From positions 1 through 64,000 of the forward strand of contig PLKM01000015.1 of assembly GCA_003141095.1 (NCBI GenBank): a stretch of DNA of 64,000 nucleotides. Reading direction: 5' to 3'. Below, piece after piece: positions 1 through 64,000 of the stretch. The notes beneath the pieces were generated by a model that was not told the origin of the DNA, made no database searches, and was given only the letters and a program-made list of their open reading frames with translations. The position numbers and the translations under genes were made by a program. Source of the DNA: Acidimicrobiaceae bacterium. Lineage in GTDB: Bacteria > Actinomycetota > Acidimicrobiia > Acidimicrobiales > RAAP-2. The stretch's first letter is position 1, and each line of letters starts with the position of its first letter.

Positions 1-376
1 GGGGTGCAAATCTTCGGGGAGCCTTTCGTGCAGCGCAGAGTGTCGTTCATCCAATTGTGCGACTCAGTCGTGAAAGAAAGCCGCGATCGTCGAGAAGGAT
101 CCTCGTCCTGTAGGGCTCTTCCCCGTCACGCTTTCTCCAGCATCTAGCTCTGGCCCTGTCCGATGAACTCAAGAGGGACGCGAATTCTCAAATCGTCACA
201 GTCAAGGGCTGAAACGAATGAGCTGTGTGTGACCAGATCGAACCAGACGCCACAAACGGACATGGTGAGGAGCGGTGAGATCGACGCGTAAGGACGTGAG
301 TCCGTACTCAGCGACTTCGACACGCAAAACACACAGCAGGCCTTCCCGCATGACGATCGAGGCCGGTGGCAGGAGG
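1..376. other. Left-edge stretch without a recognised gene
   Basis: No reading frame here resembles a protein. The only open frames are short ones on the minus strand with no ribosome-binding site and low-complexity composition. The stretch lies downstream of the minus-strand secreted-protein gene that ends at 377, so it may hold that gene's 3' untranslated region. I see no strong hairpin. Confidence 0.4.
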
Positions 377-1369
377 CTACGACAGGTGTTTAAGAACCTC
401 GTCGAGCGACTTCATGCTCGCTAGAAGTCTCAAGTAATCTTTCTTCACGGTGCGTGAATAGCCCGACTGCGTCAGGCTCATGACTGCGTAGTTGCCCAGA
501 GTCTCGCCCTCCCGGCTCACGATCGCCAGTGACGAGTTCAACTTCGGCCAAGGTGTGTCCTCGATGGAGTTCTGCGAAATCTGTTGCACGGACGCTGCGG
601 CTTGCATCTGTTGACTGAAAGAGAACTTGCGCGGTTGCTCTATTTCGTGATGCAATGCAGTCACCGCGGCGCGCAAGCTTGAGGCCCCTGCTCTCGCATC
701 AGCCAGGTCGTTCGCCTTCTTGGAGAAGTCAACCTTCACGAACATCGATCCCGTCGTTCCCTTGACTATCGGCGTGACCACGAATTCGTAACACAGCAGC
801 TCGTACGCCCTGACAAAGCGCGTTACCGAGCCCTCGCCGATCCCGATGATCAGATCGTTAAACGCGGGGCAGGTCCCGTCACCGTTTGGGCCATCCACCC
901 AGTTGAGCGTCGACGTGGCTACACCAGTGTGCGCGGCCAAGGTAATCGTGGGAGCGATGAAGGTTTTGAGGGGTACGTCACCGACATCAACGCCTCCGGC
1001 CCATGCCCACTGGGCGTCGACTGCCTTCTTGAGCGTGCCGGCGGGCGCGGGGGCGTACATGCCGATGACGTTACCGGGCCCTTTGGCGCTATCGAGGACT
1101 GCCTCCACTCTTGGATACCCGGAGAGTGTGCACGCGGTTCCGCTCACGTTCGAGAACGTTACGAACTCGACGCCGTGATGCATCCCGTCGCCGTTTTGCA
1201 CCGTGATGCGAAGCGAGGAGATCGTACACTTTCGTATCGTGTCGGCGTTCACCTTCGACGCACTGCTGATGCCCACTCCGAAAGGCACGACGACAAGCAG
1301 TACTGCAACCGCGAGTTCGAGCGCAATTGCGGCGCTCCTTCTTCCCCACGACAAACTCCCAGTTGCCAT
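377..1369 (-). CDS. Secreted DUF4232-domain protein
   Basis: A 330-aa protein of unknown biochemical role that should be exported or anchored outside the membrane. Residues about 10-36 hold a short basic start followed by one hydrophobic segment, read as a signal peptide or anchor. Residues about 48-190 fit the DUF4232 pattern: a cysteine near the start of the domain, then a strand ending in FSNVSGTACTLSGYPRV, then later cysteines (in GDGTCPAF and ELLCYEF) suited to disulfides. The C-terminal third is hydrophilic and helical with no domain I recognise. The ATG start puts the signal peptide at the very N-terminus. It stands alone, with no operon partner visible. The domain call is good; the function is unknown. 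Confidence 0.7.
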   Translation of the reverse strand: MATGSLSWGRRSAAIALELAVAVLLVVVPFGVGISSASKVNADTIRKCTISSLRITVQNGDGMHHGVEFVTFSNVSGTACTLSGYPRVEAVLDSAKGPGNVIGMYAPAPAGTLKKAVDAQWAWAGGVDVGDVPLKTFIAPTITLAAHTGVATSTLNWVDGPNGDGTCPAFNDLIIGIGEGSVTRFVRAYELLCYEFVVTPIVKGTTGSMFVKVDFSKKANDLADARAGASSLRAAVTALHHEIEQPRKFSFSQQMQAAASVQQISQNSIEDTPWPKLNSSLAIVSREGETLGNYAVMSLTQSGYSRTVKKDYLRLLASMKSLDEVLKHLS

Positions 1370-1840
1370 GGGTCAACTATGCCACCTGGAATTAGCCACT
1401 AGGGTGTCGAGCCGCCTCACGCCGGCCCAGAGGGCCATCACGACCAGGACCCCTTCCATGACTTTTCGGGCCCCTCGAGCATCTCCGGTGCGACCCTCAA
1501 TTGCTTCGAGCGTCGCGGCGGGCGACCAGACCGTGTGGTCCACGACCAAGACACTCACTACCGACCGCTGCATCACCATCGCCAAGCTCATTGAGCGCTG
1601 GCCGCTCGGGCGCACCAAAATCGACGAGCTCACGCGGACGCCGGGCCGCCCTTAGGCGCTCGTGCTGTTACGCGACCGCAACGGACGGCTCCGGTCCATG
1701 GGCTTGCTTCCAACGAGACATCTCTCATGGGCAGGTCAAGGAGTCGAGCAATTCAGGCACCGTCCTGCGGTCACTTCCGGCGAGGTGGTAGCAAGGGTCT
1801 CAGTACGATATACATCGATTCACCAACGAAAGAGGTCAAA
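1370..1840. other. 471-base gap between divergent genes
   Basis: This lies between the start of the minus-strand DUF4232 gene and the start of the acyl-CoA synthetase. Short open frames exist on both strands (for example around 1501-1791) but none looks like a protein and none has a convincing ribosome-binding site. It should contain both promoters, but I could not assign either. It may also hold eroded coding sequence; I recognise none. Confidence 0.4.
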
Positions 1841-3376
1841 GTGTTCGTGCCGTTGAGTGCAAAGGATTTCATTGACCGTGCCGTAACTGTGTATGGCGAG
1901 CGCATCGGAATAGTCGATGAATCACAACAACCCGCCGAGCCCCTAGAGAGCTTGAGTTACGCCCGCATTGACGAATTGGCGCGCGCCCAGGCGGCGGCGC
2001 TCGACGCGCTCGACGTACAACCGGGAGATCGTGTGGCGATTGTGTCCCACAACAGCGCTCGACTACTCATCTCGTTCTTTGGAGTCTGCGGATACGGGCG
2101 GGTTCTGGTCCCAATTAACTTTCGGCTTTCGCACGACGAAGTGGCCTACATCGTTGAAAAATCGGGGGCCAGCGTCCTGCTGGTCGATCCGGAGTTGGAA
2201 GACGAACTGGCAACCGTGCCGTGTCGCCACAAGTTCACACTCGGGGCCTCGGGCGATGAGCAGATGTACCGATTTGACGTCGAGCCGCAACCCTGGGAGC
2301 CGGACGAAGACGCCACGGCCACCATCAACTACACCAGTGGCACCACTGCGCATCCGAAGGGCGTGGAGATCACGCATCGCAACCTATGGATTAACGCGAC
2401 AATCCTGGCGCTGCACACGGGAGTATCCGATCGTGACGTCTACCTCCACACCCTTCCAATGTTCCACGCCAACGGTTGGGGGATGCCGTTCGCGATGACC
2501 GGTTTGGGTGCCAGGCATATTGTGCTGCGCAAGATCGATGGCAACGAGATCCTTCGTCGGGTCGCTGAACACGGAGTGACGATCATGTGCGCCTCACCAA
2601 CCGTGGTCAACGCCACGCTCGCGGCTGCGCTGGAATGGGATGGCGACATCCCTGGGCGCGACCGAGTTCGCATCATCGTTGCTGGTGCGCCGCCGCCCAC
2701 CAAGACGATTGCCCAGGTCGAAACTGTACTGGGCTGGGAGTTCATCCAGATCTACGGACTCACCGAGACATCGCCGCTGCTGTCGGTCAACCGCTCGCGT
2801 TCTGAGTGGGATGAACTGGAGACCGAGCAGCGTGCGGCCAAACTGATTCGCGCGGGTACTCCGAGCCTCGGTACCTCCCTGCGAATTTCCGAAGTGGGAG
2901 AAGTGCTGGCCCGCTCGAACGTCGTCATGGAAGGTTATTGGGATCAGCCGAAAGAGACCGCCGAGGCCATCGAGGACGGGTGGTTCCACACCGGTGACGG
3001 CGGCACGATTGATGATGAGGGGTACCTCACGATTACTGACCGACTGAAGGACGTGATTATCACCGGCGGAGAGAACGTCGCCTCTGTCGAGGTGGAAGAC
3101 ATGCTCTTCAATCACCCGGATGTCGCCGAGGTCGCAGTGATTGGCGTGCCGGACGAGAAATGGGGCGAAACAGTCAAGGCGCTGGTGGTGTTAATTCCTG
3201 GCGCGCAGGTCACTCAGGACGATTTGATCAAGTACTGCCGCCATCATCTGGCCGGGTACAAGACACCGACCTCCATTGAGTTTCGTTCCGAACTCGCCCG
3301 CACGGCAACTGGGAAGCTGCAAAAGTTCAAGTTGCGCAAGCCCTACTGGGAGGGTTACGACCGTCGAATCAACTAG
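1841..3376 (+). CDS. AMP-forming acyl-CoA synthetase (ANL superfamily)
   Basis: A 511-aa adenylate-forming enzyme expected to activate a carboxylic acid with ATP and join it to CoA in the cytoplasm. The family motifs appear in order: the phosphate loop INYTSGTTAHPKGVE (near residue 165), YGLTETSP (near 305), the hinge-region WFHTGDGG and DRLKDVIITGGENVAS (near 385-415), and the C-terminal catalytic lysine in RTATGKLQK (near 490). The length matches medium- and long-chain fatty acid CoA ligases. The frame is open further upstream to 1727, but GTG at 1841 is chosen because an AAAGAGGT Shine-Dalgarno lies just before it and the upstream residues look unlike the family. The chain length of the substrate cannot be read. 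It appears to be monocistronic. Confidence 0.85.
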   Translation: MFVPLSAKDFIDRAVTVYGERIGIVDESQQPAEPLESLSYARIDELARAQAAALDALDVQPGDRVAIVSHNSARLLISFFGVCGYGRVLVPINFRLSHDEVAYIVEKSGASVLLVDPELEDELATVPCRHKFTLGASGDEQMYRFDVEPQPWEPDEDATATINYTSGTTAHPKGVEITHRNLWINATILALHTGVSDRDVYLHTLPMFHANGWGMPFAMTGLGARHIVLRKIDGNEILRRVAEHGVTIMCASPTVVNATLAAALEWDGDIPGRDRVRIIVAGAPPPTKTIAQVETVLGWEFIQIYGLTETSPLLSVNRSRSEWDELETEQRAAKLIRAGTPSLGTSLRISEVGEVLARSNVVMEGYWDQPKETAEAIEDGWFHTGDGGTIDDEGYLTITDRLKDVIITGGENVASVEVEDMLFNHPDVAEVAVIGVPDEKWGETVKALVVLIPGAQVTQDDLIKYCRHHLAGYKTPTSIEFRSELARTATGKLQKFKLRKPYWEGYDRRIN

Positions 3377-3899
3377 GTCGAAAAAGAGTGACCAAGAATC
3401 TGAAACCTGGTGCCTGTGCCAACGGCGTGACAGTGAGGCTCGACTCCTTCATCCACCTGCCGTTCGTCCACCTGGCGTTCACGGTATGCACTTAGCGCTC
3501 GGCGGTCAAGACCAAACTTATTGCGCCGGGTGTCATCAGAATGTTTATCAGGGGCTCACGCTGCCGGCACCACCACCCCTTGAGAGAGGCCGTCGCCCAC
3601 GCGCAGTGCTTTAGGGTCCCGGCGAGTGACCTCGACCTCGACGCTGATCAGCCAGACCCCGATGACTTCGAGCGTCGTCTCGCCTGGTTGTTTCGTCGAG
3701 ATTCTCCTGTACCTGACATCGGGATGATCGTCACTAGTCCCACGGGAGTCGCGGGGTGTCATGAGGCACGACCGTCGCCTCGGCGGATGGATCCGAGGCG
3801 CTTTACCGCCTATTTCCTACTAAAACGATAGAAATAATGTAGTATTGACTCCAATCAAGAAAAACCCTTGAAAATCAAGGAGAATGAAAGGAATGATTG
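3377..3899. other. 523-base gap ahead of the ABC importer, with a hairpin
   Basis: No convincing gene is seen. A perfect 8-bp hairpin (arms 3776-3783 and 3793-3800, CGCCTCGG/CCGAGGCG) is followed by an A+T-rich tract from about 3810. A second small hairpin (CCTTG/CAAGG, 3866-3880) lies just before the start of the binding-protein gene. The A+T-rich tract presumably carries the importer promoter. I could not match a known riboswitch, and I could not decide between -10 candidates. Confidence 0.4.
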
Positions 3900-4979
3900 A
3901 TGTCGCATCAAGCGAGCAATCCAAATTCAGGCAGCCGGAGTCGTTTCCCCCGTTGGCTAAAGACCCTCACCGGCAGCGTCCTCGCTTTCTCGGTCCTCGG
4001 TTCAGTGGCGGCGGTTTCTATCGCTTCAGCGACGACGACTCCCGTCACCATTGGCTACGAGCTGGGTGGTGACTCGGCGCTCGCCGTGACACTGCACAAC
4101 AAGTACTTCCAGCAGGACCTGGGCTCCAACGTCAGCCTCAAGGTCTTCGAATCGGGACCGGCAGCACTTTCGTCGATTGCGTCGGGCTCGCTTAACTTCA
4201 TGTGCGCCATTGGGTTCCCCCCGGTGATTTCGGCGCTGGCCCAGGGCGTGCCGCTTCAACTCATCTACTCCGAAGACCGTTACACCACGTCAGCCGGACT
4301 CGTGGCGACCAAGTCGAGCGGTATCACCACCATCGCTGGCTTGAAGGGAAAGAAGATCGGGCTCGTTGTTGGTTCGCAGTCAGAGTTCGAACTCACCAAG
4401 TTCCTCGCGCGAGGCGGACTGACCTTGAGTGATGTCACGACGGTCAATCTGACGCCGCCCGAATTAGCGGCTGCATGGTCCACCGGTGCGGTGGACGCTG
4501 GCGTGACGTGGTCGCCCGTTTTGAACACCATCAGGACCACTGGCACGTTGCTGGCGAGTGACGCGTCACTTCCCGCCACGGCCGACTCGTACAACATCTG
4601 CGTGACGAACAAGTCCTGGGCCAAGACTCACCCCAGCGAAGTAACGGCCTTCTTGAAGGCCCTCAACAGCGGCAACGTCAACGCGAACGCTCACGTGCTC
4701 GTGGGCGAGCAGGACAACGCATCGCTCAACGGCATGTCGCTGGCAATCGCGAAGGACCTGACGGCCGGACTCATCAGCCCGACCCTGGCCCAACAGTTGA
4801 CCCCCGCCGTGCTCGGAGCCTCTGCGGCGACATCTGGTTCGTCGGGTGTGGCGCAGTCCCTGCTCAATAACTGGACGGCGTTGTACAAGGCGGGCTTCAT
4901 CACGGTGGCTCCTCCCGCCAGCGTGGCGAAGTACATCGACTGGTCGGGGATCAAGACCGCCTATCAGGCAGTGAAGTAA
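3900..4979 (+). CDS. ABC transporter substrate-binding protein, taurine/sulfonate/nitrate type
   Basis: A 359-aa exported binding protein of the TauA/SsuA/NrtA (NMT1-like) group that should capture the ligand and deliver it to the ATPase and permease encoded next. Residues 1-45 form a signal peptide: a basic stretch, then a hydrophobic core ending near SIASATT. The mature part starts with VTIGYELGGDSALAVTLH and continues with the family pattern of a periplasmic fold, including SGPAALSSIASGSLNFM and LKGKKIGLVVGSQSE. I chose ATG 3900 because AAAGGA sits about 7 bases upstream; TTG 3897 is in frame directly before it. No lipobox cysteine is visible. The ligand cannot be deduced: sulfonates, taurine, nitrate and aromatic sulfur compounds are all possible. 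Confidence 0.8.
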   Translation: MSHQASNPNSGSRSRFPRWLKTLTGSVLAFSVLGSVAAVSIASATTTPVTIGYELGGDSALAVTLHNKYFQQDLGSNVSLKVFESGPAALSSIASGSLNFMCAIGFPPVISALAQGVPLQLIYSEDRYTTSAGLVATKSSGITTIAGLKGKKIGLVVGSQSEFELTKFLARGGLTLSDVTTVNLTPPELAAAWSTGAVDAGVTWSPVLNTIRTTGTLLASDASLPATADSYNICVTNKSWAKTHPSEVTAFLKALNSGNVNANAHVLVGEQDNASLNGMSLAIAKDLTAGLISPTLAQQLTPAVLGASAATSGSSGVAQSLLNNWTALYKAGFITVAPPASVAKYIDWSGIKTAYQAVK

Positions 4980-5002
4980 CAGTTCTCATCCCCGAGAGTT
5001 TC

Positions 5003-5057
5003 GATAGGTCGACCCGTCACCCGTTTTCTCCCCCTTCGGGTGACGGGTCGACGTATC
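5003..5057 (+). terminator. Long hairpin between binding-protein and ATPase genes
   Basis: A perfect 16-bp stem (5008-5023 with 5037-5052) encloses a 13-base pyrimidine loop. After one G/G mismatch it extends by another 4 bp (GATA 5003-5006 with TATC 5054-5057). There is no T run after it, so it is not a classic intrinsic terminator. In this position it more likely caps the 3' end of the binding-protein message, or partly terminates, so that more binding protein than ATPase is made. The stem is seen directly; the role is inferred. Confidence 0.65.
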
Positions 5058-5091
5058 TCATTGGGTTCCCACGACGAAGAAAGGATTCCCA

Positions 5092-5928
5092 GTGTCACTA
5101 CTCTCCCTGCACGACGTGAGTCTGCGCTTCGGCAACGACCCCCAACGTCCATCGGTGCTGGAGTCGATCTCGCTCGAGGTCGGCGAGGGTGAGTTCGTCA
5201 CGGTGCTGGGTCCGAGTGGATGCGGCAAGACATCGCTGCTGCGACTCATCGCGGGGTTCCAGGAATCGACCGGCGGAGAGATCGTCTTTGATGGTCAAAA
5301 GGTAAGCGGACCGAGCGCCGAACGGGTCGTGGTATTCCAGCAAGCCGGTCTCTACCCGTGGCTGAATCTTCGCAACAACGTCGCCTTCGGCCTCAAGTTG
5401 CGCCGACGCAAGGTCGACTGGCGGCTTGTAGAAGAAACGATCGACATCGTTGGCCTGAAGGGCTACGAGTCCTATGCCCCCTATGAACTCTCGGGTGGCA
5501 TGCAGCAGCGCGCGGCGCTGGCGCGCGCGCTCGTGATGTCGCCTCGCCTCTTGCTGATGGATGAGCCGTTTGGGGCGCTCGACGCCCTGACTCGCCAGCG
5601 CATGCAGGAGTTCATCCTCGAACTGCGCGAGCGCCTGGACCTGACGATCTTCTTCATCACCCACGACGTGGAGGAGGCGATCCTGCTCGGCGACCGCATG
5701 CTGATCATGCAAGCAGAGCCCGGGCGAGTCACGTTCGACGAGGACATCCGACTTCCCCGTCCGCGCAGCGAAGCCACGACGTTGACCCCGGAGTTCCAGG
5801 TGATCCGCCAGCGTGCGCTGCAAACGCTCGGACGGGTGTCGATTGCCGCCGCGGGCTTCACCGATCTCGACACCGCACTTAGCCTCAACTTCGATGGTTC
5901 GTCGAGCGCGCGTGAGCAACGCGCGTGA
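5092..5928 (+). CDS. ABC transporter ATP-binding protein, SsuB/TauB type
   Basis: A 278-aa ATPase that should power the importer formed with the permease encoded next. It carries Walker A GPSGCGKTSLL (Lys46), the Q-loop near VVFQQAGLYPW, the ABC signature LSGGMQQRAALARAL, Walker B LLLMDEPFGALD and the H-loop histidine in FFITHDVEEA. The C-terminal 60 residues are an acidic/basic tail without a recognised regulatory domain. GTG 5092 is the start, with GAAAGGA about 7 bases ahead. The stop overlaps the permease start by 4 bases (GTGA), so the two are translationally coupled. Confidence 0.9.
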   Translation: MSLLSLHDVSLRFGNDPQRPSVLESISLEVGEGEFVTVLGPSGCGKTSLLRLIAGFQESTGGEIVFDGQKVSGPSAERVVVFQQAGLYPWLNLRNNVAFGLKLRRRKVDWRLVEETIDIVGLKGYESYAPYELSGGMQQRAALARALVMSPRLLLMDEPFGALDALTRQRMQEFILELRERLDLTIFFITHDVEEAILLGDRMLIMQAEPGRVTFDEDIRLPRPRSEATTLTPEFQVIRQRALQTLGRVSIAAAGFTDLDTALSLNFDGSSSAREQRA

Positions 5929-6701
5929 AATCGTTCCTCACCAGTCGAGTCACGAGCACGTTCCTGGTGCTCGCCGGAGCAGTGGTGCTGTGGAGCTTCG
6001 TGAGTGCGTCGCACGTCTTTCCCCCATTCGCGGTGCCGTCGCCGATAGCGGTGTGGCACGCCTTCATCTCGACGTGGACCCACGGGTACCTCCAAAAGAC
6101 GATGGGCCAGGACATCGTCGCCAGTTTGGCCCGAGTCACCGTTGGCTTCGTGGGTGCAGTCGTGCTGGGTGTGCCCATGGGCCTCGCGATGGCCGAGAGC
6201 ACCATTGTCCACCGGCTGATTGATCCCTTCTTGCAGTTGGGACGACCGGTGCCGCCCCTGGCCTACATTCCGCTCTTCGTGGTGTGGTTCGGGCTGGGCG
6301 AGTTCCCGAAGGTGCTGCTGATCCTGGTGGGCACGCTGCCCGTCATGGTGATCAGCACCATCGGTGGCGTCCGGTCCGTTCCAGCACAGCGCTATGAAGT
6401 GGCGAAGAGCTTGGGAGCACGACGCCACCAGCTCTTCACGCGTGTCACCCTTCCGTCGGTATTGCCCGAGATCTTCACCGGCATGCGCGTGGGGATCGGT
6501 GTCGCGTGGGGGACTTTGGTCGCCGCTGAGTTGATCGCCGCGAGTGTGGGACTTGGCTGGTTGGTGGAACAAGCCGCCAACCAACTGCAGACAGCAATCG
6601 TGTTCGCGGCGATCATTGTGATCGGGCTCTTGGGCTTTCTCATGGAGTTGACCATTCGCACCATCGAACGATTCGCCATTCCCTGGCGAGGAAGGGCTTA
6701 A
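5925..6701 (+). CDS. ABC transporter permease, SsuC/TauC type
   Basis: A 258-aa inner-membrane protein with about six hydrophobic segments. It has the permease coupling motif (EAA loop) in the stretch from EVAKSLGARRHQLFTRVTLP to about residue 185. It completes the importer with the two preceding genes and forms the channel through which the ligand passes. The start is GTG 5925, overlapping the ATPase stop by 4 bases. The gene ends about 110 bases before the 42-bp palindrome, so no dedicated terminator is obvious unless the palindrome serves as one. Confidence 0.88.
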   Translation: MKSFLTSRVTSTFLVLAGAVVLWSFVSASHVFPPFAVPSPIAVWHAFISTWTHGYLQKTMGQDIVASLARVTVGFVGAVVLGVPMGLAMAESTIVHRLIDPFLQLGRPVPPLAYIPLFVVWFGLGEFPKVLLILVGTLPVMVISTIGGVRSVPAQRYEVAKSLGARRHQLFTRVTLPSVLPEIFTGMRVGIGVAWGTLVAAELIAASVGLGWLVEQAANQLQTAIVFAAIIVIGLLGFLMELTIRTIERFAIPWRGRA

Positions 6702-6810
6702 CACCCGTGATCAGAACAACTTTTCCGAAGCAGTTGACGCCTACGAAGAATCACGTTGGACTGTCAGCACGAGAGGAAAGCCTGCCTCGTTCGTTCTGTG
6801 CTGCAAACTT

Positions 6811-6852
6811 CCTAGTAATTAGTTGCTTGCCAGCAAGCAACTAATTACTAGG
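6811..6852. promoter_or_regulatory. 42-bp perfect palindrome, probable MarR operator
   Basis: Two perfect 20-base arms (6811-6830 and 6833-6852) are separated by only CA. The core TTGCTTGC/GCAAGCAA and the flanking TAGT/ACTA boxes are typical of MarR-family operators, and each arm is A+T-rich against a G+C-rich background. It sits directly ahead of the MarR gene and its co-transcribed exporter. As RNA it would also form a very stable hairpin that could end the upstream ABC operon. There is no T run after it, which favours a DNA-binding role. The symmetry is seen; autoregulation is inferred. Confidence 0.75.
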
Positions 6853-6929
6853 ATGGGCATATCGAAAACCTCTCACCCAACACCGGAGCTACGAACCCCG
6901 AAGTTGATGTCGCTGACCGTCTGCGGACC

Positions 6930-7331
6930 ATGTTCGGTCGCCTCAACCGCTCTCTGCGTCTGACACACGTCGACGGTGACCTGTCATCCAGCCAACGCGA
7001 AGTGCTGACCGCTATCACCCGGCGGGGATCGCTACGGCTTTCTGAACTTGCCATTGACGAGGGGCTCAACCCAACCATGCTCTCGCGCATCGTCGCCAAG
7101 CTCGAAGCCGCCGACCTGGCGACCCGCACTCCTGATGAGGCTGACGCTCGGGTAGTGCATCTGGCGCCGACCGCCGCGGGGCGGGCTCTCTGTGAAGAGA
7201 TTCGAAACGAGCGCACCGACGCGCTGCTGTTCGCTCTCAAGCACCTTTCCGAGGAACAGCAGCGTACGCTGATCGACGCGATGTCCGTGCTCGAGTCACT
7301 TGTCGAAACACTGAAGAATCGAAACCGGTGA
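6930..7331 (+). CDS. MarR-family transcriptional regulator
   Basis: A winged-helix repressor, 133 aa from this start. The DNA-binding part runs from SSSQREVLTAI through LRLSELAIDEGLNPTMLSRI to the wing around TRTPDEADARVVHLAPTAAG, followed by the dimerising C-terminal helix. It should bind the palindrome at 6811-6852 and control itself and the exporter whose start overlaps its stop (GTGA). The start is odd. ATG 6930 cuts into the first dimerisation helix, and the frame upstream (encoding PEVDVADRLRT just before the Met) looks like a genuine MarR N-terminus. That frame is open to a TAG at 6849 without any ATG, GTG or TTG. ATC 6861, 7 bases after AGGA, is a possible unconventional start giving 156 aa. 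Confidence 0.82.
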   Translation: MFGRLNRSLRLTHVDGDLSSSQREVLTAITRRGSLRLSELAIDEGLNPTMLSRIVAKLEAADLATRTPDEADARVVHLAPTAAGRALCEEIRNERTDALLFALKHLSEEQQRTLIDAMSVLESLVETLKNRNR

Positions 7332-8560
7332 ACATTCGGGCGTCGGCCAAGCGGACGTTTTCGTCGTTGTCCAACTCCAACTACCGCAAGTACTTTTTTG
7401 GTCAAACGACCTCACTCGTCGGGACGTGGATGCAGACGACGGCCCAGACGTGGCTCGTCTACACCTTGACCCATTCGGCCACGGACATTGGCTTCGTGGT
7501 CGCACTGCAAACCTTGCCTGTGCTCCTGCTCGGACCTTACGGCGGGGTCATTGCAGATCGGGTCGATAAGCGACGTCTAATGATTACGTTGCAGTCGGTC
7601 ATGGGGCTGCAGGCCGCAGCGCTCGCGGTGCTTTCCCTCGCTCACGTGGTGACCTTCGTCGACGTGTGCGCCCTCGCCGTCGTTCTCGGTCTCAATAACT
7701 GCTTCGAAAACCCTTCACGTCAGGCCTTCGTGCTCGAGATGGTGGGGCCGGTTGATCTTCGCAACGCCGTCGGCTTGAACTCGACCATGAACAACGTGGC
7801 CCGGGCGGTGGGTCCGGCGGTGGCGGGCGTCCTGATCGCCACGGTCGGAGAGGGCTGGTGCTTCGCACTCAACGCCTTCAGCTTCGTTGCCGTAGTGGGC
7901 TCGCTGATGGCCATGGACCGATCCGCCCTGAATCCGAGTGAGCCCACCGTTCGCGCCAAGGGCCAGTTGCGCGAGGGATTCAGGTACGTAGCTCGCACGC
8001 CCTCACTGGCCTTTCCTCTGCTCATGATGGCGTTGGTGGGCATGCTCGCGTATGAATTTCAGGTCACGCTGCCCGTCACCGCCGAGCGAGTCTTTCACGG
8101 AAATTCTGAGGTGTACGGGGTGATGATGGCGGCCATGGGGATTGGTGCGGTCATCGGAGGATTATGGACGGCGGCCCGCGGGAAAACCGGCATACGGCCC
8201 CTGGTGCGAGCATCCGTGCTCTTTGGGACTTTCATAGCATTCGCAGCGCTCGCCCCAGCGCTCGCCATTGAGTTAATCGCCCTGGCACTCGTCGGGTTCG
8301 CCAGTGTTTCGTTCCTGTCAATGGCCAACTCAACATTGCAGTTAGGGACCGACGCGCAGATGCGGGGACGCGTCATGGCCCTGTGGGCAGTGGCCTTCAT
8401 GGGATCGACACCTATCGGTGGCCCGCTTATCGGGTGGATCACGAGCGCCGCCGGCGCTCGGGTCGGGCTTGGCGTGGGGGCGGCGTCATGTTTCGTGGCC
8501 GCCGTGATTGGTTGGTTGGCCATACGTCACCACCGACATCGCGGGGTGGCACTCGACTGA
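7328..8560 (+). CDS. MFS exporter (EntS/DHA3-like)
   Basis: A 410-aa membrane protein with about 12 hydrophobic segments, related to the MFS branch that includes enterobactin and macrolide exporters. The N-terminus SNSNYRKYFFGQTTSLVGTW and the loop GVIADRVDKRRLM (the MFS loop 2-3 motif) are typical. It overlaps the MarR gene by 4 bases, so regulator and pump form one operon behind the palindrome. By analogy with other MarR-exporter pairs it should export a toxic small molecule that also acts as the MarR ligand. The substrate is not visible in the sequence. Confidence 0.85.
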   Translation: MNIRASAKRTFSSLSNSNYRKYFFGQTTSLVGTWMQTTAQTWLVYTLTHSATDIGFVVALQTLPVLLLGPYGGVIADRVDKRRLMITLQSVMGLQAAALAVLSLAHVVTFVDVCALAVVLGLNNCFENPSRQAFVLEMVGPVDLRNAVGLNSTMNNVARAVGPAVAGVLIATVGEGWCFALNAFSFVAVVGSLMAMDRSALNPSEPTVRAKGQLREGFRYVARTPSLAFPLLMMALVGMLAYEFQVTLPVTAERVFHGNSEVYGVMMAAMGIGAVIGGLWTAARGKTGIRPLVRASVLFGTFIAFAALAPALAIELIALALVGFASVSFLSMANSTLQLGTDAQMRGRVMALWAVAFMGSTPIGGPLIGWITSAAGARVGLGVGAASCFVAAVIGWLAIRHHRHRGVALD

Positions 8561-8766
8561 AGCGGCCGGCTTCGGTACGGAGCAGTTCTAGTGAGTGTGT
8601 GATTGACTCACGTCACCACGACACTCGCGAGGGCCGAGGTCCTCCAATCCTTGGGGAGGTTGGTGCATTGCATCTCCCCCAATGGTCTTCTACGATTTTC
8701 GCACTCACCATGAACTGCGGCCGCTGCGGGGGGCGAACTCATGGGCGGAGTTATGCACCAAACCTT

Positions 8767-9555
8767 CTACAAGTCGGGTAGGCCGAAGTCGAGGCTCGGA
8801 ATTTCGGTGCCGCCATCGATCTCGAGCACCTTGCCGGTGAGGAATGCTCCGGCCGGTGAGGCGAGATACACGACGCCGGCGGCGATCTCCTCGGGGTCGG
8901 CGATTCGGTGGAGGGGCGTGAGGTCTTCCATCATCTTCTTGAGCTCGGGCGTGGACGTCACGATCTCGAGTGCCGAGGTCGCGGTCGAACCCGCGGCGAT
9001 GGCGTTCACGCGAATTCGTGGTGCCAAGTCCTTCGAAATGAGGCGGGTGTAGTGCGCGAGGGCGGCCTTGGTCGTACCGTAGGCGGCGTAACCGCGGCCG
9101 GCGATGCGTCCCATCACCGAGGAGATGTTGATGATGGCACCCCCGTCGTCTTCCAATAGCAGCGGCACCGCAGCGAGATTGAGCGCGTGGGCCGTCGTGA
9201 CGTTGAAGTGGAAGGCCTCCTCGAGGTACTCGGGCGTGGTGTCGAGGAACGGGAGAGGAATGGCGCCCCCGACGTTGTTCACGACGACGTCGAGTCGACC
9301 GAACTCGCGTCGTGCCGTCGTCACGAGCGAGCGGACAACGTCGAGGTCAGCGAGGTCGCCGACCACGCTGATTGCGCGACGACCCGCAGCCGCGACGCGC
9401 TCGGTGACCATGTCGAGGTCACTCTGCGTCCGTGCGGCGATGACGACGTCCGCGCCGCACTCGGCGAGCGCCACGGCGCTCGCGGCACCGATGCCCCGGC
9501 CGGCGCCGGTGATGATGGCGACCTTGCCATCGAGACGAAATAGATCGAGAATCAT
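8767..9555 (-). CDS. SDR-family NAD(P)-dependent oxidoreductase
   Basis: A 262-aa classical short-chain dehydrogenase. The cofactor site is TGAGRGIG (residues 16-23), the structural motif is NNVGG (near 93), and the catalytic Ser-Tyr-Lys set appears as the Ser in NISSVMG and [11 protein letters not shown] (Tyr and Lys four apart). The C-terminal [14 protein letters not shown] is the usual tetramer-interface strand. The residues of [10 protein letters not shown] after the second strand hint at NADP(H) preference. The ATG start has AGGAGA about 6 bases upstream. It is a single gene; such enzymes reduce or oxidise ketones/alcohols or 3-oxoacyl thioesters, and the substrate is unknown. Confidence 0.85.
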
Positions 9556-9741
9556 GAGTGTCTCCTAGACGACGTTGCTACGCCTACGATATTCGCCGCA
9601 CCGAGCGCGTCGCTGATTCAGGGCCGCTCACCGGAACTCGTCGAAGCAGGCGCGAGACACCGGTCAGCCCCCCAACCCGGCAGCGCTGCCTTGCAGGCAA
9701 AGGGCGTGCGACAACCTGATTGCCAAGTACGGTGAAGGACG

Positions 9742-9915
9742 ATGCCACTGGTGCGAACACTCCTGACCAGTGTCGAGGTCGGGACCCACCGCTCAATCCA
9801 GCAGTTCCGAGTCGCTGGCGACAAGGGAGGCGGCGACCCGATTTCCAGGCTCACGCCAGTGAGTTTGGAATTCCATGTCCGAGAACGGAATGCACCGGGC
9901 ACAACTCGCCCGTAG
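9742..9915 (+). CDS. Possible small protein (57 aa)
   Basis: An ATG at 9742 follows GTGAAGGA at a good distance and opens 57 codons, ending in TAG at 9913-9915. The peptide (begins MPLVRTLLTSVEVG, ends NAPGTTRP) has balanced composition rather than the arginine-rich look of shadow frames. It belongs to no family I know. Its stop lies about 10 bases before the chosen start of the ada-like gene, so it could be a leader or upstream ORF. Otherwise the 370 bases between 9556 and 9925 hold nothing I recognise. Confidence 0.3.
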   Translation: MPLVRTLLTSVEVGTHRSIQQFRVAGDKGGGDPISRLTPVSLEFHVRERNAPGTTRP

Positions 9916-9925
9916 ATTACGCGGT

Positions 9926-10981
9926 GTGGATGATCTCAGCGCGACAAGATGGCGGGCGGTTGAAGAGCGTGACGTGACAATGGTTGGCGTGTTTGTCTAC
10001 GCCGTGTCCTCGACTGGCGTGTACTGCAAGCCGGGGTGCGGCTCTCGTAGACCGTTACGTCGCAATGTCGAGTTCTTCGCGACACCGGGGGACGCTGTCA
10101 GCTCCGGTTACCGGGCTTGTCGAAAATGCCGACCGGATCAGAATGACGTACTCAGTCCCTCTCTAGCGTCGGTTGTTTCGTTATGCCGCTGGCTGGAAGA
10201 AGTCGTTGACGATCGTGATGTGGCGGCATTCGCCGCGGAGTTGGGCTATAGCGAACGCCACCTACGCCGACGATTCTCCGAGGTGGTGGGCGTGCCGATC
10301 AGTGGCTATCTGCGAGCGCTACAGGCGGAGCGCGCCCGCAAGGCACTTCACGCCAGAGCGCCGGTCACCACGGCAATCTACGAAGCGGGGTACGGGTCGA
10401 ACCGGGCCTTTTACGAGCATGGCGCCCCGCGTCTGGGCATGACGCCGGGCACGTATCGCGCGGGCGGGCGAGGGGAACGGATCGCTTTCACCTCGCTTTC
10501 CACGCCAATTGGTGTGGTCGTCGCTGCGAGCACGGTTCGAGGCGTTTGTGCGGTCCACATCGGTCCCGACGAGGCTTCGCTCGAAGCAAGTCTCGTGACT
10601 GAATTTCCCCACGCAACCTTAGAGCGCGATGATGAAGGGCTCGCTTGGCTGATCGGCGTGCTCGCCGGCGCAGTGCGCGGAGAGACGAACGCAGCGGTCC
10701 TTCCACTCGACCTGGAAGGCACCGCATTTCAGATGCGGGTGTGGGAGGCATTACGTGCCATCCCGGCCGGTCACACTCTCTCGTACTCTGAGGTTGCGGT
10801 CAAGATCGGCGCACCGGGTGCGGTACGGGCGGTGGGCTCGGCGTGTGGCGCGAACCCCGCGGCGCTGGTGGTGCCATGTCACCGCGTCGTCAGACTCGAT
10901 GGTTCACTAGGCGGATACCGATGGGGAATTGCGGTGAAGCAGGCGCTGCTCGACGCCGAAGCCGGGGGTCGCGGCACGTGA
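9926..10981 (+). CDS. ada: Ada: methylated-DNA repair methyltransferase and transcriptional activator
   Basis: A 351-aa three-part Ada protein that removes methyl groups from phosphotriesters and O6-methylguanine and switches on the alkylation response. The N-terminal zinc domain has TTGVYC-type cysteines in TGVYCKPGCGSRRPLRR and YRACRKCRPD (four Cys; the first is the methyl acceptor in the family). An AraC-type helix-turn-helix follows (AAELGYSERHLRRRF, then AIYEAGYGSNRAFYE). The C-terminal Ogt domain carries the acceptor Cys in VVPCHRVVRLDG. GTG 9926 is chosen because MDDLSATRWRAV matches the usual N-terminus; ATG 9875 would add 17 residues. TAGATT lies 7 bases before GTG 9926, so the message may be leaderless. 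It overlaps the next gene by GTGA. Confidence 0.88.
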   Translation: MDDLSATRWRAVEERDVTMVGVFVYAVSSTGVYCKPGCGSRRPLRRNVEFFATPGDAVSSGYRACRKCRPDQNDVLSPSLASVVSLCRWLEEVVDDRDVAAFAAELGYSERHLRRRFSEVVGVPISGYLRALQAERARKALHARAPVTTAIYEAGYGSNRAFYEHGAPRLGMTPGTYRAGGRGERIAFTSLSTPIGVVVAASTVRGVCAVHIGPDEASLEASLVTEFPHATLERDDEGLAWLIGVLAGAVRGETNAAVLPLDLEGTAFQMRVWEALRAIPAGHTLSYSEVAVKIGAPGAVRAVGSACGANPAALVVPCHRVVRLDGSLGGYRWGIAVKQALLDAEAGGRGT

Positions 10982-11964
10982 CAAGAGCCGCGACAGCGCA
11001 GGTCACGACCGGTGACCACCGAGCAGTCGTGCCGTGGCAAGTGTGGTTCGTGGTTCTCGGTGCGATATGGGGCTGTTCGTTTTGGTGGATCAAACTCGGT
11101 TTGCGGGCGATGTCACCCGTGGACGTGGCATTCGCTCGTCTCGTTGCCGGTTCGGGCACACTCCTCGTCATTGCCGCTCTGACTCACACGCGCCTACCAC
11201 GAACGTTACGGACGTGGGGACACCTGTTCGTGCTTTCGCTGCTGCTCAACAGCGTGCCCTTCACGTTGTTCTCCTACGGTGAGACCCACATATCGGCGGT
11301 ACTGGCGGGGCTCATCAACGCCTTCACCCCGCTCGCCACGGTAATCGTCGCCCTTTTTGTTTTGCGTCAAGAGCAACCCAACTCGAAGATCCTCGGCGGA
11401 CTGGCGATTGGCTTGGCCGGAGTAGTCGTCGTCATCGGGGCTTGGAACGGTTTCGGGCGAGGCCAACTTCTCGGCATCGGTGCCTGCCTCGTTGCCGTCG
11501 TCTGTTACGGCTTTGGCTTCTCCTACGCTCGCCGCCACCTCAGCCAACTTCCGGACAAGCCGGTCGCCCTGGCGACGGGCCAGGTTCTCTGCGGGACCGT
11601 TCAACTGCTGCCCTTCGCCTTCGCCTTCGGCCACGTCGCGGCCCATCGCCAGGTGTCGTCACTGCTGGCCCTCGCCGCCCTCGGGATTCTGGGAACTGGT
11701 GTGGCGTACATTCTGAACTTCCATATAGTGCGCCACGCCCCCGCCACCATCGCCAGCAGCGTCACCTACCTCACACCAGTCTTTGCGGTCATCGTCGGCG
11801 TGGCGTTTCTCAACGAATCGTTGAGTTGGAACGAACCGGTCGGCGCGCTGCTCATTCTCGTCGGCGCCGCGGTCGCGCAGGATCGTCTCCATCGACGGAC
11901 ACGATTGACGCCTGTCAATGACGCGCAGGAATCCACTGCAGATCAATGGGACCTTGGAAGTTGA
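10978..11964 (+). CDS. EamA/DMT-family transporter
   Basis: A 328-aa membrane protein with about ten hydrophobic segments arranged as two EamA repeats (first repeat from PWQVWFVVLGAIWGCSFWWIK; second from LGIGACLVAVVCYGFGFSYA). Members export amino acids, nucleotides or other metabolites. The frame is open well upstream, but GTG 10978 overlaps the ada stop by 4 bases (GTGA), and the residues before it are not membrane-like. Coupling to ada suggests co-expression under alkylation stress, though the physiological link is unclear. The tail after the tenth helix is short and hydrophilic. Confidence 0.8.
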   Translation: MTRAATAQVTTGDHRAVVPWQVWFVVLGAIWGCSFWWIKLGLRAMSPVDVAFARLVAGSGTLLVIAALTHTRLPRTLRTWGHLFVLSLLLNSVPFTLFSYGETHISAVLAGLINAFTPLATVIVALFVLRQEQPNSKILGGLAIGLAGVVVVIGAWNGFGRGQLLGIGACLVAVVCYGFGFSYARRHLSQLPDKPVALATGQVLCGTVQLLPFAFAFGHVAAHRQVSSLLALAALGILGTGVAYILNFHIVRHAPATIASSVTYLTPVFAVIVGVAFLNESLSWNEPVGALLILVGAAVAQDRLHRRTRLTPVNDAQESTADQWDLGS

Positions 11965-12201
11965 AGTGTCACGGCTCGTGAATTGAGTTGCCCAACTGGT
12001 TGTCGACAGGGCATCCGCTGAGACGTTCTGGTGATTGTCACGCCCCACGATGAACGCCGTAAATCTCTCGTGCCACCGCAACGACTCGTTGTCAGGAGTT
12101 CGGTCCAGCGCCGGTCCACGAGCGACCGAAGCGGCCCGGGTAGCGAAGACGCGCGCGTGAATCGCCCGAGGCTGTGATCCCTCGGGGTAGCGTGCGAGCA
12201 C

Positions 12202-13800
12202 GTGGAGAAGATTCGAAATTTCTGGGGGTGGGGGTTTGAGGGTGCGGGCCTCACCCCCGTTGAGCAACGCGCACTCGCGAAGCGGGTTCAGCCGTTCATT
12301 GCGATCGCGCCCGAGGCGATCGTTCCACCGACGTCCGACGAGCTACACCTGCCCACTTCGCGTATCAAGCCGCCCGATTCACTCGCGCCGTGGTGCCAGT
12401 TCGACGCTGTTTCTCGCGCGGGCCACACCTACGGCAAGTCGTTCCGAGACATAGTCCGAGCACTCGAGCGCCGCTGGGAGCTGCCTCCGGATGTCGTCGT
12501 ATCGCCACCCGATGAAGACGGGGTCGTCGCAGTTCTCGAATGGGCGTCCCAGATCGATGCCGTGGTGATTCCCTACGGTGGGGGCTCCTCGGTCGTGGGA
12601 GGAGTCGAAGCCCCCGCCAACGACGACCGACCCGTCATCAGCTGCGACCTCGGGCGACTGGATCGGGTTCTCGAGATCGACACCGTGTCGCGGGCCGCGC
12701 TCGTCCAAGCGGGAGTATTCGGACCCTCCCTCGAAGCGCAACTACGACCGCACGAACTCACGCTGCGCCACTACCCGCAGAGCTTTGAGGTCTCGTCACT
12801 CGGCGGCTGGATCGCGACGCGCTCGGGCGGCCACTACGCGACGCTGCACACCCATATCGACGACTTCGTCGAGTCGGTCCGGGCCGTAACCCCCGCGGGG
12901 TTCTGGGAGTCTCGTCGGTTGCCGGGCTCTGGCGCCGGCCCCTCGCCCGACCGGCTGCTGCTTGGTTCAGAAGGAATTCTCGGCGTGATCACGGCGGCGT
13001 GGATGCGCCTGCAGGATCGCCCACGGTTCCGGGCTTCGGCCGTCGCCAAATTCGCCACCTTCGAAGCGGGCGCTCAATCGGCACGAGCCTTGGCCCAGTC
13101 GGGACTGTGGCCGTCGAACTGTCGGCTCCTTGACGCCACCGAATCGATGATGACCGGAGCCGGTTCCGGTGACGCTCACCTTCTACTGATTGGTTTCGAG
13201 TCCGCCGACCACCCGGTGGGCGAGGCCTTGACGAGGGCGGCGGAACTGGCACGCGATCATGGCGGGGTCGTTGAGATTCGTGGCGACAACGAGAGCGCGA
13301 GCCGAGAAGGACAATTCGACGCCGCGGACCAGTGGCGGGGGGCCTTCCTGCGTGCGCCCTACATCCGCGACAGTCTTGTCTGCCTCGGACTCATCAGCGA
13401 GACGTTCGAGACCGCAATCACCTGGGATCGATTCGATGCCTTCATCAACAACGTCAGGGCTTCGACCGAAGAAGCCCTGCGAGCCGTAGGTGCGTGGCCA
13501 GCACTCGTCACCTGCCGATTAACGCACGTCTACCCCGACGGCGCGGCACCGTACTTCACCGTCCTCGCTCCCGGGCGAAGCTCGGGGCGACTGGCGCAGT
13601 GGCAGGAAGTAAAGAGCGCCGTCATGGACGCCATCGCCGCCGGCGGCGGCACGGTGACGCATCATCATTCCGTCGGACGCGACCACCGACCTGGTTACGA
13701 TCTTGAGCGTCCCGAACTCTTCGCGGCCCAGCTACGAGCAGCGAAGAAAGTGGTGGATCCTCGCGCAATGCTCAATCCGGGCGTGCTCATCGATCCCTGA
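12202..13800 (+). CDS. agpS: FAD-binding oxidase, alkyl-DHAP synthase (AGPS)-like
   Basis: A 532-aa flavoprotein of the PCMH/vanillyl-alcohol-oxidase fold. The FAD-binding region lies around residues 96-280 and includes VIPYGGGSSVVGG and the SSLGGWIATRSGGHYAT segment. The C-terminal part carries the triple histidine in TVTHHHSVGRDH and ends VDPRAMLNPGVL, both hallmarks of alkylglycerone-phosphate synthases. The N-terminal MEKIRNFWGWGFEG also matches that group. In eukaryotes AGPS swaps an acyl for an alkyl chain on dihydroxyacetone phosphate (ether lipids); the bacterial role is less certain, and a lactate/glycolate-oxidase-type activity is an alternative. The start is GTG 12202. About 237 bases without a recognised gene precede it. 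Confidence 0.75.
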   Translation: MEKIRNFWGWGFEGAGLTPVEQRALAKRVQPFIAIAPEAIVPPTSDELHLPTSRIKPPDSLAPWCQFDAVSRAGHTYGKSFRDIVRALERRWELPPDVVVSPPDEDGVVAVLEWASQIDAVVIPYGGGSSVVGGVEAPANDDRPVISCDLGRLDRVLEIDTVSRAALVQAGVFGPSLEAQLRPHELTLRHYPQSFEVSSLGGWIATRSGGHYATLHTHIDDFVESVRAVTPAGFWESRRLPGSGAGPSPDRLLLGSEGILGVITAAWMRLQDRPRFRASAVAKFATFEAGAQSARALAQSGLWPSNCRLLDATESMMTGAGSGDAHLLLIGFESADHPVGEALTRAAELARDHGGVVEIRGDNESASREGQFDAADQWRGAFLRAPYIRDSLVCLGLISETFETAITWDRFDAFINNVRASTEEALRAVGAWPALVTCRLTHVYPDGAAPYFTVLAPGRSSGRLAQWQEVKSAVMDAIAAGGGTVTHHHSVGRDHRPGYDLERPELFAAQLRAAKKVVDPRAMLNPGVLIDP

Positions 13801-13850
13801 GTACGCCACCGTGGATCACGCCGGCTTTTGTCACGAGCCGAGTCCTCACA

Positions 13851-13875
13851 CGCCGAGCGCAACATGCGCTCGGCG
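13851..13875. terminator. Hairpin between convergent genes
   Basis: A perfect 10-bp stem (CGCCGAGCGC/GCGCTCGGCG) with a 5-base loop lies between the plus-strand AGPS-like gene and the end of the minus-strand oxidoreductase at 13878. Its position between two convergent stops and its strong G+C stem suggest a bidirectional terminator. No T run is present. Confidence 0.65.
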
Positions 13876-13877
13876 AG

Positions 13878-14915
13878 TTAGCCCCGCACTGCGTCGATAA
13901 TCCGCGCTCTCGTCTCCGCACGGGGCCATCCACCGAGGATCATTGTCGTCAGACAAGTCGAGCGCCAGCTGCGCTCGATCTCCTCGACGATCTTGTCGGC
14001 GGGGCCGACGAGGGCGACGTCCTCGACCATCGCGGTCGGCACCAGGGCGAGTGCGCCGGCGCGGTCGCCCGCGAGGTACGCGTCCTGGATGGCCTCACAC
14101 TCCTCGCCCCAGCCCATCCGCACGAAGACGTCGTGGTGGAAATTCGCTCCCTTCGCACCCATCCCCCCGATGTAGAGCGCGAGGACCGGCTTCAAGAAGG
14201 AGGCCGCGACCTCGACGTCGTCGTGCTCCACCAACCAGACGGTGCAGGCAACCTCAAAGTCGTCGCTCGTCGCGTGCGCGGCGTCACGAGAGAACCCTTC
14301 GGACAGGGCTTCGCGATAGAAGCCGTCTGACTTAGGAGAGAACCACAGCGGCAACCATCCGTCGCCAATCTCGGCGGCGAGCGCTACGTTCTTCGGTCCT
14401 TCGGCTGCGAGCAGAATCGGAATAGAGGGTCGATACGGGTGGATCGTCGACTTCAGCGCCTTGCCCAAGTGATCCCCGCCGTCGAACGGCAGCTGATAAT
14501 GACGTCCCTCGAAGGAGACCGGCGCGGCGCGCGACATTGTCTGGCGCATGATCTCCACATATTCACGCGTTCGTTCGAGCGGTCGTGGGTAGGGCTGACC
14601 GTACCACCCTTCGACGACCTGAGGTCCCGAAGCACCGATACCCAGTAGCACCCGACCGCCGGAGAGATGATCCAGCGTCATCGCAGCCATCGCCAACGCG
14701 GTAGGAGTTCGCGCGGCCATCTGGCATATGGATGTTCCAAGTTTGATCGTGGTGGTGCTCGCTCCCCACCACGCGAGCGGAGTCAGCGCGTCAGAGCCGT
14801 ACGCCTCCGCGGTCCAAAAACTATCCAAACCCAGCGCCTCGGCCTCGTGAAGTTGCTGCGCAACCCCAGCTGGTGGCCCAGAACCCCAGTACCCCGCTCC
14901 CAAACCGACCTTCAT
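13878..14915 (-). CDS. LLM-class F420-dependent oxidoreductase
   Basis: A 345-aa luciferase-like TIM-barrel enzyme expected to use coenzyme F420 or FMN. The N-terminus MKVGLGAGYWG and AEALGLDSFWTAEAYGSD, then the GTSICQMAARTP strand and the LSGGRVLLGIGASGPQV loop, are typical of the actinobacterial F420 branch. A later segment, ILLAAEGPKNVALAAEIGDG, fits the cofactor-site helix. It is monocistronic on the minus strand, with an ATG start. The substrate is not predictable. Such enzymes are abundant in mycobacteria and related organisms, which supports the lineage guess. Confidence 0.82.
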   Translation of the reverse strand: MKVGLGAGYWGSGPPAGVAQQLHEAEALGLDSFWTAEAYGSDALTPLAWWGASTTTIKLGTSICQMAARTPTALAMAAMTLDHLSGGRVLLGIGASGPQVVEGWYGQPYPRPLERTREYVEIMRQTMSRAAPVSFEGRHYQLPFDGGDHLGKALKSTIHPYRPSIPILLAAEGPKNVALAAEIGDGWLPLWFSPKSDGFYREALSEGFSRDAAHATSDDFEVACTVWLVEHDDVEVAASFLKPVLALYIGGMGAKGANFHHDVFVRMGWGEECEAIQDAYLAGDRAGALALVPTAMVEDVALVGPADKIVEEIERSWRSTCLTTMILGGWPRAETRARIIDAVRG

Positions 14916-15111
14916 GATCCCTCCGTCATTAACTCACTCGCATACTCGCACGGTTTTGCCGTCGTGGTGAGTAGATGAGTCACGTTAATCACCGACGACG
15001 CAGAGCACGTGGACTCACCGACCTCGTTGACAAAGCGTCCTTCTGAGTGCCTTGCCGGCGCATCCACTCGGCACCGGAGTTTCAACCACCGCCGGGTGCC
15101 ACTCGTGGTCC

Positions 15112-15507
15112 TCACCGGCCGGGGGCCTCCAACGCCGATCTGAGACCAACTGGCAGCGCAGCGACCACTAGATCGTAGGAATCCGTGATCAAGCCTTCGA
15201 TCAGGTCCGTAGGCAACGTTGGAGAGAGAACAAGGGTGATCCAATGCCGCTTGTTCATGTGATAGCCAGGGGTGACTTCGTCGAACTGCTGGACGAGGAA
15301 CGAGCCGTAGTCAGGGTCGCACTTGAGGGTGGCGCGGCCGGGCGCGTCGTCCAGGCTCACCACCGCGAACATTCTGCCGACAACTTTAAAAACTGAGGTG
15401 GTCAATCCGAACGGGTGCGCGAGCTCGACTGTAGGCAACTGCGAGCAGGTCGCGAGCGCCCACACTCGCCCAGCGAAGGAGTCGTCCAGCCCTTCGAACG
15501 ACGGCAC
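15112..15507 (-). CDS. MmcQ/YjbR-family protein
   Basis: A 131-aa protein with the YjbR fold: a start helix, then ELAHPFGLTTSVFKVVGRMFAVVS, a lysine/cysteine strand (ATLKCDPDYG) and the conserved end PGYHMNKRHWITL, followed by a C-terminal helix ending LITDSYDLVVAALP. Members have a cyclophilin-like or DNA-binding-like structure and an unsettled role. The open frame extends to 15570, but GTG 15507 is preferred because GTGGGAA lies about 8 bases ahead; GTG 15465 would also give a usual-size product. No operon partner is visible. Confidence 0.75.
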   Translation of the reverse strand: MPSFEGLDDSFAGRVWALATCSQLPTVELAHPFGLTTSVFKVVGRMFAVVSLDDAPGRATLKCDPDYGSFLVQQFDEVTPGYHMNKRHWITLVLSPTLPTDLIEGLITDSYDLVVAALPVGLRSALEAPGR

Positions 15508-15826
15508 CCGCGAAATTCCCACTATTTGGCGCCAGCGATGAACGCACGCTGGTCGAGCAGGCAGAGCCACGGGCCATCGGACTGGCGACGAATGACTGGC
15601 GCCCGAGCGCCAGCCCCGCCGTTGGCACGCTCCTCAGACAAACGGGTGAGGGCTTCGCGCTCCAGGGCCTTGTCCTTTGTCGACAACGTCAACCTTCCGT
15701 AAAAAACTGATCCTAGACACTTCCCGTTTGACGTACCCAAAGACGCCAGCTGCTTGGCTTGAGTTGTTTCATCACTGCGATTCGGACCTTGTTGTCGCTC
15801 TGCGTTGAGGCGGAGCCCGCGAGGCC
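15508..15826. other. 319-base gap before putA end
   Basis: Between the yjbR-like start and the putA stop, both on the minus strand, I see no recognisable protein and no strong hairpin. The promoter for the yjbR-like gene should lie in the first 100 bases above 15507. Confidence 0.35.
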
Positions 15827-18800
15827 TTACGAACCACCGCGCTTCGTCGCGAGACCCCGACAGATCGGCCTGGGGCCCGCGTTCACGTTGCCGTAGCGGT
15901 GGCGCGTCATGGCCACGCTCTGCTCGAGAAACCACCTCGGGCCCTCGACGGCGCCCGACTGGCTAATCGCTCGACGATCAGTTGAAATCCCGTGGTCGAG
16001 CAGGGCTACAACCGGAGCCGCCTCGCGGCTGAGCCACCGCACCTTGCCGAACGTCGCGCTGCGCGCGACCAACTCATCCACGCTCTCCCTGACGACGTGC
16101 ATCTCGCCCTCAACTCCGTCCTTCGCGCTGAACGAAATGTGCGCCCCGGTCATCGCCGCCAGAACTTCAACAAACGTGGCTTGTTCCGAATCGAACGACT
16201 CGTCGATGCGCACGACGATCGGCGCCAAGGTGTAGCGATAGCGCTGCGTGTTCGATTCAACACTGAGACCGGCCTCGTCGCGCGCCACGGATCCAAAGTC
16301 TCGCCACCACGACGCGAGTTCGCCCGCGGCGCCACTGGCCTCGTGAAGCGCCGGCCAGCGCCTCAGGCAGTTGATGTAGTTCGGTCCTCCGGCCTTCGCC
16401 GTCGGACCGACACTGCTGCGCTTCCAGCCGCCGAACGGCTGGCGGTTCACGACCGCACCCGTGACGCCCCGATTCACGTAGAGGTTTCCGGCCTCCACGT
16501 GGTCAATCCAGTACTCGCACTCCGCTTCGTCCAGCGATTGCAGGCCCGCGGTGAGTCCGAAGGGTACTTGGTTCTGCCAGGTCAGTGCGGTCGCAAAGTC
16601 CGGCGCGGGCATCACCGCCAAGACGGGTCCGAACCACTCATTGACGTGACTCCATGATCCTGGTCGTACGCCGATCTTCACCCCGGGGCGCCACTGAAGC
16701 TCCGCCTCGTCGATCGGTTCGGGCTTCACGAGCCACGTCTCACCCGGATCCAGTTGGTGGAGCGCCCGATGGAGCGCCGCTTCACCCTGGCGAATGATCG
16801 GGCCGACCACCGTCGCCGTGTCGTAGCCTCGGCCGACTCGAAGGCTGCGCACCGAATCCGACAGTTGGCGCAGAAAGAGGGGGTTGTCGTAGACCGACCG
16901 GTCCACGATCGCGAGGCTGGCGGCGCTACACTTTTGGCCGGCGTGACCAAAAGCCGAATGTACGAGATCCTTCACCGCGAGGTCGATGTCAGCGTAGGAC
17001 GAGATGAGTATCGCGTTCTTGCCGCTGGTTTCGGCCAAGAGATTGATATCGGGCCTCCACGACGAGAAGAGCGATGCGGTCTCGAACGAGCCCGTCAGGA
17101 TCACTCCGTCAACGCCCTCGTGGGTCACCAGGCGGCGCCCGCAGTCGTCGTCGCGCGTGGGCACGAACTGGAGAACGTCGCGGGGAACTCCGCCTTGCCA
17201 CAGTTGCTGGACTATCTCCCACGCCACGGCGACGGTTTCGGGGGCTGGCTTCAAGATGACGGTGTTGCCGGCGGCGAGCGCGGCGCACACTCCGCCGGTG
17301 GGAATGGCGTAGGGAAAGTTCCAAGGAGGCACCACCAGTACCACCCCGAGCGGCTCCGAGTCTCCGAAGTCCCGTGCTTGGAGGGCGTAGAAGCGGGCGA
17401 AGTCGATCGCCTCGCTGACCTCAGGGTCGGCCTCGCTCACGGTCTTACCCGCATCGCGGGCCATGATCGCAATGGTGGTGGCGCGCTGGTGCTCCATGAT
17501 ATTCGCCGCTCGAAGAAGCATCGCGCGACGCTCGTCACAGCCGCGCGACGCCCAGTGCGTCGCGACCGCTCGCGAGCTGGCGACGGCCTTGTCGATCTGG
17601 GCGTCGGTGGCGACGAAGTAGCGATACCAGATCGCGCCGTTATTACTGGGGTCGCCGCCCTCTTCGAACTCGCACGTCGTCACTTCTTCACGATCAATGA
17701 CGATTGGAATCTGTCGCGTTCCCGGACGTTGCACGTCTCGAAGAGCGTCGATGACGTCGGTCTGATAGGTGGGATTGGTCGGGTCCCCGTCGGCCGCATT
17801 TTCAAACCGCTCAGCGGTGCTGGGCCGAGGCGTCGCGTGACGTCGCGTCGTGGTGACGACGTTATGACGCTGGGCGAGCGCGTCGAGAAAGCGTCGCTGC
17901 TGCTCGGCGAAGACCTTCTCATCCTTGGCAATGTAGAAGGCAGCCTTCAGATAGTTCTCATCCGAAGTGTTCTCGTCCAGTCGACGCACGAGGTAGGCGA
18001 CCGCCGCGGAAAAGTCGTCGTGGCGGGTCACCGGCGCATAGAGAAGCACCGTCAGGCCGCTCCTCACGAGTGTGAGCGCTTCGGCGTTGGCCATTCCCTC
18101 GAGCATCTCAATGTCGAGTTGGTCGATCACCCCGCGTTCACGCGCAACAGCCAAGGCCCAGGTGACATGAAAGAGATTGTGGCTCGCCACCCCCACGCGG
18201 ACCGCCTGGGCGTGCTCGGCACGCAAGCTGATGTCCACGAGACGGGCGTAACTTGCATCAACGTCGGCCTTCGTTCCATAGGGTGCCGGTACCCAGCCGT
18301 GCAGCTCCGCTTCGGCGTGCTCCATGGCAAGATTCGCCCCCTTCACGAGTCGAACCTTGATGCGCCCACCACTTCGCTCGAAACGATCCTGCGCCCAGGT
18401 GATCAGCTCATCCAGGGCCGAGTGCGAATCGGGCAAATACGCTTGAAGCACGATGCCCGCGGAGAGGGCCTCAAACTCGGGCTCGGCTAGGACGGCCCGG
18501 AACGCGTCAACGGTAAGACGCAGGTCGCGGTACTCCTCCATGTCCAAGTTGACGAACACTCCATTTCGTTGCCCCTCTCGGTAAAGGGTCCGAAGTTCCT
18601 CACTGACCCGGGTCAACGATCCCTCGTGGTCGATCGCCACCAGTTGGCTCACCACGGACGAAAGCTTCACGGACACGTAGTTCACCTCATCGCGGCGCAT
18701 CATTTCGAGCACGCGTTCCAGTCGATCATTCGCCTCGCGCTCGCCCAGCACCGCTTCACCGAGGACGTTGACGTTGAGACGGATCCCATCGCGTCGGCGA

Positions 18801-19216
18801 GCGCGAAAGTGGTGACGGAATGACGGGTTCTCCGACGCGAGGATCAGGTCTCGTGAAAGGCTACGGACTCTCGCGTGCACGACCCTTACCGCGAACGCCG
18901 GCGTCCAGCGTGAGAGCAGCGCAATGGCACGAAGCCCGATCGCGTTGAGCACTCCGAAGCCGGCCAACGAAGCGCGACTGGCCAAAGCGCGCAGCACGCC
19001 CGCCGCGCTTCGAATCGCCGTGACCCGCATGACCTCATCGGTCAGGGAGATGGTGATGTCGATCGCGCGCCGGTCACGAAAGAGCCGCGCGAATCGACGT
19101 CGATTCGCCTTCTCACGTCGTGTCCGCAGTTTCTCGGCGTCTTGAATGAGTTGATGAGCATCGAGGCACGACTGGGAAGCCAACGAATCGAGCGAACGGT
19201 CGGTGCTGCTACTCAT
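15827..19216 (-). CDS. putA: Bifunctional proline dehydrogenase / glutamate-semialdehyde dehydrogenase (PutA)
   Basis: An 1129-aa enzyme that oxidises proline to glutamate in two steps at the membrane-associated quinone pool and with NAD. Residues about 130-460 are the FAD-dependent proline dehydrogenase barrel, with the substrate-site signature YLVRRLDENTSDENYL. Residues about 530-1000 are the aldehyde dehydrogenase, with PPWNFPYAIP, the general-base glutamate in LLAETSGKN (Glu729) and the catalytic cysteine in GHAGQKCSAAS (Cys763). No ribbon-helix-helix DNA-binding domain is present at the N-terminus, so it is a non-regulatory PutA. A tail of about 120 residues follows, without the motifs of a full second aldehyde-dehydrogenase fold. 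Start ATG at 19216. It is divergent from the ArsR operon. Confidence 0.93.
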   Translation of the reverse strand: MSSSTDRSLDSLASQSCLDAHQLIQDAEKLRTRREKANRRRFARLFRDRRAIDITISLTDEVMRVTAIRSAAGVLRALASRASLAGFGVLNAIGLRAIALLSRWTPAFAVRVVHARVRSLSRDLILASENPSFRHHFRARRRDGIRLNVNVLGEAVLGEREANDRLERVLEMMRRDEVNYVSVKLSSVVSQLVAIDHEGSLTRVSEELRTLYREGQRNGVFVNLDMEEYRDLRLTVDAFRAVLAEPEFEALSAGIVLQAYLPDSHSALDELITWAQDRFERSGGRIKVRLVKGANLAMEHAEAELHGWVPAPYGTKADVDASYARLVDISLRAEHAQAVRVGVASHNLFHVTWALAVARERGVIDQLDIEMLEGMANAEALTLVRSGLTVLLYAPVTRHDDFSAAVAYLVRRLDENTSDENYLKAAFYIAKDEKVFAEQQRRFLDALAQRHNVVTTTRRHATPRPSTAERFENAADGDPTNPTYQTDVIDALRDVQRPGTRQIPIVIDREEVTTCEFEEGGDPSNNGAIWYRYFVATDAQIDKAVASSRAVATHWASRGCDERRAMLLRAANIMEHQRATTIAIMARDAGKTVSEADPEVSEAIDFARFYALQARDFGDSEPLGVVLVVPPWNFPYAIPTGGVCAALAAGNTVILKPAPETVAVAWEIVQQLWQGGVPRDVLQFVPTRDDDCGRRLVTHEGVDGVILTGSFETASLFSSWRPDINLLAETSGKNAILISSYADIDLAVKDLVHSAFGHAGQKCSAASLAIVDRSVYDNPLFLRQLSDSVRSLRVGRGYDTATVVGPIIRQGEAALHRALHQLDPGETWLVKPEPIDEAELQWRPGVKIGVRPGSWSHVNEWFGPVLAVMPAPDFATALTWQNQVPFGLTAGLQSLDEAECEYWIDHVEAGNLYVNRGVTGAVVNRQPFGGWKRSSVGPTAKAGGPNYINCLRRWPALHEASGAAGELASWWRDFGSVARDEAGLSVESNTQRYRYTLAPIVVRIDESFDSEQATFVEVLAAMTGAHISFSAKDGVEGEMHVVRESVDELVARSATFGKVRWLSREAAPVVALLDHGISTDRRAISQSGAVEGPRWFLEQSVAMTRHRYGNVNAGPRPICRGLATKRGGS

Positions 19217-19580
19217 TGAAGATGGTCTTCCGTACGCACGACTGACATTCGTCGACGGCGTGGGGGTCGATGCACCTCACCGTAGCCGTCACCAGCGAGT
19301 GCTTCACTTGTGCACCACCTGGGCACGTGAAGTGGTGGCAATCCAACTACTCATACTCACGAGTTTGCACTTCAACCCCGGGGCGCCAAGAGGCGATCGA
19401 AGTGGACCGACGCACGCCGCTCCAACGCCGAGTCGCTCTTGGTGGTCTTCGCCTTCCCGACGGAGTCCGTCGGCGTACTTCCCACGTCCAAAGAATGGGC
19501 GGCCATCCCTGGCAGCACCACGCCCTTTGTAGGAGCGGGCTCGACTTAGATTTTGAGTCCCACCAACGTTGATTTAGTAA
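19217..19580. other. Gap between putA and the ArsR operon
   Basis: Divergent intergenic region of about 400 bases in total. I see no protein-like frame. An imperfect inverted repeat lies near 19302-19332 (CTTCAC...GTGAAG). The last 50 bases before the ArsR gene are markedly A+T-rich and carry the promoter described separately. The putA promoter should lie just above 19216. Confidence 0.4.
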
Positions 19581-19610
19581 TTGCAGAATTTCTAAAGTCA
19601 TTGATAGTCT
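19581..19610 (+). promoter_or_regulatory. Probable leaderless promoter of the ArsR-Ehr operon
   Basis: A -35-like TTGCAG (19581-19586) and a -10-like TAGTCT (19605-19610) are 18 bases apart. The GTG start of the regulator begins 6 bases after the -10, where transcription itself would start, so a leaderless message is likely. A small inverted repeat AGAA-T-TTCT (19585-19593) overlaps the spacer and could be part of the ArsR operator. This is pattern reading only. Confidence 0.5.
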
Positions 19611-19616
19611 TAGGGG

Positions 19617-19964
19617 GTGCCCAGCATTCGAAACGACCAACCTCTCTACGTCGCCAAGGCCGAACTGTTTCGCTCCCTAGGGAGTCCGGTGCGAATCAGA
19701 ATTCTTGAATTACTGGTCGTCGGAGAGAAGACCGTCGCCAACTTGCTCTCAGCGACCGAAATTGAACCGTCCTCGCTCTCACAACACCTGAAAGTCCTGA
19801 GGAGCTCGGGCCTCGTTGAGTCCAGTCGTCAAGGCAACGCGGTGACCTACCGCGTGACGGACCCGGCCGTGGGTGAATTCCTGGTGGCCGCACGAGCAGT
19901 CTTGGCATCCACTCTGGGTCGTACCCTCATGACCCTTGAAGCGCTTGACGCGCCAGAACCATGA
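19617..19964 (+). CDS. ArsR/SmtB-family regulator (Rv0081-like)
   Basis: A 115-aa winged-helix repressor. The N-terminus PLYVAKAELFRSLGSPVRIRILELL and the recognition helix PSSLSQHLKVLRSSGLVESS are typical of ArsR. I recall a close match to M. tuberculosis Rv0081, a hypoxia-linked regulator that heads the same set of genes. No cysteine is present, so a classic thiolate metal-sensing site is absent, as in the non-metal sensors of the family. GTG 19617 is the start; there is no Shine-Dalgarno and a -10 element lies 6 bases upstream. The stop overlaps the next start by 4 bases (ATGA), tying the regulator to the complex it presumably controls. Confidence 0.88.
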   Translation: MPSIRNDQPLYVAKAELFRSLGSPVRIRILELLVVGEKTVANLLSATEIEPSSLSQHLKVLRSSGLVESSRQGNAVTYRVTDPAVGEFLVAARAVLASTLGRTLMTLEALDAPEP

Positions 19965-20467
19965 GGGGTTCGCGACGTTCGGGTAAGAACGGTCCCCTGC
20001 GCTCCCTGTTTTCCAGGCCCGTCACCGGACCATCTCCCGAGCCGCCCGAGCCGCCCGATGCGCTCAACAAGGCTCGACTTCACGGATCGCTGCAACTGCG
20101 ACACATCGATGTTGGCTCGTGCAATGGCTGCGAACTCGAGATCGCGTCAGCCCTCGGTCCGAAGTACGACGCGCCCCAATTTGGGGTACGTCTCGTCGCT
20201 TCGCCGCGCCACGCCGACGGTCTGCTCGTGACGGGTGTCGTGACCCACAATATGATCGGCCCCCTACACCAAACGCTCGCGGCGCTGCCCCAGCCGAGTG
20301 TGATCGTGGCGTGTGGCGACTGTGCGGTCAACGGCGGGATCTTCAAGGACGCCTACGGAGTGGCCGGCACGCTCGACGAAGTGGTCTCGCCGGACGTTCT
20401 CATTCCGGGCTGCCCACCGCACCCCGCCGCAATTGTCCAAGCCTTGCGCAGTCTCACCGGACGCTGA
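19961..20467 (+). CDS. NuoB/HycG-like iron-sulfur subunit of an Ehr-type complex
   Basis: A 168-aa homologue of the small subunit of energy-converting hydrogenases and of NuoB. It should hold one [4Fe-4S] cluster at the junction of the peripheral and membrane arms. The four ligands are intact: Cys54 and Cys57 in GSCNGCELE, Cys121 in CGDCAVNGGIF and Cys151 in PGCPPHP. The first 40 residues are basic and proline-rich and precede the fold; the alignable part starts at LQLRHIDVGS. It is the first structural gene, overlapping the ArsR stop (ATGA) and followed after 2 bases by the HyfB-like gene. Counterpart by order: M. tuberculosis Rv0082. Confidence 0.88.
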   Translation: MRGSRRSGKNGPLRSLFSRPVTGPSPEPPEPPDALNKARLHGSLQLRHIDVGSCNGCELEIASALGPKYDAPQFGVRLVASPRHADGLLVTGVVTHNMIGPLHQTLAALPQPSVIVACGDCAVNGGIFKDAYGVAGTLDEVVSPDVLIPGCPPHPAAIVQALRSLTGR

Positions 20468-20469
20468 CG

Positions 20470-22467
20470 ATGACCCTCTTGCTCGTGGGACTCGGCTTCT
20501 GCCTTCTGGGGGTCTTGACGAGCGCGCTACCGAGGACCTACCGGGTGCCCGTGACGGCCAGCTGCGCAGCGCTGGGTTGTGCGCTGGCTTTCTGCGCCGC
20601 GATGCGAGTGCTCGTGACCGGTGACACGGTGTCGTTTCACACCACCTTGATCCTCCCGCTGAACGGCTTCGCGATGACGCTCGATCCGCTAGGAGCGCTG
20701 TTCATCGTGGCGACCGCGCTGGTCGGATTCGCTTCGTGCGTGTACTGCATTGGCTACGTTCGAGGCGAACTGCAGTCACGAAGCGCGATGGGTCTGTTCG
20801 TGGCCTTCATCCTTTCATTGCTGGCCGTGCCCGCGGCCTCCAGCATTGCCACGCTGATGCTTTTTTGGGAGTTGATGGCCGTCAGCTCGATGTTGCTCAT
20901 CGTGGTCGAACATCGTCATCGTCGAGAAGCCCGCGACGCTGCGCTGTGGTACGGCGTCATGACCCAGCTCGGGGCGGCGTCGATTCTCCTGGGACTCCTG
21001 TTGCTCACCCTTCGAGGCGGCGGCCAGACGTTCACTGAGATCAAGTCCCACGCGGACGCGCTCTCGCCGATAGTTCGCTCCTCCGCGTTCATGTTGGTGC
21101 TCTTGGGATTTGCCTCGAAGGCGGGGGCCGTGCCGCTTCACGTTTGGTTGCCCAAAGCGCATCCCGAGGCGCCGAGCCCGGTTTCGGCGATGATGTCCAG
21201 TTCGATGGTCGCGATGGGCGTATACGGCATCATCAGGGTCGGCGACGACCTGCTGCACGGGGGAACCGTATGGTGGTGGATCGCCGTCGTCGCGCTCGGC
21301 ACGCTCTCGGCGCTCTACGGGGCGCTGCACGCCACGACGAGCACCGACATCAAACGACTGCTCGCCTACTCCACCATTGACATCCTCGGGCTCGTGCTCA
21401 TCGGCGTCGGGGCCGCTGGCGCGCTTCGCGACACGGGCCATCCCGCGGTGGCCCAGCTGGCCCTGATGGCGGCGCTGCTGCTCGTCGTCGCCCACGCCGG
21501 CTTCAAGGGGGCGCTCTTCCTCGGCGCGGGCGCGGTCGAGCGCGCCACGGGCACGCGCGACCTCGATCAACTCGGCGGCCTGATCCACCGAATGCCCGTC
21601 ACCACGACCATCTTCGCGCTGTCAGCCTGTTCGATCATGGCGGTGCCGACGTTGAGCGGCTTTTCCAGCGAGTGGCTCCTGCTCCAGGGGCTGCTGCACG
21701 GCTTCACCGACGCGAGTACGCCCACCCTCATTGCCCTGCTCGTCGGCATCGTCGCGCTCGCCCTCACGGGGGGTCTGACCGCGGTGGCCTTTGTCAAGGC
21801 CCTCGGTATCGGCTTCTTGGGTCAGGCCCGCACGCTCGGGGCCGTCAACGCCACCGAGGTCGCGCCCACGATGCAGATCGCGATGGCGCTGCTCGGCGCG
21901 GTGAGCATCGTCCTCGGCCTCGTACCGGGGCTCGTGGTACCACTCATCAATCGAGCCGCCCAGAGCGGACTCTCACGTTCGACGATGTCGCCGCTGGCTC
22001 GAGGCACGGGACTGGTACTCGCCCAGTTGCGCGGCGCCATCCAGCCGGCCTTTCTGTTCGTGGGCGCTGCGGCCGTGCTCGTAGCCGTATGGCTGATAAA
22101 CCGGCGACTCGTTCATCGCTCGGCCCGCCGGGTCGACGCGTGGGGGTGTGGCCGCGACGTGCAGACCGCGCGCATGCAGTACACCGCCACTTCCTTCGGC
22201 GAGCCGCTCCAACGAGTCTTCGCCGACGTCCTTCGACCTCAGTCCGACGTTGAACTGACCCACGTCGCCGAGTCGCGCTACTACGAGCAGTCGCTCAAGT
22301 ACCAGAACCAGGTCAGCGACGCGGTCGAGCAGTTCGGGTATCGCCCGGTGATCGATGCCGTCCTGCGCGGTGGGAAGGCCGCCCGACGAATTCAAAACGG
22401 AAGCATTCACCGATACCTCGCCTTCGGGTTCGTGGCGCTGCTCGTGGTGCTGGTGGTGCTGGCGTGA
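20470..22467 (+). CDS. HyfB/NuoL-like antiporter subunit
   Basis: A 665-aa membrane protein with about 14-16 helices, homologous to HyfB and to the ion-pumping subunits NuoL/M/N. The residues associated with ion translocation remain: the glutamate in LMLFWELMAVSSMLL, the lysine in GFASKAGAVPLHVWLPKAHP and the lysine in HAGFKGALFLGAGA. The hydrophilic C-terminal stretch WGCGRDVQTARMQYTATSF is specific to the HyfB branch. The frame is open upstream inside the preceding gene, but ATG 20470 lies 2 bases after that gene's stop and begins the first helix. It should pump H+ or Na+ in the membrane arm. Counterpart by order: Rv0083. Confidence 0.88.
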   Translation: MTLLLVGLGFCLLGVLTSALPRTYRVPVTASCAALGCALAFCAAMRVLVTGDTVSFHTTLILPLNGFAMTLDPLGALFIVATALVGFASCVYCIGYVRGELQSRSAMGLFVAFILSLLAVPAASSIATLMLFWELMAVSSMLLIVVEHRHRREARDAALWYGVMTQLGAASILLGLLLLTLRGGGQTFTEIKSHADALSPIVRSSAFMLVLLGFASKAGAVPLHVWLPKAHPEAPSPVSAMMSSSMVAMGVYGIIRVGDDLLHGGTVWWWIAVVALGTLSALYGALHATTSTDIKRLLAYSTIDILGLVLIGVGAAGALRDTGHPAVAQLALMAALLLVVAHAGFKGALFLGAGAVERATGTRDLDQLGGLIHRMPVTTTIFALSACSIMAVPTLSGFSSEWLLLQGLLHGFTDASTPTLIALLVGIVALALTGGLTAVAFVKALGIGFLGQARTLGAVNATEVAPTMQIAMALLGAVSIVLGLVPGLVVPLINRAAQSGLSRSTMSPLARGTGLVLAQLRGAIQPAFLFVGAAAVLVAVWLINRRLVHRSARRVDAWGCGRDVQTARMQYTATSFGEPLQRVFADVLRPQSDVELTHVAESRYYEQSLKYQNQVSDAVEQFGYRPVIDAVLRGGKAARRIQNGSIHRYLAFGFVALLVVLVVLA

Positions 22468-23432
22468 CTAGTTCCTTCACCGCGACTCTCGCGTACTCGA
22501 TGCCAGCATCCGCCCTTCAGATCGTCTTGGTGGCGCTCGGCGGGCCACTGCTCTTGGGCCTCATGGCAAAGATCAGGGCGAGGGCGGAAGGACGCGTCGG
22601 TGCGCCAATCAGCCAACCGCTCAAGGACATTCGAAAACTTCTCTCCAAGGAACGGCTCCACGCGCGCCACGCCAGCGTGGTGCTGCCCCTCGCACCAATC
22701 GTGATTCTCGCCGCCACCGCCGTCGCGATCGGGATCGCACCGCTGATCACGACCCATCCGGCCCTGGGCGCCAGCGCCGACATTCTGGTGATCGTCTACT
22801 TGCTGCTCACGGGATCCGTGGCCGGCGCGCTCGCCGGTCTTGACACGGGGACCGCGTTCGGCGGCATGGGTGCGAGCCGCGCGATGACCATCGGAGCCCT
22901 CGCCGAGCCTGCGCTGTTGGTGGCGGTGATCGCCCTTTCGATTCAGGCCGGCACCTCCAATCTCCCGGCCATTGTTTCGAGCACCCTCGCCCACCCCAAC
23001 TGGGTCTCGGGGCCGTCGCGGCTTTTGGCGCTCGTAGCCCTGGTGATCGTGATCATCGCCGAAACCGGCAGGCTGCCGGTCGATAATCCCGCAACCCACC
23101 TCGAACTCACCATGATTCACGAGGCCATGATCCTGGAATACGCGGGGCCGGAGTTGGCGCTCGTGACCCTCGGTGGCGCGATGCGTCTCGGACTGCTCTT
23201 CTCGCTCGTCGCCAACCTCTTCTTCCCGTGGGGCATTGGTTCGAATGGATCACTCGTTGGCCTTCTCGTGGGCGTGCTCGCGCTCGCGCTCAAGACGTCG
23301 GTGATCGCAGTGGGCGTGTCGCTCATCGAGATCCACAGCGCCAAACTTCGTCTCTTTCGTCTACCCGAGCTGCTCGCCGGTGCCTTTGTGATGTCGGTGC
23401 TCGCAGTGATCACGGGACTGGTGACGCGATGA
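22464..23432 (+). CDS. HyfC/HycD/NuoH-like membrane subunit
   Basis: A 322-aa protein with about eight helices, homologous to NuoH and to the HycD/HyfC membrane anchors that connect the peripheral arm with the ion pumps. The conserved loops are present: EGRVGAPISQPLKDIRKL after the first helix, and ETGRLPVDNPATHLELTMIH with its carboxylates near residue 200. GTG 22464 overlaps the HyfB-like stop by 4 bases. Counterpart by order: Rv0084 (hycD). Confidence 0.9.
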   Translation: MTSSFTATLAYSMPASALQIVLVALGGPLLLGLMAKIRARAEGRVGAPISQPLKDIRKLLSKERLHARHASVVLPLAPIVILAATAVAIGIAPLITTHPALGASADILVIVYLLLTGSVAGALAGLDTGTAFGGMGASRAMTIGALAEPALLVAVIALSIQAGTSNLPAIVSSTLAHPNWVSGPSRLLALVALVIVIIAETGRLPVDNPATHLELTMIHEAMILEYAGPELALVTLGGAMRLGLLFSLVANLFFPWGIGSNGSLVGLLVGVLALALKTSVIAVGVSLIEIHSAKLRLFRLPELLAGAFVMSVLAVITGLVTR

Positions 23433-24088
23433 ACGCCGCCACCTACACCGGCGCGCTGGAGCTGGCGGCGGGAGCCGTGCTCGTCTCTGCCGTGATGACC
23501 CTGTGGCGGCGTCAGGTGCGCACCATCGTCACCATGCTCAGCCTCCAGGGCATTTCATTGGCGGCCGTCGCGTTGATTCTCGCGGCGCACGAACACGACG
23601 GCGCGCTCGCCCTCACCGGTCTCCTGGTTCTCATCGTGAAGGGTGTCATCGTACCCGGTCTGTTGCGCCGGATCGCCCGTCTTGATCCGCGTTCGCGTGA
23701 AACGACGCCCCTCGTGAACGTGCCGGCTTCCCTGGTCTTTGCCGCGGTGCTCATTGTCTTGTCCTACGTCGTGAGCGCCCGGGTGACGTCGGTGGCGCCG
23801 TCGGTGGCGACTCGCATGGTGCCCATCGGTGTCGCGACCGTACTCGTCGGGTACTTCATGCTCGTGACGCGACGTCGGGCCGTCTCCAAGGTTGTCGGTC
23901 TCATCCTCGTCGACAACGGCATCGCGCTCGTCACCTTCCTTCTGACGTCCGGCGTGCCCCTGATTGTCGAACTGGGATCATCCCTCGACGTCTTGTTGGT
24001 CGTGGTGGTCTTGCAGTTCCTCGTCATCAACATGGGCGAGCAGCTTCGACGCTCCGAACTCGATCAGATGAAGGAGCTCCACGACTGA
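23429..24088 (+). CDS. HyfE-like (NuoK-related) membrane subunit
   Basis: A 219-aa protein with about six to seven helices. It resembles HyfE, whose first part corresponds to NuoK (short helices with buried polar residues, for example MLSLQGISLAAVALILAAHEHD) and whose second part contains VVGLILVDNGIALVTFLL. ATG 23429 overlaps the previous stop (ATGA), and the frame ends in TGATG with the next gene. It should form part of the ion path between the HyfC-like and antiporter-like subunits. Counterpart by order: Rv0085 (hycP). Confidence 0.85.
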   Translation: MNAATYTGALELAAGAVLVSAVMTLWRRQVRTIVTMLSLQGISLAAVALILAAHEHDGALALTGLLVLIVKGVIVPGLLRRIARLDPRSRETTPLVNVPASLVFAAVLIVLSYVVSARVTSVAPSVATRMVPIGVATVLVGYFMLVTRRRAVSKVVGLILVDNGIALVTFLLTSGVPLIVELGSSLDVLLVVVVLQFLVINMGEQLRRSELDQMKELHD

Positions 24089-25554
24089 TGCTCTGCGAAA
24101 TCACCCTCGTCGTCCCGCTGCTGGTGGGTATGCTCGCCGCCGCGTGCCCGTGGCATCGCTGGATTGGTTGGACCATGGCGGGATCCTCCGCGACCGTACT
24201 GGCCCTCGGCGTGGCCCTGTGCCTGCGAACAGCGTCCAAGGCGCCGATCACGGCGCTGCACGGATTCCTTCGCGCCGACTCCCTCAGCTCCTTCATGGTC
24301 GTCGTCATCGGCGTGGTGTCGCTGCTCGCCACGCTCCAAACGCCGCGCACCATGCGCCAGGAGATGGAGGCGGGCATCACCACGCGTCGCTACGCCGGCC
24401 ACTACGCCACGTTGATGCAAGCCTTCATCACCTGCATGCTGCTCGCCGTGCTGGCGGCGAACCTCGGCGTGCTGTGGGTCTCCATCGAGGCCACGACGAT
24501 CGCCACGACGTTCCTCGTCAGCCACCGGCGCACCGATAGGTCGCTCGAGGCCTCCTGGAAGTACCTGATGCTGTGCTCGGTCGGCATCGCCCTCGCCTTC
24601 TTCGGCACCGTGCTCGTCTACTTCGCCGAGCTGCACGTCGGCGGAGGGCATCTCCAGAGCGCGTCACTCGACTGGACGTCGGTGATGGCCAGTGCCCATC
24701 ACCTCAATCCCGACGTGATGCGTCTCGCGCTCGCCTTGCTGATCCTGGGCTACGGCACCAAGGTGGGGCTGGTGCCGATGCATAGCTGGCTTCCCGACGC
24801 GCACAGCCAAGCCCCCGCGCCCGTGTCGGCATTGATGTCGGGCGTGCTGCTGTCGGTCGCCTTCTACGCCCTCTTGCGCTTCAAGGCGATTGCCGACGCC
24901 GCGTTGGGTCCAGCCTTTCCACGCGAGCTCTTCATCGTCGTCGGCCTCGCCTCACTGGTACTCGCCGCGACGATGCTAATCGCCCAGCGCGACTACAAGC
25001 GCATGCTGGCCTATTCGAGCATTGAGCACATGGGACTGCTCGCGCTGGGCGCCGCCGCCGGAAGTCCCCTCGCCATCGCCGCGGTCCTTCTGCACATTCT
25101 CGGTCACGGTGTCACCAAGTCGGTGCTGTTCCTCTCGTCGGGCGAGATCCACCACGCCGCCGGAACCACCGAGATCGCGAAGGTCTCCGGACTCTTGTCA
25201 CGACAGCCGGTGCTCGGCGGCGTCTTCGGCTTCGGCCTGCTCGCGCTCTTGGGATTCCCCCCCTTCAGCCTCTTCGTCAGCGAGTTCACCATGGCCCGGG
25301 CCGAGGTGGACTCCGGGCTCTGGTGGGTCGTCGCCCTGTCGCTCGTCTGTCTCGCGGTGATCTTCGGGGCCATAGCCATGCATGGTCGACAGATGCTCCT
25401 GGGCGACGCGGTGACGACCAACGGACCCACCGCGACCGTTCGATCGGTCGCGCTTCCGCTCATCACGGGTCTCGTGTTCTGTGCGGTAATCGGCATCTCG
25501 GCGTGGCCCCTCCAGTCACTGCTGCACGACGCGGCTCGCGTGGTGGTGCGATGA
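24088..25554 (+). CDS. HyfF/NuoN-like antiporter subunit
   Basis: A 488-aa protein with about 14 helices, a second ion-pump-like subunit. Key residues persist: the glutamate in LWVSIEATTIATTFLV, the lysine in YGTKVGLVPMHSWLPDAHS and the lysine in GHGVTKSVLFLSSG. The stop and start are shared as TGATG with the HyfE-like gene and ATGA with the next gene. With the HyfB-like subunit this gives the complex two antiporter modules, the same membrane arm as the Hyf (hydrogenase-4) type. Counterpart by order: Rv0086 (hycQ). Confidence 0.9.
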   Translation: MLCEITLVVPLLVGMLAAACPWHRWIGWTMAGSSATVLALGVALCLRTASKAPITALHGFLRADSLSSFMVVVIGVVSLLATLQTPRTMRQEMEAGITTRRYAGHYATLMQAFITCMLLAVLAANLGVLWVSIEATTIATTFLVSHRRTDRSLEASWKYLMLCSVGIALAFFGTVLVYFAELHVGGGHLQSASLDWTSVMASAHHLNPDVMRLALALLILGYGTKVGLVPMHSWLPDAHSQAPAPVSALMSGVLLSVAFYALLRFKAIADAALGPAFPRELFIVVGLASLVLAATMLIAQRDYKRMLAYSSIEHMGLLALGAAAGSPLAIAAVLLHILGHGVTKSVLFLSSGEIHHAAGTTEIAKVSGLLSRQPVLGGVFGFGLLALLGFPPFSLFVSEFTMARAEVDSGLWWVVALSLVCLAVIFGAIAMHGRQMLLGDAVTTNGPTATVRSVALPLITGLVFCAVIGISAWPLQSLLHDAARVVVR

Positions 25555-27032
25555 CGGGCATCCGGTCCATCGATGAGATCGGGGTCGATGAACTTCACGG
25601 GCGCTCGACGACGCTTCTCGACGCCGGTCACCGTTTGGCGACGGTCGTGGCGCACGACGACGGCGATTTCCTACGCGTCGTGTACGTCTTCACCATGGGA
25701 CCGCCGGACGTGCGACACGAACTCGTGGTCCGACTCAACGCCACGAGCCCGGTGGTGCCGTCGCTGAGCGATCTCTCCTTCGTCGCGAGCCGGTTCGAGC
25801 GAGAGCTCCACGACACCTTCGGCATCGTCCCTGCCGGCCACCCGTTCGTGCGCCCGCTCGTGCGCCACCAGCACTGGCCCGAGCGCTGGTATCCCCTTCG
25901 CCGCGACGCCGGTCCCATGCCGGCGATGCGCGACGACAGCGCTCCCTATCCGTTCATTGAGGTCCAGGGCGCCGGCGTGTACGAAATTCCGGTCGGCCCG
26001 GTGCACGCCGGGCTCATCGAGCCGGGGCACTTCCGCTTCTCCGTGGTGGGCGAGACCATATTGAAAATGACCGCCCGGCTGTGGTACGTGCACCGGGGCA
26101 TCGAGCGGATGCTCCAAGGCGCCGACGTCGCGAGCGGACTTCAGATCGCCGAGCGGATCTCGGGTGACACCGCCGTCGGCCACTCGCTGGCCTACTGCAT
26201 GGCCGTGGAGGAAGCCCGCGGGCTCGTCGTGTCCGACGATGCGTTGGTGCTACGCGCAGTGCTGTTGGAGATGGAACGGCTGTACAACCACGTGGCCGAT
26301 GTTGGCGCGCTGTGCAATGACGTCAGCTTCGGCGTCGCCGACGCCCGCGCGTCGGTCATTCGCGAGCAGTTGCTGCGCCTCAACGAATCCGTGACGGGTC
26401 ATCGGTTCTTGCGCGGTGCGATCAGCGTGGGTGCGACCAGCGTGAAGAGGCTCCCCAGTCGATCGGAACTTCTCGACGTCGCCGAGCAGTTCGAGGCACT
26501 GGTGCGACTCGCAACCTCCAACAGCGTGGTCGTGGACCGCTTCGAGGGAACGGCCGTGCTTTCGGCGAAAGACGCCCTCGCGATCGGCACGCTCGGTGTC
26601 GTGGCCCGGGCATCGGGGCTCGCGATCGACGCGCGCGCGCAGCACCCTTTTCTGGCGTCACCCTCCCCCTTCGAGCCGGTGATTCATCAGGCGGGTGACG
26701 TGATGGCCCGATTCGACCAACGCGTCGGTGAAGTTCGCGCCTCGCTGCAGCTCGTCGAACATTTCTGCACGATGGCGACGCCGCTGGCTGGCAGCAGTGA
26801 GGTGGTGACGCCCGCCCTAGGCTCGGGGCTCGGCTTGGTCGAGGGATGGCGCGGCACCATTGTCCATCGCGTGGAACTTGACCGCGACGGAATGATTTCG
26901 CGTGGTCGAGTCGTCGATCCGTCCTTTCATAACTGGCCCGCCCTTTCCATTGCATTGGCCGACACGATCGTGCCGGATTTCCCGCTGGCCAACAAGAGCT
27001 TCAACCTTTCGTACGCCGGCAACGACCTGTGA
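25551..27032 (+). CDS. HyfG/HycE-like large subunit lacking all NiFe-binding cysteines
   Basis: A 493-aa fused NuoC-NuoD-like protein. Residues 1-130 are the NuoC part (SRFERELHDTFGI) and the rest is the hydrogenase/NuoD part. In group 4 hydrogenases the metal is held by RxCGxCxxxH near the start of the catalytic domain and by a CxxC near the C-terminus. Here the first motif reads RISGDTAVGH, with Ser204 and Thr207 in place of Cys. The second reads LSYAGNDL, with Ser487 and Gly490 in place of Cys. The protein ends three residues later, so there is no C-terminal extension for a maturation protease. It therefore cannot bind a normal NiFe centre. ATG 25551 overlaps the HyfF-like stop. Counterpart by order: Rv0087, annotated hycE. 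Confidence 0.9.
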   Translation: MTGIRSIDEIGVDELHGRSTTLLDAGHRLATVVAHDDGDFLRVVYVFTMGPPDVRHELVVRLNATSPVVPSLSDLSFVASRFERELHDTFGIVPAGHPFVRPLVRHQHWPERWYPLRRDAGPMPAMRDDSAPYPFIEVQGAGVYEIPVGPVHAGLIEPGHFRFSVVGETILKMTARLWYVHRGIERMLQGADVASGLQIAERISGDTAVGHSLAYCMAVEEARGLVVSDDALVLRAVLLEMERLYNHVADVGALCNDVSFGVADARASVIREQLLRLNESVTGHRFLRGAISVGATSVKRLPSRSELLDVAEQFEALVRLATSNSVVVDRFEGTAVLSAKDALAIGTLGVVARASGLAIDARAQHPFLASPSPFEPVIHQAGDVMARFDQRVGEVRASLQLVEHFCTMATPLAGSSEVVTPALGSGLGLVEGWRGTIVHRVELDRDGMISRGRVVDPSFHNWPALSIALADTIVPDFPLANKSFNLSYAGNDL

Positions 27033-27197
27033 TCCACGGTTCGGTTCTTCCGGAGTGCACCCGGTAGCGATACTAGAAACAAGCCAACTCGTTCTTGAGT
27101 TCCCGCCAGGTCTGGCCAAGGGTGCCACGGAGAAGGCCCCTCGACACGCGGTTGCCCGCCGGCTCAGTGCCCCGAGAGAGCCGACGCTCGCGTGACG

Positions 27198-27225
27198 GAT
27201 CCTCGCTGATCACTGATCGAGGATC
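27198..27225 (+). terminator. Hairpin downstream of the Ehr-type operon
   Basis: A perfect 8-bp stem (GATCCTCG 27198-27205 with CGAGGATC 27218-27225) and a 12-base loop lie in the 243-base gap between the large-subunit gene and the next gene. There is no T run. It is the only candidate terminator for the seven-gene operon. Confidence 0.4.
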
Positions 27226-27263
27226 AAGCCAGGACCTCAAACACAAGGGGCGGTGTTCTTGGA

Positions 27264-27269
27264 TAGTCT
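27264..27269 (+). promoter_or_regulatory. -10 element of a leaderless promoter
   Basis: TAGTCT ends 6 bases before the GTG at 27276. This is the same hexamer and the same spacing as ahead of the ArsR gene at 19617. There is no Shine-Dalgarno before the GTG, so transcription probably begins at or near the start codon. A good -35 element was not found. Confidence 0.45.
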
Positions 27270-27275
27270 GGCCTC

Positions 27276-27707
27276 GTGAAGCGCCTTGTGGCCGCTGCCG
27301 TGATAACTGTTGCCTACGCGTGGTGGGCCACCAGTGTCGCCCCCTTCACCGCGATTTGCTACGTGCTGATCGCCGTCCCGTCAGTCCTCGCGGTGGTGCT
27401 CTACGCCGCTGTGGGTGCCTTTTCACGTGACCGGACGGACATCGCGCGCTACTACCAGGCAAGGGCCGGCGACTCGTCGTTCTCGAGCATCACCCCGTGG
27501 TTGCTCGTGCTTTGCTGTGTCCTGGCTCTCGAGAGCGTCGGACTCGCTCTCGGCGGTCGGTCACCGGGCGTCCCCACGCTCAGCACGGCGGTCGATCATC
27601 TTCTCGTGGAGCACTGGGAACGCGGCATTCTCTTCGTGCTGTGGGTATGGGTGGGGGCCAGTCCGCTCTGGCGCCTCTGGCGACAACGACAGAAGAATCA
27701 ACGCTGA
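27276..27707 (+). CDS. Small membrane protein, unknown function
   Basis: A 143-aa protein with about four hydrophobic segments: residues 3-20, 27-50, 72-92 and 115-135. A short positively charged C-terminus, LWRQRQKNQR, places the tail in the cytoplasm under the positive-inside rule. I do not recognise the family with certainty; it resembles small membrane proteins often found paired with DUF6186 proteins in actinobacteria. The second gene starts 1 base after its stop, so the two form a two-gene unit. Confidence 0.6.
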   Translation: MKRLVAAAVITVAYAWWATSVAPFTAICYVLIAVPSVLAVVLYAAVGAFSRDRTDIARYYQARAGDSSFSSITPWLLVLCCVLALESVGLALGGRSPGVPTLSTAVDHLLVEHWERGILFVLWVWVGASPLWRLWRQRQKNQR

Positions 27708-27708
27708 T

Positions 27709-27918
27709 ATGTACGCGACGATCGGCTGGCTCGTACTCTTAGGGGCCAGCATCCTTATCGAGGCATACGGACGATTCCGGTCGGCGAGGACCTCGAGTCT
27801 GGCCCGATTGGGAGCGCTGCTCGCGACACGGATTCCGGGTCGAGTCGTCCTGCTGCTGATCTGGGTATTTGTCGGCGTGCATCTCTTCGCGCGCTACACC
27901 CTTTCCCATCACTCGTAG
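27709..27918 (+). CDS. Small two-helix membrane protein, DUF6186-like
   Basis: A 69-aa protein with two hydrophobic helices (residues about 3-20 and 44-62) around a basic loop, FRSARTSSLARLGALLATR. The ending LIWVFVGVHLFARYTL resembles the DUF6186 family of actinobacteria. A longer open frame begins at 27415 inside the preceding gene, but the ATG at 27709 comes one base after that gene's stop and begins the first helix. The function is unknown. The tight spacing with the preceding membrane protein suggests that they work together. Confidence 0.6.
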   Translation: MYATIGWLVLLGASILIEAYGRFRSARTSSLARLGALLATRIPGRVVLLLIWVFVGVHLFARYTLSHHS

Positions 27919-28066
27919 CGGGCTCGCAAAATCGGGCAAACCCGCGGGGTTTCGCACGCGACCTCGTCAAAAGGCGCCGCGCGAGCCAACGTGAGAGATC
28001 CCACGAGACGAGCTTGCGTCCAGGGCAGCCGGGCCGAGCGCTCGAAGAGACGACCCCGGCGAGGGC

Positions 28067-29968
28067 TTACCCGTTGATGAAAGGCCAACTGGCAAGGCGG
28101 CGCAGAAGGTTCATCTTCTTCAGCTGGTGGCTGCTCATTCGACTGATGATGTCGTCCAACGCCGCCACCGCCTCGGCAATATAGGGTCCCTTGTTCAACA
28201 TGACGCACTCAGCGCGGCCCGCCATCGCCGCGTCCGAAATCTCCGCGCGCGAGGGCTGACCGGTTCTCGCCATCTGGTCGAGGACCTGCGTCGCCCAGAT
28301 CACCGGGACATGGGCAGCGTCGCACAGCCACAGCATCTCCTCTTGCACCTCGGCGAGTCGTTCAAAGCCGCACTCGATAGCCAGATCACCGCGCGCCACC
28401 ATGACCCCAACGCAGTTCGAGGCCATCGCCGCGAGCAGCATCTCCGGCAAGGCGGTGAAGCCCCGCACCGTCTCGATCTTGAGCACGATGCCGATGTCGC
28501 CACCCCCCAGCTCTTCGAGATGGTGGCGCAGGGACGAGACGTCGGACGAGCTCTGGGCGAACGAAAGTTCTACCAAGTCAGCGTGGTCCACCACGAAGCG
28601 CAGGATTCGCTCATCGTCGGGGCCGATTGCGGGAAGGTGAAGGCCGCTGTCGGGCACGTTGATACCCTTCTCCGCTCGAAGCTTCGAGCCCCCGGGTGCC
28701 GCCATGGTGATTCGAATGTCCGCGTCGCTCGAGCGCGTGGCAACGACAACTCCTCCGATTTTCCCGTCGTCGAAGAACACCCGGTCGCCACTGTTTAGCG
28801 CCTCGAACACTTCAGGCATCGTGCACCCAATCTTGCGTCGGCCCGGCGGCGGTGGTCCGTTGCTCGTCGAGCTGGCCGTGACCCTGGGTCCGTCCGCCGA
28901 CACGGGCGTGAGGTCTGTCGTAAGCGTCAAGACGTCACCCACGTGCAGGACCACTGCCTGCTCCAGCGCCGGCAGCGAGCCAACCGCCGCTTCGCGCTTG
29001 TCCGTCGTGATCAGCCTGGTGCCCGTGCCAAGGTACGTGGTGTCGCTGGTCTCGATCCACGCGCCCGCTTCGACGATCGATGTCACCTCGAGTGTTCGCG
29101 GCGAGTCTCTGGTGTCGCTCAAGCGGATCTGGTCGCCGGTGCGTAACGTCGCGAGCCACTCGGCGGGGACCGGTATCGATGGTGGCTGTCCGCCGCGCGA
29201 ACCTACGGTCGAACCCAACCTGTCCGCCGCGACCAACAGAGCTCGCGCCGGCGAGACCGAACGACCCAGGGCGTCGCGTTGCGGGCGCAGTCGAACGACC
29301 CTCGGACCCGGTTCGATCGGTCCGGTGCGCAACTTCGGCCCCGGCAGATCCATAAGGATGGGGCACGCGCGCTGGACCTCTCCCGCAGCCCGTCGGATGT
29401 TTTGCGCCATTCGCTCCCACTGTGCCGGCTCGTCGTGGGCACAGTTGATTCGTGCGCAGTCCATGCCCTTTTCCATGAGTTGCGTGACGAGCGCATAGTC
29501 GTCGGCGGCCTCGCTGGGCATGGTGACGAGGATCCGGGTAGACCGACCGGGACGGAGCGGCCCGAGAAGAGCCAGTGTGTTGGTCTCGAGGATGGATCGT
29601 CCTTCTCGAAAGCTCACGGCGGTCTCGGTGCGCGGCCGATCCCCACTGCCGGCGAGCACGTGCAGGTTGTCAATAACCCGTTCAAGGGTCGCGATGACGT
29701 GTTCTTCAGTGCGCCCGAGGGACGACAGACCCAACTCCGCCAGCGCGTCTTGAATGTCGCGCAGGTCGTACTGGCGCAACGTGAGGTAGTCGATCAGATT
29801 CGCCGCGCTCTGCCGGTGACCCGGACGAACGCGCTCGAAGATCGACGCCGACTCCACGTGGCGCTGGCGCATCTCGGCGTGAAGGGACTCCAACGTCCGG
29901 GTGAGTTCCGCCAGAGAAGGGCCAGGAGCAGGATGGTCGGCGCAATTATTGTCGAAAGGCATCTCCAC
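28067..29968 (-). CDS. Atypical pyruvate kinase-like protein (long N-terminal extension)
   Basis: A 633-aa protein. Residues about 1-120 are a helical extension absent from classical pyruvate kinase. The barrel then starts with STRILVTMPSEA and ARINCAHDEP, the counterpart of the usual ARLNFSHG. DLPGPKLRTG and GDRVFFDDGKIGG follow, separated by a B-like region much longer than usual. The second half has LSFAQSSSDV, the catalytic-site VLKIETVRG (Lys497), ARGDLAIECG and ATQVLDQMARTG. The regulatory C-terminal domain of standard enzymes is missing: the protein ends soon after the barrel. It fits the minor group of long pyruvate kinases annotated in some bacteria. Divergent from the glucan operon, which suggests a link between glucan breakdown and lower glycolysis. 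Confidence 0.75.
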   Translation of the reverse strand: MEMPFDNNCADHPAPGPSLAELTRTLESLHAEMRQRHVESASIFERVRPGHRQSAANLIDYLTLRQYDLRDIQDALAELGLSSLGRTEEHVIATLERVIDNLHVLAGSGDRPRTETAVSFREGRSILETNTLALLGPLRPGRSTRILVTMPSEAADDYALVTQLMEKGMDCARINCAHDEPAQWERMAQNIRRAAGEVQRACPILMDLPGPKLRTGPIEPGPRVVRLRPQRDALGRSVSPARALLVAADRLGSTVGSRGGQPPSIPVPAEWLATLRTGDQIRLSDTRDSPRTLEVTSIVEAGAWIETSDTTYLGTGTRLITTDKREAAVGSLPALEQAVVLHVGDVLTLTTDLTPVSADGPRVTASSTSNGPPPPGRRKIGCTMPEVFEALNSGDRVFFDDGKIGGVVVATRSSDADIRITMAAPGGSKLRAEKGINVPDSGLHLPAIGPDDERILRFVVDHADLVELSFAQSSSDVSSLRHHLEELGGGDIGIVLKIETVRGFTALPEMLLAAMASNCVGVMVARGDLAIECGFERLAEVQEEMLWLCDAAHVPVIWATQVLDQMARTGQPSRAEISDAAMAGRAECVMLNKGPYIAEAVAALDDIISRMSSHQLKKMNLLRRLASWPFING

Positions 29969-30315
29969 GCTCCTGGCTCTCTCAGGCCCCCGCTCGTCGA
30001 TCCCCTTGAGAATCTCTCTCTTGCGACGACGAGCGACTATGTAACCTTCGTTGAACTTGCGGCGATGTGCAAGGGCCTAATGTCACTCGCGTCTTCTCGA
30101 ACGCGAACCCGCTTCGCAATGATGTCGGGGAGACCCGGCGGATGTTGGACCCGGGGTTCGAGGACGATGTCATCAGCCACGACCCCTTCGCCGCACGCCA
30201 ACAACCGCTAAGCGAACTCCACCCAAGCGTGACGCGAGAGCAAGTTAGGTTAGGGATTATGTTTACGGGCGAGCCTCGTTGAATTACACCAGAATGGAAG
30301 CAACAGGAGGCATTC
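29969..30315. other. Divergent promoter region between pyruvate kinase-like gene and glucan operon
   Basis: A 347-base gap with no protein-like frame. It must hold both promoters. An A+T-richer stretch at 30243-30262 contains TTAGGTTAG followed by GATTATG, which could include a -10 element for the glucan operon. A clear AGGAGG (30305-30310) serves the first gene. I found no convincing operator. Confidence 0.45.
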
Positions 30316-32868
30316 GTGCCGGTTGAAAAGTCGATTGATGGACGAAGGCGGACCGAGGTCTCCTACGACGACCTGTTCGACATCGCGATGAACCTCCGCT
30401 GGACCTGGAAGATCGAGGCGAGGCGCCTCTTCGCGAGTCTCGACCCTAACGCGAGCCCCGGAGCGCTCGAGTGGCCGCACCGACTCATGTTGGGCCTAGG
30501 TCGCGCCAGGGTCGAGGAACTCTTGAGCACCCGTCCGGAGATTGCCCAGCTGGCCCAGAAGGTGGTCGTTGACTTTCGGTTCTACGCAGCCAAGACCGCC
30601 AAGACCTGGTTCACGAATCAACACCGAGGCCAACGAGATCTCGTCGTCGCGTACTTCGCGGCCGAGTACGCGCTGACCGATTCGCTCCCGATCTTCGCCG
30701 GCGGTCTCGGAACGGTCGCCGCCGAGCATCTGAAAGCGGCCAGCTCGCTGGGCGTGCCACTGATCGGCGTAGGTCTCTTGTATCGGGGCACGTCGCATCA
30801 ATGGCTCGATCGTGACGGCCACCAACACGAGGCGTGGGATATGACGTCGCCGTCCCAGATGCCAATAGAGCCGGTGCGAGACCCCCAAGGACGAGTGGTG
30901 CAGGTCACCGTGTCGCTACCGGGGCGTGATCTGCGGGTGGCCGTCCATCAGGCCCGGGTCGGCCGCAACCGGCTCTACCTGCTGGACGCCGCCGTCGCCT
31001 CGAACTCGGCCAGGGATCGGGCCCTGACCTCACGGCTCTACGACAGCGACGTGGATACCCGATTCGCCCAGGAACTCATCCTCGGCGTGGGCGGCGTGCG
31101 GGCGTTGGCCGCCGTGGGCGTCGAACCCGACGTGTTGCACCTCAACGAGGGCTACACCGCTTTTGCGGTGCTCGAACGCGTGCGCCGGGTGATGGCCCAG
31201 GAAGGGCTGAGTTTCGCCGAAGCCCGCATTGCGGTGCGCGCGGGTGTCGTCTTCACCACGCACACCCCGGTGGCGGCGGGACACGACTACTTCGAGCCAG
31301 CGGTGGCGCGACGCTTCCTCGCCCCCTACGCCGCCCAACTCGGCGTCGAGCTCGACTCGCTGGTCTCGCTCGGACGCTTCAGCCCCGAAAATCCCGATGA
31401 CGCGTTCTGCCCGACGGTATTGGCGCTGCGCTCGGCCGGCCACCGCAACGGCGTGAGCCGCTTGCACGGCCGTGTGACCCGTGAGCAGTGGGCGGGACTG
31501 TGGCCCCGACTCCCGCTCGAGGAGGTCCCGATCGGCCACGTGACCAACGGCGTCCATCTGGAATCATGGACGTCGAGCAAGTCCAACGAACTCCTGACGT
31601 CGATGGTGGGGACGCAGTGGCGCACTACGCCGGGCGACCCCGTCATGTGGTCCAAGCTGCTCGACGTCGACGACGGCGCCCTCTGGCAAGTGAAGAATGA
31701 CGCCCGCGCCGAGCTGGTTGACTTCACCCGCCGGCGCGCGCGCCAAGAGCAGGCCCGTCGACACGCGCCGATCGAGCGGGTGACGGCGGTCACGCTGTTG
31801 GACCCCGATCGGCTGACCATCGGCTTCGTGGGTCGCTTCGTCGCCTACAAACGTCCGACCCTGCTGCTGAGCGACCCCGAGCGCCTCGCTCGCCTCTTGA
31901 AGGATCCCGAGCATCCGGTCCAGATTGTCTTCGCGGGAAAGGCGCACCCCAGCGATGAGGGTGGCAAGCAGCTTCTCCAGAGCATGATCGAATTTGCGAG
32001 CCAGTTCGGGGTCGAGGACCGGGTCGTCTTCATCGTGGACTTCGACACCACGATGGATCGCGCACTGGCCCAGGGAGTGGACATCTGGCTCAACACCCCC
32101 CGACGCCCCTTGGAGGCGTGCGGGGTCGGAGGGATGAAGGCGGGGATGAACGGCGCACTGAACTTCAGCACCCTGGACGGCTGGTGGGACGAGGCCTGCC
32201 TCGACGCTGACTCGATGGCGCCGCCCATTGGTTTCTCGATCGGTACGGCGCGAACGTACGCCGATGATGACACCCAGGACGCCCTGGACGCCGACTCCCT
32301 CTACGACATCCTCGAGCACGAGATAGTGCCGCGGTTCTACGACCGCGATGACGCGGGGGTCCCGCGGGCGTGGATGGCGTCGGTGAAGCAGTCCATGTCC
32401 ACCTTGGCGCCGACCTGGGACTCGCTGCGCATGACGCGCGAGTACACCGAGTCGTACTACCTGCCCGGACTGGCAAGGGTCCGACAGTTGCGCTCGGCGG
32501 GAGCGGTGTTGGCGCGCAACTTGACCCGCGAGGTCGAGCGGCTGATGAGCAACTGGCCGGATCTCACGGTGGCGATCACCCACCAAGATCCGGCGAGCGA
32601 GAAAGGCCGTCGGGTCGAGCTGGTGGTGGGACTCGGGAGGTTGGACCCGGCTGACCTGCTCGTGCAGTTGTGGCTCTCCTCGGAGGGCTCGTCGGCGCGT
32701 ACCGTCGACGCGACCCTCGTCGAGCGCGCGCGCTCCGAGGCCCGTTACGTCGCCACCGTCGAGCCATCCGCCGACGGCAGGGCCGAGACCGTAGTCGCGC
32801 GGGTGCTTCCGTCACCTCGCCACACCGATAATGAGGCGATTCCCGGACTGATTACGTGGTCCCAATGA
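30316..32868 (+). CDS. glgP: Alpha-glucan phosphorylase, divergent paralogue
   Basis: An 850-aa GT35-type enzyme, expected to release glucose 1-phosphate from alpha-1,4-glucan using PLP. The N-terminal DUF3417-like region (FDIAMNLRWTWKIEARRLF) marks the bacterial phosphorylase subgroup. GGLGTVAAEHLKAAS, TTHTPVAAGHDYF, VGRFVAYKRPTLLL and the PLP-lysine segment EACGVGGMKAGMNG (Lys608) follow in order. The usual Ser-Gly-Thr before the lysine reads Cys-Gly-Val here (Val604), and the glucan-site aspartate after GGLG is Glu. These changes may alter phosphate handling. It has about 130 more C-terminal residues than the second copy. Start GTG 30316 with a perfect AGGAGG. First gene of the operon; its stop overlaps the next start (ATGA). 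Confidence 0.85.
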   Translation: MPVEKSIDGRRRTEVSYDDLFDIAMNLRWTWKIEARRLFASLDPNASPGALEWPHRLMLGLGRARVEELLSTRPEIAQLAQKVVVDFRFYAAKTAKTWFTNQHRGQRDLVVAYFAAEYALTDSLPIFAGGLGTVAAEHLKAASSLGVPLIGVGLLYRGTSHQWLDRDGHQHEAWDMTSPSQMPIEPVRDPQGRVVQVTVSLPGRDLRVAVHQARVGRNRLYLLDAAVASNSARDRALTSRLYDSDVDTRFAQELILGVGGVRALAAVGVEPDVLHLNEGYTAFAVLERVRRVMAQEGLSFAEARIAVRAGVVFTTHTPVAAGHDYFEPAVARRFLAPYAAQLGVELDSLVSLGRFSPENPDDAFCPTVLALRSAGHRNGVSRLHGRVTREQWAGLWPRLPLEEVPIGHVTNGVHLESWTSSKSNELLTSMVGTQWRTTPGDPVMWSKLLDVDDGALWQVKNDARAELVDFTRRRARQEQARRHAPIERVTAVTLLDPDRLTIGFVGRFVAYKRPTLLLSDPERLARLLKDPEHPVQIVFAGKAHPSDEGGKQLLQSMIEFASQFGVEDRVVFIVDFDTTMDRALAQGVDIWLNTPRRPLEACGVGGMKAGMNGALNFSTLDGWWDEACLDADSMAPPIGFSIGTARTYADDDTQDALDADSLYDILEHEIVPRFYDRDDAGVPRAWMASVKQSMSTLAPTWDSLRMTREYTESYYLPGLARVRQLRSAGAVLARNLTREVERLMSNWPDLTVAITHQDPASEKGRRVELVVGLGRLDPADLLVQLWLSSEGSSARTVDATLVERARSEARYVATVEPSADGRAETVVARVLPSPRHTDNEAIPGLITWSQ

Positions 32869-35800
32869 GTGGCGACCACGGCTCACCAATCGCCCCCGCG
32901 CTGGCCGAGCTGGCGCGCGAACGTGGCGTCGCCACCTCGTACGAAGACGGTCTCGGTGCCACGCGGTGGGCGAGCCCGGATTCGATCCTGGCGGTGCTCA
33001 ACGCCTTCGGTGACATCGACCAGCTTTCGTCGCCGGGCGACGCCCGCTCGAGCCTGCTTGCGTGGCGCCATCGCCGCGTCGAGCGCATCGTGGAACCGGT
33101 GTACGTCGTCGACGAAGGAGTCGAGACGGTGGTCCCAATTCGACTGGGACGAAAAGCCGCCGGCCTGGAGTGCCGCGTGGAGTTCGAATTCGGCGGCGAA
33201 ATCTCCTGGAACGTCCGCGCCGACTCGCTGGTGACGCTCGCCCGCACGCCGAGCAAGAGCGCCGAAGGAACGGTAGTCGGACTGGCGCTTCCGGCGATGC
33301 GCATCGGCTATCACAAGCTGCATCTGCTCGTGGGGCGACGCCTCGCCCGCTCGACGATCATCGTTCGTCCACTGCGGGGGGTTCACAGCCGGTTCTCACG
33401 CGAATGGCGGGCTTTCTCGGTGCAGGCACCCGTCTTCTCCCTGCACTCGCAGCGCAGCTGGGGCAGCGGCGACGTCGGTGATCTTGACGAATTCGCCCGG
33501 ATGGTCGCGAATCAGCACGTGAGCGTCGTGTCGACGCTGCCGTTGCTGGCGACGTTCGGGCCGAGCGACTTCGAAGCCAGTCCTTACCGGCCGGTGAGCC
33601 GACGATTCTGGAGCGACCGATGGATCGCCCTTGACCGGGTCGACGATCTGGCGCGATCACCGTCGGCGCGCCATCTGATGAACGACACGTACTCACCCGC
33701 TCGACGCGCGGCGTGGGTCGTGAACGGCGTCGTTGACGGAGCCGCCGCCTTCGCCGCCAAGCGAAACGTCATCCAGGCGTGGGCCGCGACGCAGAGTGAT
33801 TTCACCGTGCGCGACAGCAGCGCGCTGTACTCGTACGTCATGGAGAATCCTGACGTGAACGACTACGCCCGCTTCCGAGCGGCGGGTGAGAGGTTCGGCC
33901 TGGACTTTCACCGCTGGCCGTCGACCGCGCGAAGCGGGCTGCTGCGGTGGAACGACGTCGATCCCACCCTGGTGCGGTACCACCTGCTCGCCCAGTGGAT
34001 CATCGACGGACAGATGACCGAGTTGGCGTCGAATCTCTCGCAGCGTGGACAGACCCTGGAACTTGACATCCCGGTCGGCGTCCATCCCTTTGGCTACGAC
34101 GTCTGGAGGAATCCAGAGCAGTACGTCGGCTCGATGTCGATTGGAGCCCCGCCCGATGAACTCGGGCCCCAGGGCCAAGACTGGGGTTCGCCGCCACTGC
34201 ACCCCGAACACTGTCGAGAGAACGGGCACGATCAATTCCGCGCCGCGCTGCGATTCCATATGCGCGTTGCCGGAGTCGTGCGCATTGACCACGTGATGGG
34301 CCTGCAACGACTCTTCTGGATTCCCGAGGGTGCCTCACCCGAGCAGGGCCTCTACGTTTCGATGCCGCTCGAGGAGCTACTGGCCGTCGTCGCCATCGAG
34401 GCCCAGCGTCTGGGTGTTGACGTGGTCGGCGAGGACCTCGGCACCGTCGAGGACGGTTTACGCGACGCCATGCTTCGCGAGGGGCTGCGGCGCACGTACG
34501 TCGCGCAGTATGCCATTCGCGTCGAGGAGGACGAGCTCGAGGAAGTGCCCGTCGGATCGGTGGCGTCATTCGCGACCCACGACACCGCGACCTTCGCGGG
34601 CTGGTGGAACAGCGTCGACATCGACGAACGCGTGCAGCTCGGGTTGCTCGACGCCCCCTCGGCCGAGAGGATGCGCCAGCGCCGCGCCGACGAGCGCCGC
34701 GCCCTCGCCCTCGCGCTGGGTCGCACCGATAGCGATGAGCCCAATGACGTGCTCGTTGCCGTGCACGAATACCTCGCCCGCAGCGACGCCGGACTGGTGA
34801 TGGTTCAGCTCGACGATCTCCTGGGAGAGACCTCGGCGACAAATCTTCCGGGCACCTCGACGCACCGGGCGAACTGGAGCCGTCTGGCGCGACTGAGCCT
34901 GGAGGAGTTGGCCTCTTCCACGACCTTGGCCAGCGCGCTCGCACCACTGAGCGAGCAACGCGGCTACCCCTCAGCATCCAACGGACAGCAGGCTCTGGCG
35001 AGAGGAGAGCCGCTCGAGGTGACGCGGCTCACCTCGAGCGACCTGCATCTGTTGAGCGAGGGACGCCATTTTCGTCTCTACCAACACCTGGGATGCCACT
35101 CCATGGTCGTCGACGGCGTCGCGGGGTGCTACTTCGCAGTGTGGGCGCCCAACGCGGATCGAGTTTCGGTAGTTGGGGAGTTCAACCAGTGGGATGCCAA
35201 CGGCCACCCGCTCGCTCCCAGGGAGAGTTCGGGAGTGTGGGAGGGATTCGTTCCAGGGGTCGGTGAGCTGACGACCTACAAGTACCGCCTGCATTCGCGA
35301 CTCGGCGGCGAAGAGTTCGACAAGACTGATCCCTTCGGCAGGTTCTTCGAAGTCTCGCCGGCGACGGCGACGCGAGTGTGGAACTCGGCCTTCGCCTGGG
35401 GCGACGACCAGTGGATGGCGGCACGCTCGACGTACCGCGCCATCGAGCGACCGATGTCGACCTACGAGCTGCACCTCGGTTCTTGGCGCCGCGTGCCCGA
35501 AGAGGGGAATCGCTCGCTCACCTATCGCGAGCTCGCGCCACTCCTCGCGGCCTACGTCAACGAGATGGGCTTCACCCACGTGGAGCTGATGCCCGTGATG
35601 GAGCATCCGTTCTACGGCTCTTGGGGCTACCAAACAACTGGGTACTTCGCGCCCACGTCGCGCATGGGGACACCCGACGACTTCAAGTATCTGATCGACC
35701 AGCTCCACCAGGCCGGCATCGGAGTGATACTCGACTGGGTTCCCTCGCACTTTCCGGCCGACGCCTTCGCACTGGCCGAGTTCGACGGGTCCCACCTCTA

Positions 35801-36899
35801 CGAGCACGCCGACGCGCGCCAGCGAGTCCACCCTGATTGGCTGAGTTGGACCTTCAACTACGGGCGCAACGAAGTGCGCAGCTTCCTGATCTCCAATGCC
35901 TGCTTCTGGCTTGACGAGTACCACGCGGACGGGTTGCGCCTCGACGCGGTCGCCTCCATGCTGTACCTCGACTACTCGCGCAAACCTGGCGAGTGGGTGC
36001 CCAACCGCCTCGGGGGCCGTGACGATCTTGAAGCCGTCGAGTTCATACGCCAATGCGCTACCGAGATAACGAGTCAGTTCCCCCAGGCGGTCGTGATCGC
36101 CGAGGAGTCAACGGCGTGGCCCTCCGTCACGCGTCCGGCCGCCGACGGAGGGCTAGGCTTCACCTTCAAGTGGGATCTGGGCTGGATGCACGACACGCTG
36201 GACTACCTGCAGCGCGATCCGATCTTCCGACGCCACCATCAGAACGAGTTGACGTTCCGGGCGCTCTACGCCTCGGATGAACACTACGTTCTGCCTCTCT
36301 CACACGACGAGGTCGTCCACGGCAAGGGCTCGCTGTTGGCGAAGATGGCTGGCGATGACTGGCAGAAACGTGCGAACCTGCGGCTGCTGTTCGGCTACCA
36401 GTACACGATTCCGGGCAAGAAGCTGCTCTTCATGGGTGCCGAGTTCGCGCAGCAGAGCGAATGGAACCACGAGGCCTCGCTCGATTGGCACCTGCTCGAC
36501 TACGACGACCACCTCGGCGTCGCCCGATGGGTGCAGCGACTCAATGCCCTGTACGGCGAGAGCCCGGCGCTGCACCGCGACGATCGAGGCGGCGGGGAGT
36601 TCGAATGGATCAGCTGTGACGACGCGGAGCGCAGCGTGCTCGTCTGGTCGCGCGGCGTCGGGGACGACTCGATGTTGGTGCTGGCTAATTTCACCCCGAT
36701 ACCACGCGACAACTACGAGGTGGCGGCGACGGCGGCGACGTGGGTCGTGATGGCCAACAGTGACGACCTCGCTTACGGCGGCAGCGGCTACTCGTCGAGC
36801 GCGGAGTTTTCGACGCTCGAGGGAGACGATCCTTCACGCCACGTGCTGCGCGTCACGCTGCCTCCCCTGTCGCTGGTCGTACTGAAACGGAAGGTCTAG
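32865..36899 (+). CDS. malQ-glgB: Fusion of 4-alpha-glucanotransferase (MalQ) and glycogen branching enzyme (GlgB)
   Basis: A single 1344-aa frame without a stop or shift. Residues 1 to about 705 are a GH77 amylomaltase: nucleophile Asp475 in RIDHVMG, acid/base Glu523 in VVGEDLGTV and Asp573 in ATHDTATF. Residues about 720-1344 are a GH13 branching enzyme: a CBM48-like start (YFAVWAPNADRVSVVGEFNQW), HPFYGSWGYQTTGYFAPTSR, nucleophile Asp1027 in GLRLDAVASML, acid Glu1080 in IAEESTAWP and Asp1148 in LPLSHDEVVHGKG. Both halves are near full length with complete active sites, so the chain should both transfer 1,4-glucan segments and create 1,6 branches. ATG 32865 overlaps the phosphorylase stop; in-frame GTG 32856 is the alternative. 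The linker near 700-720 is short and polar. Confidence 0.92.
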   Translation: MSGDHGSPIAPALAELARERGVATSYEDGLGATRWASPDSILAVLNAFGDIDQLSSPGDARSSLLAWRHRRVERIVEPVYVVDEGVETVVPIRLGRKAAGLECRVEFEFGGEISWNVRADSLVTLARTPSKSAEGTVVGLALPAMRIGYHKLHLLVGRRLARSTIIVRPLRGVHSRFSREWRAFSVQAPVFSLHSQRSWGSGDVGDLDEFARMVANQHVSVVSTLPLLATFGPSDFEASPYRPVSRRFWSDRWIALDRVDDLARSPSARHLMNDTYSPARRAAWVVNGVVDGAAAFAAKRNVIQAWAATQSDFTVRDSSALYSYVMENPDVNDYARFRAAGERFGLDFHRWPSTARSGLLRWNDVDPTLVRYHLLAQWIIDGQMTELASNLSQRGQTLELDIPVGVHPFGYDVWRNPEQYVGSMSIGAPPDELGPQGQDWGSPPLHPEHCRENGHDQFRAALRFHMRVAGVVRIDHVMGLQRLFWIPEGASPEQGLYVSMPLEELLAVVAIEAQRLGVDVVGEDLGTVEDGLRDAMLREGLRRTYVAQYAIRVEEDELEEVPVGSVASFATHDTATFAGWWNSVDIDERVQLGLLDAPSAERMRQRRADERRALALALGRTDSDEPNDVLVAVHEYLARSDAGLVMVQLDDLLGETSATNLPGTSTHRANWSRLARLSLEELASSTTLASALAPLSEQRGYPSASNGQQALARGEPLEVTRLTSSDLHLLSEGRHFRLYQHLGCHSMVVDGVAGCYFAVWAPNADRVSVVGEFNQWDANGHPLAPRESSGVWEGFVPGVGELTTYKYRLHSRLGGEEFDKTDPFGRFFEVSPATATRVWNSAFAWGDDQWMAARSTYRAIERPMSTYELHLGSWRRVPEEGNRSLTYRELAPLLAAYVNEMGFTHVELMPVMEHPFYGSWGYQTTGYFAPTSRMGTPDDFKYLIDQLHQAGIGVILDWVPSHFPADAFALAEFDGSHLYEHADARQRVHPDWLSWTFNYGRNEVRSFLISNACFWLDEYHADGLRLDAVASMLYLDYSRKPGEWVPNRLGGRDDLEAVEFIRQCATEITSQFPQAVVIAEESTAWPSVTRPAADGGLGFTFKWDLGWMHDTLDYLQRDPIFRRHHQNELTFRALYASDEHYVLPLSHDEVVHGKGSLLAKMAGDDWQKRANLRLLFGYQYTIPGKKLLFMGAEFAQQSEWNHEASLDWHLLDYDDHLGVARWVQRLNALYGESPALHRDDRGGGEFEWISCDDAERSVLVWSRGVGDDSMLVLANFTPIPRDNYEVAATAATWVVMANSDDLAYGGSGYSSSAEFSTLEGDDPSRHVLRVTLPPLSLVVLKRKV

Positions 36900-38954
36900 A
36901 TGCCGATCGCGGGTTTCCATCTCCACTTCTACCAGCCACCCCGTGAGAACCCCTGGCTGGGCGTGGTCCCCAACGAATGGAGCGCGTGGCCCTACCACGA
37001 CTGGAACGAGCGAATCACGGCGGAGTGCTACCGGGCAATGATCGCGGTCGCGTTGCCCCACAGCGACGACGGAGGGACCGAGCTGAACGAGCCCCTGGCC
37101 AAGAGCAGTTTCGACGTGGGCCCGACGCTGCACCACTGGATCGAGCGTTACGCCCCTGACGTTGATCAAGCCCTCGCGTATCAGGTGAGCCACGTCGCGG
37201 CTTCGCCGCGTTCGGTCGTCGTCGCGGCACCGTACGTTCACGCGATCCTTCCCCTCGCTCGAGCGACGGACCGCGAACGGCTCGTGGCGTGGGGAATCGC
37301 TGACTACCAGCGACGTTTCGGCGAGGGCCCGCTCGGAATGTGGCTACCCGAAACTGCGGTCGACCTCGACACGCTCGAAACGTTGGCGCGCCAAGGGATC
37401 CGCTACACGATCCTGATGCCGGGCCAAGCGGCTCGGATCCGCGAACCCGGAGGTGCCTGGCAACAGGTGGATGTTCATTCGTTGGACACCTCGCGGCCCT
37501 ACCTGGTTCGTCTGAGTGAAGGCCGCACGATCACCGTCGTGTTCGGACACGGCGATCTCTCCCAGCGCGTGGCCTTCGGCGATTTGGTCGACAACGGTAC
37601 GAAACTCGCCGACACGATGATGGAGTCATTGGACGTCGGTCGCGACGGCGCGGTGCTGCTCGTGACCGACGGCGAGACCTTTGGCCACCACCACCGCTTC
37701 GGCGACCTGGGTCTGGCCTGGGCGATGCGCCGCTTGCAACGCCACTACGGAGTGGACACGACGCTCGGCGAGTGGTTGGCCACGCAGGAACCGACGTTCG
37801 AAGTCGAACTCGCACCGGTCTCATCCTGGAGTTGCGCTCACGGCGTTGAACGATGGCGTAGCGACTGCGGGTGCGTCACCGGTTCGCAGCCGGGCTGGCG
37901 TCAGGACTGGCGTACGCCGTTGCGCGAAGCTCTCGACTGGCTTCGCGACACTCTAGGAAACGCCGTCGACGTCGAACTCGTCACCTTGGTCGAATCTCCC
38001 GACGAGACACTGTGCGACTACGGAACAGTGCTGACCGGGGCGCTCGGCCCCGCCGAGTTCGTGCGCGCCCATCAGGCCCGAGGCCTCGATGACGACGAGA
38101 CGACCAAGGTTCTGGAACTGTGCGAGATCTATCGGAACTTGCAATTCAGCTTCACCAGCTGCGCCTGGTTCTTCGCCGATCCTGCGGAGATCGAAACGGC
38201 AATAGTCCTGCGCTACGCGGCCGTTGCCCTGGAGCTGGCTGTGCGGACTCTGGGTCTGGGGCTCGAAACTGAGTTCCTTACACGCCTGCAGGGCGTTCGC
38301 TCCAATCGACCTGGAGTCGACGGAAGAGAAATTTGGCGCCAGGCCCGTGAACACTACCGTTTCGACGAAGCCCTCATCGTCGCGGGGTTCGCCGCCGAGC
38401 ATCTCGCCAACGAGCACGGCGCGCGACACGATCGAGGCTTCTGGCGCTTGGAGATGCAGCCGCCACTCGAGGACGACGAGGCGGGCACACTGCGCGTGAC
38501 GCTCACCAACGCGCCAACTCTGCGCCGACAGACGTTCCTGACCCGTGCCCAGCGCAGCGGCGCACTGGGCGTGCGCGTGCAGGTGAAGGCCGACGGAGCC
38601 CAGGAGTGGTTCACGTTCGGTCTTGGTGAACTCGGCACGGACGCCGTCGCGCTGGTCGCCTCCTCGTGGCTGGTGGGTCCCGGGAGCGTGGACTTCGAAG
38701 GCGCACTCAACCTCTTGGTCGCCGAGATGCTCATGCGCCATTCGAGTACCGACGACGCAGTCGTGCTGGTCGCCCTCGCCGGCGCGCCACGATGCGTGAC
38801 TCCCGCGGGGGAGACATCCATCCGCCGGGCGTTACTCGCGATAACTGGTCAGCCCCATGAGATCGTCGACGTCGAGCTGCTGGCGCCGCTGGCGCGGGCC
38901 GTCGGACTCGACGAACTAGTGGGCAGTTCACGACCACTCGCCGCGGGCGGGTAG
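36900..38954 (+). CDS. GH57-family glucan-active enzyme (DUF3536 type)
   Basis: A 684-aa glycoside hydrolase family 57 protein. The N-terminal barrel starts AGFHLHFYQPPRENPW. The probable nucleophile is Glu151 in GMWLPETAVD and the acid/base is Asp257 in VTDGETFGHHH, followed by WSCAHGVERWRSDCGC, a cysteine motif typical of this subfamily. The C-terminal half (about 330-684) is the DUF3536-like part. The start is ATG 36900, immediately after the fusion gene's TAG, so translation is coupled. GH57 includes amylases, 4-alpha-glucanotransferases and branching enzymes. The exact reaction of this subfamily is not settled, but the operon puts it in alpha-glucan remodelling. No signal peptide is present. 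Confidence 0.82.
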   Translation: MPIAGFHLHFYQPPRENPWLGVVPNEWSAWPYHDWNERITAECYRAMIAVALPHSDDGGTELNEPLAKSSFDVGPTLHHWIERYAPDVDQALAYQVSHVAASPRSVVVAAPYVHAILPLARATDRERLVAWGIADYQRRFGEGPLGMWLPETAVDLDTLETLARQGIRYTILMPGQAARIREPGGAWQQVDVHSLDTSRPYLVRLSEGRTITVVFGHGDLSQRVAFGDLVDNGTKLADTMMESLDVGRDGAVLLVTDGETFGHHHRFGDLGLAWAMRRLQRHYGVDTTLGEWLATQEPTFEVELAPVSSWSCAHGVERWRSDCGCVTGSQPGWRQDWRTPLREALDWLRDTLGNAVDVELVTLVESPDETLCDYGTVLTGALGPAEFVRAHQARGLDDDETTKVLELCEIYRNLQFSFTSCAWFFADPAEIETAIVLRYAAVALELAVRTLGLGLETEFLTRLQGVRSNRPGVDGREIWRQAREHYRFDEALIVAGFAAEHLANEHGARHDRGFWRLEMQPPLEDDEAGTLRVTLTNAPTLRRQTFLTRAQRSGALGVRVQVKADGAQEWFTFGLGELGTDAVALVASSWLVGPGSVDFEGALNLLVAEMLMRHSSTDDAVVLVALAGAPRCVTPAGETSIRRALLAITGQPHEIVDVELLAPLARAVGLDELVGSSRPLAAGG

Positions 38955-38964
38955 ATTCGGTGGG

Positions 38965-41118
38965 ATGACTAAGCGCTTCGACGGTTCACTCGACATGCGA
39001 CGCGCGATCGACCGCCTGGCCCGGCGGCTGCCCGAACCGCTCGAAGACCTCGCGTGGATCTCCTACAACTACCTCTGGTCCTGGACCCCCGGCGGGCGCG
39101 ATCTCTTCACCAGCATTGACGCACACCGATTCATGCTGGCGGGACAGAATCCCGTGCGTTTCCTGTGGAATCAGGCCGAGCGCGATCTCTTGCGTGCCGC
39201 GACCGACGAGGACCTGCTCGAACGCCTCAGCGAGGTGGCCCAGAAGATGGACGCCGAACTGCAGCGCCCCGGTCAACGCGTACAGGCGGGTGGACCGGTG
39301 GCGTTCTTCTGTGCCGAGTTCGGCGTTCATTCGTCGCTGCCCGTCTACTCCGGGGGACTCGGAGTGCTCGCGGGCGACATCTTGAAGGAAGTATCGGACC
39401 AAGCCCTCGACGTGGTCGGGGTCGGGCTGCTGTACCGGCGCGGCTACCTCCATCAGCGCATGAACCTGTCCGGTTGGCAACACGAGTACTGGACTGAAAT
39501 CAACACCGACCAGCTGCCCGCCGTGCGCGTCAGGGGCGCCGACGGAGCACCCCTGAGGGTGACGGTACCCGTATGGGACGGAGAACTGGCCGCCCACGTC
39601 TGGCTGGTCAATGTGGGGCGAACGCCTCTCTACTTGCTCGATGCCGAACTCGCGGAAAACAACCCGCTAGAGCGCTGGGTCAGCGCGCGTCTCTACGAGG
39701 GCTCGCGAGAAATACGATTAGCGCAGTACGCGCTGCTCGGCATCGGAGGAGTACGCGCACTCGACGCGATGGGGATCGCCCCGGGGCTTTTCCACCTCAA
39801 CGAAGGTCACCCCGCGCTGGCCTCACTCGAGATCGCGTCGAAGACATCGAGCGAATTGTCCGGAGATCGGCTCGGGCTGGAGAAACTTCTGGAGATCGGC
39901 CGGGACCGATTCGCCTTCACCACGCACACCCCGGTACCAGCGGGCAACGAGACGTACGAAGCCGACCAATTCTTCTCGGTCCTCGGTCGAGCGATCGATC
40001 AAATGGGCCTTTCGCGCGAAGAGGTGAGCGCGGTGAGCCGAGTGGACCCCACTTCAACGTCCGAGCCGCTGGGGTTTTCACCGCTGGCCATCCGGTGCTC
40101 GCGCTCGACCAACGCCGTGAGCAAGCGCCATGAAGAGGTTGCGCGCGAAATGTGGCGTCCTCTCTTCCCGGGCGTGGACGTCGCTGACGTGCCTATCACC
40201 CACGTGACCAATGCCGTGCACCTGCCGACGTGGATGAGCCCGACGATGCGAGAACTACTCACCAAGTTCTTCGGGGCCGACTGGGAGCGACACGCCGACG
40301 ACCCGGGTCTGTGGAGCCACGTCGACGAGATCCCCGATGTCGACCTCTGGCGAGCGCGCTGCGATATGCGTCTCGAGTTGGTGGAACTTATCCGTCGCGA
40401 CATCGGGGTCGACCGGTTGGCGCGCGGCGAGGAGATCGCCTACGCCGAAGCGGCCTTCGACGCCTTTGATCCCACGCATCTCACCGTTGGCTTCGCACGA
40501 CGACTGGCCACCTACAAACGACTCGACCTGCTGTTCTATGATCCCGAGCGCCTTCGCAGGATCATTGACGAGGATAAAGGCACTCAGTTCATCGTCGCCG
40601 GTAAAGCGCACCCCCTCGATGACGAGGCGAAGAACGTGGCGCGCAACATGTTCACCCTGAAGCGTGGCCTGGACGTTCCTAACCGCCTGGTCTTCCTCGA
40701 GGACTACGACCTGCGCGTCGCGCCGCGATTGGTCGCCGGATGCGACGTGTGGCTGAACCTGCCGAGGCCGCCCCTCGAGGCGAGTGGGACCAGCGGCATG
40801 AAGGCGGCGTTGAACGGGGGGCTTAATCTCAGCGTGCTGGACGGCTGGTGGGGCGAGGGCTACAACGGGCAGAACGGTTGGGCTATTGACGGGTCGGTGG
40901 ATGATGACACCGAAGCTCAGGATGAACGGGATGCCCGAGCGCTCTATGACCTTCTGGAAAACGAAGTCAAGCCGCTGTTCTTCACTCGAGACGCCAACGG
41001 GATACCCATTGGCTGGCTGGCGCGCACGCGAGCGTCGCTGCGAAGTTTGGGTCCGAAGTTCTGCGCGAATCGCATGGTCGACGACTACGTCGAGCGCATC
41101 TACCGCTCTGGACACTGA
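38965..41118 (+). CDS. glgP: Alpha-glucan phosphorylase, canonical copy
   Basis: A 717-aa GT35-type phosphorylase. LEDLAWISYNYLWSWTPGG is the N-terminal DUF3417-like part. GGLGVLAGDILKEVS, HTPVPAGNETYEADQF and FARRLATYKRLDLL follow, and EASGTSGMKAALNG carries PLP-lysine Lys613 with the usual Thr609. It lacks the long tail of the first copy. Start ATG 38965 with GGTGGGA about 5 bases ahead; the gap to the GH57 gene is 10 bases. It is the last gene of the operon and is followed by a strong hairpin. It should release glucose 1-phosphate from cytoplasmic glucan. Confidence 0.9.
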   Translation: MTKRFDGSLDMRRAIDRLARRLPEPLEDLAWISYNYLWSWTPGGRDLFTSIDAHRFMLAGQNPVRFLWNQAERDLLRAATDEDLLERLSEVAQKMDAELQRPGQRVQAGGPVAFFCAEFGVHSSLPVYSGGLGVLAGDILKEVSDQALDVVGVGLLYRRGYLHQRMNLSGWQHEYWTEINTDQLPAVRVRGADGAPLRVTVPVWDGELAAHVWLVNVGRTPLYLLDAELAENNPLERWVSARLYEGSREIRLAQYALLGIGGVRALDAMGIAPGLFHLNEGHPALASLEIASKTSSELSGDRLGLEKLLEIGRDRFAFTTHTPVPAGNETYEADQFFSVLGRAIDQMGLSREEVSAVSRVDPTSTSEPLGFSPLAIRCSRSTNAVSKRHEEVAREMWRPLFPGVDVADVPITHVTNAVHLPTWMSPTMRELLTKFFGADWERHADDPGLWSHVDEIPDVDLWRARCDMRLELVELIRRDIGVDRLARGEEIAYAEAAFDAFDPTHLTVGFARRLATYKRLDLLFYDPERLRRIIDEDKGTQFIVAGKAHPLDDEAKNVARNMFTLKRGLDVPNRLVFLEDYDLRVAPRLVAGCDVWLNLPRPPLEASGTSGMKAALNGGLNLSVLDGWWGEGYNGQNGWAIDGSVDDDTEAQDERDARALYDLLENEVKPLFFTRDANGIPIGWLARTRASLRSLGPKFCANRMVDDYVERIYRSGH

Positions 41119-41127
41119 CTGACCCGC

Positions 41128-41163
41128 TCTCAAGGAAACTAAACAAGGACCGTTTCCTTGAGA
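41128..41163 (+). terminator. Hairpin ending the glucan operon
   Basis: A 12-bp perfect stem (41128-41139 with 41152-41163) and a 12-base loop lie 10 bases after the last phosphorylase gene. It has no long T run but is A+T/G+C balanced and well placed to end the four-gene transcript. Confidence 0.65.
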
Positions 41164-41270
41164 AGGACGAGCCTGTTCAGTTCACGGTGGCCCAGTGCCG
41201 CTTCAACTCACCCGTTCCCTTCTCGAGCCGCCTTACACTTCGATAAGACCGAGGACGACGAGGCGACGAG

Positions 41271-41786
41271 ATGAATCGCGGACTTCAAGTTGTACCTGTG
41301 CTGCTCGCGGGCTCTCTGTTGTTCGCGGCCTGCGCATCAGCTAAATCAGCGACGCCGACAACGAGCTCGGTGACTTCCACCACGACCGCTTCGTCGACCA
41401 CCACGAGTGGCCGCACACAAGATCTTGTGGTCACTCCTTCGGTCCGCCAGGGTCTCCTTGACGCTGCCGCGGCGTATCATCAACTCCCCGCCTCGGACTA
41501 CTTGGGCCTCGTCGCCGGCACGACGTACTACGCGTTCGATCCATCGACGAATGACTTCTTCGCCGCGGCGGGACTCGAGCCCAGTCCGAACTCATTGCCG
41601 GCCCAAATCGGCGCGCAAGACGACGGCGGCTACAACTTGTTCGTACGTGCGGCTCGGTCCAGCACCTGGACGGTCTACGACGACGGCTTGGGCGCTGCCC
41701 AAGATTCGACCTGCCCCGTCGACCTGCCCGAATCGGTGCTCTCGGCATGGAATTGGAGTGCTCAAAGTTGCTACCCGCCGGGGTGA
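41271..41786 (+). CDS. Putative lipoprotein, unknown function
   Basis: A 171-aa exported protein. The signal peptide (QVVPVLLAGSLLFAAC) ends in a lipobox-like FAAC, with Cys21 as the lipid-modified residue. A Ser/Thr-rich linker, residues about 25-48, reaches out from the membrane, as in many actinobacterial lipoproteins. The folded part (about 50-171) contains a pair of cysteines near the end (DSTCPVD and SAQSCYPPG) that could form a disulfide. I do not recognise the domain. The ATG start has GAGG about 8 bases upstream. It is not obviously linked to its neighbours. Confidence 0.7.
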   Translation: MNRGLQVVPVLLAGSLLFAACASAKSATPTTSSVTSTTTASSTTTSGRTQDLVVTPSVRQGLLDAAAAYHQLPASDYLGLVAGTTYYAFDPSTNDFFAAAGLEPSPNSLPAQIGAQDDGGYNLFVRAARSSTWTVYDDGLGAAQDSTCPVDLPESVLSAWNWSAQSCYPPG

Positions 41787-41942
41787 AGCCGCGGGCCACT
41801 GGGTTACAACTGACTCTTTCGAGACCAACGAATCTGCGCTGGCTGAGTCGACGGCCCGCTAGTTCAAGAACGTCAAATTGATGGCTCGTCGCTCTAGCCA
41901 CACGAACATCTCCAGGGCTATTCTTCAGTCGAGAGGTGGACC

Positions 41943-42746
41943 ATGACCATTGCCTGCAAAGTGAACGGTGAGTACGCACAGAACCTGACCTGTCAACTCG
42001 ACGCCGGTCAGTCGGTGTTCGCTGACGCATCAAAATTCCGATGGAAGACATCCAACGTGGCCATCGAGACCCGTCTCTCCGTGCCGGGCGGGAACGCGAA
42101 CGCCGCCGAACGACCTCAGCAGAGCGGCGGAGGTTTCTTGAAGGCGGCGATCACCACCGCGACCGAGGTGGGCAAACGGGCCCTCGCTGGTCAGAGCCTC
42201 GCCTTCCAGTGGTTCACACCAGGTGGTGGCTCGGGGCTCGTCGCATTCGCTGGTGAACTCCCTGGCCAAATTCGCGTCATTGAACTCGATGGAACAGCCG
42301 GTTGGCGAGCCGAGAGCCGCGCCTTCATCTGCGCCGAGGCGAGCGTCACCTACGACATTAGTTTTTCCGGATTCAATCTCGGCCGCCGTTCGAAGCAGGG
42401 CTATATTTTCGAGAACTTCACCGGACGCGGCACGCTCGTCCTTGGTGGCGGCGGCACGCTCGTTGAGTTGAACCCGGCCGCCTACGGAGGAAAACTCCAG
42501 GTCCACGGCGGCGCAGTCGTTGCCTTCGCTGATTCGGTCGCCTTCAACGTTGAGCGCGTCGGCGCCTTCAACGCCCAGACCGCCATGACCGCAGTCTTCG
42601 GAGGCGACGGCCTCAATCTCATCACGCTCACCGGCGACGGACCTGTCATACTTCAGTCAACGTTGCACCGCGAGTTCGAAGCTGACGAGCACCAAGGCGA
42701 AAGCACCGCCAACCCAATGCGCCAAGGTCTGCTCGGTCGACTCTAG
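41943..42746 (+). CDS. AIM24-family protein
   Basis: A 267-aa protein of the AIM24/TIGR00266 family, with a beta-rich TRAP-like fold. The pattern is visible in AGQSVFADASKFRWKTSNV, FQWFTPGGGSGLVAFAGELP, YIFENFTGRGTLVLGGGGT and the C-terminal half. A glycine-rich insertion (about 60-80) breaks the first repeat. In yeast the namesake is mitochondrial; the bacterial role is unknown. GAGAGGTGGA lies directly upstream of the ATG. The next gene, a small helical protein, starts 18 bases after its stop with AGAAAGAAGGA, so they probably share a transcript. Confidence 0.8.
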   Translation: MTIACKVNGEYAQNLTCQLDAGQSVFADASKFRWKTSNVAIETRLSVPGGNANAAERPQQSGGGFLKAAITTATEVGKRALAGQSLAFQWFTPGGGSGLVAFAGELPGQIRVIELDGTAGWRAESRAFICAEASVTYDISFSGFNLGRRSKQGYIFENFTGRGTLVLGGGGTLVELNPAAYGGKLQVHGGAVVAFADSVAFNVERVGAFNAQTAMTAVFGGDGLNLITLTGDGPVILQSTLHREFEADEHQGESTANPMRQGLLGRL

Positions 42747-42764
42747 AGAGAAAGAAGGACAATT

Positions 42765-43091
42765 ATGGCCCTCATGGACAAGATGAAGGCGCAGGCGGCC
42801 CAGCTCGCCCAGAAAGCGCAGGAAGCCGGCAAGGCCGGACAGTCGAAGTTGGAGGACGTTCAGGCGCGTCGTCGAGCTGACGGCCTGCTTCGTGAGTTAG
42901 GGGCCGCCGTCTTCGCGCAGCGTTCGGGCACCGCCGCTGACGACACCGCCGCCGAGATTGAGCGACTGGTGGCCGAGTTGTCCACGTACGAAACCGAGCA
43001 CGGACCGCTCGCAGCCAGCGACACGGACGAGCCAACTACGGAAGCTCCGAAGGACGCTGAAACTCCTCCCGAAGGTGGATTCACTCTCTAA
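42765..43091 (+). CDS. Small helical protein, unknown function
   Basis: A 108-aa protein with an amphipathic, alanine-rich N-terminal helix (MALMDKMKAQAAQLAQKAQE), then a second helix around VQARRRADGLLRELGAAVFAQ, and an acidic, disordered C-terminal tail ending PEGGFTL. The pattern resembles conserved actinobacterial helical proteins of unknown role. The gene follows the AIM24-family gene at 18 bases with a good Shine-Dalgarno (GAAGGA), and the two are likely co-translated. Membrane-surface association is possible from the amphipathic helix, but that is inference. Confidence 0.6.
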   Translation: MALMDKMKAQAAQLAQKAQEAGKAGQSKLEDVQARRRADGLLRELGAAVFAQRSGTAADDTAAEIERLVAELSTYETEHGPLAASDTDEPTTEAPKDAETPPEGGFTL

Positions 43092-43111
43092 CAAACGCGC
43101 ACGCAGCGATG

Positions 43112-43117
43112 TAAATT
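43112..43117 (+). promoter_or_regulatory. -10 element of a leaderless promoter (DinB-like gene)
   Basis: TAAATT ends exactly 6 bases before the ATG at 43124, and no Shine-Dalgarno is present. The spacing matches that at 19605, 27264 and 59645, which suggests transcription starts at the start codon. Confidence 0.4.
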
Positions 43118-43123
43118 GGCGCT

Positions 43124-43654
43124 ATGGCGACAGATGACTCTTGCGAAACGTGCGGCTTTCAGTGGGACGCCGTCTCGGCGCCGGAGATCCCTCGGCGTAT
43201 CAAGACCGCAACTGACTCGTTCGTCGACGTTCTTTTGAAGGCTGGACCGAGTGCGGACAAACGCTCGGCGCCGGAACGTTGGTCAATCCTCGAATACGGG
43301 TCCCACGTGCGTGACGTACTTATCTCAATACGCGAGCGAATCATCACCGCCTCAATACTCGATGAGCCCACCGGTGCGGCGATTCATCGAGACGAGCGGG
43401 TGGCGCTGGGCTTCTACCGACTCGACGCACCCGCTGAAGTGGCCGGTGAACTCTCGGCGATTTCGAATCTCTTTGTCCGAACCTTTGCATCACTCCCGAC
43501 CGGATTCGAGTCGCGTGAGTTTTACTTCAGCCCGGTAACCCCAGCCAAGGTAACCATTCTCTGGGCTGGAGCACAGGCACTTCACGAGTGCGAGCACCAC
43601 CTCGCCGACGTCGAAGAGAATTTCGAGCGGCTCTCGCCTGGTCGAGGGCGCTGA
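43124..43654 (+). CDS. DinB-like (four-helix, DUF664-type) protein
   Basis: A 176-aa protein of the DinB/YfiT metal-binding four-helix superfamily. SILEYGSHVRDVL provides the first metal-site histidine and HECEHHLADVEENF the usual C-terminal pair. The N-terminus carries CETCGFQW, a CxxC pair not needed for the fold. Related enzymes include thiol-dependent S-transferases using bacillithiol or mycothiol, so a thiol-transferase role is possible here. The start has no Shine-Dalgarno. It lies 32 bases after the small helical protein but probably has its own promoter. Confidence 0.7.
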   Translation: MATDDSCETCGFQWDAVSAPEIPRRIKTATDSFVDVLLKAGPSADKRSAPERWSILEYGSHVRDVLISIRERIITASILDEPTGAAIHRDERVALGFYRLDAPAEVAGELSAISNLFVRTFASLPTGFESREFYFSPVTPAKVTILWAGAQALHECEHHLADVEENFERLSPGRGR

Positions 43655-43739
43655 GCGCCGTCGTGACAACTGAGCTCGGCGAGTCCTACCAGGTGTTCTC
43701 ATTGTGATGCGGTCAACGCGAGAGCCCGGAGAGGATTGG

Positions 43740-44051
43740 TCAGACGTCAGGGTCGCCGAAGAGGTGAACGTACGAGGCTTCACCCACTGAAATGTCGTAC
43801 CACGAGTAGAACACCTCGCGACCTCTTCGTTGAACTGCCAGGTGCTCTGGATGCTCCGCCCACGTGCGATGACTCTCCTTGTCGGCGAATCGAACGATCG
43901 TGACTCGTTCGCCGTCGACGGCGACGTAGGACTTCTGATCAATGAATCCTTCGATCGAGGCGGCGATTCGGCTCATCTCGGCGTCGGCGAGCTGAAACTC
44001 GCTCTCCACGCCCTCACGAAGACGACTGCGAAAAACCGTGACGATTGTCAT
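43740..44051 (-). CDS. Antibiotic-biosynthesis-monooxygenase (ABM) domain protein
   Basis: A 103-aa ferredoxin-like-fold protein. MTIVTVFRSRLREG and the motif GFIDQKSYVAVDGERVTIVRFADKESHRTWAEHPEH match the ABM/YgiN family. The frame is open to 44099, but ATG 44051 begins the first beta strand. Members act as small monooxygenases or heme-degrading enzymes, and many have no known substrate. The end of the protein, YDISVGEASYVHLFGDP, is typical of a short single-domain form. The nearest neighbour, the amidase gene 75 bases upstream on the same strand, may be co-transcribed. Confidence 0.72.
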   Translation of the reverse strand: MTIVTVFRSRLREGVESEFQLADAEMSRIAASIEGFIDQKSYVAVDGERVTIVRFADKESHRTWAEHPEHLAVQRRGREVFYSWYDISVGEASYVHLFGDPDV

Positions 44052-44126
44052 GCACCAAAGGTATCGAAGCCACCCGGCGTTCGCGAACCCGCCACGCATC
44101 GCTCACCACGATGAGGCGGGGGCCGG

Positions 44127-45593
44127 TTACCCTCTGGATGGCTGCTTCCATAAGGGTGCGGGCAGCGGGCTGCGGCGCTCGAGAATTGCCTCGATCCGAC
44201 GGGCGGCTTCGATCATTGTCCATTCGCTGTGAGCACGACCAATGATCGCCAAACCGATTGGCAGCCCCTGAATCAGGCCGATGGGAAGGCACATAATTGG
44301 CCAACCCGCGATGGCGGACGCCGTCGTCGCGCAGCTGGCCGGTCCGGGGTGCACGCCCACGATGAGGTCACTCTTCCAACTCGGGCCGTACGCGGGGGCA
44401 ATGACGACATCGACCCCTTCAAGCCCCGGCATGAGACACGTGTCAATGGCCCACGTCAGACTCCTCTCGCGAGCGTCCGCGTAGACCGGCCCGCCGCGAC
44501 CACCGGTGTGGATGGCGGTGAGGAAGTATTCGTGTCCGAAGTAGACCTGCTCGCGCTCGCGATGCTCGTCTTCGTAGACAATGACATCCGCCAGTGAGCG
44601 GACTCCGTCGCCGGGACGGTCCTCCAGGTACGCGCCGAGATCATCGAGGAGCTCGGCGAACATGACGACTCCTTCGTCATTGCCCACTTGCTCGCTGGGT
44701 TGGGCCAGTTCGCGCCCGGGGATGTGAAGGCCGCCCTCGCGAAGCACGTCAACAACCTCATCGAAGAGTTGATCCGTTTGGGGGTGTCCAGTGCGCCAGT
44801 TCGACGCGACAACGAATGTTGGTGTCGCGATCTCGTGGGGTGGGGCACTTTGGGCGAGCACGCCGTACAGCAGGGCGACATCGTTCACGCATCGCCCCAT
44901 TGGCCCGGGGCTGTCCTGGCTCGCGCTGATGGGCACCACGTGCGTCGTCGGCACGTTGCCCACGGTTGGTTTGAGTCCAACCACGCCGTTGATGGAGGCG
45001 GGACAGATTATCGAACCGTCGGTTTCGGTGCCCACGGCCAGAGGCGCCAGACCGGCGGCGAGCGCGGCCCCGGATCCCGACGACGATCCGCCCGCGGAAC
45101 GGTCGAGAGCCCAAGGATTGGAGACAAGGCCCGCGCTCGAGGAGTAGCCACTGGTCGAGCGCGGGGAGCGAATATTCGCCCACTGGCTGAGATTCGTGCT
45201 GGCGAGAATGATCGCTCCCGCGTCTCGAAGTCGCGTCACCAAGGAAGCGTCGCGGCTCGGTCGGCCCAGAAGCGCCGTCGAACCGGCGAGGCCCGGAAGG
45301 CCCAATGCTTCGATGTTGTCCTTGATCAAAACTGGGATACCGTGTAACGCTCCGCGAGAAATTCCCGCCCCTCGCTCGTCGTCGCGCTCCATAGCGACCA
45401 CGCGGGCATCGGGGCTAATCGCGGCGATCGAATTCAGCGCGACGTCGGTTCCCGCGACGTCGATTGCGCCAATGCGCGCAAGGAACATATCGACGAGTTG
45501 GAGCGACGTGACGTCGCCCGCCTCCAAGCGTTGGGCAATCTCCTCAACGGAGAGAAACGCGAGTGGGGCGCTCGACGGATGCGGATCGTTCAT
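44127..45593 (-). CDS. Amidase-signature-family amidase
   Basis: A 488-aa serine amidase. The catalytic set is complete: Lys91 in PVLIKDNIE, the cis-serine in GGSSSGSGAAL (residues 168-175) and nucleophile Ser194 in GTETDGSIICPAS. The TETDGSI form rather than TDTGGSI places it with peptide-amidase/6-aminohexanoate-type or generic amidases, not with GatA. No GatB or GatC partner is nearby. No signal peptide is present, so the protein is cytoplasmic. The substrate is unknown: linear amides, aryl amides and cyclic dimers are all handled by the family. Confidence 0.85.
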   Translation of the reverse strand: MNDPHPSSAPLAFLSVEEIAQRLEAGDVTSLQLVDMFLARIGAIDVAGTDVALNSIAAISPDARVVAMERDDERGAGISRGALHGIPVLIKDNIEALGLPGLAGSTALLGRPSRDASLVTRLRDAGAIILASTNLSQWANIRSPRSTSGYSSSAGLVSNPWALDRSAGGSSSGSGAALAAGLAPLAVGTETDGSIICPASINGVVGLKPTVGNVPTTHVVPISASQDSPGPMGRCVNDVALLYGVLAQSAPPHEIATPTFVVASNWRTGHPQTDQLFDEVVDVLREGGLHIPGRELAQPSEQVGNDEGVVMFAELLDDLGAYLEDRPGDGVRSLADVIVYEDEHREREQVYFGHEYFLTAIHTGGRGGPVYADARERSLTWAIDTCLMPGLEGVDVVIAPAYGPSWKSDLIVGVHPGPASCATTASAIAGWPIMCLPIGLIQGLPIGLAIIGRAHSEWTMIEAARRIEAILERRSPLPAPLWKQPSRG

Positions 45594-45752
45594 GACCCAA
45601 CATTAGGAGCGCACGCGCACGAACCCAGGCCGAGTCCGTCGGGGAGACGGTGTCGTCCGGCGGACCTCACCTGAGAGTTACGTCACAATCACGTTTTCGA
45701 AAGCTCCCATTGTTACGATGGGTGCTCGGGATTTGCTTCACCCCCCGGTGGC

Positions 45753-45758
45753 TATACT
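45753..45758 (+). promoter_or_regulatory. -10 element upstream of the Dat-Ddc pair
   Basis: TATACT stands out in the 232-base gap ahead of the aminotransferase gene. The best -35-like hexamer, TTGCTT (45733-45738), is only 14 bases away, which is short. The 5' leader would be about 60 bases, and the gene has a proper GAGGAA Shine-Dalgarno. Confidence 0.4.
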
Positions 45759-45825
45759 TCAACCCTCATTAATTCCGAGCAACTCTGCCTGCAGCGAACG
45801 CTCCCCCAACTGAGAGGAATCCGCG

Positions 45826-47070
45826 ATGAACCCATTCGAGGACATTGAATCAAACGTCCGCTACTACTGCCGTCGTTGGCCAGCAGTCTTCTCCACGGCC
45901 CACGGCTCAACGATCGTTGACGAGAATGGCACGGAGTATTTGGACTTTTTCGCGGGCGCCGGGGCCCTTTCCTACGGCCACAACAACCCCATCCTCGTGG
46001 ACGTCGCGATAGAACACCTTCGAGCGGGCAAGCTGCTGCATAGTCTTGACACCTTCACTGTCGAGAAACGCCGTTTCCTCGAAGCCATGCAGCGTTACGT
46101 CCTCGAACCTCGCCGGTTGGATATGGTCATCCAGACGGTCGGACCAACCGGCGCGACCGCGGTTGAAGCTGCCCTGCAACTCGCGCAACGCATCACGGGC
46201 CACCGGGCCGTTGTCGGCTTCGCCGGTGGTTACCACGGCATGACCTACCGCGCGGCATCGATCTCGGCTTCGATGGGCGGGCGACAGACCAGCGCGCACC
46301 TGAAGGACTTCGTGGAGCTGCCCTTCGTTGCCCACGTCACCGAATCGGACCTTGAACTTCTCGATCAAACCCTCCGTTCAACCGTCGACGGTCAGCGGAT
46401 CGGCGCGGTCATCATCGAGCCAACCCAGGGCGAGGGCGGCGCTCGCCCCTTCGACCCGGCGTACCTGCGGGCTATACGCGAACGCTGCAGTGAGCTCGAC
46501 ATCATCGTCATTGCCGATGAAGTCCAAGCCGGCGTGGGACGAACCGGCCCGTTCTTCTCCTTCGAAGGCTCCGCCCTCGACCCCGACATCGTGTGCGTTT
46601 CGAAGTCCATCAGTGGCCTCGGACTGCCCATGGCGCTCAACCTCGTGCGCCGCAGCCTCGACACGTGGAATCCCGGCGAATTTTCGGGTACGTTCCGAGG
46701 CAACAACTTGGCGTTCGCCACCTCGGCCACCATGCTCGAAACCTACTGGGCCGACTCGAATCTCGAAAAGGGCACCGAGCAGCGCGGGCTCACCGTGCGA
46801 GCCGCCCTCGAAGAGATGTCGAGTCAATTCGGCCAGGGCCGATTCGTGGTTCGCGGAAATGGGCTCTTGTGCGGCCTTGACGTGGGTGACACCCAACTCG
46901 CCGCGGACATCGCCCAGGGCGCCTTCGACCGCAAGCTCATCGTCGAAACCTGCGGCGCCGGCGACACCACGGTGAAATTGCTGCCCGCGATCGTCATTGA
47001 CGAGGACCAGCTCGCCGAAGGACTCACGAGACTAGGTGACGCCGTCGCGCAGACCCGCTCGCCACGTTGA
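45826..47070 (+). CDS. dat: Diaminobutyrate-2-oxoglutarate transaminase (Dat/EctB-like)
   Basis: A 414-aa class III aminotransferase. The N-terminus FEDIESNVRYYCRRWPAVF and EYLDFFAGAGALSYGHNNP match the EctB/Dat group, which turns aspartate semialdehyde and glutamate into L-2,4-diaminobutyrate. PLP-binding features are GYHGMTYRA, the Asp in IVIADEVQAGVGRTG and Lys260 in CVSKSISGLGLPMA. No ectA or ectC follows; instead a decarboxylase overlaps its stop. The product should therefore be diaminobutyrate for decarboxylation rather than ectoine. Start ATG with GAGAGGAA about 7 bases upstream. Cytoplasmic. Confidence 0.85.
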   Translation: MNPFEDIESNVRYYCRRWPAVFSTAHGSTIVDENGTEYLDFFAGAGALSYGHNNPILVDVAIEHLRAGKLLHSLDTFTVEKRRFLEAMQRYVLEPRRLDMVIQTVGPTGATAVEAALQLAQRITGHRAVVGFAGGYHGMTYRAASISASMGGRQTSAHLKDFVELPFVAHVTESDLELLDQTLRSTVDGQRIGAVIIEPTQGEGGARPFDPAYLRAIRERCSELDIIVIADEVQAGVGRTGPFFSFEGSALDPDIVCVSKSISGLGLPMALNLVRRSLDTWNPGEFSGTFRGNNLAFATSATMLETYWADSNLEKGTEQRGLTVRAALEEMSSQFGQGRFVVRGNGLLCGLDVGDTQLAADIAQGAFDRKLIVETCGAGDTTVKLLPAIVIDEDQLAEGLTRLGDAVAQTRSPR

Positions 47071-48524
47071 GCGATACCCCACGCTGGCGCGATCTCATCG
47101 TCACGCTCGACGATCACGGCCTCAACGTCCTCGCGGATGCCGCGTCAGTCGCGGTGGCAAGCCTGCAGCGCCCGACCTCGGGGCCCAGATCGAACTTGAC
47201 GCCGCGAGCCCTTCACGAGCTCATCACATCACTTGAGATCTGCCCGGACGACGGCGTCGATCTCGACACGGTCCTCGCGGATCTGGGATCCATGGTCTGG
47301 GCACACGGTGTGGTGCCGAGCGATCCAGCCTGCGTCGCGCATCTGCATCCGCCGACCCTCGTGCCGGCGGTCGTCACGGAGTTGGCGATCGCCGCGACGA
47401 ACCAGTCAATGGACTCGTGGGACCAGGCTCCCGCCGCGACCGAAGTTGAGCTGCACCTGATGAGTTGGCTCGTGCGGCTGCTCGCCATGCCCGAGACCGG
47501 TTCGGGCGTCATGACGTCGGGAGGAACCGCCTCGAACGTTCTCGCCCTCACCCTCGCACGCTCGTGGGCGGCAGCCAAGATCGACGTTGATGTCTTGAAA
47601 TCTGGTTTGCCCCCCGCCGCGAGAAACTGGCGCATCCTCTGTTCCGACCAGGCCCACTTCTCCATTCAGCGCGCGAGCGCCGAGCTCGGCCTCGGCCGTG
47701 ATGCCGTCATCGCGGTTGCGACAACGTCGACGGGTTCGATGGACGTCACGGCGCTCGATGACGTCCTTGAACGAATGACTCGCGACGGGCTCCAACCCAT
47801 CGCCGTCGTCGGCACCGCCGGCACGACCGACCTCGGTGCCATCGATCCCTTGGCCGCGATCGCCGAGCGCGCTCGACGCTACGACGCCTGGTTCCACGTT
47901 GACGCGGCGGTGGCGGGTGCCCTCCTGCTCTCCAACCGGCTGCGACCGGAACTGTCTGGGATCGAGCTCGCGGATTCGGCCACCATTGACTTCCACAAAC
48001 TTTGGTTCCAGCCCTTCAACGCCAGCGCCCTCGTCGTGCGCGACGTTCAACGATTCGATCTGCTTCGCGTGAAATCGAACTACCTCGACCGCGGCGACGA
48101 ACTCGAGGGCATGGTGAACCTGGTCGGACGATCGCTCGACACGTCACGTCGCTTCGATGCCGCGAAGGTGACCGCGTCACTTCGAACCCTGGGTCGTCAC
48201 GCGCTCGCAGAGATGCTCGAACAGTTGGTCGATCTTTCGCAGTACGCGGGCTCGGTGATCCGGGCCCACCCGCAACTCGAGCTCCTGGCACCGCCGGCGT
48301 CGGTGATGTGCGTCTTTGACGCCATCGGCGCCGACGCGGACGACCTTCGCTCCGTCCAACAGCGCCTGCTCGCCCGAGGCGAGATGGTGCTCGGTCGCAC
48401 GGAGATCAAGGGGCGTGCGGCTCTGAAGCTCACCTTCATGAATCCTCTGTCGACGAGTGACGACGTCGATCACCTCGTCGACATGGTGGTGAGGGAGCTC
48501 GACGCCGTCGTTGGCTCAAATTGA
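47067..48524 (+). CDS. ddc: L-2,4-diaminobutyrate decarboxylase (Ddc-like)
   Basis: A 485-aa group II PLP decarboxylase. MTSGGTASNVLALTLAR is the cofactor-phosphate loop, HVDAAVAG carries the PLP-ring aspartate and DFHKLWFQPFNASAL holds the Schiff-base Lys311. The family includes glutamate, aromatic and diaminobutyrate decarboxylases; the overlap with a Dat gene is what points to diaminobutyrate and a 1,3-diaminopropane product. The start is TTG 47067 overlapping the Dat stop (TTGA), so the two are strictly coupled. A siderophore-type role is possible in principle, but no siderophore genes are adjacent. Confidence 0.8.
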   Translation: MSDTPRWRDLIVTLDDHGLNVLADAASVAVASLQRPTSGPRSNLTPRALHELITSLEICPDDGVDLDTVLADLGSMVWAHGVVPSDPACVAHLHPPTLVPAVVTELAIAATNQSMDSWDQAPAATEVELHLMSWLVRLLAMPETGSGVMTSGGTASNVLALTLARSWAAAKIDVDVLKSGLPPAARNWRILCSDQAHFSIQRASAELGLGRDAVIAVATTSTGSMDVTALDDVLERMTRDGLQPIAVVGTAGTTDLGAIDPLAAIAERARRYDAWFHVDAAVAGALLLSNRLRPELSGIELADSATIDFHKLWFQPFNASALVVRDVQRFDLLRVKSNYLDRGDELEGMVNLVGRSLDTSRRFDAAKVTASLRTLGRHALAEMLEQLVDLSQYAGSVIRAHPQLELLAPPASVMCVFDAIGADADDLRSVQQRLLARGEMVLGRTEIKGRAALKLTFMNPLSTSDDVDHLVDMVVRELDAVVGSN

Positions 48525-48598
48525 GTCCCGCTCCGCGGGTGCCGTGCGTTCTCTGGGGACCAGAAAACACGGCAGCGCAGCTTGAGCGAGCAACGTCG

Positions 48599-49504
48599 CT
48601 AGTGATCCCCGAATAATCTTCGAACAAATCTGATGATGGTCATCGGCAGGAAGCGCTTCACCGTGAGCAGCTGATGGCGTAGGCGCGCCAGATCTTGCAG
48701 GTCTTCCGCGTACTTCTCTTGCAGGGCCTCGTACTCCGCACGAAGGGCCTCGTGGTGCTCGACTTCGTCGAGGAGCCTGTCGGTCAGCCCAATCACCTCA
48801 TCGGAGAGATTCTCGAGCGACGTCGTTGCGTCGTCTCGAACTGCCTTGATGACGAACTGATACGTCTCCGCTTCTCGATCCTTCAGGATCGCTGCCAAGA
48901 CCTGGTCGTCCACGTCGGCTTTCTGGACACCGATTTCAGTTGTAAACGCGGGCATGATGACTCTGGCAAGCTCGGTGGTCACCAATCCCGCTTCCTTGAC
49001 CATTTCGAGCAGGCTCTCTTTCGTGAAGAAGTGAGCATGCGTTTTGTCGAGCAGGCCGCTATCGCGATAGGGGAATGAGCCCTTCATCAGCGCAATCTTC
49101 ACGTCGGCGTGCGCGATGTTCGGTACCGAGATCACCACCGTCCCCGAAGGGTGAAGGTGCTTGACCGACTCACGAAGTGTTTTCAGCGGATCACGCAGAT
49201 GCTCCAGCACGTCGCCAAAGAGGATCGCGTCAAAGAGCTCCCCCTCTAGCTCCTCCCACAAGATGTCGTCGTCAAGGTTTCCAACTACCACTCGCTCGAC
49301 CCACTGCTCCGCCGAACGAGCAACGGCGGGGTCAATTTCAATGCCGACCACGCGACACCCTTGGACGTTCAACTGCTCGCTGACGTGACCCGACGCGCAT
49401 CCCGCCTCCAGCACTCGCTTGTTGAAGCCAACCATGCGAAGCATCCACGAATGCGAGTCATTCTCAGCTCTCGGATCAATGGCCGAGTGATAATGGGAAA
49501 GCAT
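48599..49504 (-). CDS. SAM-dependent methyltransferase with C-terminal coiled coil
   Basis: A 301-aa protein. Residues 25-140 are a class I methyltransferase: the SAM loop VLEAGCASGHVSEQL, the acidic strand end VVGIEIDPAVA and the DAILFGDVLEHL motif. The middle part, FFTKESLLEMVKEAGL, is typical of methyltransferase type 11/23 enzymes. Residues about 225-285 are a heptad-rich helix (HHEALRAEYEALQEKYAEDL) likely to dimerise or scaffold partners, followed by a basic end, IIRFVRRLFGDH. Such tails occur on glycan- and lipid-modifying methyltransferases. The start codon is ATG. No neighbour suggests its substrate. Confidence 0.75.
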   Translation of the reverse strand: MLSHYHSAIDPRAENDSHSWMLRMVGFNKRVLEAGCASGHVSEQLNVQGCRVVGIEIDPAVARSAEQWVERVVVGNLDDDILWEELEGELFDAILFGDVLEHLRDPLKTLRESVKHLHPSGTVVISVPNIAHADVKIALMKGSFPYRDSGLLDKTHAHFFTKESLLEMVKEAGLVTTELARVIMPAFTTEIGVQKADVDDQVLAAILKDREAETYQFVIKAVRDDATTSLENLSDEVIGLTDRLLDEVEHHEALRAEYEALQEKYAEDLQDLARLRHQLLTVKRFLPMTIIRFVRRLFGDH

Positions 49505-49626
49505 GATGAAAATCTAGTTCCCTTCGTTGCAATCACGACAAGCAGCGGGTCTCGAGCTGCTGCTAGAGCCGTTTCCGACGATTCCCAAGGTCCCCTGCAA
49601 TGGTCGCCGGGGATAGGCTCATCGCA

Positions 49627-50460
49627 ATGAAGCCGCTGTTCGTCGTTGTTCTCATCTCGGCGGCAACCTGCGCCTACGCGTGGATTGCCTCGCTCATCAC
49701 GGGTGATACGTCGTGGGTCGACCGGATTTGGTCCATCGTTCCCGCGATCTATACGTGGGTGTTCGCCGCGTCCGCGGGCTTTGCTAATGCTCGCCTGGAC
49801 GTCATGGCCGGCGTCGTCACCGTGTGGGGCGCCCGGTTGACCTTCAACTTTGCTCGCAAGGGGGGCTACTCGGGCGTCGAGGACTATCGCTGGCCGGTGC
49901 TGCGCGCCTCAATGAGCACATGGCAATTTCAACTCTTCAACTTCTTCTTCATCGTGATCTACCAAAACATCATTCTCGTACTTATCGCGCTGCCCGCCTG
50001 GCGCGCGTACGAGAACCGCGCGACGCCGTTCGGCGCACTGGACCTGCTCCTCGCCGCCGCCTTCCTCGCGTGCACGGCATTGGAGACAGTCGCCGACCAA
50101 CAACAATGGAACTTCCAGACGTGGAAACGCAGCGAAGCAGCGACGGGGCGCACGCCGGATCCTCAGTTTGTCCAGACCGGCCTCTTTCGCGCCTCGCGCC
50201 ACCCCAACTACTTCTTCGAGCTTGCCCAGTGGTGGATCGTTTTCCTCATGGGCGCGGTCGCGGCAGGCTCGCTCCTCCAGTGGACTGTCGTCGGAGCTTT
50301 GCTGTTGAGCGTGCTCTTCGTTGGCTCGACTTCTTTCACCGAGAAGATCACGCTCTCGCGCTACCCCGAATACGCGAACTACCAGCGCCGAACCTCGGCG
50401 ATAGTGCCATGGTTTTCGAGGTCACGGACCGACGAAGTGGAGACCCTTCAGTTTGAGTGA
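49627..50460 (+). CDS. DUF1295-family membrane protein (steroid 5-alpha-reductase-like)
   Basis: A 277-aa membrane protein with about six to seven helices. The C-terminal third has the conserved GLFRASRHPNYFFELAQWW, the NADPH-site motif of DUF1295 proteins and of the steroid reductase/ICMT superfamily, followed by LSRYPEYANYQRRTSAIVPW. The frame is open to 49600, but ATG 49627 begins right after GGGGATAGG and starts the first helix. Members reduce double bonds in lipids or are of unknown substrate. It is monocistronic. Confidence 0.8.
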   Translation: MKPLFVVVLISAATCAYAWIASLITGDTSWVDRIWSIVPAIYTWVFAASAGFANARLDVMAGVVTVWGARLTFNFARKGGYSGVEDYRWPVLRASMSTWQFQLFNFFFIVIYQNIILVLIALPAWRAYENRATPFGALDLLLAAAFLACTALETVADQQQWNFQTWKRSEAATGRTPDPQFVQTGLFRASRHPNYFFELAQWWIVFLMGAVAAGSLLQWTVVGALLLSVLFVGSTSFTEKITLSRYPEYANYQRRTSAIVPWFSRSRTDEVETLQFE

Positions 50461-50537
50461 TCACCAGTGCCGGACATGAAGATGCAGTCCCGACGAGTGA
50501 GTCACGGCTTAGCCAATCCTCGCGACGCAAGATTCGA

Positions 50538-51209
50538 TCAGGCGTGACGAAGGTGACGCTGCCTCGAGCGGAGAGCTTCACTGACAATTTCCTCCGTCGG
50601 GCTTGGTCGAAGGGCGCTGGGCTCGGCTCGTTGCACCAGCAGACCATCCAGCACGATCGTGAGGTACCGGCGCCAGAGATCGGGAGCGAGTTGATTCGTG
50701 AGACACCCGAGGGAGCTGATCATCATCTCCATGATCGGGAAGTCCGCCTCGACAACGTCGAGTCGAAGGTAGCCGTCGCGTTGTGCGCGTTGAACCAACG
50801 CAGACAGGGCCGGAGCGATACGACACTTCGCCACGGCCAGTCGTTCGAGTCCGTAGGGAGCGCCAACCACGATGTCACGAAGCCCGCGATTCTCGCACTG
50901 GCGTTGGAGCGCCTCTTCCAAGAACCACACGAGACCCTCCCACGAGTTGTCGTGGTCGTTCGCGGTCAAGGCGAGCGAGGCAATTTCATCGACCGCATTT
51001 TCGAAGAGCGCCCCCACGAGAGCGTCCTTGTCGGAAAAGCGCCGATACACCGTCCCCACTCCGACGCCCGCCTTCACGGCGACCTCGTCGAGTGTGGCGT
51101 CCAGTCCTCGCTCGGCAAAGACCACCGCCGCCGCCTCGAGAATCCTCTCTCGATTTCGTACGGCGTCCACCCGTAACGGTCGGCATTCTGTCATGGGATC
51201 TTCGCTCAT
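50538..51209 (-). CDS. TetR-family regulator
   Basis: A 223-aa repressor. The N-terminal helix-turn-helix is NRERILEAAAVVFAERGLDATLDEVAVKAGVGVGTVYRRFSDK (its parts: helices at about 20-38 and 43-63). The ligand domain (70-200) is helical, with the pocket not recognisable. It is divergent from a 14-helix exporter over a 125-base spacer with repeated AAGTGGA boxes, so it most likely represses that pump and itself until a toxic ligand binds. Start ATG with GGAGGGAGGAG about 6 bases upstream. Confidence 0.85.
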   Translation of the reverse strand: MSEDPMTECRPLRVDAVRNRERILEAAAVVFAERGLDATLDEVAVKAGVGVGTVYRRFSDKDALVGALFENAVDEIASLALTANDHDNSWEGLVWFLEEALQRQCENRGLRDIVVGAPYGLERLAVAKCRIAPALSALVQRAQRDGYLRLDVVEADFPIMEMMISSLGCLTNQLAPDLWRRYLTIVLDGLLVQRAEPSALRPSPTEEIVSEALRSRQRHLRHA

Positions 51210-51248
51210 TCACTGCTCCTCCCTCCAATGGTACTGGGGTTTCCAGAT

Positions 51249-51309
51249 AAGTGGAACACATTCCTCCATATATCGCTATAGTTATTCGGTAAGTGGAGTA
51301 AGTAACTCC
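51249..51309. promoter_or_regulatory. Candidate TetR operators between divergent genes
   Basis: AAGTGGA occurs twice, at 51249-51255 and 51291-51297, exactly 42 bases apart (about four helical turns). Each leads into a small inverted repeat: GGAA-CACA-TTCC (51253-51264) and GGAGT-AAGTA-ACTCC (51295-51309). The second lies 26 bases before the exporter start. Two sites for one TetR regulator fit the arrangement; not tested. Confidence 0.45.
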
Positions 51310-51334
51310 GCATAATTCTCAAAGGAGACGAGCT

Positions 51335-52840
51335 GTGACCGTACTTGGTGCAACGCAACCGCACGCACGTGCGCTCGAGAATGAGACGGGGGCCGAAAGG
51401 TCGCACCGGCGCCGCTGGTCGATTTTGGCGGTGCTGGGTATTTCTCAATTGATGGTGATTCTCGACGGCACCATTGTCAATATTGCCTTACCGACGGCGC
51501 AGCAGGCGTTGCACTTTTCCAACTCCGATCGCCAGTGGATTGTCACGGCCTACTCTCTGGCCTTTGGCAGTCTCCTGCTGCTCGGTGGGAGGATTTCCGA
51601 CTACATCGGTCGAAAGAATGCGCTGATCACTGGGCTGGTCGGTTTCGCCGTGGCCTCCGCGCTGGGTGCGGCTTCGGTGAACTTCACCATGCTGGTTATT
51701 GCCCGCACGGTCCAGGGTGCCTTCGGTGCCCTGTTGGCGCCCGCTGTTCTCGCTCTTCTCACCACCACCTTCACCGATCCCGGTGAGCGCGGTCGCGCGT
51801 TTGGCATCTACGGTGCGATTGCCGGTGCGGGCGGGGCTCTCGGCCTTCTCCTGGGTGGTGTGCTCACGTCCTACGCTTCGTGGCGCTGGACGCTACTCGT
51901 CAATCTCTTCTTCGCGGTCGTGGGCGTGACCGGTGCCGCAATTCTCATGCATAAAGACCGTGGCGTCGACCACGATCCCTTGGACTGGCGAGGCGTGCTG
52001 AGCGCCACCGGTGGCCTGTTCGCACTGGTCTACGGCTTCTCGCACGCCGAGACCACCTCGTGGAGCAATCACTTCACGATCGGAAGTTTCGTCGCGGCGG
52101 TGATACTGCTCGGAACCTTTGCTTCCGTTCAGCTCCGTGCCAAGTACCCTTTGCTGCCGCTTCGCGTCGTGCTCGATCGCAACCGTGGCGGGGCTCTCGT
52201 GGCCATGCTGGTCGCTGGATCGGGAATGTTCGGGGTCTTCCTCTTTCTCACGTACTACCTGCAAGACACGCTCGGGTTCAGCCCGGTCCTTACCGGCGTG
52301 GCCTTTTTGCCAATGGTGGTGGCCCTCTCGCTCACGGCACAACTCTCCAACATTGTGCTGCTTCCAAAGTTCGGCCCCCGTCCATTGATTCCGGTCGGCA
52401 TGCTGATGGCGGCGGCCTCGCTGTTCTGGTTGACGAAGTTAGGCATCGCGAGTTCTTACCCGGTGCACATTCTCCCTGCGCTCGTCATTCTCGGCCTCGG
52501 CATTGGGCTCGTCTTCGCGCCGGCGATCAACACGGCCACCTGGGGCGTCGAGCCCCACGACGCGGGTGTCGCGTCGGCGTCAGTGAATACCGCCCAACAG
52601 ATCGGTGGCTCCGTCGGCACGGCACTGCTCAATACGCTGGCCGCGGGTGCGGCCACCACGTATCTCGTGGATCGCGCTCCAACCAAGTTGAACGTCGAGT
52701 TGGCGAACGTGCACAGCTACACCGCAGCCTTTGGATACTCGGCGATGATCTTCATCGGTGGCGCACTCGTCACCGGTCTGCTTCTACGCTCGGGTGCACC
52801 CAAGCTGTCCGAGTCCGACGTGACCGTCGTTGCCCACTAA
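51335..52840 (+). CDS. DHA2-family (EmrB/QacA) 14-helix drug exporter
   Basis: A 501-aa MFS protein with 14 predicted helices. Helix 1 carries LDGTIVNIALPTAQQAL, the DHA2 motif D1; GGRISDYIGRKNAL is the loop 2-3 motif, and the helix 5 motif C-like stretch GAIAGAGGALGLLLGGVLTSY marks an antiporter. It exports lipophilic cations or similar compounds against protons. GTG 51335 follows AAAGGAG at 7 bases. The divergent TetR gene is its presumed regulator. Confidence 0.88.
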   Translation: MTVLGATQPHARALENETGAERSHRRRWSILAVLGISQLMVILDGTIVNIALPTAQQALHFSNSDRQWIVTAYSLAFGSLLLLGGRISDYIGRKNALITGLVGFAVASALGAASVNFTMLVIARTVQGAFGALLAPAVLALLTTTFTDPGERGRAFGIYGAIAGAGGALGLLLGGVLTSYASWRWTLLVNLFFAVVGVTGAAILMHKDRGVDHDPLDWRGVLSATGGLFALVYGFSHAETTSWSNHFTIGSFVAAVILLGTFASVQLRAKYPLLPLRVVLDRNRGGALVAMLVAGSGMFGVFLFLTYYLQDTLGFSPVLTGVAFLPMVVALSLTAQLSNIVLLPKFGPRPLIPVGMLMAAASLFWLTKLGIASSYPVHILPALVILGLGIGLVFAPAINTATWGVEPHDAGVASASVNTAQQIGGSVGTALLNTLAAGAATTYLVDRAPTKLNVELANVHSYTAAFGYSAMIFIGGALVTGLLLRSGAPKLSESDVTVVAH

Positions 52841-52946
52841 GCGCGTGGTGCACCCGTCGCCGGTTCAGGTGGCGGATGTGTGGCGACCTCGAAGGCTCCG
52901 ATCACCCGCTCTCGACGAGCACGACTGGCGCGGCGTACTGACCGCG

Positions 52947-53321
52947 TTAGGGCTGATCGTCGAGAGTAGCGCTGGCCTTCTCGCGGACTTGTCTACGCAG
53001 TTGAAGAATACGCATGGAGCCCAAGGCCAGCACCAACAGCGCCCCGAGGGCCACGGAGCCGAGGAGTGCCACCGATAGCGGCAACGTGCCGGAGGACGTG
53101 AAGAATCGTACCTTCACGTCCTTGGGGTTCTGGAAGACAAAAATCAAAATAACTGCCAACACGACAATCGCAGGCAGTATCCGTATCCAGGCTCGAGATG
53201 TTCGCGTCGACGTAATCGGCTCTGGAGCCTCGTTCGTTGGAACAACATCATCACTGCTGAAACTGGCGCCGGAGGAGTTTTCCGGCGGCGGGCCTTCTTC
53301 GTCGTCTGCTTGACTCACCAT
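52947..53321 (-). CDS. LapA-domain (DUF1049) membrane protein
   Basis: A 124-aa protein. An acidic, disordered N-terminus (residues 1-40) is followed by two hydrophobic helices (about 44-62 and 79-100), with PKDVKVRFFTSSGTLPLSVALL between them, the LapA/DUF1049 pattern. A short basic helix ends the protein. The role is thought to be envelope-related and is not settled. ATG 53321 is chosen over TTG 53333 because GGGGGC lies 4-5 bases before it. Confidence 0.75.
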   Translation of the reverse strand: MVSQADDEEGPPPENSSGASFSSDDVVPTNEAPEPITSTRTSRAWIRILPAIVVLAVILIFVFQNPKDVKVRFFTSSGTLPLSVALLGSVALGALLVLALGSMRILQLRRQVREKASATLDDQP

Positions 53322-53470
53322 CGGAGCCCCCAATCTTCCTGCGCTACCAACTAGGCCGAGTAGACCTCAACGTCAGAGTAGTTCCACGCCGACTCGAGCG
53401 CCTGACGCCTGGCGCCTAGCGCGTCATTGAGCGCAGGAGCCACACCAGAACTCCGAGAACTCTTGTCCTT

Positions 53471-54349
53471 CTACAGATGGAATGGGGCCACCATCGAGGG
53501 GGCGGTCCGGCTCGCCCCGAGCAGCGCGACGTGCAGCAGCGACTCAGTCGTGCGCAGCAGCGAATAGTGGTTGAAGTAGCGGCCCACTCGGAGCCCATGC
53601 GGGACTGACGGCGCGATCACGAGCGTGGGTACCTGATTCGAGGCCTGCGAATCGTTCTCGTCAAAGGTGATGAACAGGGCCAACGATTGCGACCGGTACT
53701 GCGAGCTCGCAAGAATCAGGGGAACCATTCGACGCAGCCACGCGTCGCCAGTGGCCACCGGGCAACTGTGCATGTCATCGCAGATATTCGGAGCAATGAA
53801 AGTGAAGCCGGCGCGCAGATCGAACGGCGGCGTCAGCGGCACGTCGTTTCGCTGGCACGACGAAGCGAGTGAACGGTAGTAGACCGCCGGATTGTGCCGA
53901 GCGGCGTAGGTACCGCTCGTAACCCGGGCGCAACGCGACGGCATGGATTCGGCCAGCGCCCGCCAATCGGTACCCAGTTCGGAAAAGATGCTCGCGGATG
54001 ATAACGGATGCGAGCTCGGCTCTCCGTCGTCGGTGATGCCTTGGGTCGAACCCGACGTCAGCGCGATGTAGTTCGGCAGACTGGGGTGTGAGACCGCGAA
54101 GTAGTTCGTGGCCAAACCGCACTCTGACGCGAGCGAGTTGAGGTAGGGAGCGCTCGACGAACCGATCACCGAATAGCCGACATTCTCGAGCAGAATCCAC
54201 ACCACGTGGTCGTAGTGCGGTGTTCCGGCGACTCCGCACGGAGAATTTGCGGCAAGGGGACTCGACGCGCCATTGGCCGAGACCGGGCTCAGCGTTACGA
54301 GCAGTAGCACCACAAGAGCCACTCCAGAGATCCAACCGCGAAGGCGCAC
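53471..54349 (-). CDS. Secreted phosphoesterase (alkaline-phosphatase-like, PF04185 type)
   Basis: A 292-aa exported protein. Signal peptide: basic start MRLRGW, hydrophobic core to about residue 25. The mature part has DHVVWILLENVGYSVIG (first metal-site strand, with Glu), YFAVSHPSLPNYIALTSG (Ser/Thr nucleophile region) and ALFITFDENDSQASNQVPT (second metal-site acids), as in the phosphatidylinositol/acid phosphatase branch of the phosphoesterase family. Cysteine pairs suggest disulfides. It should cleave phosphate esters outside the membrane. The gene ends about 150 bases after the LapA-like gene's start region, on the same strand. Confidence 0.78.
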   Translation of the reverse strand: MRLRGWISGVALVVLLLVTLSPVSANGASSPLAANSPCGVAGTPHYDHVVWILLENVGYSVIGSSSAPYLNSLASECGLATNYFAVSHPSLPNYIALTSGSTQGITDDGEPSSHPLSSASIFSELGTDWRALAESMPSRCARVTSGTYAARHNPAVYYRSLASSCQRNDVPLTPPFDLRAGFTFIAPNICDDMHSCPVATGDAWLRRMVPLILASSQYRSQSLALFITFDENDSQASNQVPTLVIAPSVPHGLRVGRYFNHYSLLRTTESLLHVALLGASRTAPSMVAPFHL

Positions 54350-54452
54350 ATCCCCATCTTCGCAGTGCTCACGATCAACACGCCACTCCAGCGGGTTCGC
54401 TGAGGTCGGGGCGGCGTGAATAGCTGTACGCGACGTCCCCGCTTCTGCTTGG

Positions 54453-55103
54453 CTACTGCCGATCGGTCACGATTGCGAGGGCGCTGGGGCCCACCTCGAT
54501 GTCGATCACCGGATGAAGGGCCGGATTGAGCCAACGCATGACGACGTTCAAGTCGTTCGAAGGTATCCCAACGCATCCCTGCGTCGGCACGCCGGTGCTG
54601 ACGTGCAGGAAAAAGCCAGAGCCCGCTCCCTTGACCACGGGATTGGTGTTGTAGTTGATCACGACGGCGTGCGCGTAGGCCTCACCGGCGTACAAGAGAT
54701 TCTCCGATGCTCCGCCTGGCGAGAGTCGGCTCTTCACGTGCTGGTTGTACTGCGCGGAGTTCGGATTCTCGTCCCACCAATCATCGGCACCCGCTCGAAA
54801 ATACGGCAACTTTGTTCCGTTGTTCGCCTGGTTGCCAAAGGCTTGGGTCAATGTGAACAGGCCAATCGGGGTTCGACCGAGACCTTCTTTCGTGTGGCCG
54901 ACACCGTGCACCCCAACCTCGGCAAGAAAGGGGCCGTGGACCTGAACGTACCGGCCGTCGCTCTCGAGTTCCCATGTCCTCAGCACCGCCGTGACCGAGT
55001 GGGCTGAGGTGGCTTGCACGGTGATGACCTGGCCGGGTGATACCGACGCGAATGATCCCTGGGTGGCGACACCGAGCGAGAGCCCGACGACGGCGGCGAC
55101 CAA
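54453..55103 (-). CDS. L,D-transpeptidase (YkuD domain)
   Basis: A 216-aa (from TTG) exported peptidoglycan-crosslinking enzyme. The catalytic domain ends in FFLHVSTGVPTQGCVGIPS with His167 and Cys177, as in YkuD enzymes. TTG 55103 starts inside the signal peptide and leaves it without a positive region. The frame continues upstream as IIGKRVIASALVAAV, a proper signal-peptide start, and AAGGAG (55143-55148) lies 9 bases before an ATC at 55133, with no ATG, GTG or TTG in frame nearby. The real start may therefore be ATC 55133 (226 aa). The family makes 3-3 cross-links or attaches proteins to the wall. Confidence 0.8.
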   Translation of the reverse strand: MVAAVVGLSLGVATQGSFASVSPGQVITVQATSAHSVTAVLRTWELESDGRYVQVHGPFLAEVGVHGVGHTKEGLGRTPIGLFTLTQAFGNQANNGTKLPYFRAGADDWWDENPNSAQYNQHVKSRLSPGGASENLLYAGEAYAHAVVINYNTNPVVKGAGSGFFLHVSTGVPTQGCVGIPSNDLNVVMRWLNPALHPVIDIEVGPSALAIVTDRQ

Positions 55104-55517
55104 GGCTGAGGCGATGACCCTTTTTCCGATGATGGCAACCCTCTCCTTGGCGCACGCTGTCAGTTGAATGTCAATGGTCAGAGCATCCTAAGTGCCCTCG
55201 CCGGACGAGTCTCCGATGAATCAGACCTGGTGGGGGGGTAAGCCCACGCACGTCATCCACCAAGTATTTCCTCACCTGGGCGAGACAGCCGGTGACCTTG
55301 TGCCCTAACAGCGCCGCCCATATCTGAACAATCATTGATTAAACGCGAATGCGAGGTCGATCGGTACCTGGCGCCAATGAATGAACCGAGGACCAATGAC
55401 AGGGTGGAGGCTTCATCGCCGAGCGACTCTTGTGGTCGTGAACGGACGAGCGGTGAGTTGCGCCACCACGCCCTTGGGCGAAGATCGAGTCGCGACTCCT
55501 TCATTGCGTTCTCGCTC
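55104..55517. other. Gap between L,D-transpeptidase and radical SAM genes
   Basis: Divergent region of about 380-410 bases without a recognised gene, apart from the possible 5' end of the transpeptidase frame (to 55133). An open frame runs in from 55335 ahead of the radical SAM gene, but its residues do not look like protein. AATCA-T-TGATT (55330-55340) is a small perfect inverted repeat of unknown role. Confidence 0.4.
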
Positions 55518-56663
55518 ATGACAATGACGGCACCCGCGCCCCCGAGCAGGGGCCAGTTCGAGACCCGACCACTGCTCGTCTTTTGGGAGATGACCAAGGC
55601 GTGCGCGCTCGCGTGCGCGCACTGTCGAGCGTGCGCACAGCGCGAGCCCGGACCGGACGAATTGACGACGCAAGAAGGCTTCGCGCTCATCGACGAACTC
55701 GCGGACATTGGCCGGCCACGACCGATCTTGATCCTGACCGGAGGCGACTGCCTTCAGCGCGCGGACATCGTTGAAATCGCCAGCTACGCCCAGCGTCAAG
55801 GAGTGCCCGTCGCCATCTCGCCCTCCGTCACCCCTCAACTCACGGCGTCAGTTCTCGATGAACTCCGAGCGTGCGGCGTGCACAGCGCCTCGCTCAGTCT
55901 CGATGGTTCCAACGCTTCGACTCACGACACCCTGCGCGGAATTCCCGGGCACTACGAAGCCACGCTTGAGGGCATCAAACTCCTGAAGGAGCACGGATTC
56001 ACCACCCAGATAAACACGACGGTCATGGCCAGCAATCTTCACGAATTGGCTGACATCGCCGTGACCCTGCACGACTTGGACGTCGACGTGTGGGAGGTCT
56101 TCTTTCTCATCACGATGGGGCGCGGTACCGAAGTCCTCGAATCGACCGCGCTCGAGAATGAAGACGTCTGCAATTTTCTCGTCGACGCCTCGAGATACGG
56201 TTTCACCGTTCGCACCGTTGAGGCTCCCTTCTTTCGTCGAGTGGCGGCGGCTCGAAAGCAGGATCCCCAACCGGTAGATGCGGCAATTCCGGGTCCGCTC
56301 TACCACGAGCTACGAGATCGCCTGTTCGAGAAGCTGGGTGCCCCGACGGCGCCAGTGCGGGCACCGAGTGCGGCCACTCGTGATGGCAAGGGAATCATCT
56401 TCATCGCCACGAACGGCGATATCTATCCTTCCGGATTCATGCCCTACCGCCTCGGTAACGTGCGCGAAGAGCACCTCATCGACGTCTACCGTGACAACAC
56501 AGTGCTTCGTGCCATCCGCGCCGCGACCTTCGAGGAGCCGTGCGGGTCGTGCGAGTACGCCCAACTCTGCGGCGGCTCGAGGGCGAGGGCCTACGCGACC
56601 TCGGGGAACCCGCTGGGCGCCGATCCAGGGTGTCTCATCGTCGCCACATACCGGCACCACTGA
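55518..56663 (+). CDS. Radical SAM/SPASM protein (TIGR04053-like)
   Basis: A 381-aa iron-sulfur enzyme. The radical SAM cluster is bound by Cys29, Cys33 and Cys36 in CALACAHCRAC. SAM-side strand motifs such as LILTGGD and the SLDG region follow. The C-terminal SPASM-like part has Cys342, Cys345, Cys351 and Cys372 (CGSCEYAQLCGG and PGC) for an auxiliary cluster. It resembles the TIGR04053 subfamily, some of which sit with heme-modification genes. Here no substrate peptide or heme gene is adjacent, so the function is open. ATG 55518 is chosen (ATG 55524 is also possible) because the residues before it are unlike the family. Confidence 0.8.
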   Translation: MTMTAPAPPSRGQFETRPLLVFWEMTKACALACAHCRACAQREPGPDELTTQEGFALIDELADIGRPRPILILTGGDCLQRADIVEIASYAQRQGVPVAISPSVTPQLTASVLDELRACGVHSASLSLDGSNASTHDTLRGIPGHYEATLEGIKLLKEHGFTTQINTTVMASNLHELADIAVTLHDLDVDVWEVFFLITMGRGTEVLESTALENEDVCNFLVDASRYGFTVRTVEAPFFRRVAAARKQDPQPVDAAIPGPLYHELRDRLFEKLGAPTAPVRAPSAATRDGKGIIFIATNGDIYPSGFMPYRLGNVREEHLIDVYRDNTVLRAIRAATFEEPCGSCEYAQLCGGSRARAYATSGNPLGADPGCLIVATYRHH

Positions 56664-56827
56664 AGTCCGCCCGCGGCCAGCGGGTCAAGCGGCGCGATTC
56701 CTTCGTCGTCGTCGGCGAAACTGTTGGTCTGGGTCAGAGTTCCAGCCGCTGACGCAATTGTGGACTCCGCGCAGTGTTCATTCGCCGTTAGCGGCAATCC
56801 ACGTACGACGTCGGGATTTGGCGATCG

Positions 56828-57664
56828 TCAACTGACGACCATGGTGTCGAGGTCGAGCGAAGTGAGATCAGCGCCCACGACGACGAGGCCATCGAAATCG
56901 CTCGCCATCTCGCGCCATTGCGGCTCACTACCCGGTGAGAGAGCGGGGACGTAGTGGGTCATGACCAGCGCCTTCACGCCACCACGCTGCGCGGTCTGAG
57001 CCGCCTGAACAACCGTCGAGTGGTAATCCATGATGTCGTGCAGTCGCGCGCTCGGCACCTGTCGTACGAGGTCCTCGCGGATGACCGTCTGCACGTAGGC
57101 ACTCGCCCCCTTCACGAGCTCATCGAGCGACGCGCAGGGCAACCCGTCACCCGCGATGACGACGCTCTGCTCACCTTCGTCGATCCGGTACCCCAGGGTT
57201 GGCTCGACCGGTCGATGATCGGTCGCACCGGCGAGCACTACGCTCGCGCCAAGGGTAAAGGTCTCGCCCGGCCGCACTTCGAGAACTTCGAGTAACGGCC
57301 CTTCGTGGAGGTCATCGTGATGACGAAGTCGGTACCCGACGTCAGTCGCCATCGCCGAAAGGGTCGCGTCGACGAACGCCTTGGTCCCGACGGGACCCAC
57401 AATCTTCAGAACCGTTGGCGTTGGGCTCATGACCCAATGGGTCGTGATCACGTCATTGAGGTCACATACGTGGTCACTGTGCAGATGGGTGAGGACCACA
57501 CCCGTCAGCATGAGAGGGAACAGACGCTCGCTCGCCAGACGCAAGACGACTCCCCGGCCACAGTCGAAAAGGATGTTGGCCGCGTTCGTTGTCACCAGCG
57601 TCGCGGGCCCCGCATGATCGGGGTGGGGAATCGGGGAGCCGGTTCCGAGCAACGTGACCTTCAA
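56828..57664 (-). CDS. MBL-fold metallohydrolase, RNase Z-like
   Basis: A 278-aa metallo-beta-lactamase fold protein. MKVTLLGTGSPIPHPDHAGP and VVLTHLHSDHVCDLND (His-x-His-x-Asp-His) give the first metal site. GATDHRPVEPTLGYRI, VVIAGDGLP and LVMTHYVPALSP supply the remaining metal ligands in the usual order. The first strand with LGTGSP is the RNase Z/arylsulfatase-like branch. It could process tRNA 3' ends or hydrolyse a small ester; the exosite arm of true RNase Z is not evident. Start ATG 57664. Monocistronic. Confidence 0.8.
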   Translation of the reverse strand: MKVTLLGTGSPIPHPDHAGPATLVTTNAANILFDCGRGVVLRLASERLFPLMLTGVVLTHLHSDHVCDLNDVITTHWVMSPTPTVLKIVGPVGTKAFVDATLSAMATDVGYRLRHHDDLHEGPLLEVLEVRPGETFTLGASVVLAGATDHRPVEPTLGYRIDEGEQSVVIAGDGLPCASLDELVKGASAYVQTVIREDLVRQVPSARLHDIMDYHSTVVQAAQTAQRGGVKALVMTHYVPALSPGSEPQWREMASDFDGLVVVGADLTSLDLDTMVVS

Positions 57665-57829
57665 TGAGTGCCCCCAATTTTGAACGAAAAATCAACCCTA
57701 CGTCGTCCTCGCGTACCGGGTGTGGTTCCCTTCTCGAATAACTCCTGACAACGGCGCTCTTCTGGCGCGTTGTGCCGTGAAACACTCTTCGGACGTGGCC
57801 GAGAGATCGACCACGCCGTAGTGAGCCAA

Positions 57830-58936
57830 TCAGAGATTCCGGCTCACAAATTTCTGGATAGCCGCCTTCAGCACTGGAGAGAATGGAAGGTCCTTGGTGT
57901 AGTTGGCAGATGTGCCCGAGGCGTCGACCTTGAGCACGTGATCAATGCCCTTCAGGTGGACATAGTCGGTGTCCGCCCCGGCCCTCGAGAGCCCTTTGAC
58001 GATGTGATCGGACTGGCTGCACGAAACCTGAATGTCGGCCTCACTGCACGACACAATCACCGGGGTATGCGCGGGCAGCGCCGCCGCCAAGGTGCCGGGG
58101 TCGTACTGATCGGCTTCGTAAAGATACTTTGCGTCAGAGGGGCTCAGGATGCTGTTGAGCCCGTAGGGGAGGTTCACCGCCACCTTCCCGGTCGATCGCA
58201 GACGGGCGAGTGCCTTCTTCAGCGTCGACTTGACAGTGGCCTCTAGTTTCTTGGTGATCTGGCCGGCCTTCGCTTCGACGGTGACCTGCGCGTCGACTTG
58301 GGCTGCGATGAGGTCCAAGTAGCGAATGCCCAGTGGCTCAAAGAGGCCCAGCGCGTGAATTCGAGGGACGGCTCCCGCGTGGCCGGTGGCCATCAGCAGG
58401 GCGTAGAGGGCGCCTTCGCTGTGACCGAAAACGGCGAGTCGTTGGTCGTCAATCCCTTTTTGCGCGGCGAGGTATTTCAATGCGGCAACCGACTCCTGCT
58501 CGTAGGGGAGAATGCCAATCGAGTCGACGTTGGTGGCGTAGGAACCAAGACCGGTCTGACCACTTCCAAGCTTGTCGTAGCGAAGACTCGCCACCCCGTC
58601 GTCGCCCAGCCAGTCGGCCAGTGTCTTGAGTGTATTTATTGAACCCGTTTCCAGGGGACTGTTGCCATTGCGATCGGTGGGCCCGCTTCCGGCGATGAGC
58701 AGGACCGCCGGGACCGACTCACCGGCGTCAACTGGGTGACGGTATGTTGCGTAAATTTTGATACCGCCCGCGAAGAACGAAACCGGCTCGTCGATCCACG
58801 AAGTGGCAGAAGTCTTGCTCGAAGCCGATGCGCCGCCTACGAACGTGCCGGCGGACACAAGGATTACGAGCAGACCCAACAACACTGAGGGCGCATGCCC
58901 GACGAGGGACCTGCCAGGAGAGATGACGCTTTTCAT
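57830..58936 (-). CDS. Exported alpha/beta-hydrolase
   Basis: A 368-aa hydrolase with a signal peptide (residues 1-40, hydrophobic core LLGLLVILVSAGTFVGG). The alpha/beta fold starts PAVLLIAGSGPTDRNGNSP, an oxyanion-hole region typical of the YhaP/BAAT-like branch. The nucleophile elbow is FGHSEGALYA, the acid strand is VIVSCSEADIQV and the catalytic histidine is in GIDHVLK. An inserted helical cap lies around residues 200-260. It should hydrolyse an ester or amide outside the membrane. Start ATG. Confidence 0.78.
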   Translation of the reverse strand: MKSVISPGRSLVGHAPSVLLGLLVILVSAGTFVGGASASSKTSATSWIDEPVSFFAGGIKIYATYRHPVDAGESVPAVLLIAGSGPTDRNGNSPLETGSINTLKTLADWLGDDGVASLRYDKLGSGQTGLGSYATNVDSIGILPYEQESVAALKYLAAQKGIDDQRLAVFGHSEGALYALLMATGHAGAVPRIHALGLFEPLGIRYLDLIAAQVDAQVTVEAKAGQITKKLEATVKSTLKKALARLRSTGKVAVNLPYGLNSILSPSDAKYLYEADQYDPGTLAAALPAHTPVIVSCSEADIQVSCSQSDHIVKGLSRAGADTDYVHLKGIDHVLKVDASGTSANYTKDLPFSPVLKAAIQKFVSRNL

Positions 58937-59158
58937 TACTACAAAGGTACAGAGTTCGCCTCTGCGACCACAGCGCGCGTAGCAAGGGAGAACTCATCAC
59001 CCGTTAATGGGCTCGTACGCCAGTTCTCGACGTCACCTCTTGATCGGACGGGCGGGGCCCCTATGTGACCACGACGTGGTCTGGACCGAGTGCGGCGCGA
59101 CTGACGCACTCGAGATTCCATCTCGCGCCAACGATGTTCGCGATGTGAAGCGTCGTGG

Positions 59159-59545
59159 CTACCCGAGCAGATCCCAGCGGTTTCCAAAGATGTCGCGAAA
59201 GACAACCACCCGCCCGTACGGTTCTTCACGCGGTGTCGTGAGCAGGTCAATTCCCTCTGACTTCAGCCGCTCAAGCGTCCCGTTGAAGTCATCCACTCTC
59301 AGGAAGAACCCGACGCGATCCCCCGCCTGATCACCAACCCTCGACTCTTGCGTCTCTCCGTCAGCACGAGCCAGCAGAATTCCGGTCGTGGCATTCGCGG
59401 GGCGAACAACAACCCAACGCTTCGCACGCCCACTGCCAGTGAGTGAGGGCGAGTCTTCAATCAGATCTAAGCCCAAGACTCGGACGAAGAAGTCAATAGC
59501 CGTATCGTAATCGCGGACGACAATTGTCACCAGATCCAGGTTCAC
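59159..59545 (-). CDS. VOC-family (glyoxalase-like) protein
   Basis: A 128-aa protein of two beta-alpha-beta-beta-beta modules. MNLDLVTIVVRDYDTAIDFF begins the first module and DRVGFFLRVDDFNGTLERL the second; the end GRVVVFRDIFGNRWDLLG is the classic last strand. Metal ligands are not fully apparent, so it could be a catalytic dioxygenase/isomerase or a binding protein. The start is GTG at 59545. It stands alone on the minus strand. Confidence 0.72.
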   Translation of the reverse strand: MNLDLVTIVVRDYDTAIDFFVRVLGLDLIEDSPSLTGSGRAKRWVVVRPANATTGILLARADGETQESRVGDQAGDRVGFFLRVDDFNGTLERLKSEGIDLLTTPREEPYGRVVVFRDIFGNRWDLLG

Positions 59546-59644
59546 CGGCTCGAGGCTAGATCAACGCGCCCAGCTGCTCAGACCGTGCAGGCCAATCGTA
59601 GCGATGACGGACGTCGAAGCTTTTGGAGCGAACTTTCGAACCGA

Positions 59645-59650
59645 TAAAAT
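59645..59650 (+). promoter_or_regulatory. Promoter of the trhO gene (leaderless)
   Basis: -10 TAAAAT (59645-59650) is preceded at 16 bases by TTGGAG (59623-59628), a fair -35. It ends 6 bases before the GTG start, giving a leaderless message. No Shine-Dalgarno is present. Confidence 0.5.
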
Positions 59651-59656
59651 AGCCGG

Positions 59657-60547
59657 GTGGAACTGCAGAAGGTCATTCTTTACTACGGGTTCACCCCGCT
59701 TCATGATCCAGACGCCATTCTCCTCTGGCAGCGGACTTTGTGTGAGAACCTCGGCCTGCGGGGCCGCATCTTGATTTCCACCCACGGCATAAATGGCACG
59801 CTCGGGGGCGACATGTCGGCGCTGAAGAAATACGTGAAGCAGACAAAGCAGTACCCGGGTTTCAAACACATTGACTTCAAATGGTCGGATGGAACCGGGC
59901 ATGACTTTCCCCGGCTACGAGTTCGCGTGCGCGACGAGGTCGTCTCATTCGGTGCGCCCGGTGAGCTCGCGGTTGACGAACACGGCGTGGTCGGGGGTGG
60001 CGTGCACCTCAAGCCCGCCGAGGTGAATCAGCTGGTCGAAGAGCGCGGCGACGAGGTCGTCTTCTTCGATGGTCGAAACGCCTTTGAGGCAAAGATCGGC
60101 AAGTTTAGGAATGCCATCGTTCCCGATGTGAAGACCACGAGGGACTTCGTCGGCGAATTGGAGAGCGGCAAGTACGACTACTTGAAGGACAGGCCCATTG
60201 TCACGTACTGCACCGGAGGAATCCGCTGCGAGGTGTTGTCATCGGTGATGAAGAACCGAGGCTTCAGCGAGGTCTACCAGATCGAAGGCGGCATCGTTCG
60301 CTACGGAGAGGCTTTCGCCGACCGAGGACTCTGGGAGGGCTCGCTCTATGTCTTCGACTCGCGAATGAATCACGAGTTCAGCGACGAGGCCAAGGTGATT
60401 GGCGTCTGCGAACGATGCGAAGAGCCGACGAGCAAGTTCTACAACTGCGCAAATCTCGCTTGTCGCAAACTCATACTGCTTTGTGACACCTGCACGGCTG
60501 ACAACGTGAGCAAGAACTGCTCACCAACTCACGCGGACTTTCATTGA
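59657..60547 (+). CDS. trhO: tRNA uridine(34) hydroxylase TrhO (rhodanese-related)
   Basis: A 296-aa protein, the usual length of TrhO/YceA. The N-terminal ferredoxin-like part ([18 protein letters not shown]) leads to a rhodanese domain with the catalytic loop [11 protein letters not shown] (Cys185). The C-terminal zinc-like Cys cluster (GVCERCEEP and CANLACRK, then LCDTC) is typical of the long form. The enzyme adds a hydroxyl to uridine 34 of some tRNAs in an oxygen-dependent manner. Start GTG 59657. Confidence 0.9.
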
Positions 60548-60718
60548 GGACATCGTCCTACCGGAACGCTCCAGACAGATTGGCGTCCTCGCCGGCGTAG
60601 GTACTTCTACACCGGGTTTTCACCGACGCGGTGTGAAAGTATGAGTCGTGACTGATATTTCGAGAGTCGATGGCGCGAGACGGCCGAGCAATCGTCGCCG
60701 CCCCGTAGTGGTGTCCTC

Positions 60719-61501
60719 TTGGCCCAACGCATGATTAGGGTCACTCGTCAAGGTGCCGTTGGCGTCGTGACGCTCACCCGACCCGAAGCGCGTAACGCAC
60801 TCACCGGCCAGATGATGCACGCTCTCTCTTCTTCGGTGCAGGAACTCGATCACGACGAGAACGTCCGGGCCATTATCTTGACCGGAGCCGACCCGGCGTT
60901 CTGCTCGGGACTCGATCTCAAGGATTTAGCGACGACGTACCGCGACATTCAATTGACCTCTGAATCGGGTGTCGCTCAGCGGGGGCTCTTGCCGGCGTGC
61001 GCCACCCCAATCATCGGAGCGATCAACGGGCCCGCCGTGACCGGTGGCCTGGAACTCGCACTCGGATGCGACTGGATGATTGCGTCGAGGGAGCACGCGT
61101 CGTTTGCCGATACGCACGCACGCGTCGGGGTCATGCCGGGTGCCGGAATGATCATTCGACTTCCCCAACTCATCGGTGTCAATCGGGCCCGCCAAATGTC
61201 GTTCACGGGCGATTTCATCAACGCCACGGTCGCCTACGAGTGGGGCCTCGTCAATGAGGTCTGCGAGCATCAAGAGTTACTCCCCCGGGCGTTCGAGCTC
61301 GCCCGGGCCATTGGCGAAGCTGATCCCCCAGCCGTACGCGAACTGCGGTCCATGTACGAAGTGCTCGGCGGTCGGACCGACGATGACGCCTACGCGGAAG
61401 AGTCTCGCTGGAGCCGGCGCTGGATGAAAGAGCACTTCGATGCTGAGAGATTCGCGTCGCAGCGCGGCGACATCATGGCGCGAGGCAGCTCCCAGCAATG
61501 A
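60719..61501 (+). CDS. Crotonase-superfamily protein with both hydratase glutamates replaced
   Basis: A 260-aa crotonase fold. The oxyanion hole is seen in FCSGLDL (near residue 62) and in IGAINGPAVTGGLEL (near 108). In the hydratase the two catalytic glutamates lie 7 residues before the Pro of PGAG and just before the TGD turn; here these are His133 and Gln159. The protein should therefore not hydrate enoyl-CoA by the standard mechanism. It probably acts on CoA thioesters in another way, or as a hydrolase/isomerase. Its FADTHARVGVMPG pattern is recurrent among actinobacterial EchA proteins. The start is TTG 60719, with no clear Shine-Dalgarno. Confidence 0.78.
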   Translation: MAQRMIRVTRQGAVGVVTLTRPEARNALTGQMMHALSSSVQELDHDENVRAIILTGADPAFCSGLDLKDLATTYRDIQLTSESGVAQRGLLPACATPIIGAINGPAVTGGLELALGCDWMIASREHASFADTHARVGVMPGAGMIIRLPQLIGVNRARQMSFTGDFINATVAYEWGLVNEVCEHQELLPRAFELARAIGEADPPAVRELRSMYEVLGGRTDDDAYAEESRWSRRWMKEHFDAERFASQRGDIMARGSSQQ

Positions 61502-61784
61502 CCGACTCAGAGTCATGAATCCCCGTCTGAGCGGGAAGTGACCGCACGATTCCCCCCTTGACGTAACCCGCCAGTCGACCGGTCATTCCTCACTAGAGCC
61601 AGCACGACCTCCAGCTTGGAAGCGAGACCCATCAAGTCGTTGGTGTTTGGACCGACGGCTTCCCCACTGGTGCAGGGCGGCCACTCGAGCTCAGCACCCG
61701 GCAGTGCCCGTCGAAGTGGCCGGCCAACGCGGGAGATCCGAGTGATGAGTCGTGAAGGTCGACGACGGATTGATCGACGTCGGG

Positions 61785-62426
61785 TTAACGTGGCGGCGAA
61801 GACGCCCAATACTCCGGGCTCTGTCTTGATGCGGCCAGGGCTTCTCGATCTTCGAATCCGGGCGCCAGCGACGCCGCGCCACCCGCCATCACTTGGTGGT
61901 GGTCGATGTTGAGCATCCGAATCCAACTTTGTTGACCCATGGTCAACGCAATGAAGCAGGCGAGTTCAACGAGTTCCTCCTCGTTGAAATGCGAATGAAG
62001 ACGTTCCCAGAACCCGTCATCGGGATCGAATCGCCACGTGATCGCTTCGGCGTACGAAAGCGCAGCCTTCTGACGGTCCGAATACGAGGCTGAGGATTCG
62101 AAATTCATTAAGTCGTCAAACTTTCCTTCAGTGAGACCCGCGTCGTGCGCCGCCTCGCTGCGTTGATTGCCGCAGTATTCGCACTTCACAGAGCGAGAAA
62201 CATAAACACGGCAGAGTTCTTTGATCGAATGCTCCACCACGCCACTTCTAAACAACTTCTCCCACGCGTTGTCGAAGGCCCAAAAGGCCGCGTTGGAGTG
62301 AGCTCGCACGGCGGAACTTTCCGGACGGGGCGTTCCCTCTGCGGCGCATCGATTCATGACCGCCATCATCTGATCATCCATCTCGGAAAGTGGGAAATAA
62401 CTAATTCTCTGTGGCTGGTCGCTCAT
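61785..62426 (-). CDS. Carboxymuconolactone decarboxylase/AhpD-family protein
   Basis: A 213-aa protein of the AhpD/CMD fold. The active-site-like CxxC pair occurs in CEYCGNQRSEAAHDAGLTEG, with the His of the family near the end of that motif. The helical body (LSYAEAITWRFD; ELVELACFIALTMGQQSWIRML) is typical of the longer CMD proteins. AhpD enzymes reduce peroxides or peroxiredoxins through the CxxC pair, which is plausible here. The ATG start has a Shine-Dalgarno-like GGTGGGA. Confidence 0.75.
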   Translation of the reverse strand: MSDQPQRISYFPLSEMDDQMMAVMNRCAAEGTPRPESSAVRAHSNAAFWAFDNAWEKLFRSGVVEHSIKELCRVYVSRSVKCEYCGNQRSEAAHDAGLTEGKFDDLMNFESSASYSDRQKAALSYAEAITWRFDPDDGFWERLHSHFNEEELVELACFIALTMGQQSWIRMLNIDHHQVMAGGAASLAPGFEDREALAASRQSPEYWASSPPR

Positions 62427-62595
62427 CTTCCCACCTCTTCAACTAGTGCGGTCGTTGATGCGGATACTACGAGGCGCCGCCTACAAAACCCGGCGCCTCA
62501 TCCCAAATTCTTTTCATGTCCCGCAACGCCCGGTGTGCCGTCAGCGTCGGTGCCCAAAGGTCGAATCCACGATAGGGTTGCAGTGCGCTCGCCGT

Positions 62596-62907
62596 CTAGT
62601 CCTCGGTGCCCTTGGCCTCGAGTTCTTCGACAATGGGGGCATAGCCGGCTCCAGTCAACATACGACGAAGGTCAACCACCTGCTGAGTATCGATGTCCTT
62701 GTGCTTCGGACGATCGAAGAACTCGGTCTCCGTTCCCAACTCCACCTGAAATCTCCCATCACGGTGTTCCTCGATTGTGCCGACCACCTCAAGGAGCGAC
62801 ACCACATTTCGCCACTCGATATTGTGGCTCGTCGGGTGCTGGAAGATCTTCATCAGCGTGTCACGGTGGTGATTATTGAGGCCTATCGGGCCTGGGGAAG
62901 TTGTCAT
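62596..62907 (-). CDS. Conserved hypothetical protein, HicA-like fold suspected
   Basis: A 103-aa protein. NHHRDTLMKIFQHPTSHNIEW and VVSLLEVVG, then GRFQVELGTETEF and DIDTQQVVDLRRML, form the pattern of a widespread actinobacterial conserved protein. It has weak likeness to the dsRNA-binding fold of HicA toxins. No HicB antitoxin gene is adjacent, so I do not call it a toxin. The frame is open to 62940, but ATG 62907 with AAAGGGG about 6 bases ahead is preferred. Confidence 0.6.
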   Translation of the reverse strand: MTTSPGPIGLNNHHRDTLMKIFQHPTSHNIEWRNVVSLLEVVGTIEEHRDGRFQVELGTETEFFDRPKHKDIDTQQVVDLRRMLTGAGYAPIVEELEAKGTED

Positions 62908-62974
62908 AAATACCCCTTTCACTCCCATCCTACGCTCCATTCAACCGCTTAAGGAATCCCTCGAGATCTCTTCC

Positions 62975-63415
62975 TTACAGGAGTCGCGCCGGGTTGTACT
63001 TGACCTCGCCGAGCACGATTCGGCTCTGGATATCCCGAGCGCCCAGTTGGCGAAGGGTGTCAATGACCGACTGCAACTCGTCGGTGTTTCGACTCACGAT
63101 CCATAGCTGATAGTCAAACTCGCCGGTGGTGTGAATTGCTGTGAGTACTTGGGGTACGCCGTTCAGATTGAGCTCGAAGTCGTGTCGATCAACTGACTCC
63201 TTCAGTTTGATGTCCGTCAGAGAGTGAAGAGTGCGGCCGAGTGCGGCCAAATTGAGCTCCGCGTGAAACCCTTCGATGACGCCACCTTGGCGAAGCCGAC
63301 GAACGCGATCCGCGGTGCTGTTCGAGCTCAGATGCACCCGCGCCGCCAGTTGCTGGTAACTCAAGCGCGCGTCACCAATCAAAGCTTCCAGCAGTTGACG
63401 GTCGATATCATCCAT
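62975..63415 (-). CDS. Lrp/AsnC-family regulator
   Basis: A 146-aa regulator. The helix-turn-helix is ARLSYQQLAARVHLSSNSTADRVRRLRQ (in two parts), and the RAM ligand domain starts near residue 60 and ends VLGEVKYNPARLL. It should sense an amino acid or related metabolite. It is divergent from the membrane protein gene at 63551, the common Lrp arrangement of a regulator beside the transporter it controls. Start ATG with AAGAAGG about 5 bases upstream. Confidence 0.85.
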   Translation of the reverse strand: MDDIDRQLLEALIGDARLSYQQLAARVHLSSNSTADRVRRLRQGGVIEGFHAELNLAALGRTLHSLTDIKLKESVDRHDFELNLNGVPQVLTAIHTTGEFDYQLWIVSRNTDELQSVIDTLRQLGARDIQSRIVLGEVKYNPARLL

Positions 63416-63519
63416 CGCCTTCTTACCTCCCTACGGAACCTCCAAAAACTAGGCCATTAGTACTTCCTCACATCAATTCTACGGTCGTTGTAGTTCCAAC
63501 TAGACATAATACCGAGTCA

Positions 63520-63532
63520 TTTTAGGCTAAAA
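63520..63532. promoter_or_regulatory. Small perfect palindrome between Lrp and membrane-protein genes
   Basis: TTTTAG-G-CTAAAA is a perfect 13-base inverted repeat 18 bases before the membrane-protein start. It lies in the A+T-rich 135-base divergent spacer, which contains other A+T-rich boxes. An Lrp-family binding site here is plausible. Confidence 0.4.
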
Positions 63533-63550
63533 GTCCAATATTATGGATGC

Positions 63551-64000
63551 ATGATTTTCTTACTATTACGCCTCATTATTGCCCCCCTTGCTGTCATGGC
63601 CGGTACCGTTGCCCAGCGCCGCTTCGGTCACGCCATGGGTGGCCTGATCATTGGCCTCCCCCTCACCAGCATTCCGATGCTGCTCTTGGTCGCCCTGCAA
63701 CACGGCACCGGTTTCGCAACGTCGATGTCCAACGCTGATCTCATCGGGTCGCTGGCTGAGGTCGCGATTATCTTGGCGTACGTTCGATTGGCGGCACGGT
63801 TTTCGCCGATGCTCACGTTGGTTGGCGCCATGGGCGCATTCGTGTTTACCGCCGCCATCATCCACCTGCTTACCTTCTCGACACTTATCGCTGGCCTGCT
63901 CGCGCTTGCAGGCTTTGCCGTTGCTCTTCGTTACTGGCCACGCAGTAAGCCACAACCGGAGCGAGATGGCAAGCATCGTCTCGTGCTCAGGGTCGCGCTC
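63551..64000 (+). CDS. Membrane protein, cut by the window end
   Basis: The first 150 residues of a membrane protein whose end lies beyond the window. It starts with ATG and MIFLLLRLIIAPLAVMAGTV and has about five hydrophobic helices in the visible part. The pattern RRFGHAMGGLIIGLPLTSIP is reminiscent of GlpM-like or small multi-helix membrane proteins next to Lrp regulators. No transporter family is certain. It is divergent from the Lrp gene, which suggests amino-acid-linked control. Confidence 0.65.
   Translation, partial: MIFLLLRLIIAPLAVMAGTVAQRRFGHAMGGLIIGLPLTSIPMLLLVALQHGTGFATSMSNADLIGSLAEVAIILAYVRLAARFSPMLTLVGAMGAFVFTAAIIHLLTFSTLIAGLLALAGFAVALRYWPRSKPQPERDGKHRLVLRVAL

What the first reader, a model, noticed from the sequence alone, without database searches (positions are those of the whole stretch)
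19617..27032. Complex I/hydrogenase-like operon whose large subunit has lost every NiFe ligand
The large subunit has Ser204 and Thr207 in the first metal motif and Ser487 and Gly490 in the last, where group 4 NiFe hydrogenases have four cysteines, and it has no C-terminal tail for maturation. The rest of the complex is intact, including the ion-pump residues of both antiporter subunits. Frames are uninterrupted and genes overlap by 4 bases, so it is under selection. It fits the energy-converting-hydrogenase-related (Ehr) class, whose reaction is unknown. Seven genes in the same order as M. tuberculosis Rv0081-Rv0087 suggest conserved purpose, possibly linked to low oxygen.
Basis: partly seen in the sequence, partly recalled or inferred. 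Interest (0 to 1): 0.88.

Follow-up and report, generated by a model that had tools for sequence, protein, structure and literature searches.

The report
Hydrogenase-derived ion pump without nickel-iron site
This seven-gene cluster is predicted to encode a regulator and a membrane complex related to respiratory complex I and to hydrogen-making enzymes; it carries serine, threonine and glycine where the nickel-iron catalyst would be held, and since some relatives have also lost ligands of the last iron-sulfur cluster while keeping nearly all ion-path residues, the complex is likely an ion-moving machine whose core job may not need electron transfer.

Summary
Window 19617-27032 encodes ArsR, small subunit EhrS, HyfB/C/E/F-like membrane subunits and a HycE-like large subunit, EhrL, with S204, T207, S487 and G490 where HycE has its four NiFe cysteines. 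It is a member of the known but unexplained Ehr class (M. tuberculosis Rv0081-87 type). The former metal site is conserved, not decayed: SGD[ST]xxxH and NKSFNLSYAGNDL are almost invariant in 125 close rows.

The new point comes from relatives. The EhrS 4Fe-4S ligands, complete in the window, are gone in a Patescibacteria-type clade (120 of 120 listed relatives keep at most one of four) and are decaying in a clade inside the window's own actinobacterial branch (66 of 120 listed). In 12 loci with two or fewer ligands the E-channel and antiporter charges are nearly all kept; 11 genomes of ligand-poor loci show no complex I.

I infer that the conserved function is proton-coupled ion transport that does not depend on electron transfer; in the window the cluster probably gates or feeds it. 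A redox-driven pump with an unknown acceptor is a close rival. No function was tested.

The parts
19617..19964 (+). ArsR-family regulator, 115 aa, start GTG, no cysteine
   Evidence: NF033788 HTH_metalloreg 80.2 bits, over its cut-off, PF01022; ArsR directly upstream in 20 and downstream in 5 of 33 complete loci of this clade
19961..20467 (+). EhrS, NuoB/HycG-like small subunit, 168 aa; all four 4Fe-4S ligands present (C54, C57, C121, C151; a fifth cysteine, C118, is not a ligand position)
   Evidence: PF01058; motifs SCNGC, GDCA, GCPP aligned with HycG; positions checked
20470..22467 (+). HyfB-like antiporter subunit (open frame from 20464, first ATG 20470)
   Evidence: NF005086 538.7 bits, below its cut-off; charged residues E136, K219, K297, H344, K348, E403, K445, numbered from 20464
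22464..23432 (+). HyfC/HycD/NuoH-like membrane anchor carrying the E-channel-type residues
   Evidence: PF00146; D127, E148, E200, D207, H212, E214, H219, E220, E225, E289
23429..24088 (+). HyfE-like membrane subunit, 219 aa
   Evidence: NF008556 66.6 bits, below its cut-off; no Pfam match
24088..25554 (+). HyfF-like antiporter subunit, 488 aa
   Evidence: NF005045 387.7 bits, below its cut-off; E134, K158, K225, H340, K344, E399
25551..27032 (+). EhrL, large subunit (NuoC + NuoD/HycE fusion), 493 aa
26160..26183 (+). first former metal motif, EhrL 204-211 SGDTAVGH (HycE CGICGFAH)
26991..27029 (+). last former metal motif and C-terminus, EhrL 481-493 NKSFNLSYAGNDL (aligned with HycE up to CYSCTDR)
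20120..20413 (+). span of the four EhrS 4Fe-4S ligand codons (C54-C151), the residues lost in relatives

Best explanation
The operon likely encodes an Ehr-type ion-translocating complex, descended from a membrane-bound NiFe hydrogenase, in which the old proton wire and membrane pump have outlived the nickel-iron catalyst, so that its conserved job would be proton-coupled ion transport and not catalysis on hydrogen. Shown: no NiFe ligands; a strongly conserved polar site in their place; HycE proton-path residues retained in the window (H152, E157, H247, R353, E394, R434); E-channel and antiporter charges retained; and, in two relative clades, loss of 4Fe-4S ligands with these parts kept apart from scattered changes (R353 to K in six rows is the commonest). 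Inferred: protons enter from the cytoplasm through the EhrL path, pass the polar pocket and the beta1-beta2 loop glutamate E157 into the HyfC E-channel, and drive or balance ion movement in HyfB and HyfF, as in an Mrp-like proton/cation exchanger with a gating peripheral arm. In the window, EhrS keeps all four cluster ligands, so the cluster is probably still present; I expect it to act as a redox gate or electron relay on top of the transport function. The ion, the direction and the signal sensed by ArsR are unknown.
For: Pocket conservation in 125 close rows. Across 82 locus rows, 78 lack the NiFe ligands (2 of these cut off before the last motif) and 4 keep all four; D206 is kept in 76 of 82. 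4Fe-4S ligand loss: the 120 listed nearest relatives of a Patescibacteria EhrS all keep at most one cysteine (TCDD 114, SCDD 4, DCDD 1, TEDD 1); of the 120 listed nearest relatives of a Microbacteriaceae EhrS 66 lost one or more, 17 of them two or more, with S/N/G/Q/A/D/T at the fourth position. Two main clades of loss on trees built without the ligand columns. In 14 ligand-poor rows H152/E157/H160, GD[ST], E394 and R434 are kept in 14 of 14. In 12 loci with two or fewer cysteines the charges of HyfB and HyfC listed under parts, conserved in cluster-bearing loci, are kept in 12 of 12 or 11 of 12; HyfF has a few more exceptions. Purifying selection on an operon lacking one ligand: dN/dS 0.028-0.116 for seven genes, two Cryobacterium species. 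In 11 of 11 genomes of ligand-poor loci (9 of those 12 plus the two Cryobacterium) the only PF00346 matches lie in EhrL itself, so no complex I as far as assembled. F1 ATP synthase genes lie beside ehr in 3 of 15 loci of the Patescibacteria-type clade, L079, L080, L097. No match to E. coli HypA-D or HycI in 80 loci.
Against: The window and 54 of 63 loci with a readable small subunit (50 of 59 without the four NiFe-bearing loci) keep all four ligands, so the cluster is under selection in most sampled Ehr complexes and redox work there is not excluded. The cluster-less clades may have changed function after losing redox coupling. A three-cysteine cluster (Cryobacterium, CCCS) could still be present and even catalytic, as in MBS (PMC7684303, passages). 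Nitrospira-type loci L075, L076 and L081 have 2-oxoacid:ferredoxin-oxidoreductase-type genes beside ehr (L076 by homology only), pointing to ferredoxin; L144, L145 and L162 carry a ferredoxin-like N-terminus on EhrS. A Geobacter Ehr was more abundant with formate (PMC7894505, passages). In ligand-poor rows R353 is K in 6 of 14, H211 is lost in 2 of 14, H247 and N246 in 1 (L162), and HyfF E399 is kept in 10 of 12, H336 in 10, D64 in 8. No transport was measured.
Confidence: 0.4

Rival explanations
1. Redox pump with an unknown acceptor: a soluble donor such as ferredoxin reduces the EhrS 4Fe-4S cluster, which reduces a small molecule in the polar pocket, and the energy drives ion pumping. The cluster-less clades are derived and do something else.
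For: Four cluster ligands kept in the window and in 54 of 63 loci; ferredoxin-oxidoreductase-type genes beside three Nitrospira-type operons; three POR_N proteins over the cut-off in the own genome; MBS is a precedent without NiFe (PMC7684303, passages).
Against: No NuoI/HycF-type electron-input subunit matched in 80 loci except L092; L144, L145 and L162 carry a ferredoxin-like N-terminus on EhrS. EhrS has hydrogenase-type CxxC spacing, not the shortened MBS loop. Residues of the complex I quinone site are absent: the NuoCD tyrosine aligns with G205, NuoCD H224 with I156. Two clades lost cluster ligands but kept pocket, E-channel and pump.
Confidence: 0.35
2. Formate dehydrogenase-linked Ehr: a separate formate dehydrogenase feeds electrons into EhrS, as proposed for Margulisbacteria and relatives.
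For: Proposed in PMC6349859 (passages); Geobacter Ehr proteins more abundant with formate (PMC7894505, passages).
Against: I recognised no formate dehydrogenase among the 60 largest flank clusters of 80 loci, judged by eye from one representative each; no HycB match and one HycF match. The Geobacter paper says that the physiological role was never investigated there.
Confidence: 0.08
3. Carbon dioxide/bicarbonate machine: the pocket hydrates CO2 or handles bicarbonate and the proton released is fed to the pump, comparable to DAB or NDH-1MS systems.
For: A cadmium-type carbonic anhydrase homologue is divergent from ehr in L079 (3bob, E 3.5e-7); SulP-type transporters sit upstream in Methylobacter-type L093, L098 and L102; DabA and an antiporter subunit beside the NiFe-bearing L101.
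Against: Few loci and no common gene; the SulP matches score best to DauA/sulP, all below cut-off. The same queries matched no other locus of the 97 searched, so none in the window's clade; of the window's own flanks only four neighbours were checked. No metal ligand set recognised in the pocket.
Confidence: 0.08
4. A cryptic NiFe hydrogenase using other ligands.
For: Fold is that of HycE.
Against: All four ligands replaced in the window and in nearly all of 125 rows; no HypD in the own genome nor in the genomes of L056, L057, L079 and L096 (the genomes of L082, L035 and L093 have one, perhaps for other hydrogenases).
Confidence: 0.02

Closest known systems
Ehr complexes, including Rv0081-Rv0087 of M. 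tuberculosis
   Same: Ligand-less group-4-type large subunit, NuoB-like small subunit, HyfB/C/E/F-like membrane arm; same gene order with ArsR as the published Rv0081-87 list
   Different: Nothing basic for the window member. Added here: the conserved replacement signature and the 4Fe-4S ligand loss in two relative clades
E. coli formate hydrogenlyase (Hyc/Hyf)
   Different: No NiFe ligands, no HycB/HycF/HycI in the operon; canopy D529 is N485, S283 is N246, a new D206
Respiratory complex I (NuoB/CD/H and antiporter-like subunits)
   Different: No quinone tyrosine or beta1-beta2 loop histidine at the NuoD columns, no NADH module in the operon, hydrogenase-type cluster motif
MBS sulfane reductase of Pyrococcus furiosus
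   Same: Complex I relative without NiFe
   Different: MBS keeps two NiFe-site cysteines and has a three-cysteine proximal cluster (PMC7684303, passages); the window keeps none of the former and all four of the latter
Mrp antiporters
   Same: Antiporter-like subunits; transport without redox (recalled)
   Different: Mrp has no peripheral arm (recalled)

Membership tests
Ehr (energy-converting hydrogenase-related) | Group-4-like large subunit lacking the NiFe cysteines | tested here: met
   S204/T207/S487/G490 at HycE C241/C244/C531/C534
Ehr (energy-converting hydrogenase-related) | Linked small subunit, NuoH-like anchor and antiporter-like subunits | tested here: met
Ehr (energy-converting hydrogenase-related) | Branches with other ligand-less large subunits | tested here: met
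   Inside a starred 47-row clade that holds no ligand-bearing row; the deep branching of ligand-bearing rows is poorly resolved (quick tree)
Group 4 NiFe hydrogenase | Four NiFe cysteines | tested here: not met
Group 4 NiFe hydrogenase | Hyp maturation in the genome | tested here: not met
   No HypD match in the 93%-complete genome; other Hyp proteins not searched
Group 4 NiFe hydrogenase | C-terminal extension removed by a protease | tested here: not met
   Ends at the HycE R537 equivalent; not diagnostic, ligand-bearing relatives lack it too
Respiratory complex I | Quinone-site Tyr and beta1-beta2 loop His of NuoD | tested here: not met
   G205 and I156 at these columns; the role of the Tyr is recalled, that of the His is from passages of PMC9474812
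Respiratory complex I | NADH module NuoEFG in the operon | tested here: not met
   No such gene among the seven
MBS sulfane reductase | Shortened proximal-cluster loop with three-cysteine coordination | tested here: not met
   EhrS aligns with HycG without a gap at CxxC and has all four cysteines
Rv0081-87 type operon | Orthology of EhrL to Rv0087 | not tested
   The M. tuberculosis sequence was not fetched; other Mycobacteriaceae loci (L046, L048, L050, L051, L054) are 53-57% identical with the same gene order
Mrp-like proton/cation antiporter (works like) | Proton/cation exchange without redox | not testable with these tools
   Only conservation of charged residues was tested

The most novel reading that the evidence does not exclude
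Ehr is an electron-free relative of complex I. The coupling machinery that was thought to exist to use redox energy (pocket, beta1-beta2 loop, E-channel, antiporters) works in Ehr as a proton-driven transporter with no need for a redox centre; the iron-sulfur cluster of window-type members is an optional gate, and two lineages have dispensed with it.
Probability: 0.33. Interest if true: 0.9.

Novelty: new member of a known kind. Interest (0 to 1): 0.62.

Why it matters
Ehr complexes occur in many phyla, from Mycobacterium and Streptomyces to Nitrospira and Patescibacteria, and the papers I opened give no established reaction for them. If some run without any redox cofactor, they separate the two halves of the complex I problem: what the peripheral site must do chemically, and how its state is passed to the ion pumps. 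A cluster-less Ehr would be a natural uncoupled or re-coupled complex I, usable to test coupling models, and its ion specificity could be measured without knowing an electron donor. It would also redirect work on the mycobacterial hyc locus, which is often described as formate hydrogenlyase.

Tried and rejected
Flanking genes as a guide to substrate: clustering the flanks of 80 loci gave only ArsR (23 loci) and ORFs that I read by eye as sensor kinases (22 loci) as widespread families; other neighbours are lineage-specific, so no substrate follows from them. The L160 neighbour looked to me like a beta-carbonic anhydrase by eye, but Pfam, NCBIfam and PDB searches gave no support; dropped. ArsR as a metal sensor: the window protein has no cysteine and the alignment of relatives shows no conserved one; the effector stays unknown. 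Two HyfC histidines (H212, H219), absent from E. coli HycD, first looked Ehr-specific to me (notebook), but NiFe-bearing L094, L101 and L105 have them too; dropped.

Print: I saw no mention of lost EhrS cluster ligands in the listings of the ten paper searches or in the passages opened (13 papers, passages only, none read whole). Marreiros et al. 2013, on the Ehr class, was not seen and is only recalled; it may report this.

Full report
What is there. Seven frames on the + strand between 19617 and 27032 have no internal stop. They match ArsR, NuoB/HycG (EhrS), HyfB, NuoH/HycD (HyfC), HyfE, HyfF and a NuoC+NuoD/HycE fusion (EhrL); the best NCBIfam scores of the structural subunits are below the curated cut-offs, as expected for a divergent family. 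Four junctions overlap by 4 bases, one by 1 base and one does not overlap.

Not a hydrogenase. The own genome (2.5 Mb, 93% complete) has no HypD match. It has a separate NuoD and three over-cut-off POR_N matches. M. tuberculosis Ehr has been judged not to be a functional hydrogenase because the assembly genes are missing (PMC6728331, passage). The absence of a C-terminal tail is shared with ligand-bearing relatives and proves little.

Family and distribution. Only 5 of 198 genomes of the class, own included, carry a relative of 55% identity or more; 18 of 396 genomes of the phylum, own included, match a Cryobacterium EhrL at E 1e-60 or better; 6 of 192 genomes of the phylum of L079 (a Daviesbacteria MAG), its own included, match its EhrL. 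In M. tuberculosis the locus was listed as horizontally acquired, with some genes predicted essential (PMC3087520, passages). On a quick tree of 101 rows, with the motif columns removed, the window sits in a starred clade of 40 rows, nearly all actinobacterial, nearest to L034 (an Acidobacteria-labelled MAG), then L053, L149 and L033. The structural gene order is the same in 33 of 33 complete loci of this clade (8 of 41 were cut off and set aside), with ArsR directly upstream in 20, downstream in 5 and in neither place in 8.

The iron-sulfur cluster. The window EhrS has all four ligands, with CxxC spacing as in HycG. Of 63 loci with a readable small subunit, 54 have all four (four of these are the NiFe-bearing loci); L056 and L057 lack the fourth; L064, L079, L090, L096 and L112 lack three; L097 is partly masked; L070 is ambiguous. 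A database search with the L079 protein listed 120 relatives (of 7975 matches): none has more than one of the four cysteines (TCDD 114, SCDD 4, DCDD 1, TEDD 1). A search with the L064 protein listed 120 relatives (of 3731 matches): 54 complete, 49 lacking only the fourth ligand, 17 lacking two or more. On an EhrS tree without the ligand columns the losses of the second set, with L056, L057 and L064, lie in one clade of 71 rows whose named members are mostly Microbacteriaceae and Arthrobacter, in which the fourth position varies among S, N, G, Q, A, D and T and two rows have all four cysteines; the TCDD-type rows lie apart. The TCDD-type clade is mostly Patescibacteria but includes Thermoleophilia-labelled and other members of the window's phylum (L090, L147, L148). 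Named isolates carry the losses, among them Cryobacterium levicorallinum and C. glaciale, C. algoritolerans and Arthrobacter livingstonensis.

What stayed when the cluster went. In 14 rows with ligand loss, EhrL keeps H152/E157/H160, the GD[ST] core, E394 and R434 in 14 of 14, S204 in 12, H211 in 12, H247 in 13, R353 in 8 (K in 6), and SY[AS]G near the C-terminus in 13 of 13 (L064 is cut by the contig end). In 12 loci with two or fewer cysteines, charged positions that are conserved in the cluster-bearing set are kept in 12 of 12 for the HyfB residues listed among the parts and in 11 or 12 of 12 for the HyfC ones; HyfF shows more exceptions (E399 in 10 of 12, H336 in 10, R264 in 9 with K in 3, D64 in 8). 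The cluster-bearing set there is 61 rows including the window, of which 51 to 59 could be aligned at each position, and it includes NiFe-bearing loci. Between two Cryobacterium species, whose EhrS lacks one ligand, dN/dS is 0.028 to 0.116 over the seven genes. In 11 of 11 genomes of ligand-poor loci (9 of the 12, plus the two Cryobacterium) the only PF00346 matches lie in EhrL, so they lack complex I as far as assembled.

Reading. If redox drove the pump, losing the only cofactor should release the coupling parts from selection. In two clades it did not. The simplest reading is that the conserved work is proton-coupled ion transport. ATP synthase genes beside ehr in L079, L080 and L097, in different arrangements, fit a role in ion gradients; these are 3 of 15 loci in that clade, with unequal flanks. 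For the window itself this is inference: its cluster ligands are complete, so it may also be redox-linked. Results that favour a redox role are the ferredoxin-oxidoreductase-type genes next to Nitrospira-type loci, the ferredoxin-like N-termini of EhrS in L144, L145 and L162, the published formate link in Geobacter (PMC7894505, passages) and the FDH-Ehr proposal (PMC6349859, passages). The inorganic-carbon neighbours are a lead only.

Compared with print. Ehr and its missing NiFe ligands are known (PMC6349859, PMC10284858, PMC4378227, PMC7304191, PMC6728331; passages read). The CPR paper PMC7304191 reports missing ligands of the large subunit; the passages I read do not discuss the Ehr small subunit. 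So the window member is a new member of a known kind; the ligand state of EhrS in relatives is what I did not find in print, in the searches named under Tried and rejected.

Noticed in passing
G156:C113:19967-21352: A distant large-subunit relative whose matched frame holds five in-frame TGA codons and no other stop type reported; either decay or TGA read as an amino acid.
   Followed up: no
L144 and L145 EhrS (G531, G281): The small subunit carries an N-terminal ferredoxin-like stretch with two 4Fe-4S-type motifs (by eye) fused to EhrS, so some Ehr may have a built-in electron-input domain.
   Followed up: partly
L162 4656-5402: EhrS has D-A-D-N at the four ligand positions but an N-terminal ferredoxin-like motif (by eye); its large subunit is a very long branch.
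   Followed up: partly
L101 2-4528 and 13792-15513: A Planctomycetota locus that still has all four NiFe cysteines carries DabA, an antiporter subunit and a SulP-type transporter beside the complex, a possible hydrogenase and inorganic-carbon cluster.
   Followed up: partly
L035 10001-12541: In Candidatus Mycobacterium methanotrophicum the match runs past the EhrL stop at 11482, further short frames match EhrL, and a second ArsR follows; ArsR lies on both sides of the operon here and in L050.
   Followed up: no
window 27276-27707 and 27709-27918: Two small predicted membrane proteins follow EhrL on the same strand after 243 bases; the first has no NCBIfam match.
   Followed up: partly
L034 (JAGXBH010000035.1): The closest large-subunit row on the tree (70%) is in a MAG labelled Acidobacteria, far from the other Acidobacteria rows; transfer or a binning error.
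   Followed up: no
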